Source: Candidatus Amesbacteria bacterium (lineage in GTDB: Bacteria > Patescibacteriota > Microgenomatia > CAZETR01 > Amesbacteraceae). From it: 11,539 bases of DNA. The DNA lies in contig JAUXUE010000065.1 of assembly GCA_030681075.1 (NCBI GenBank), forward strand, positions 1-11,539, read 5' to 3'. The notes below the pieces were generated by a model, which saw nothing but the letters and a program-made list of their open reading frames with translations, searched no databases and was not told the DNA's origin. A program made the translations under genes and the position numbers. Each line of letters starts with the position of its first letter. Position 1 is the first letter of the stretch. Positions 1 to 11,539 of the stretch are shown piece after piece.

Positions 1-1
1 T

Positions 2-1399
2 CCAAATTATGATGGAAAATATAATGTGACTCTAGCTACCCGTCAACCCGGTAGTACTATAAAACCCGTGGTCTATCTGACGGGGCTTCGTCAGGGTTTT
101 ACCGCATCGACTATGCTTATAGATACAAAGACTTCTTTTCCTGGTGGCGATAAACCGGAATATGTACCCGAAAATTATGACGGTAAATTTAGAGGACCAA
201 TATTGGTTCGGGAAGCGCTTGGAAATTCTATTAATATCCCTGCTGTAAAGATGCTCTCATTGGTTGGCATTAAAAATATGATGCAGATGTCCTATGATCT
301 GGGAATCAAATCATTGGAGCCGACTTCGGATAACCTAAAAAGAGTCGGTCTGTCTGTAGCATTAGGTGGTGGTGAGGTTAGACCACTTGACATAATTTCT
401 GCCTATTCAGCTTTTGCCAACGGGGGTATTCGACGTGACCCAATATCAATCCTCAAGGTAACTGACGCCAATAACCGGGTTCTAGAAGAGTGGAAGCCAT
501 CGGAAGGTTTACGGGTTATGTCATCGGGTGAAGCCTTTATTATTTCCAATATTTTGTCTGATCCCAAAGCCCGGGATATTACATTTGGACCGAGGAGTCT
601 AATTAATGTCGAAGGAAAAACTATATCTGTAAAGACGGGTACAACCAATGATAGGCGTGATAATTGGACTATTGGCTGGACTCCGACAGTCATCGTCGGA
701 GTCTGGGTCGGAAACAATGACAATACTCCCATGAAAGAAGTCGCCTCAGGGGTGACAGGAGCAGCACCAATTTGGCGTAAAGTCATACTCTCTGCCCTCA
801 AGGAAAAGTTGGACGAGCCTATTAATCCCCCATCAGATATTATCCAATTGGATGTAGATAAAATATCAGGTTATGTTGCTCATGACGGATTAGACTCCAA
901 AAAAGAATACTTTATCAGAGGCACAGAGAGCTTTGACGACGATCCAATTCACAAAAAAATTCGTGATTGTAACGGCGACCTTAAAGAAGCTTTGATATTT
1001 AAAGAAAAAGATCCGTTTGAAAAAGAGGGTTTGAATCAGTGGCAAATAGGAATAGATGAATGGCTAAAAGGGCAGACTGATGCGAAGTATCATCCTGAAA
1101 ATATTCAATCGTGTGGTAACCAAATCTGGATTACTATGCAAAGTCCTCCTGATAAATCCCGTGTCGATACCAACGATGTGGAAATACGATTTGATGTGAC
1201 ATCACCAAGTCCGATCAAGAAAGTCGAAGTCTCAGTAGATGGAGTGCTCAAACAAACATTGGTCGGTGAACCCTGGAAAGTAATTGCCAATATGCCAAAT
1301 GCCAGTTATCACAAGATTGATGTAGTAGTAACAGACGAATCAGGAAATGTGGGATCAAGATTTGTGGAAATCGGGGTCAACCAAGATTTCTCTAAATGA
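2..1399 (+). CDS. Class A penicillin-binding protein (PBP1A type), C-terminal part, 5' end outside window
   Basis: This is the transpeptidase half of a bifunctional peptidoglycan synthase that cross-links stem peptides outside the cytoplasmic membrane. The reading frame is open from base 2, so the gene begins left of the window and the GTG at 26 is not a start. The three transpeptidase motifs are in order: SxxK as STIK (serine codon 53-55, in the context RQPGSTIKP), SxN as SIN (227-235), and KTG (632-640, followed by TTND). The transpeptidase fold ends near base 810. After a linker, about 90 residues (from roughly base 1127) look like an Ig-like beta-sandwich, ending in a VVVTDESGNVGSR strand typical of such domains. 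The glycosyltransferase domain and membrane anchor would lie upstream, unseen. The last 45 bp overlap the convergent pheT gene, and no terminator is visible. The family call is firm; whether it is PBP1A or a related paralogue is open. Confidence 0.93.
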   Translation, partial: PNYDGKYNVTLATRQPGSTIKPVVYLTGLRQGFTASTMLIDTKTSFPGGDKPEYVPENYDGKFRGPILVREALGNSINIPAVKMLSLVGIKNMMQMSYDLGIKSLEPTSDNLKRVGLSVALGGGEVRPLDIISAYSAFANGGIRRDPISILKVTDANNRVLEEWKPSEGLRVMSSGEAFIISNILSDPKARDITFGPRSLINVEGKTISVKTGTTNDRRDNWTIGWTPTVIVGVWVGNNDNTPMKEVASGVTGAAPIWRKVILSALKEKLDEPINPPSDIIQLDVDKISGYVAHDGLDSKKEYFIRGTESFDDDPIHKKIRDCNGDLKEALIFKEKDPFEKEGLNQWQIGIDEWLKGQTDAKYHPENIQSCGNQIWITMQSPPDKSRVDTNDVEIRFDVTSPSPIKKVEVSVDGVLKQTLVGEPWKVIANMPNASYHKIDVVVTDESGNVGSRFVEIGVNQDFSK

Positions 1400-3220
1400 A
1401 GCAATGTCTTCATTTGACAGTTGTTTATTTTTATCATGATAGGTTATCCTCAAAGTTAATTTATCACCATATTTTTCTATAAACTCAATATTCTTAATAA
1501 GCGGACTGACTGATTTTATTTTATTGACAAGCTCCTCATAACTTCCGGACAGATTAATATTTATATCCTCGATAATCGGAGGATAAATAGACTGAATAGC
1601 ATAATGATTTACAAAAGCTGGTAAATTGTTTAATAATTCATCGACATTTATTTCCACAAAAAATAGCGGAGTCTTGATATTTAATGTAAATGCCAATTTT
1701 GGGTCTAACTGCGATATGAGTGGATTAATGTTTATTATTCCCAGTAATTTTGCCAAAGTGTCTGCGACTCCCTTGATATACAAAATGTCTCCAGTGGCAA
1801 TGAAACCAAGCTTTATAGTCTCAGAATATTTAGTATCATGTTTGTTAAATACTTTTCCCACTTCAAACAATTTGATGTCCAGATTATTTTGATTGAGCAT
1901 TTTTTTGGCGTATTCGCTTAATCCTGGAATAAGTGATGTGCGTAGTGTCGAAATATTGGGATCAGGTGGATTTATTAGGTTAATGGCATCCTTGTCACAT
2001 CCAAATTGTTGAGCTAGTTTATTATTAATCATGGAAAGTGTAATCACTTCATCAAAACCGAGCTTTGTCATGTGATCGCGGAGGGTTTCCTGAATTTTGA
2101 AAGTGGGATATGTCATAGGCTGTGGTGATACGCCAGAAAGAGGAATAGAAGGTATCTGATCATAGCCATAAATTCGAAGAATTTCTTCGACGATATCTGC
2201 AGACTCTTCAATATCAGTTCTAAAAGCAGGTGGCGTTATTTTTAAATTTAATCCAGATTTTGCTACCTTAAATTCCAAAGAATTCAAAATTTTAATTATT
2301 GTATTTATTGGCACTTCGATTCCACCGAGTCTTTTGACTTCACTAGGCTTAAATAAAATTGACTTAGGCTTAAGAGGCTTTGGATAGAAGTCTGACAAGA
2401 GACTTGTAGATTTTGCCGAGGCATACTTTTGCAGTAAATAATAAGCTCTCTCAAGGGCTGGAATTACTTGGGCAGGATGTTGGTGCTTCTCGTGCCTGAC
2501 TGAACCATCGGTCATGATTTTTAATCGTCTTGACGAGCGACGACAGTTTGCTTGGTTATATGTTGCGGCTTCGAGGGCTATTTCAGTAGTATTGTTCGTC
2601 ACTTTTGATTCGAGTCCTCCGATTAGAGTTAAACATTGGACTTTTTCGTCGTCACAAATAGCCAAATCTTTTGATGTTAAAACCACTGTTTGTCCCTGCT
2701 GAATAGTTGAGAACGGTTCTCCGTCTTTAGCTGGACGCAATGAGAGTCTCTTTCCTTTTAATTTGTCGAGATCAAAAGCGTGCATGGGTTGGCCTGTTTC
2801 AATCATGACGTAATTTGTAATATCGACAACGTTATTTATTGTTGGTACTCCCCAACTTGCCAATCTTTTGATCATCCAATCTGGCGAGGGTCCGACCTCT
2901 ACCTTTAGAGAAAAAGCAGTATAGCGATAGACCATATTAGATGCGGCTTTGTCTACTTTTACAAATGGGCATTTAATATCGGTTTTAGGTAGCTTTTTGA
3001 TTTCTGGTAATTTCAATTTTTGATTAAATACTGTGGCCACTTCGCGAGCTACACCAATAAGTCCTAATAAATCTGGCCTATTTCCGCGAAGTTCCAAGTC
3101 TATTACATCACCTTTGGTCTTATCGAGCATGTGACCGATAGCTGTCAACTTATCAGTCAAAGATTTTGTATCCTTGGGGAGCTTGACATAATCAGACAAC
3201 CAGCTGAGAGGTACATTCAT
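1355..3220 (-). CDS. pheT: Phenylalanine--tRNA ligase beta subunit, short form lacking the EMAP/OB domain
   Basis: Beta subunit of the cytosolic (alpha-beta)2 enzyme that charges tRNA-Phe. It has 621 residues, against about 800 in E. coli. The visible order is a short N-terminal segment (1-34), the B1 continuation LELRGNRPDLLGLIGVAREVA (42-62), the B3/B4 editing region (about 95-265, with VVDITNYVMIETGQPMHAFD at 131-150), B5 (about 285-355), the catalytic-like core (about 365-535, with STLRTSLIPGL and LFEVGKVF), and a C-terminal FDX-ACB anticodon-binding domain (about 545-612). The roughly 110-residue tRNA-binding OB (EMAP) domain normally inserted after residue 38 is absent, and the chain runs straight from GHMLDK into GDVIDLELRGNRPD. 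The B3/B4 stretch usually reading TEASxRFERGVDP is diverged here (TDGSVRHEKHQHP). The ATG overlaps the pheS stop by 4 nt, so translation is probably coupled. It is the last gene of the operon and overlaps the opposing PBP gene by 45 bp. Confidence 0.96.
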   Translation of the reverse strand: MNVPLSWLSDYVKLPKDTKSLTDKLTAIGHMLDKTKGDVIDLELRGNRPDLLGLIGVAREVATVFNQKLKLPEIKKLPKTDIKCPFVKVDKAASNMVYRYTAFSLKVEVGPSPDWMIKRLASWGVPTINNVVDITNYVMIETGQPMHAFDLDKLKGKRLSLRPAKDGEPFSTIQQGQTVVLTSKDLAICDDEKVQCLTLIGGLESKVTNNTTEIALEAATYNQANCRRSSRRLKIMTDGSVRHEKHQHPAQVIPALERAYYLLQKYASAKSTSLLSDFYPKPLKPKSILFKPSEVKRLGGIEVPINTIIKILNSLEFKVAKSGLNLKITPPAFRTDIEESADIVEEILRIYGYDQIPSIPLSGVSPQPMTYPTFKIQETLRDHMTKLGFDEVITLSMINNKLAQQFGCDKDAINLINPPDPNISTLRTSLIPGLSEYAKKMLNQNNLDIKLFEVGKVFNKHDTKYSETIKLGFIATGDILYIKGVADTLAKLLGIININPLISQLDPKLAFTLNIKTPLFFVEINVDELLNNLPAFVNHYAIQSIYPPIIEDININLSGSYEELVNKIKSVSPLIKNIEFIEKYGDKLTLRITYHDKNKQLSNEDIASFREILVDPDFHKS

Positions 3221-4212
3221 ATTTTATATTCCAAATTTCCATTAAATAATGCTCTAATATCATTTAATTTATAGCGTGACATGGTGATTCTATCCAGACC
3301 CATTCCCCAAGCAAACCCTGAATATTTTGCAGGATCAATGCCTACCATGCGAAACATATTGGGGTGAATCATCCCCGCCCCAAGCATTTCGACCCATCCC
3401 CTATTTTTACAGACGCTACAGCCTTTTTGCTGACAAAATTGGCAATCAATATCTACTCCTACACCTGGCTCTACTTGGGGATAATATTTGCAGCGAAAAC
3501 GCGATTTTCTTTCTGGTCCGAAAAACATATGGATAAATGTTTCGAGAGTCGACTTCAAATTAGCCATAGTAATATTTTCACCAACCGCAATGCCTTCGTA
3601 TTGAAAAAATATCATATGATTAGAAGCACTGACATTCTCATAGCGATAGGATTTTCCCGGGAAAACAAATCTAAAAGGTGGTTTGTGCGTCGCCAATATA
3701 TGGGCTTCAAGACTTGATGTATGGGTGCGGAGTAAAATATCTGGTTCTTTGATATACAAAGAATCCTGTAAATCTCGAGCTGGGTGGTCCTTTGGTAAAT
3801 TTAGACGATTATAATTAAATTCATCGTCCTCAATTTCCGGACCATCGGCTACACTAAATCCCAAATATCTAAAGATGTCGTTCATTTCTCGAGCCACAGC
3901 ACTTATCGGATGCATTAGACCTACTCGTACTGGCTTTCCGGGTAAAGTCTGGTCAATATTCTCAGAAACTTTTCTAGTATTAAATTTGATTTCATCTAGA
4001 GCGTTTTCAATTGCAGATTTGGCTTCACTAAATATCCGCCCTATATCTGCTTTTTCCTCACTACTCAAATCTTTAAAATCTTTTGCGATCTGTGTGAGCG
4101 ATCCATTTTTACCCAAGTAATTTATCCGTAGTCTTTCCAGCTCAGAGGTATCGGAGGCTCCCATTATCATAGCCAAAGCTTCATTCTTGATATTTATCAA
4201 TTTGTTTTTCAT
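3217..4212 (-). CDS. pheS: Phenylalanine--tRNA ligase alpha subunit
   Basis: Catalytic alpha subunit of PheRS, 331 residues, a normal length. Residues 1-85 form the basic N-terminal helical coiled coil that grips tRNA. The class II core follows: motif 1 around 101-119 (HPISAVAREMNDIFRYLGF), the RTHTSS segment at 162-167, motif 2 around 181-207 (arginine in SYRYE, then FFQYEG), and motif 3 at 299-320 (GFAWGMGLDRITMSRY, with the conserved GxGxxR). Four cysteines at 257, 260, 265 and 268 (DCQFCQQKGCSVC) form a likely zinc knuckle just before the conserved GWVEMLGAGMIHPN. This insert occurs in many bacterial PheS proteins but not in E. coli. Its start overlaps the rplT stop by 4 nt (ATGA) and its stop overlaps the pheT start in the same way. 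No clear ribosome-binding site precedes the ATG, which fits translation coupled to rplT. Confidence 0.97.
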   Translation of the reverse strand: MKNKLINIKNEALAMIMGASDTSELERLRINYLGKNGSLTQIAKDFKDLSSEEKADIGRIFSEAKSAIENALDEIKFNTRKVSENIDQTLPGKPVRVGLMHPISAVAREMNDIFRYLGFSVADGPEIEDDEFNYNRLNLPKDHPARDLQDSLYIKEPDILLRTHTSSLEAHILATHKPPFRFVFPGKSYRYENVSASNHMIFFQYEGIAVGENITMANLKSTLETFIHMFFGPERKSRFRCKYYPQVEPGVGVDIDCQFCQQKGCSVCKNRGWVEMLGAGMIHPNMFRMVGIDPAKYSGFAWGMGLDRITMSRYKLNDIRALFNGNLEYKI

Positions 4213-4556
4213 GCCTGAGGAAAACCAGCTTTTCTGACTATGGCTTCAAAAGCCTTTGGTTGACGGACCACAAGATCCCCCATTATCTTACGGTCGACTT
4301 CTATTTTGTTTTTCTTGACACCATCTATAAATTTGGAATAAGAAACACCAAACGTCTTTAGGGCTGAATTGATACGTACGATCCAAGTTCTTCTTAGGTC
4401 TCTCTTTTTGAGTTTTCTCCCGTTGAATGCATATTGTCCAGCATGAAGGACTGCTTCAGCTGCCACTTTGTAAAGCCGATTTTTGGTCATCCGATAGCCC
4501 TTGGCTAGAGCCAATACTTTGTTGTGTCTTGCTCGTCTGTTGTTTTTTACTCGCAT
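4209..4556 (-). CDS. rplT: 50S ribosomal protein L20 (bL20)
   Basis: Primary-binding 23S rRNA protein needed early in 50S assembly. It has 115 residues, close to the usual 117-120. It begins MRVKNNRRARHNKVLALAKGYR, matching the standard MARVKRG..ARHKKVLKLAKGYRG start with a few residues missing. The usual internal signatures follow: NRLYKVAAEAVLHAGQYAFNGRKLKKRDLRRTWIVRINSA, then a C-terminal globular part (KNKIEVDRKIMGDLVVRQPKAF). It is strongly basic. It lies 1 nt after the rpmI stop and overlaps pheS by 4 nt. In other bacteria L20 represses its own operon by binding a leader or the infC-rpmI junction. Here the rpmI start lies inside infC, so any such operator would have to be within coding sequence, and I cannot see one with confidence. 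Confidence 0.98.
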   Translation of the reverse strand: MRVKNNRRARHNKVLALAKGYRMTKNRLYKVAAEAVLHAGQYAFNGRKLKKRDLRRTWIVRINSALKTFGVSYSKFIDGVKKNKIEVDRKIMGDLVVRQPKAFEAIVRKAGFPQA

Positions 4557-4557
4557 A

Positions 4558-4752
4558 TTATTTACCCATGACCTTTCTAATCTTGTTTGAAATAGTCTTA
4601 CCCAATTCTCGTATTAAACGATGTCTTCGGAGTTGGGCTGCTCCTTTGCGGCTTCGCAAATGCCTACCAAATGAGGCTCGGTGCAAAACCTTACCGTTTT
4701 TGGTAATTTTCAGTCTCTTGGTAATTGCTTTTCTAGTTTTTATTTTCGGCAT
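4558..4752 (-). CDS. rpmI: 50S ribosomal protein L35 (bL35)
   Basis: Small basic 50S protein of 64 residues, normal for the family. It starts MPKIKTRKAITKRLKITKNGK, the canonical MPKMKTxKxxxKRFK opening. The middle and end (HRASFGRHLRSRKGAAQLRRHR..) also fit L35. The frame is open further upstream to an ATG at 4782, but I place the start at 4752. The family always begins MPK(I/M)KT, and AGGAG sits 4 nt before this ATG, while the upstream ATG has no such site. With this start rpmI overlaps the 3' end of infC by 13 bp. This AGGAG is the clearest Shine-Dalgarno sequence I found in the operon, so L35 may be initiated partly independently of infC. Confidence 0.95.
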   Translation of the reverse strand: MPKIKTRKAITKRLKITKNGKVLHRASFGRHLRSRKGAAQLRRHRLIRELGKTISNKIRKVMGK

Positions 4753-5249
4753 ACTGCTCCTATATACTGCTTGCCTACCCATTTGGGCGCTTGCTCTATT
4801 TTCGATATATCTGCCAGAGCCAGTACTGCTCTCTGCCAGACAGTATCGCCAAACTCTTTGTGAGTGAGCTGTCGACCTACGAATTTTATCACAAACCGGA
4901 CTTTGTCGCCATCGGTCAAATAATTTCGGGCTTTGGTCATCTTTGTTTCAAAGTCGCCTATTGCCATAAATGGAGTCATGCGAATATCCTTTAGTTCGAC
5001 TTTCTTTTGGGATGATTTGGCTTCACGCTCTTTTCGAGCAAGCTGATACTTGAATTTTGAGTATTCTATTAGCTTGGCCACAGGAGGCATTGCCTGAGGG
5101 GCGACCTCCACCAAATCAGTTTTTAGTTTTTTGGCTTCAGCCAGAGCATCTTCTTTGGACAATACTCCGAGCTGGGTTCCATCCTCACGCAAAACTCTCA
5201 ATTCTACAGCCTGAATTTGGTTATTGATTCTATAATGTACAGTACTCAC
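4740..5249 (-). CDS. infC: Translation initiation factor IF-3
   Basis: IF3 binds the 30S subunit, prevents premature 50S joining and checks the initiator tRNA and start codon. The protein is 169 residues. The N-terminal domain (about 6-75) carries YRINNQI, TQLGVLSKEDAL, DLVEVAPQAMPPVAKLIEYSKFKY. A lysine-rich linker follows (KEREAKSSQKKVE), then the C-terminal domain (about 84-165) with ELKDIRMTP, KARNYLTDGDKVRFVIKFVGRQ and EQAPKW. The usual PPVCKIMDYGKF reads PPVAKLIEYSKF. The start is GTG at 5249-5247, sharing a 4-nt GTGA overlap with the thrS stop. IF3 genes often use non-AUG starts to sense their own product (E. coli uses AUU). GTG is less discriminating, so regulation of that kind is only a possibility. 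No Shine-Dalgarno is evident, so coupling to thrS is likely. Confidence 0.96.
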   Translation of the reverse strand: MSTVHYRINNQIQAVELRVLREDGTQLGVLSKEDALAEAKKLKTDLVEVAPQAMPPVAKLIEYSKFKYQLARKEREAKSSQKKVELKDIRMTPFMAIGDFETKMTKARNYLTDGDKVRFVIKFVGRQLTHKEFGDTVWQRAVLALADISKIEQAPKWVGKQYIGAVCRK

Positions 5250-7612
5250 TTACGGTTCATTATAGCATCTAATATTTGGTTTTTGAATTCTTCGAGTGTT
5301 AGAACTTCGGATTCCTTTTTACCACGAGTTCTGACAGAAACACTCTGTGCCTGCGCCTCTTTATCTCCTGTGACTAGTATGTATGGCACTTTTTGCATTT
5401 CAGCATCTCTTATTTTGGCTCCCAGTGATTCGCTTCGTGAGTCTAATTCACATCGAATATTAACTAATTTCAACGAATCTGTTACTTTGGTAGCGTATTC
5501 CAAATGTTTTTCGGAGATTGGTAACACAGATACTTGGACTGGTGCCAACCATACTGGAAATGCGCCACCATAGTGCTCGATAAGTATTCCGAAAAATCGT
5601 TCCATTGATCCAAAAACTACTCGATGCACCATCACGCACTGTTTTTCTTTGCCATCTTTATCTATATATGTAACATTAAATCCACGACCCAATTTTTTGA
5701 GATATATTGCCAGATTTTCTCTGGTCTTAAACTTATGTTTAAAAGTTTTTAGCTTCCAAAAATCATCAATATCGTCCTCTGTGGTTTCGGCATTTGCTGG
5801 TTGATTGAAGTCAAATTGGACAGTTCCCAATTGCCATTCACGACCAATAGAATCCTTGACTTTTAAATCGATTTTAGGTCCGTAAAATACACCTTCTCCC
5901 TCGTCAATTTTATAATCAAATCCTTCTGAAACAGCAGCTTTCTTGAGTGATTCCTCAGCAAAGTCCCACATTTCAAGTGTGCCTAAATATTTTTCGGGAC
6001 GTGTAGATATATATACTTGATAGCTCGAAAAACCAAATAATGCGTAAACGTCTTTCATCAGTTTTAATACACCACATACTTCATCTATTACCTGTTCAGG
6101 GGCACAAAAAATATGTGAATCATCTTGCGTAAATCCTCGAACTCGTGTCATTCCATGTAAGACGCCAGCACGTTCATATCTATAAACTGTCCCGAGTTCT
6201 CCGATGCGCATTGGTAACTCACGATAACTTCTGGGGTGATCATTGTATATTTGGATATGATTTGGGCAATTCATAGGTTTTAGCAGTTCCTCTGTTTGAT
6301 AGTCTGGTGCACTTTCCCCTTCGATAAATTCATGGAGCATTACTGGAAACATGGAATTTATATATTTTGACAGATGACGGCTTTTGACAAACATATCCAT
6401 ACTAGCAATGTGGGGTGTGAATACCAATTGGTACCCTCGTTTGTAGTGTTCTTTGCGCCAATAGTCCTCGACTATATTTCGGACAATTGCTAATTTTGGA
6501 TGCCATAAAATCAATCCCTGACCCGTAAGCATATTTGTAGAGTAAAGATCTAAATCTTTACCTAATTTTCTATGATCTCTTTTCTTTGCTTCTTCAAGCA
6601 TATTTAGATAATTATCCAATTCTTTTTGGGAAGGCCAGCAGGTGCCGTAGATGCGAGTCAACATTTTGTTTTTTTCATCCCCGCGCCAGTAAGCACCGGC
6701 AATTGACATGAGTTTAAAATATTTCAGTTCTTGGTCTGGGTGTTCACAGTGCCCTCCCCGGCAGAGATCAGTAAATTCGCCAGATTTATAGAGTGTAAGT
6801 CCAGCCTCTTTGTATTGGGTTGCCATCTCAATCTTGTAGACATTCTTGGCAAATCTCTTTTCAACGTCAGATAATTCCACATCAATTTTTTCAAATCCCT
6901 TCCATGCCTTGACCAGTTCATGCATTTTGTCTTCAATGGCCGGCAAATCGGTATCTGATATTTTCAAATTATCAAAGTCATAATAAAAACCATTCTCTAT
7001 GGAAGGACCAAGGGTCGGTAATGCCTTTGGATATAAATCCAGAATCGCGGCCGCTAATAGATGTGCGCAGGAATGGCGGAGATTAGCAAGGGCCGTATCA
7101 CCGAATATTATTTCCTTTTGCATACCTGATGATTTAGCAATATCAGCGAGCCGAGGTTTAACAATCGACACATAATCTTTTGCCAAAAGCGCCATAGATC
7201 GATCTAGGCGCGCAGCATTGAAGAAGATCTCTTCGTTAGTGAGTAAAGACGGGTCGACTATTAATTCTAGTTCTGGACTAAACGAGAAGGGTAACACTGT
7301 TCCAACAACGCTTTGAGCCAGTTTTTCGGTTAATTCTTGCGGGGTAAAAGAGACATAGCTGGCGTGCAGGAGGGTTTTGATGGCATTAAAGTCAATTTGC
7401 TTATCACCAGGAACGACGCCCAAGACATATTTTATTTCTTTCTTTCCGAGATTAACCGTCAATACCATGCATTTGGCAGCTTGTGAGAGCTTGTTCCCAC
7501 GCATTGGACTGACGATTTCTGTTCGTCCTTCTGGCACATGATCGATCAGACGATACTTTGCATGGTGCTTATCAAGCAAAGCTATTAATTTGGAATATAA
7601 GTCGTTTTTCAT
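5246..7612 (-). CDS. thrS: Threonine--tRNA ligase with N-terminal YbaK/ProXp-like deacylase domain replacing TGS
   Basis: Class II synthetase charging tRNA-Thr in the cytosol. At 788 residues it is about 145 longer than E. coli ThrRS (642). Residues 8-160 are not a TGS domain but read as a YbaK/EbsC-type aminoacyl-tRNA deacylase: QAAKCMVLTV with the likely catalytic lysine K47, YVLGVVPGDKQID (62-74), LELIVDPSLL, EIFFNAARLDRSM (128-140) and a closing RLADIA. Next comes the standard N2 editing domain, with H180/H184 in RHSCAHLL and C284/H288 in DLCRGGH. The catalytic core follows: zinc ligands C449 (PMNCPNH), H500 (QDDSHIF) and H663 (MVHR), and motif 2 RYE..HGMTRVRGF. The anticodon-binding domain (about 685-785) closes it. 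An extra block of about 37 residues (roughly 604-645) sits between QFDF and the H663 zinc ligand. M1 is the only start that keeps the YbaK domain; it follows a T-rich tract and lacks a well-placed Shine-Dalgarno. It is the first gene of the operon. Confidence 0.96.
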   Translation of the reverse strand: MKNDLYSKLIALLDKHHAKYRLIDHVPEGRTEIVSPMRGNKLSQAAKCMVLTVNLGKKEIKYVLGVVPGDKQIDFNAIKTLLHASYVSFTPQELTEKLAQSVVGTVLPFSFSPELELIVDPSLLTNEEIFFNAARLDRSMALLAKDYVSIVKPRLADIAKSSGMQKEIIFGDTALANLRHSCAHLLAAAILDLYPKALPTLGPSIENGFYYDFDNLKISDTDLPAIEDKMHELVKAWKGFEKIDVELSDVEKRFAKNVYKIEMATQYKEAGLTLYKSGEFTDLCRGGHCEHPDQELKYFKLMSIAGAYWRGDEKNKMLTRIYGTCWPSQKELDNYLNMLEEAKKRDHRKLGKDLDLYSTNMLTGQGLILWHPKLAIVRNIVEDYWRKEHYKRGYQLVFTPHIASMDMFVKSRHLSKYINSMFPVMLHEFIEGESAPDYQTEELLKPMNCPNHIQIYNDHPRSYRELPMRIGELGTVYRYERAGVLHGMTRVRGFTQDDSHIFCAPEQVIDEVCGVLKLMKDVYALFGFSSYQVYISTRPEKYLGTLEMWDFAEESLKKAAVSEGFDYKIDEGEGVFYGPKIDLKVKDSIGREWQLGTVQFDFNQPANAETTEDDIDDFWKLKTFKHKFKTRENLAIYLKKLGRGFNVTYIDKDGKEKQCVMVHRVVFGSMERFFGILIEHYGGAFPVWLAPVQVSVLPISEKHLEYATKVTDSLKLVNIRCELDSRSESLGAKIRDAEMQKVPYILVTGDKEAQAQSVSVRTRGKKESEVLTLEEFKNQILDAIMNRK

Positions 7613-7660
7613 AAAAAAACAAAAAACCCCCTCTTCATTGCTCCCAGGGTTCCAAGCAAT
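7613..7660 (-). promoter_or_regulatory. Candidate thrS leader attenuator (mutually exclusive hairpins plus T-tract)
   Basis: On the minus strand, immediately before the thrS ATG, ATTGCT (7660-7655) and AGCAAT (7642-7637) form a perfect inverted repeat. Overlapping it, GGAACCC can pair with GGGTTTT just upstream of the T-rich run TTTTTTGTTTTTTT, giving a weak terminator-like hairpin whose T-tract abuts the start codon. The two pairings cannot coexist. A second pair of competing arms, TGAGA/TCTCA against GACTT/AAGTC, lies further upstream at about 7687-7709. Seen: the repeats and T-tract. Inferred: transcription or translation attenuation of the thrS operon. It could instead be a leaky terminator for the upstream 69-aa gene. 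Confidence 0.35.
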
Positions 7661-7749
7661 TACTTTGGTGGCTTAATTAAAAATTGACTTTGAGATTGGT
7701 GAAGTCTCATATAACGCCAAAAATATAGATTAAATTTATAATACACTAA

Positions 7750-7959
7750 TTAATTAGAAATAGAAAGGGGTAAACGAAGTTTTAAGTCGTCGACCTCCCT
7801 AACTAGCTTCATATGTTCACGGTCTAAAAATATGTCCATTTCATCAACACGCTTGATAATCCTCTTCTCAGACATTTTTATCTCATTTTTTAAGTCATCC
7901 TTGGTGGCAAAAATACCCTTCAAAAGTTTGATATCCTCTTGATTTAATGTCGGAGCCAT
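7750..7959 (-). CDS. Small hypothetical coiled-coil protein (69 aa)
   Basis: Unrecognised 69-residue protein, highly charged and predicted helical. Residues 18-62 (FATKDDLKNEIKMSEKRIIK onwards) show a lysine/glutamate-rich pattern with hydrophobics spaced like heptads, as in a short coiled coil. There is no signal peptide, membrane segment or cysteine. Similar small ATKDDLK-type coiled-coil proteins are common in compact bacterial genomes, but I cannot assign a function. Support for its being real comes from a promoter just upstream: TCGACA, 17 nt, then an extended -10 TGATAACAT, then 6 nt to the ATG, which would make a leaderless mRNA. It lies 17 nt after the 82-aa gene on the same strand and 137 nt before thrS, so its transcript may also feed thrS. 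Confidence 0.65.
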   Translation of the reverse strand: MAPTLNQEDIKLLKGIFATKDDLKNEIKMSEKRIIKRVDEMDIFLDREHMKLVREVDDLKLRLPLSISN

Positions 7960-7965
7960 ATATCT

Positions 7966-7994
7966 ATGTTATCATATCATTTTGGTGGTGTCGA
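7966..7994 (-). promoter_or_regulatory. Promoter of the 69-aa gene, leaderless arrangement
   Basis: Minus strand: -35 TCGACA (7994-7989, one mismatch to TTGACA), a 17-nt spacer ending in TGA, -10 TAACAT (7971-7966), then 6 nt (AGATAT) to the ATG at 7959. The TGn before the hexamer makes an extended -10. A start 6-7 nt downstream of the -10 would coincide with the A of the ATG, so no 5' leader is expected. The -35 and upstream -10 region lie inside the 3' end of the 82-aa gene. Confidence 0.6.
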
Positions 7995-8225
7995 TTCGAT
8001 ATATTTAAGCTTGTCATCTATCCACTTTACTTCACCAAAGTTTAGTTCAACCTGGACAAATTGACCTATGCTCCAACCAGGGGCGATTATTTTATTTTTC
8101 AATTTATTAAATTCATCTCTACTCAGTCCTCCATAGAGCATTGCGTTATATACACGGCATAATATTTGTGCGCGTTCTTCGTGTTCTGGAAAAATCTCTT
8201 TAGGTATACTCTTTTTATATAGCAT
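7977..8225 (-). CDS. Hypothetical protein (82 aa)
   Basis: Unrecognised 82-residue soluble protein. The N-terminal half (MLYKKSIPKEIFPEHEERAQ, then a helix containing RVYNAMLYGGLSRDEFNKLKNK) looks helical. The C-terminal half (APGWSIGQFVQVELNFGEVKW) looks like short beta-strands with two tryptophans. There is no signal peptide, membrane segment or metal-binding motif, and a single cysteine. The ATG at 8225 is preceded by GAGGG only 3 nt away, too close for an ideal ribosome-binding site. Codon choice resembles its neighbours. It is transcribed divergently from nrdR and is followed 17 nt later by the 69-aa coiled-coil gene. The pair has the size and spacing of a small two-gene unit, but nothing in either sequence identifies it as, for example, a toxin-antitoxin system. 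Confidence 0.6.
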   Translation of the reverse strand: MLYKKSIPKEIFPEHEERAQILCRVYNAMLYGGLSRDEFNKLKNKIIAPGWSIGQFVQVELNFGEVKWIDDKLKYIESTPPK

Positions 8226-8244
8226 AATCCCTCGTCATTCTAGG

Positions 8245-8272
8245 AAAATATAGACTACCTTTTAATATCCAA
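8245..8272 (-). promoter_or_regulatory. Weak candidate promoter for the 82-aa gene
   Basis: Minus strand: TTGGAT (8272-8267), a 16-nt spacer, then TATTTT (8250-8245), about 19 nt before the ATG. The hexamers match consensus only partly, and this AT-rich divergent region could produce such a match by chance. Confidence 0.25.
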
Positions 8273-8287
8273 GCTTCACCTAAAATC

Positions 8288-8316
8288 TTTCATTAAATTT
8301 ATAAATATGGTATTCT
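8288..8316 (+). promoter_or_regulatory. Candidate nrdR promoter (extended -10)
   Basis: TGGTATTCT at 8308-8316 is an extended -10 (TGn plus TATTCT). A poor -35 (TTTCAT, 8288-8293) lies 17 nt upstream. The -10 ends 16 nt before the nrdR ATG, so the leader would be only about 10 nt. I found no recognisable NrdR box here. Confidence 0.35.
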
Positions 8317-8332
8317 ATGACTAGATATTGAT

Positions 8333-8752
8333 ATGAAATGTCCATATTGTACTTCAAGCCAATATTTTGTGACCAATTCCCGTGTGAGCGGTAACGCTAT
8401 TTGGAGACGGAGAAAATGTCAAAAATGCTTAGGTGTGTTTACGAGTATGGAAAAAATAACCTTGGGTAATCTAAAAGTAACCAAGAAATCCGGGATTGCC
8501 GAAAGATATGATTCAAATAAAATATTTTTGGGGATTTTCAGAGCTGTTAATGAGTCTAAATGGATCTCAAGAAATAAAGCCAGAATAATAACTAAAATCG
8601 TGACCGATAAAGCGGAACAAGAATTGATTAAGTTGAGAAGAGAATATATTTCCAGTAAGCAAATTGGTGGTATTGTCCTTAAAGTTTTAAAAGTTGCTTC
8701 AAACGAAGGCTACCTAAGATTTCTGCCCTATTTCAAGAGACAATCTTCTTGA
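8333..8752 (+). CDS. nrdR: NrdR-type transcriptional regulator (zinc ribbon plus ATP-cone)
   Basis: NrdR represses ribonucleotide reductase genes when its ATP-cone binds dATP/ATP. The protein has 139 residues, slightly short for the family (about 150). Residues 1-40 form a zinc ribbon with C3/C6 (MKCPYC) and C29/C32 (RRRKCQKC), including the NrdR signature SRVSGNAIWRRRKCQKC and a diverged FTTYE equivalent, FTSME. The ATP-cone spans about 47-130, from VTKKSGIAERYDSNKIFLG to IGGIVLKVLK and GYLRFLPYFKR. The last element usually reads VAYVRFASVYR, so the C-terminal part is diverged. The ATG giving MKCPYC is the standard start. No Shine-Dalgarno precedes it. It is divergent from the 82-aa gene, and its last 20 bp overlap the convergent nfo gene. 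No ribonucleotide reductase gene is in the window, so its targets are elsewhere. Confidence 0.88.
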   Translation: MKCPYCTSSQYFVTNSRVSGNAIWRRRKCQKCLGVFTSMEKITLGNLKVTKKSGIAERYDSNKIFLGIFRAVNESKWISRNKARIITKIVTDKAEQELIKLRREYISSKQIGGIVLKVLKVASNEGYLRFLPYFKRQSS

Positions 8753-9560
8753 GGTAATCAAGGTCTTTTTTGCGGGGACCGTCGCCATCTCCCGGAACTT
8801 CCAAAATTATGGGGCAATTTTCAATTTTCAATTTACAATTTGCAATAAATTTTCGCAGTATATCTTTTCCAATTTTTCCCTGACCCAAATTTTCGTGCCG
8901 ATCGACATGGGAATCAAACTCAGTCTTGGAGTCATTGAAATGAATGGCTGCCAAATATTTGATACCCACTTCATGAATAAACATATCCAATAGCTTGTCG
9001 AGAGGAATTCCTGAAGCCCAAGCGTGCTGGGTGTCGAGGCAAACTCCAATTTTGGGTTTGTCTCCTACCCGGTCTATAATTTCTCTAAGCTCTACCAAGT
9101 TAGCTCCGATAGTACCTGCCTGACCGGCAGCGTTCTCCAAAATAAGTCTTGTTCCTCTGGGACTACTGTCGAGGATATAATTGATCGCTGTCACGATCTG
9201 AGTAATCTTGGTTTCAAATCCACTTCCCTTGTGGCTTCCGACATGAAATATAGTTCCCACCGCTCCTATTTCACCTGCCAATTGCTGATAACTAATGAGT
9301 AAATCTCGGCTGGCGTTAACATAAGATTTGCTTTCAGAAGCCAGATTTACGAGATACGGAGCATGAAAGAAATGTGGCCCCATTTCATATTTTATTTTTT
9401 CTTGTTTGTATTTTTCTATCACTTTGTCACTTGGAGCTTGGTACTTGAGACTTCTAGGCGATGAAGCAAAAGTCATCAGGCAATTTGAACCCATTTTTGA
9501 AGCTCTTTCGATAGATTTGTCCAGGCCGCCGGCCATGCTTACGTGCGCCCCAATATACAT
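8733..9560 (-). CDS. nfo: Endonuclease IV (AP endonuclease)
   Basis: Zinc-dependent AP endonuclease of base-excision repair, cleaving 5' of abasic sites. It has 275 residues, a normal length. The TIM-barrel signature motifs are present: GAHVSMAGGL at the start, H66 in HAPY, H106 in HVGSHKG, E142 in LENAAGQ, D176/H179 in CLDTQHAWASG, H207 in HFNDSK, D220/H222 in VDRHENLGQGKIG, and E254 in ILEVPG. These correspond to the nine trinuclear-zinc ligands of the E. coli enzyme. The usual QIF..NPR segment is diverged (LMTFASSPRS). Residues about 238-249 (FIANCKLKIENC) are encoded by a 7-bp tandem repeat (8815-8842), an unusual insertion-like stretch in an otherwise conserved surface region. The ATG lies 6 nt after a perfect TATAAT, so the mRNA is probably leaderless. 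The 3' end overlaps nrdR by 20 bp. Confidence 0.96.
   Translation of the reverse strand: MYIGAHVSMAGGLDKSIERASKMGSNCLMTFASSPRSLKYQAPSDKVIEKYKQEKIKYEMGPHFFHAPYLVNLASESKSYVNASRDLLISYQQLAGEIGAVGTIFHVGSHKGSGFETKITQIVTAINYILDSSPRGTRLILENAAGQAGTIGANLVELREIIDRVGDKPKIGVCLDTQHAWASGIPLDKLLDMFIHEVGIKYLAAIHFNDSKTEFDSHVDRHENLGQGKIGKDILRKFIANCKLKIENCPIILEVPGDGDGPRKKDLDYLKKIVS
8815..8842. repeat. 7-bp tandem repeat inside nfo
   Basis: On the plus strand, four consecutive heptamers read CAATTTT, CAATTTT, CAATTTA, CAATTTG, followed by a decayed fifth (CAATAAA, 8843-8849). The period is 7, not a multiple of 3, so the nfo frame reads each unit in a different phase and produces ANCKLKIENC. The open frame is kept. 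Repeats of this CAATTTN kind turn up in many compact bacterial genomes in my general experience, but I cannot verify that here. Confidence 0.75.
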
Positions 9561-9566
9561 TGTGCC

Positions 9567-9572
9567 ATTATA
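9567..9572 (-). promoter_or_regulatory. nfo -10 element, leaderless arrangement
   Basis: Minus strand: a perfect TATAAT (9572-9567), then GGCACA (6 nt), then the nfo ATG at 9560. No good -35 hexamer is present at 16-18 nt. Transcription is expected to begin at or next to the A of the ATG. It lies back to back with the tRNA promoter on the other strand, 12 bp away. Confidence 0.6.
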
Positions 9573-9581
9573 CTCTAAAAT

Positions 9582-9590
9582 TGATATAAT
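9582..9590 (+). promoter_or_regulatory. tRNA-Val promoter, extended -10
   Basis: TGATATAAT: a perfect TATAAT (9585-9590) preceded by the TGn extended -10 element. It ends 12 nt before the mature tRNA 5' end, leaving a short trailer-free 5' extension for RNase P. The -35 region is poor (TTGTGC at 9560-9565 would need a 19-nt spacer). Confidence 0.6.
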
Positions 9591-9602
9591 TACTTAAGAT
9601 TC

Positions 9603-9674
9603 GGGCACTTAGCTCAGGAGTAGAGCATTGCATTGACATTGCAAGGGTCGGGGGTGCGAAGCCTCCAGTGCCCA
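9603..9674 (+). tRNA. tRNA-Val (anticodon GAC)
   Basis: A 72-nt cloverleaf. The acceptor stem GGGCACT/AGTGCCC is perfect (9603-9609 with 9667-9673), followed by discriminator A and no encoded CCA. The D arm is GCTC/GAGC with a 7-nt loop AGGAGTA. The anticodon stem TTGCA/TGCAA (9628-9632 with 9640-9644) closes the loop TTGACAT, with anticodon GAC at 9635-9637, reading Val codons GUC and GUU. The variable region is GGGTC. The T stem GGGGG/CCTCC has one G-U pair. The T loop is odd: TGCGAAG instead of TTCGAAT, so position 55, normally the near-universal pseudouridine, is G, and position 60 is also G. The strong promoter and intact stems argue for a transcribed gene. Its 3' end directly abuts the stop codon of the opposing M20 gene. 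Confidence 0.9.
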
Positions 9675-10907
9675 CTAAACTGAAAAGAATCTTTCACTAA
9701 ATTGTAAGCCGAGGTCTATGAGGTCGATTCTAAAGTTCTCATTATCACCATGCATGTTGCAGTCACTATTTGCGAGAGCTACAGATAAAGTATCTACCCC
9801 AAATATTTCTTTGATATCAGAAATAAATGGAATTGCCCCGCCAACATTTTGGAAAAAGACCGGTTTACCATAAATCCCTTCTAGGAGTTTTGCTGTCGTA
9901 ATAAATAATTCAGATGAAGTATTTAGTTTTACTGGATTGTGCAAACCAACTGCCTTTATTTCATACTCTACATATTTTGGCGTATTTGAAGCCACATAAC
10001 TTTCAAATAATTTTAAAATATCTTGCGGTTTTTGAGAGGTGACAATCCTGAAATTTAATCTGACTTCAGCAGTCGCCGGTACAATATTGGCAAAACCGGT
10101 ATCAATATATCCCGACTTAAAACCCGAAACTTCAATAGTTGGACACAAGCCTGTTTGGGTAAAAAAATCATATTTACCAATAGTCTTGATATCCATGCTG
10201 ACGGAAGCATTATTAGAAATTTGATCAGCTGTAATTTCATCCATACCAACGGTAATGGGCGTAATACCAGATACAAATTTTGCCAGTTCAAAAGCGGCGT
10301 TGGGAATTGCTCCGCCATATATTCCAGAGTGGACATTATTTTTGGCAGTTTTAAAAATAAGCTTGACATTAAAGCCTCCACGCAGAGAAGCTTCAATTGT
10401 GGGCCGGTCATTTATTATTTCCCCATCGGAAACCAAGACTATATCGGATTTTAATTTATCTTTGTGCAATCTTAATAGGTCTGACATGTCGTCGTTACCC
10501 GTTTCTTCATTACCTTCAATCAAAAACTTGATATTGTATTTAAGTTTGCCTTCGGAAGCCAATTTGCAGACAGTATAGATATGAATAAGATTTTGACCCT
10601 TATTGTCCACTACTCCCCGTCCGACGAGCCTGCCATCAATTTCTTTTAGATCAAATTGGTCACTTGGCTGAACATCGTAATGTCCATATATCAAAACTGT
10701 TTGAAAATCAGGATTAACAATTAAACTTCCAAAAACTATCGGATTGCAAGTTGGTCCCTGAATAAACTCCACAGTAAAGCCAAACTTTTGCAAATAAGCT
10801 TTTATCCATTCGGCAGTTTTGAGCATCTCGCCCTTGTATTGCGGATCTGTCGAGACACTCCTTAGCGCCACATATTCGGTCAATAAATTTTTGAAATCTG
10901 AGGTCAT
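9675..10907 (-). CDS. M20 family zinc metallopeptidase (dipeptidase/DapE/ArgE-like)
   Basis: Cytosolic co-catalytic zinc hydrolase of the M20 family, which covers dipeptidases, carboxypeptidases and amidohydrolases such as DapE and ArgE. It has 410 residues, a normal length. The metal and catalytic residues are all visible: H76 in YGHYDVQP, D101 in GRGVVDNKGQ (bridging), the E134/E135 pair in EGNEETG, D161 in VSDGE, and H386 near the C terminus in NMHGDNE. The dimerisation (lid) domain spans about 175-290 and includes H193 in NVHSGIYGG. The YGHYDVQP/GRGxxDNKG wording and NEExG resemble the dipeptidase branch more than DapE, but the substrate cannot be fixed from sequence. A peptide-scavenging role would suit a reduced genome; that is inference. 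The start at 10907 follows an extended -10 by 7 nt. The TAG stop abuts the tRNA-Val 3' end. Confidence 0.93.
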   Translation of the reverse strand: MTSDFKNLLTEYVALRSVSTDPQYKGEMLKTAEWIKAYLQKFGFTVEFIQGPTCNPIVFGSLIVNPDFQTVLIYGHYDVQPSDQFDLKEIDGRLVGRGVVDNKGQNLIHIYTVCKLASEGKLKYNIKFLIEGNEETGNDDMSDLLRLHKDKLKSDIVLVSDGEIINDRPTIEASLRGGFNVKLIFKTAKNNVHSGIYGGAIPNAAFELAKFVSGITPITVGMDEITADQISNNASVSMDIKTIGKYDFFTQTGLCPTIEVSGFKSGYIDTGFANIVPATAEVRLNFRIVTSQKPQDILKLFESYVASNTPKYVEYEIKAVGLHNPVKLNTSSELFITTAKLLEGIYGKPVFFQNVGGAIPFISDIKEIFGVDTLSVALANSDCNMHGDNENFRIDLIDLGLQFSERFFSV

Positions 10908-10914
10908 CCAGTAG

Positions 10915-10942
10915 ATGTTACCATATAGCGCTCTGAGGACAA
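10915..10942 (-). promoter_or_regulatory. M20 peptidase promoter, near-leaderless
   Basis: Minus strand: -35 TTGTCC (10942-10937, four matches to TTGACA), a 16-nt spacer ending in TGG, -10 TAACAT (10920-10915), then 7 nt to the ATG at 10907. TGGTAACAT is an extended -10. The predicted start is at or next to the ATG. It sits in the 47-bp gap between this gene and the end of the upstream broken gene. Confidence 0.6.
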
Positions 10943-10954
10943 AGCGTTAACCTT

Positions 10955-11129
10955 TCAATATTCAGTAATTATGTCGTCTTTAAATTGCATAATGTCATCT
11001 TTTATTCTTAGATAGTAATCTACCAAGGTAATGTTTCCTCTGTAACACGCTTGATCATGAAATTGATTATAGAAATTTGGAAAAAGCTTCTCAATATAGC
11101 CGTGTAAGTAATTTTGCGGCCATTTTTTT
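10955..11129 (-). pseudogene. Displaced 3' part of the right-edge gene, shifted out of frame at an A7 run
   Basis: After the seven-A run at 11129-11123 on the minus strand, a second frame stays open to a TGA at 10955-10957. It encodes about 56 residues of protein-like sequence, including WPQNYLHGYIEKLFPNFYNQ, then YRGNITLVDYYLRIKDD and a final TEY. It has no start codon or ribosome-binding site of its own, and its frame closes at TAA 11167-11165, just upstream. Removing one A from the run joins it in frame to the preceding coding sequence (ELGKK-WPQNY). I therefore read it as the true C-terminus of that gene, separated by an assembly or sequencing error, a real frameshift mutation, or slippage. 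The function of the family is unknown to me. Confidence 0.6.
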
Positions 11130-11539
11130 ACCAAGCTCTCTTGTAGATTTGGGTAATATTGACTTTAGCGCTCTTTTTGCAATTGTCCCTGTACCCCCTG
11201 ACCAATAATTAATTAATTCTTTTAGTTCAAATATTTTATGTTTCATGGCATAAGATTTTCGAATATTAGATCCAAAATCTCTAAATTTTATTGGAACTTC
11301 TAATCCAGTAGCTTGATGCAAAAGAGATACTTTTATTAAATCTTTAAATTTAAAACTACCTCCTCTTATCAAATATAATCCTGCTTGAACTTCTGGCGGA
11401 AATGTGTTGAACATGACGCCAAACAGTTCCACTTCATGAGGAGTCATGTCCTCGTCTGTAAATAGAAGTTTGATATCATCATATTGTTTACAAAAATGAC
11501 CTGTTTTGTCATACGCGTTAAAACATAAGCTTGGATTGG
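11091..11539 (-). CDS. Hypothetical protein, 5' end beyond window, ends prematurely at a probable frameshift
   Basis: The frame is open to the right edge of the window, so the gene starts outside. About 148 residues are visible, beginning NPSLCFNAYDKTGHFCKQYD. The ATG at 11447 is in frame, but coding-like sequence (KLLFTDEDMTPHEVELFG) runs through it, so it is probably not the start. The body contains FNTFPPEVQAGLYLIRGGSF and a basic region near SNIRKSYAMKHKIFELKELI. It has no membrane segment and no motif I recognise. The present TGA at 11091-11093 gives a basic end (KKMAAKLLTRLY) that is likely an artefact of a one-base shift in an A7 run; the other frame continues to 10955. I do not recognise the family. 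AT content and codon use resemble the rest of the window. Confidence 0.6.
   Translation of the reverse strand, partial: NPSLCFNAYDKTGHFCKQYDDIKLLFTDEDMTPHEVELFGVMFNTFPPEVQAGLYLIRGGSFKFKDLIKVSLLHQATGLEVPIKFRDFGSNIRKSYAMKHKIFELKELINYWSGGTGTIAKRALKSILPKSTRELGKKMAAKLLTRLY

Follow-up and report, generated by a model that had tools for sequence, protein, structure and literature searches.

The DNA that was analysed, referred to as the window, is the 11,539-nucleotide stretch of contig JAUXUE010000065.1 from a Candidatus Amesbacteria genome (G000). Its minus strand carries thrS, coding for a threonyl-tRNA synthetase (ThrRS) with an additional N-terminal domain, followed by infC, rplT, pheS and pheT; all features are collated in Table 1. 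Upstream of thrS, an 82-residue ORF (7977-8225, minus strand) gave a sub-threshold match to Bacteriocin_IIi (14.6 bits, cut-off 25), an nrdR-like gene (8333-8752, plus strand) scored 73.4 bits against TIGR00244, under the cut-off of 124.65, and a tRNA-Val(gac) gene was located at 9603-9675 (plus strand). A T-box leader upstream of thrS was rejected: the Rfam search (E ≤ 1) returned only a tRNA in the whole window, and the leader folded no better than shuffled sequences (z 0.74). An assembly chimaera was ruled out by the presence of the same fusion in a second genome (G228); the order of an M20-like gene (named by eye), thrS and pheT also recurs in G008, a genome of the same family.

Table 1. 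Features of the thrS locus (positions in the window).
Feature	Position	Strand	Basis
thrS, threonyl-tRNA synthetase fusion, 788 aa	5246..7612	-	ORF/translation; NCBIfam thrS TIGR00418, E 5.4e-193
FthB-type (INS/YbaK superfamily) putative deacylase domain, aa 1-160	7133..7612	-	PF04073; identity to FthB; tree; predicted YbaK fold
Catalytic Lys47 codon (AAKC motif)	7472..7474	-	aligns with conserved Lys of FthB, YeaK and YbaK
GXXXP loop, aa 104-108, GTVLP	7289..7303	-	FthB GTILP, YeaK GAIPP
Linker, aa 161-175	7088..7132	-	holds ATG at codon 164
N2 editing domain, approximately aa 176-345 (ends approximate)	6578..7087	-	HxxxH 180-184, C284/H288
Class II catalytic core match, aa 440-607	5792..6295	-	PF00587, E 3.6e-41
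Insert in catalytic region, aa 607-642	5687..5794	-	alignment with related ThrRSs
Anticodon-binding domain, aa 693-781	5270..5536	-	PF03129, E 3.1e-23
infC, directly downstream of thrS	4740..5249	-	IF3 domains
rplT, follows infC	4209-4556	-	ORF, named by eye
pheS, follows rplT	3217-4212	-	ORF, named by eye
pheT, follows pheS	1355-3220	-	ORF, named by eye

The original prediction, made from the sequence alone, had described the N-terminal region as a YbaK-superfamily domain rather than TGS. The region matched PF04073 (YbaK/tRNA_edit) with 50.5 bits (cut-off 25.5; E 1.7e-14 to 2.8e-13), and no TGS match was obtained for the ThrRS in the Pfam search at E ≤ 1. The predicted structure of the domain shows a YbaK fold, four of the five models being poor and the loop by G104 poorly modelled. 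K47, which had been taken for the family lysine, was confirmed as such by alignment (Table 1); a conserved catalytic lysine and a GXXXP loop are described as features of the INS superfamily (PMC11286415; papers are cited here from excerpts). The N2 editing site was also found intact as predicted, H180, H184, C284 and H288 being present and this HxxxH/C/H set invariant across 24 aligned ThrRS rows, and tRNA_SAD was matched over residues 273-322 (E 1.9e-08). With the lysine, the GXXXP loop and the N2 residues in place, the polypeptide would hold two potential proofreading sites, as had been proposed. The 36-residue insert is common to one Patescibacteria ThrRS type and absent from both G228 and a genome of the same genus (G001), a pattern that suggests exchange of thrS between lineages. 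A ThrRS devoid of the additional domain could begin at the ATG in the linker, possibly the old start; in G228 the first comparable start codon is 187, immediately ahead of the HxxxH motif.

The further proposal that the domain stands in place of TGS did not hold. Of the named Patescibacteria ThrRSs, 16 with an undamaged 5' end were compared (L003-L017 and L051, from Woesebacteria, Gottesmanbacteria, Collierbacteria, Shapirobacteria and others), and none of the 16 leaves space for a TGS domain: their matches begin at query residue 170-175, with 6-38 residues ahead, counted from stop codon to match. A direct exchange of TGS for YbaK is thereby rejected; since the compared ThrRSs had already lost TGS, the domain was added rather than swapped in. 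A search with the complete protein gave matches in 58 of 59 genomes near G000, the exception being G053. The matches reach ThrRS strength (E ≤ 3.2e-42) in 56 genomes and are weak in the other two, G022 and G058; a match spanning residues 1-788 was obtained only in G000 itself. The ThrRS matches of G006, G014, G015, G019, G039, G048 and G054 start at approximately residue 337-345, and that of G043 starts at 439, residues 319-429 forming a separate piece; these eight proteins (frames of 397-439 aa) seem, from their sequences, to lack both the N2 editing domain and TGS. G000 has, in addition, a gene for a free-standing YbaK-type protein (C90), which is of a different kind and shares 29% identity with the window domain.

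The relationship of the N-domain was narrowed by comparison with known deacylases. The identity to E. coli YeaK (ProXp-ST1) was 35% (54/156) and that to E. coli YbaK 23% (27/117); the best of 27 matching plasmid records was pSCAT of Streptantibioticus (Streptomyces) cattleyicolor, with 65.6% (101/154). The matching ORF (L257:8977-9474, plus strand) lies 124 bp from a divergent ORF (L257:6786-8852, minus strand) with SHMT and Aldolase_II domains, which we read as the two domains of a fluorothreonine transaldolase; these enzymes are described as two-domain proteins (PMC7162832). FthB is the fluorothreonyl-tRNA deacylase of Streptomyces cattleya (McMurry and Chang 2017, via PMC7408626, PMC7162832 and PMC11295145); it is reported to be conserved in 4-fluorothreonine loci, where it counteracts fluorothreonyl-tRNA (PMC7408626, PMC7162832), and to be related to ProXp-ST1 (review PMC11295145). 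On account of its transaldolase-like neighbour, together with the described locus of FthB and its kinship to ProXp-ST1, the pSCAT protein was identified as FthB; the identification was made from gene neighbourhood, the record carrying no annotation at that ORF. Four other actinobacterial relatives (L258-L261; 49-58%) showed no transaldolase within 8 kb on each side, so the FthB clade extends beyond the fluorothreonine loci and may act on a substrate other than fluorothreonine. An fthB gene of a fluorothreonine locus would be expected beside the genes for the transaldolase and the exporter fthC; a search of G000 and G228 for the transaldolase matched only its SHMT half (28-31%). A position was scored as FthB-side if its residue is constant in five FthB-clade rows and does not occur in seven YeaK-side rows, and as YeaK-side if its residue is constant in the YeaK-side rows and missing from the FthB clade (L262 being counted on the YeaK side): the window and G228 domains each carry the FthB-side residue at 10/11 positions, and the window domain carries 0/8 of the YeaK-side residues. 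The GXXXP loop is among the distinguishing positions, and both it and the lysine are intact in the two ThrRS fusions.

Maximum-likelihood phylogeny gave the same placement. The N-domains of the two ThrRSs are each other's closest relatives in a 129-row tree (100/99) and join FthB (100/92) inside a seven-row, free-standing actinobacterial clade (100/100), the actinobacterial rows of which come from plasmid records only; this clade lies within a 14-row YeaK clade (100/100) that holds none of the 55 free Patescibacteria, 33 AspRS, 14 TrpRS, LeuRS and NUDIX domains. A 123-row tree, from which the AspRS domains of G013, G036, G041, G047 and G051 and the NUDIX domain were omitted, gave the same placement, with the FthB join at 100/93; both trees leave out 11/14 ProRS rows, and their bootstrap was unsettled (correlation 0.983 and 0.987). 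In a 49-row tree the ThrRS domains join FthB at 98/95. Support is weak (59/80) for the eight-row set uniting the FthB clade and L262. That the domain arose from YbaKs of Patescibacteria, whether free or attached to AspRS, was rejected with the 49 rows (p-AU 4.5e-06): the constrained tree grouped the ThrRS domains and 33 Patescibacteria domains (25/55 free, 8/28 AspRS) to the exclusion of 14 others, among them the LeuRS domain of G036. On these comparisons the window domain is a member of the FthB clade and lies outside the sampled Patescibacteria YbaKs; the original assignment to the ProXp-ST side of the superfamily was borne out, the FthB clade lying beside ProXp-ST1. Phage-borne copies were rejected, FthB having only three matches (25-28%) in 50,697 phage records; in viral contigs, peptides of the window domain found no relative, while the family alignment found 66 YeaK-like loci at 33-37%.

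The second fusion, in a genome of a different family (G228, family f8), is encoded in a frame of 769 aa identified as thrS (E 1.5e-205) and is followed by infC, rplT and pheS (named by eye) in the same order as in the window. The fusion is the only ThrRS-strength match in either assembly (approximately 90% complete for G000 and 82% for G228). The two N-domains share 115/159 residues (72-73%), and the ThrRS bodies approximately 49% (211/431 over aa 176-606 and 70/146 over aa 643-788). In a tree of the bodies (62 of 92 rows, SH-aLRT only) the window falls into a 22-row set (100), its nearest branches there being weak (45 and 11), and G228 pairs with G052 (99), the ThrRS of which is a 595-aa frame without a YbaK-type domain. 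Inheritance of one fused gene as a whole was rejected with moderate confidence, since forcing the two bodies together costs 100 lnL (p-AU 0.0255, quick tree). Third-position GC in G228 was 58/158 for the domain versus 339/580 for the rest of the gene (Fisher p 1.6e-06), with 0.53-0.57 for pheS, rplT and infC; the contrast in G000 was slight (67/160 versus 203/614, p 0.04). At least in G228, the domain therefore looks like an immigrant from a source of lower GC, and its presence on two differing ThrRS bodies together with this foreign composition indicates that it moves between thrS genes. Between G000 and G228 the residue is kept in 114/155 codons of the domain (pN 0.191, pS 0.852, saturated); a 70-codon block of the anticodon-binding domain gave pN 0.294 and pS 0.943. 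Conservation at least as good as that of this block speaks for selection on the protein, and such conservation is not special to the N-domain, the anticodon-binding block being similar.

The distribution of the fusion was examined in overlapping samples of the host's own class and phylum and of the family and order of G228. Matches to the domain were found in 99 of 373 class genomes, the one other close match being that of G228; the next had 38% identity in a 164-aa frame, and nine longer frames of 499-638 aa (G119, G288, G290, G291, G315, G319, G331, G352 and G360) had 26-32%. In the phylum sample 81 of 379 genomes gave a match, the best after G000 being a 181-aa frame with 33% identity; identity peaked at 38%, over 79 residues of a 153-aa frame, and longer frames had 24-29%. 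The 24 genomes from the family of G228 and the 27 from its order contained no further such fusion. With two genomes in samples of 373 and 379, the fusion is rare, in agreement with the initial impression of an unusual ThrRS architecture. A literature search over titles and abstract openings, with subscription papers mostly outside its scope, returned no description of a ThrRS fused with an FthB/YbaK-type domain.

Other YbaK fusions were recorded in a survey of 280 class genomes, 140 of which gave a match; the AspRS and TrpRS counts are lower bounds, five AspRS and one TrpRS being named by NCBIfam and the rest by BLAST to these or by Pfam. AspRS with a C-terminal YbaK domain occurs in at least 32/280 genomes (L089, L092, L127, L133, L165, L173 and others); both non-discriminating and bacterial types are represented (five checked), and the lysine and GXXXP are intact in 33/33 domains. 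AspRS is not known for editing. An N-terminal YbaK-fold domain is attached to TrpRS in at least 12 genomes (L171, L175, L177, L178 and L182-L189), with tandem copies in two genomes and an added B3/4 domain in G013 or tRNA_bind domain in G136; the catalytic lysine is missing in 14/14, and from its sequence this domain looks like a pseudo-editing, perhaps tRNA-binding, module. Single cases are a LeuRS with an N-terminal YbaK domain, lysine and GXXXP intact (G036, L087:733-3813), and a fusion to NUDIX (G271, L155:1402-2328). YbaK and Peptidase_S11 share one frame in two phylum genomes outside the class (L251 and L255; G471 and G373), and on a Rhizobium lusitanum plasmid ketol-acid reductoisomerase domains are followed in one frame by a YeaK-type domain (L267:706-1977).

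The fusion is thus a known deacylase subfamily on a known synthetase, real, rare and functional-looking. With a probability of roughly 60%, the protein would be a ThrRS with three sieves, namely the synthetic site, the native N2 editing site and the N-terminal FthB-type aminoacyl-tRNA deacylase domain, the last of which most likely clears tRNA-Thr charged with threonine analogues. We infer that the N-domain would hydrolyse, in cis and ahead of tRNA release, tRNA-Thr bearing analogues that pass the synthetic site and escape N2. Candidate substrates would be 4-fluorothreonine, known for FthB, and, equally possibly, other 4-substituted or beta-substituted threonines. FthB is selective for fluorothreonyl- over threonyl-tRNA. 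Since ProXp-ST1/2 are reported to hydrolyse Thr-tRNA-Thr in vitro (PMC11295145), a cis-acting domain of the ProXp-ST1 kind could waste this product; an FthB-like one should not. Threonine analogues are likely targets on three grounds: ThrRS is described as accepting 4-fluorothreonine and beta-hydroxynorvaline as excellent substrates (PMC10250548), N2 presumably handles serine, and the residues of the domain are FthB-type. The selective reason would be exposure to threonine-analogue antimetabolites; self-protection of a producer is unlikely, given that transaldolase matches in both G000 and G228 are confined to the SHMT half, and our guess is that the analogues are made by other organisms. Of the function originally proposed, a putative deacylase of the ProXp-ST side is retained, whereas, in place of clearance of Ser, Ala or Cys mischarging, a threonine-analogue substrate is the better first guess, judged from FthB-clade membership.

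Three other explanations were weighed. A general Ser/Thr deacylase resembling ProXp-ST1, backing up N2 against Ser-tRNA-Thr and acting on other Ser/Thr mischarging in cis and in trans, is unlikely but the most serious of them: the domain does lie inside the YeaK clade (100/100), and ProXp-ST1/2 are described as acting on both Ser- and Thr-tRNAs (PMC11295145), but its distinguishing residues are FthB-type and none YeaK-type, serine clearance would be redundant because the N2 residues are intact, and broad Thr-tRNA hydrolysis beside a ThrRS would be wasteful. That the domain is non-catalytic, or mainly a tRNA-binding appendage replacing the lost TGS-tRNA contact, is improbable. Although TGS is missing in the compared ThrRSs, and the loss of the lysine in all 14 TrpRS-attached domains of the same class means that the fold is seemingly used without catalysis there, both ThrRS fusions retain the lysine and GXXXP, and 16/16 related ThrRSs manage with neither TGS nor N-domain. 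Slimmer still is the chance of a recently acquired free rider of little effect, for which rarity (two genomes) and the foreign composition in G228 would speak; against it stand the conservation at saturated synonymous sites, the occurrence on two different ThrRS bodies and the intact motif residues.

Comparison with known systems places the suggested three-sieve ThrRS as follows. FthB has 66% identity to the domain, the same lysine and the GT(I/V)LP loop, and is its sister in the tree, but is free-standing and trans-acting and its gene lies beside that of the fluorothreonine transaldolase, whereas the window domain forms part of a ThrRS, and the search of G000 yielded no transaldolase. YeaK belongs to the same clade (35% identity) but is free-standing, of broad Ser/Thr specificity, and differs in loop (GAIPP) and residues. 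In the ProXp-ala-ProRS fusions of protists an INS-superfamily deacylase is likewise N-terminal on the synthetase whose tRNA is checked, and the full-length ProRS of T. brucei is reported to deacylate better than its N-terminal INS-like domain alone (PMC11286415), a precedent for a benefit in cis; synthetase and subfamily are different there, and the window concerns a bacterium with a ThrRS that retains its own N2 site. Domain fusion and swapping are also reported for aminoacyl-tRNA synthetases of CPR bacteria, where B2-TyrRS keeps the appended domain while the synthetase part differs (Mukai 2017, PMC5370408); B2, however, is described as an OB-fold RNA-binding domain on TyrRS and not a deacylase.

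A broader reading, offered tentatively and at somewhat below even odds, is that the domain is a portable module of antimetabolite defence: Patescibacteria may have acquired an actinobacterial FthB-type deacylase and joined it to ThrRS, after which it would have passed between the thrS genes of distinct lineages, in a class that has repeatedly fused YbaK folds to synthetases (ThrRS, two AspRS types, LeuRS and TrpRS), some of them without known editing. If so, in cells that take up external threonine the synthetase would itself screen out threonine-analogue antibiotics that occur in nature. An FthB-type domain on ThrRS would extend deacylase fusion to another synthetase and to proofreading against threonine analogues. 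It becomes testable whether bacteria outside the fluorometabolite producers meet threonine analogues, and whether a deacylase-synthetase fusion avoids futile hydrolysis of Thr-tRNA. The ThrRS of this uncultured Patescibacteria genome may thus have a built-in second check against threonine look-alikes.
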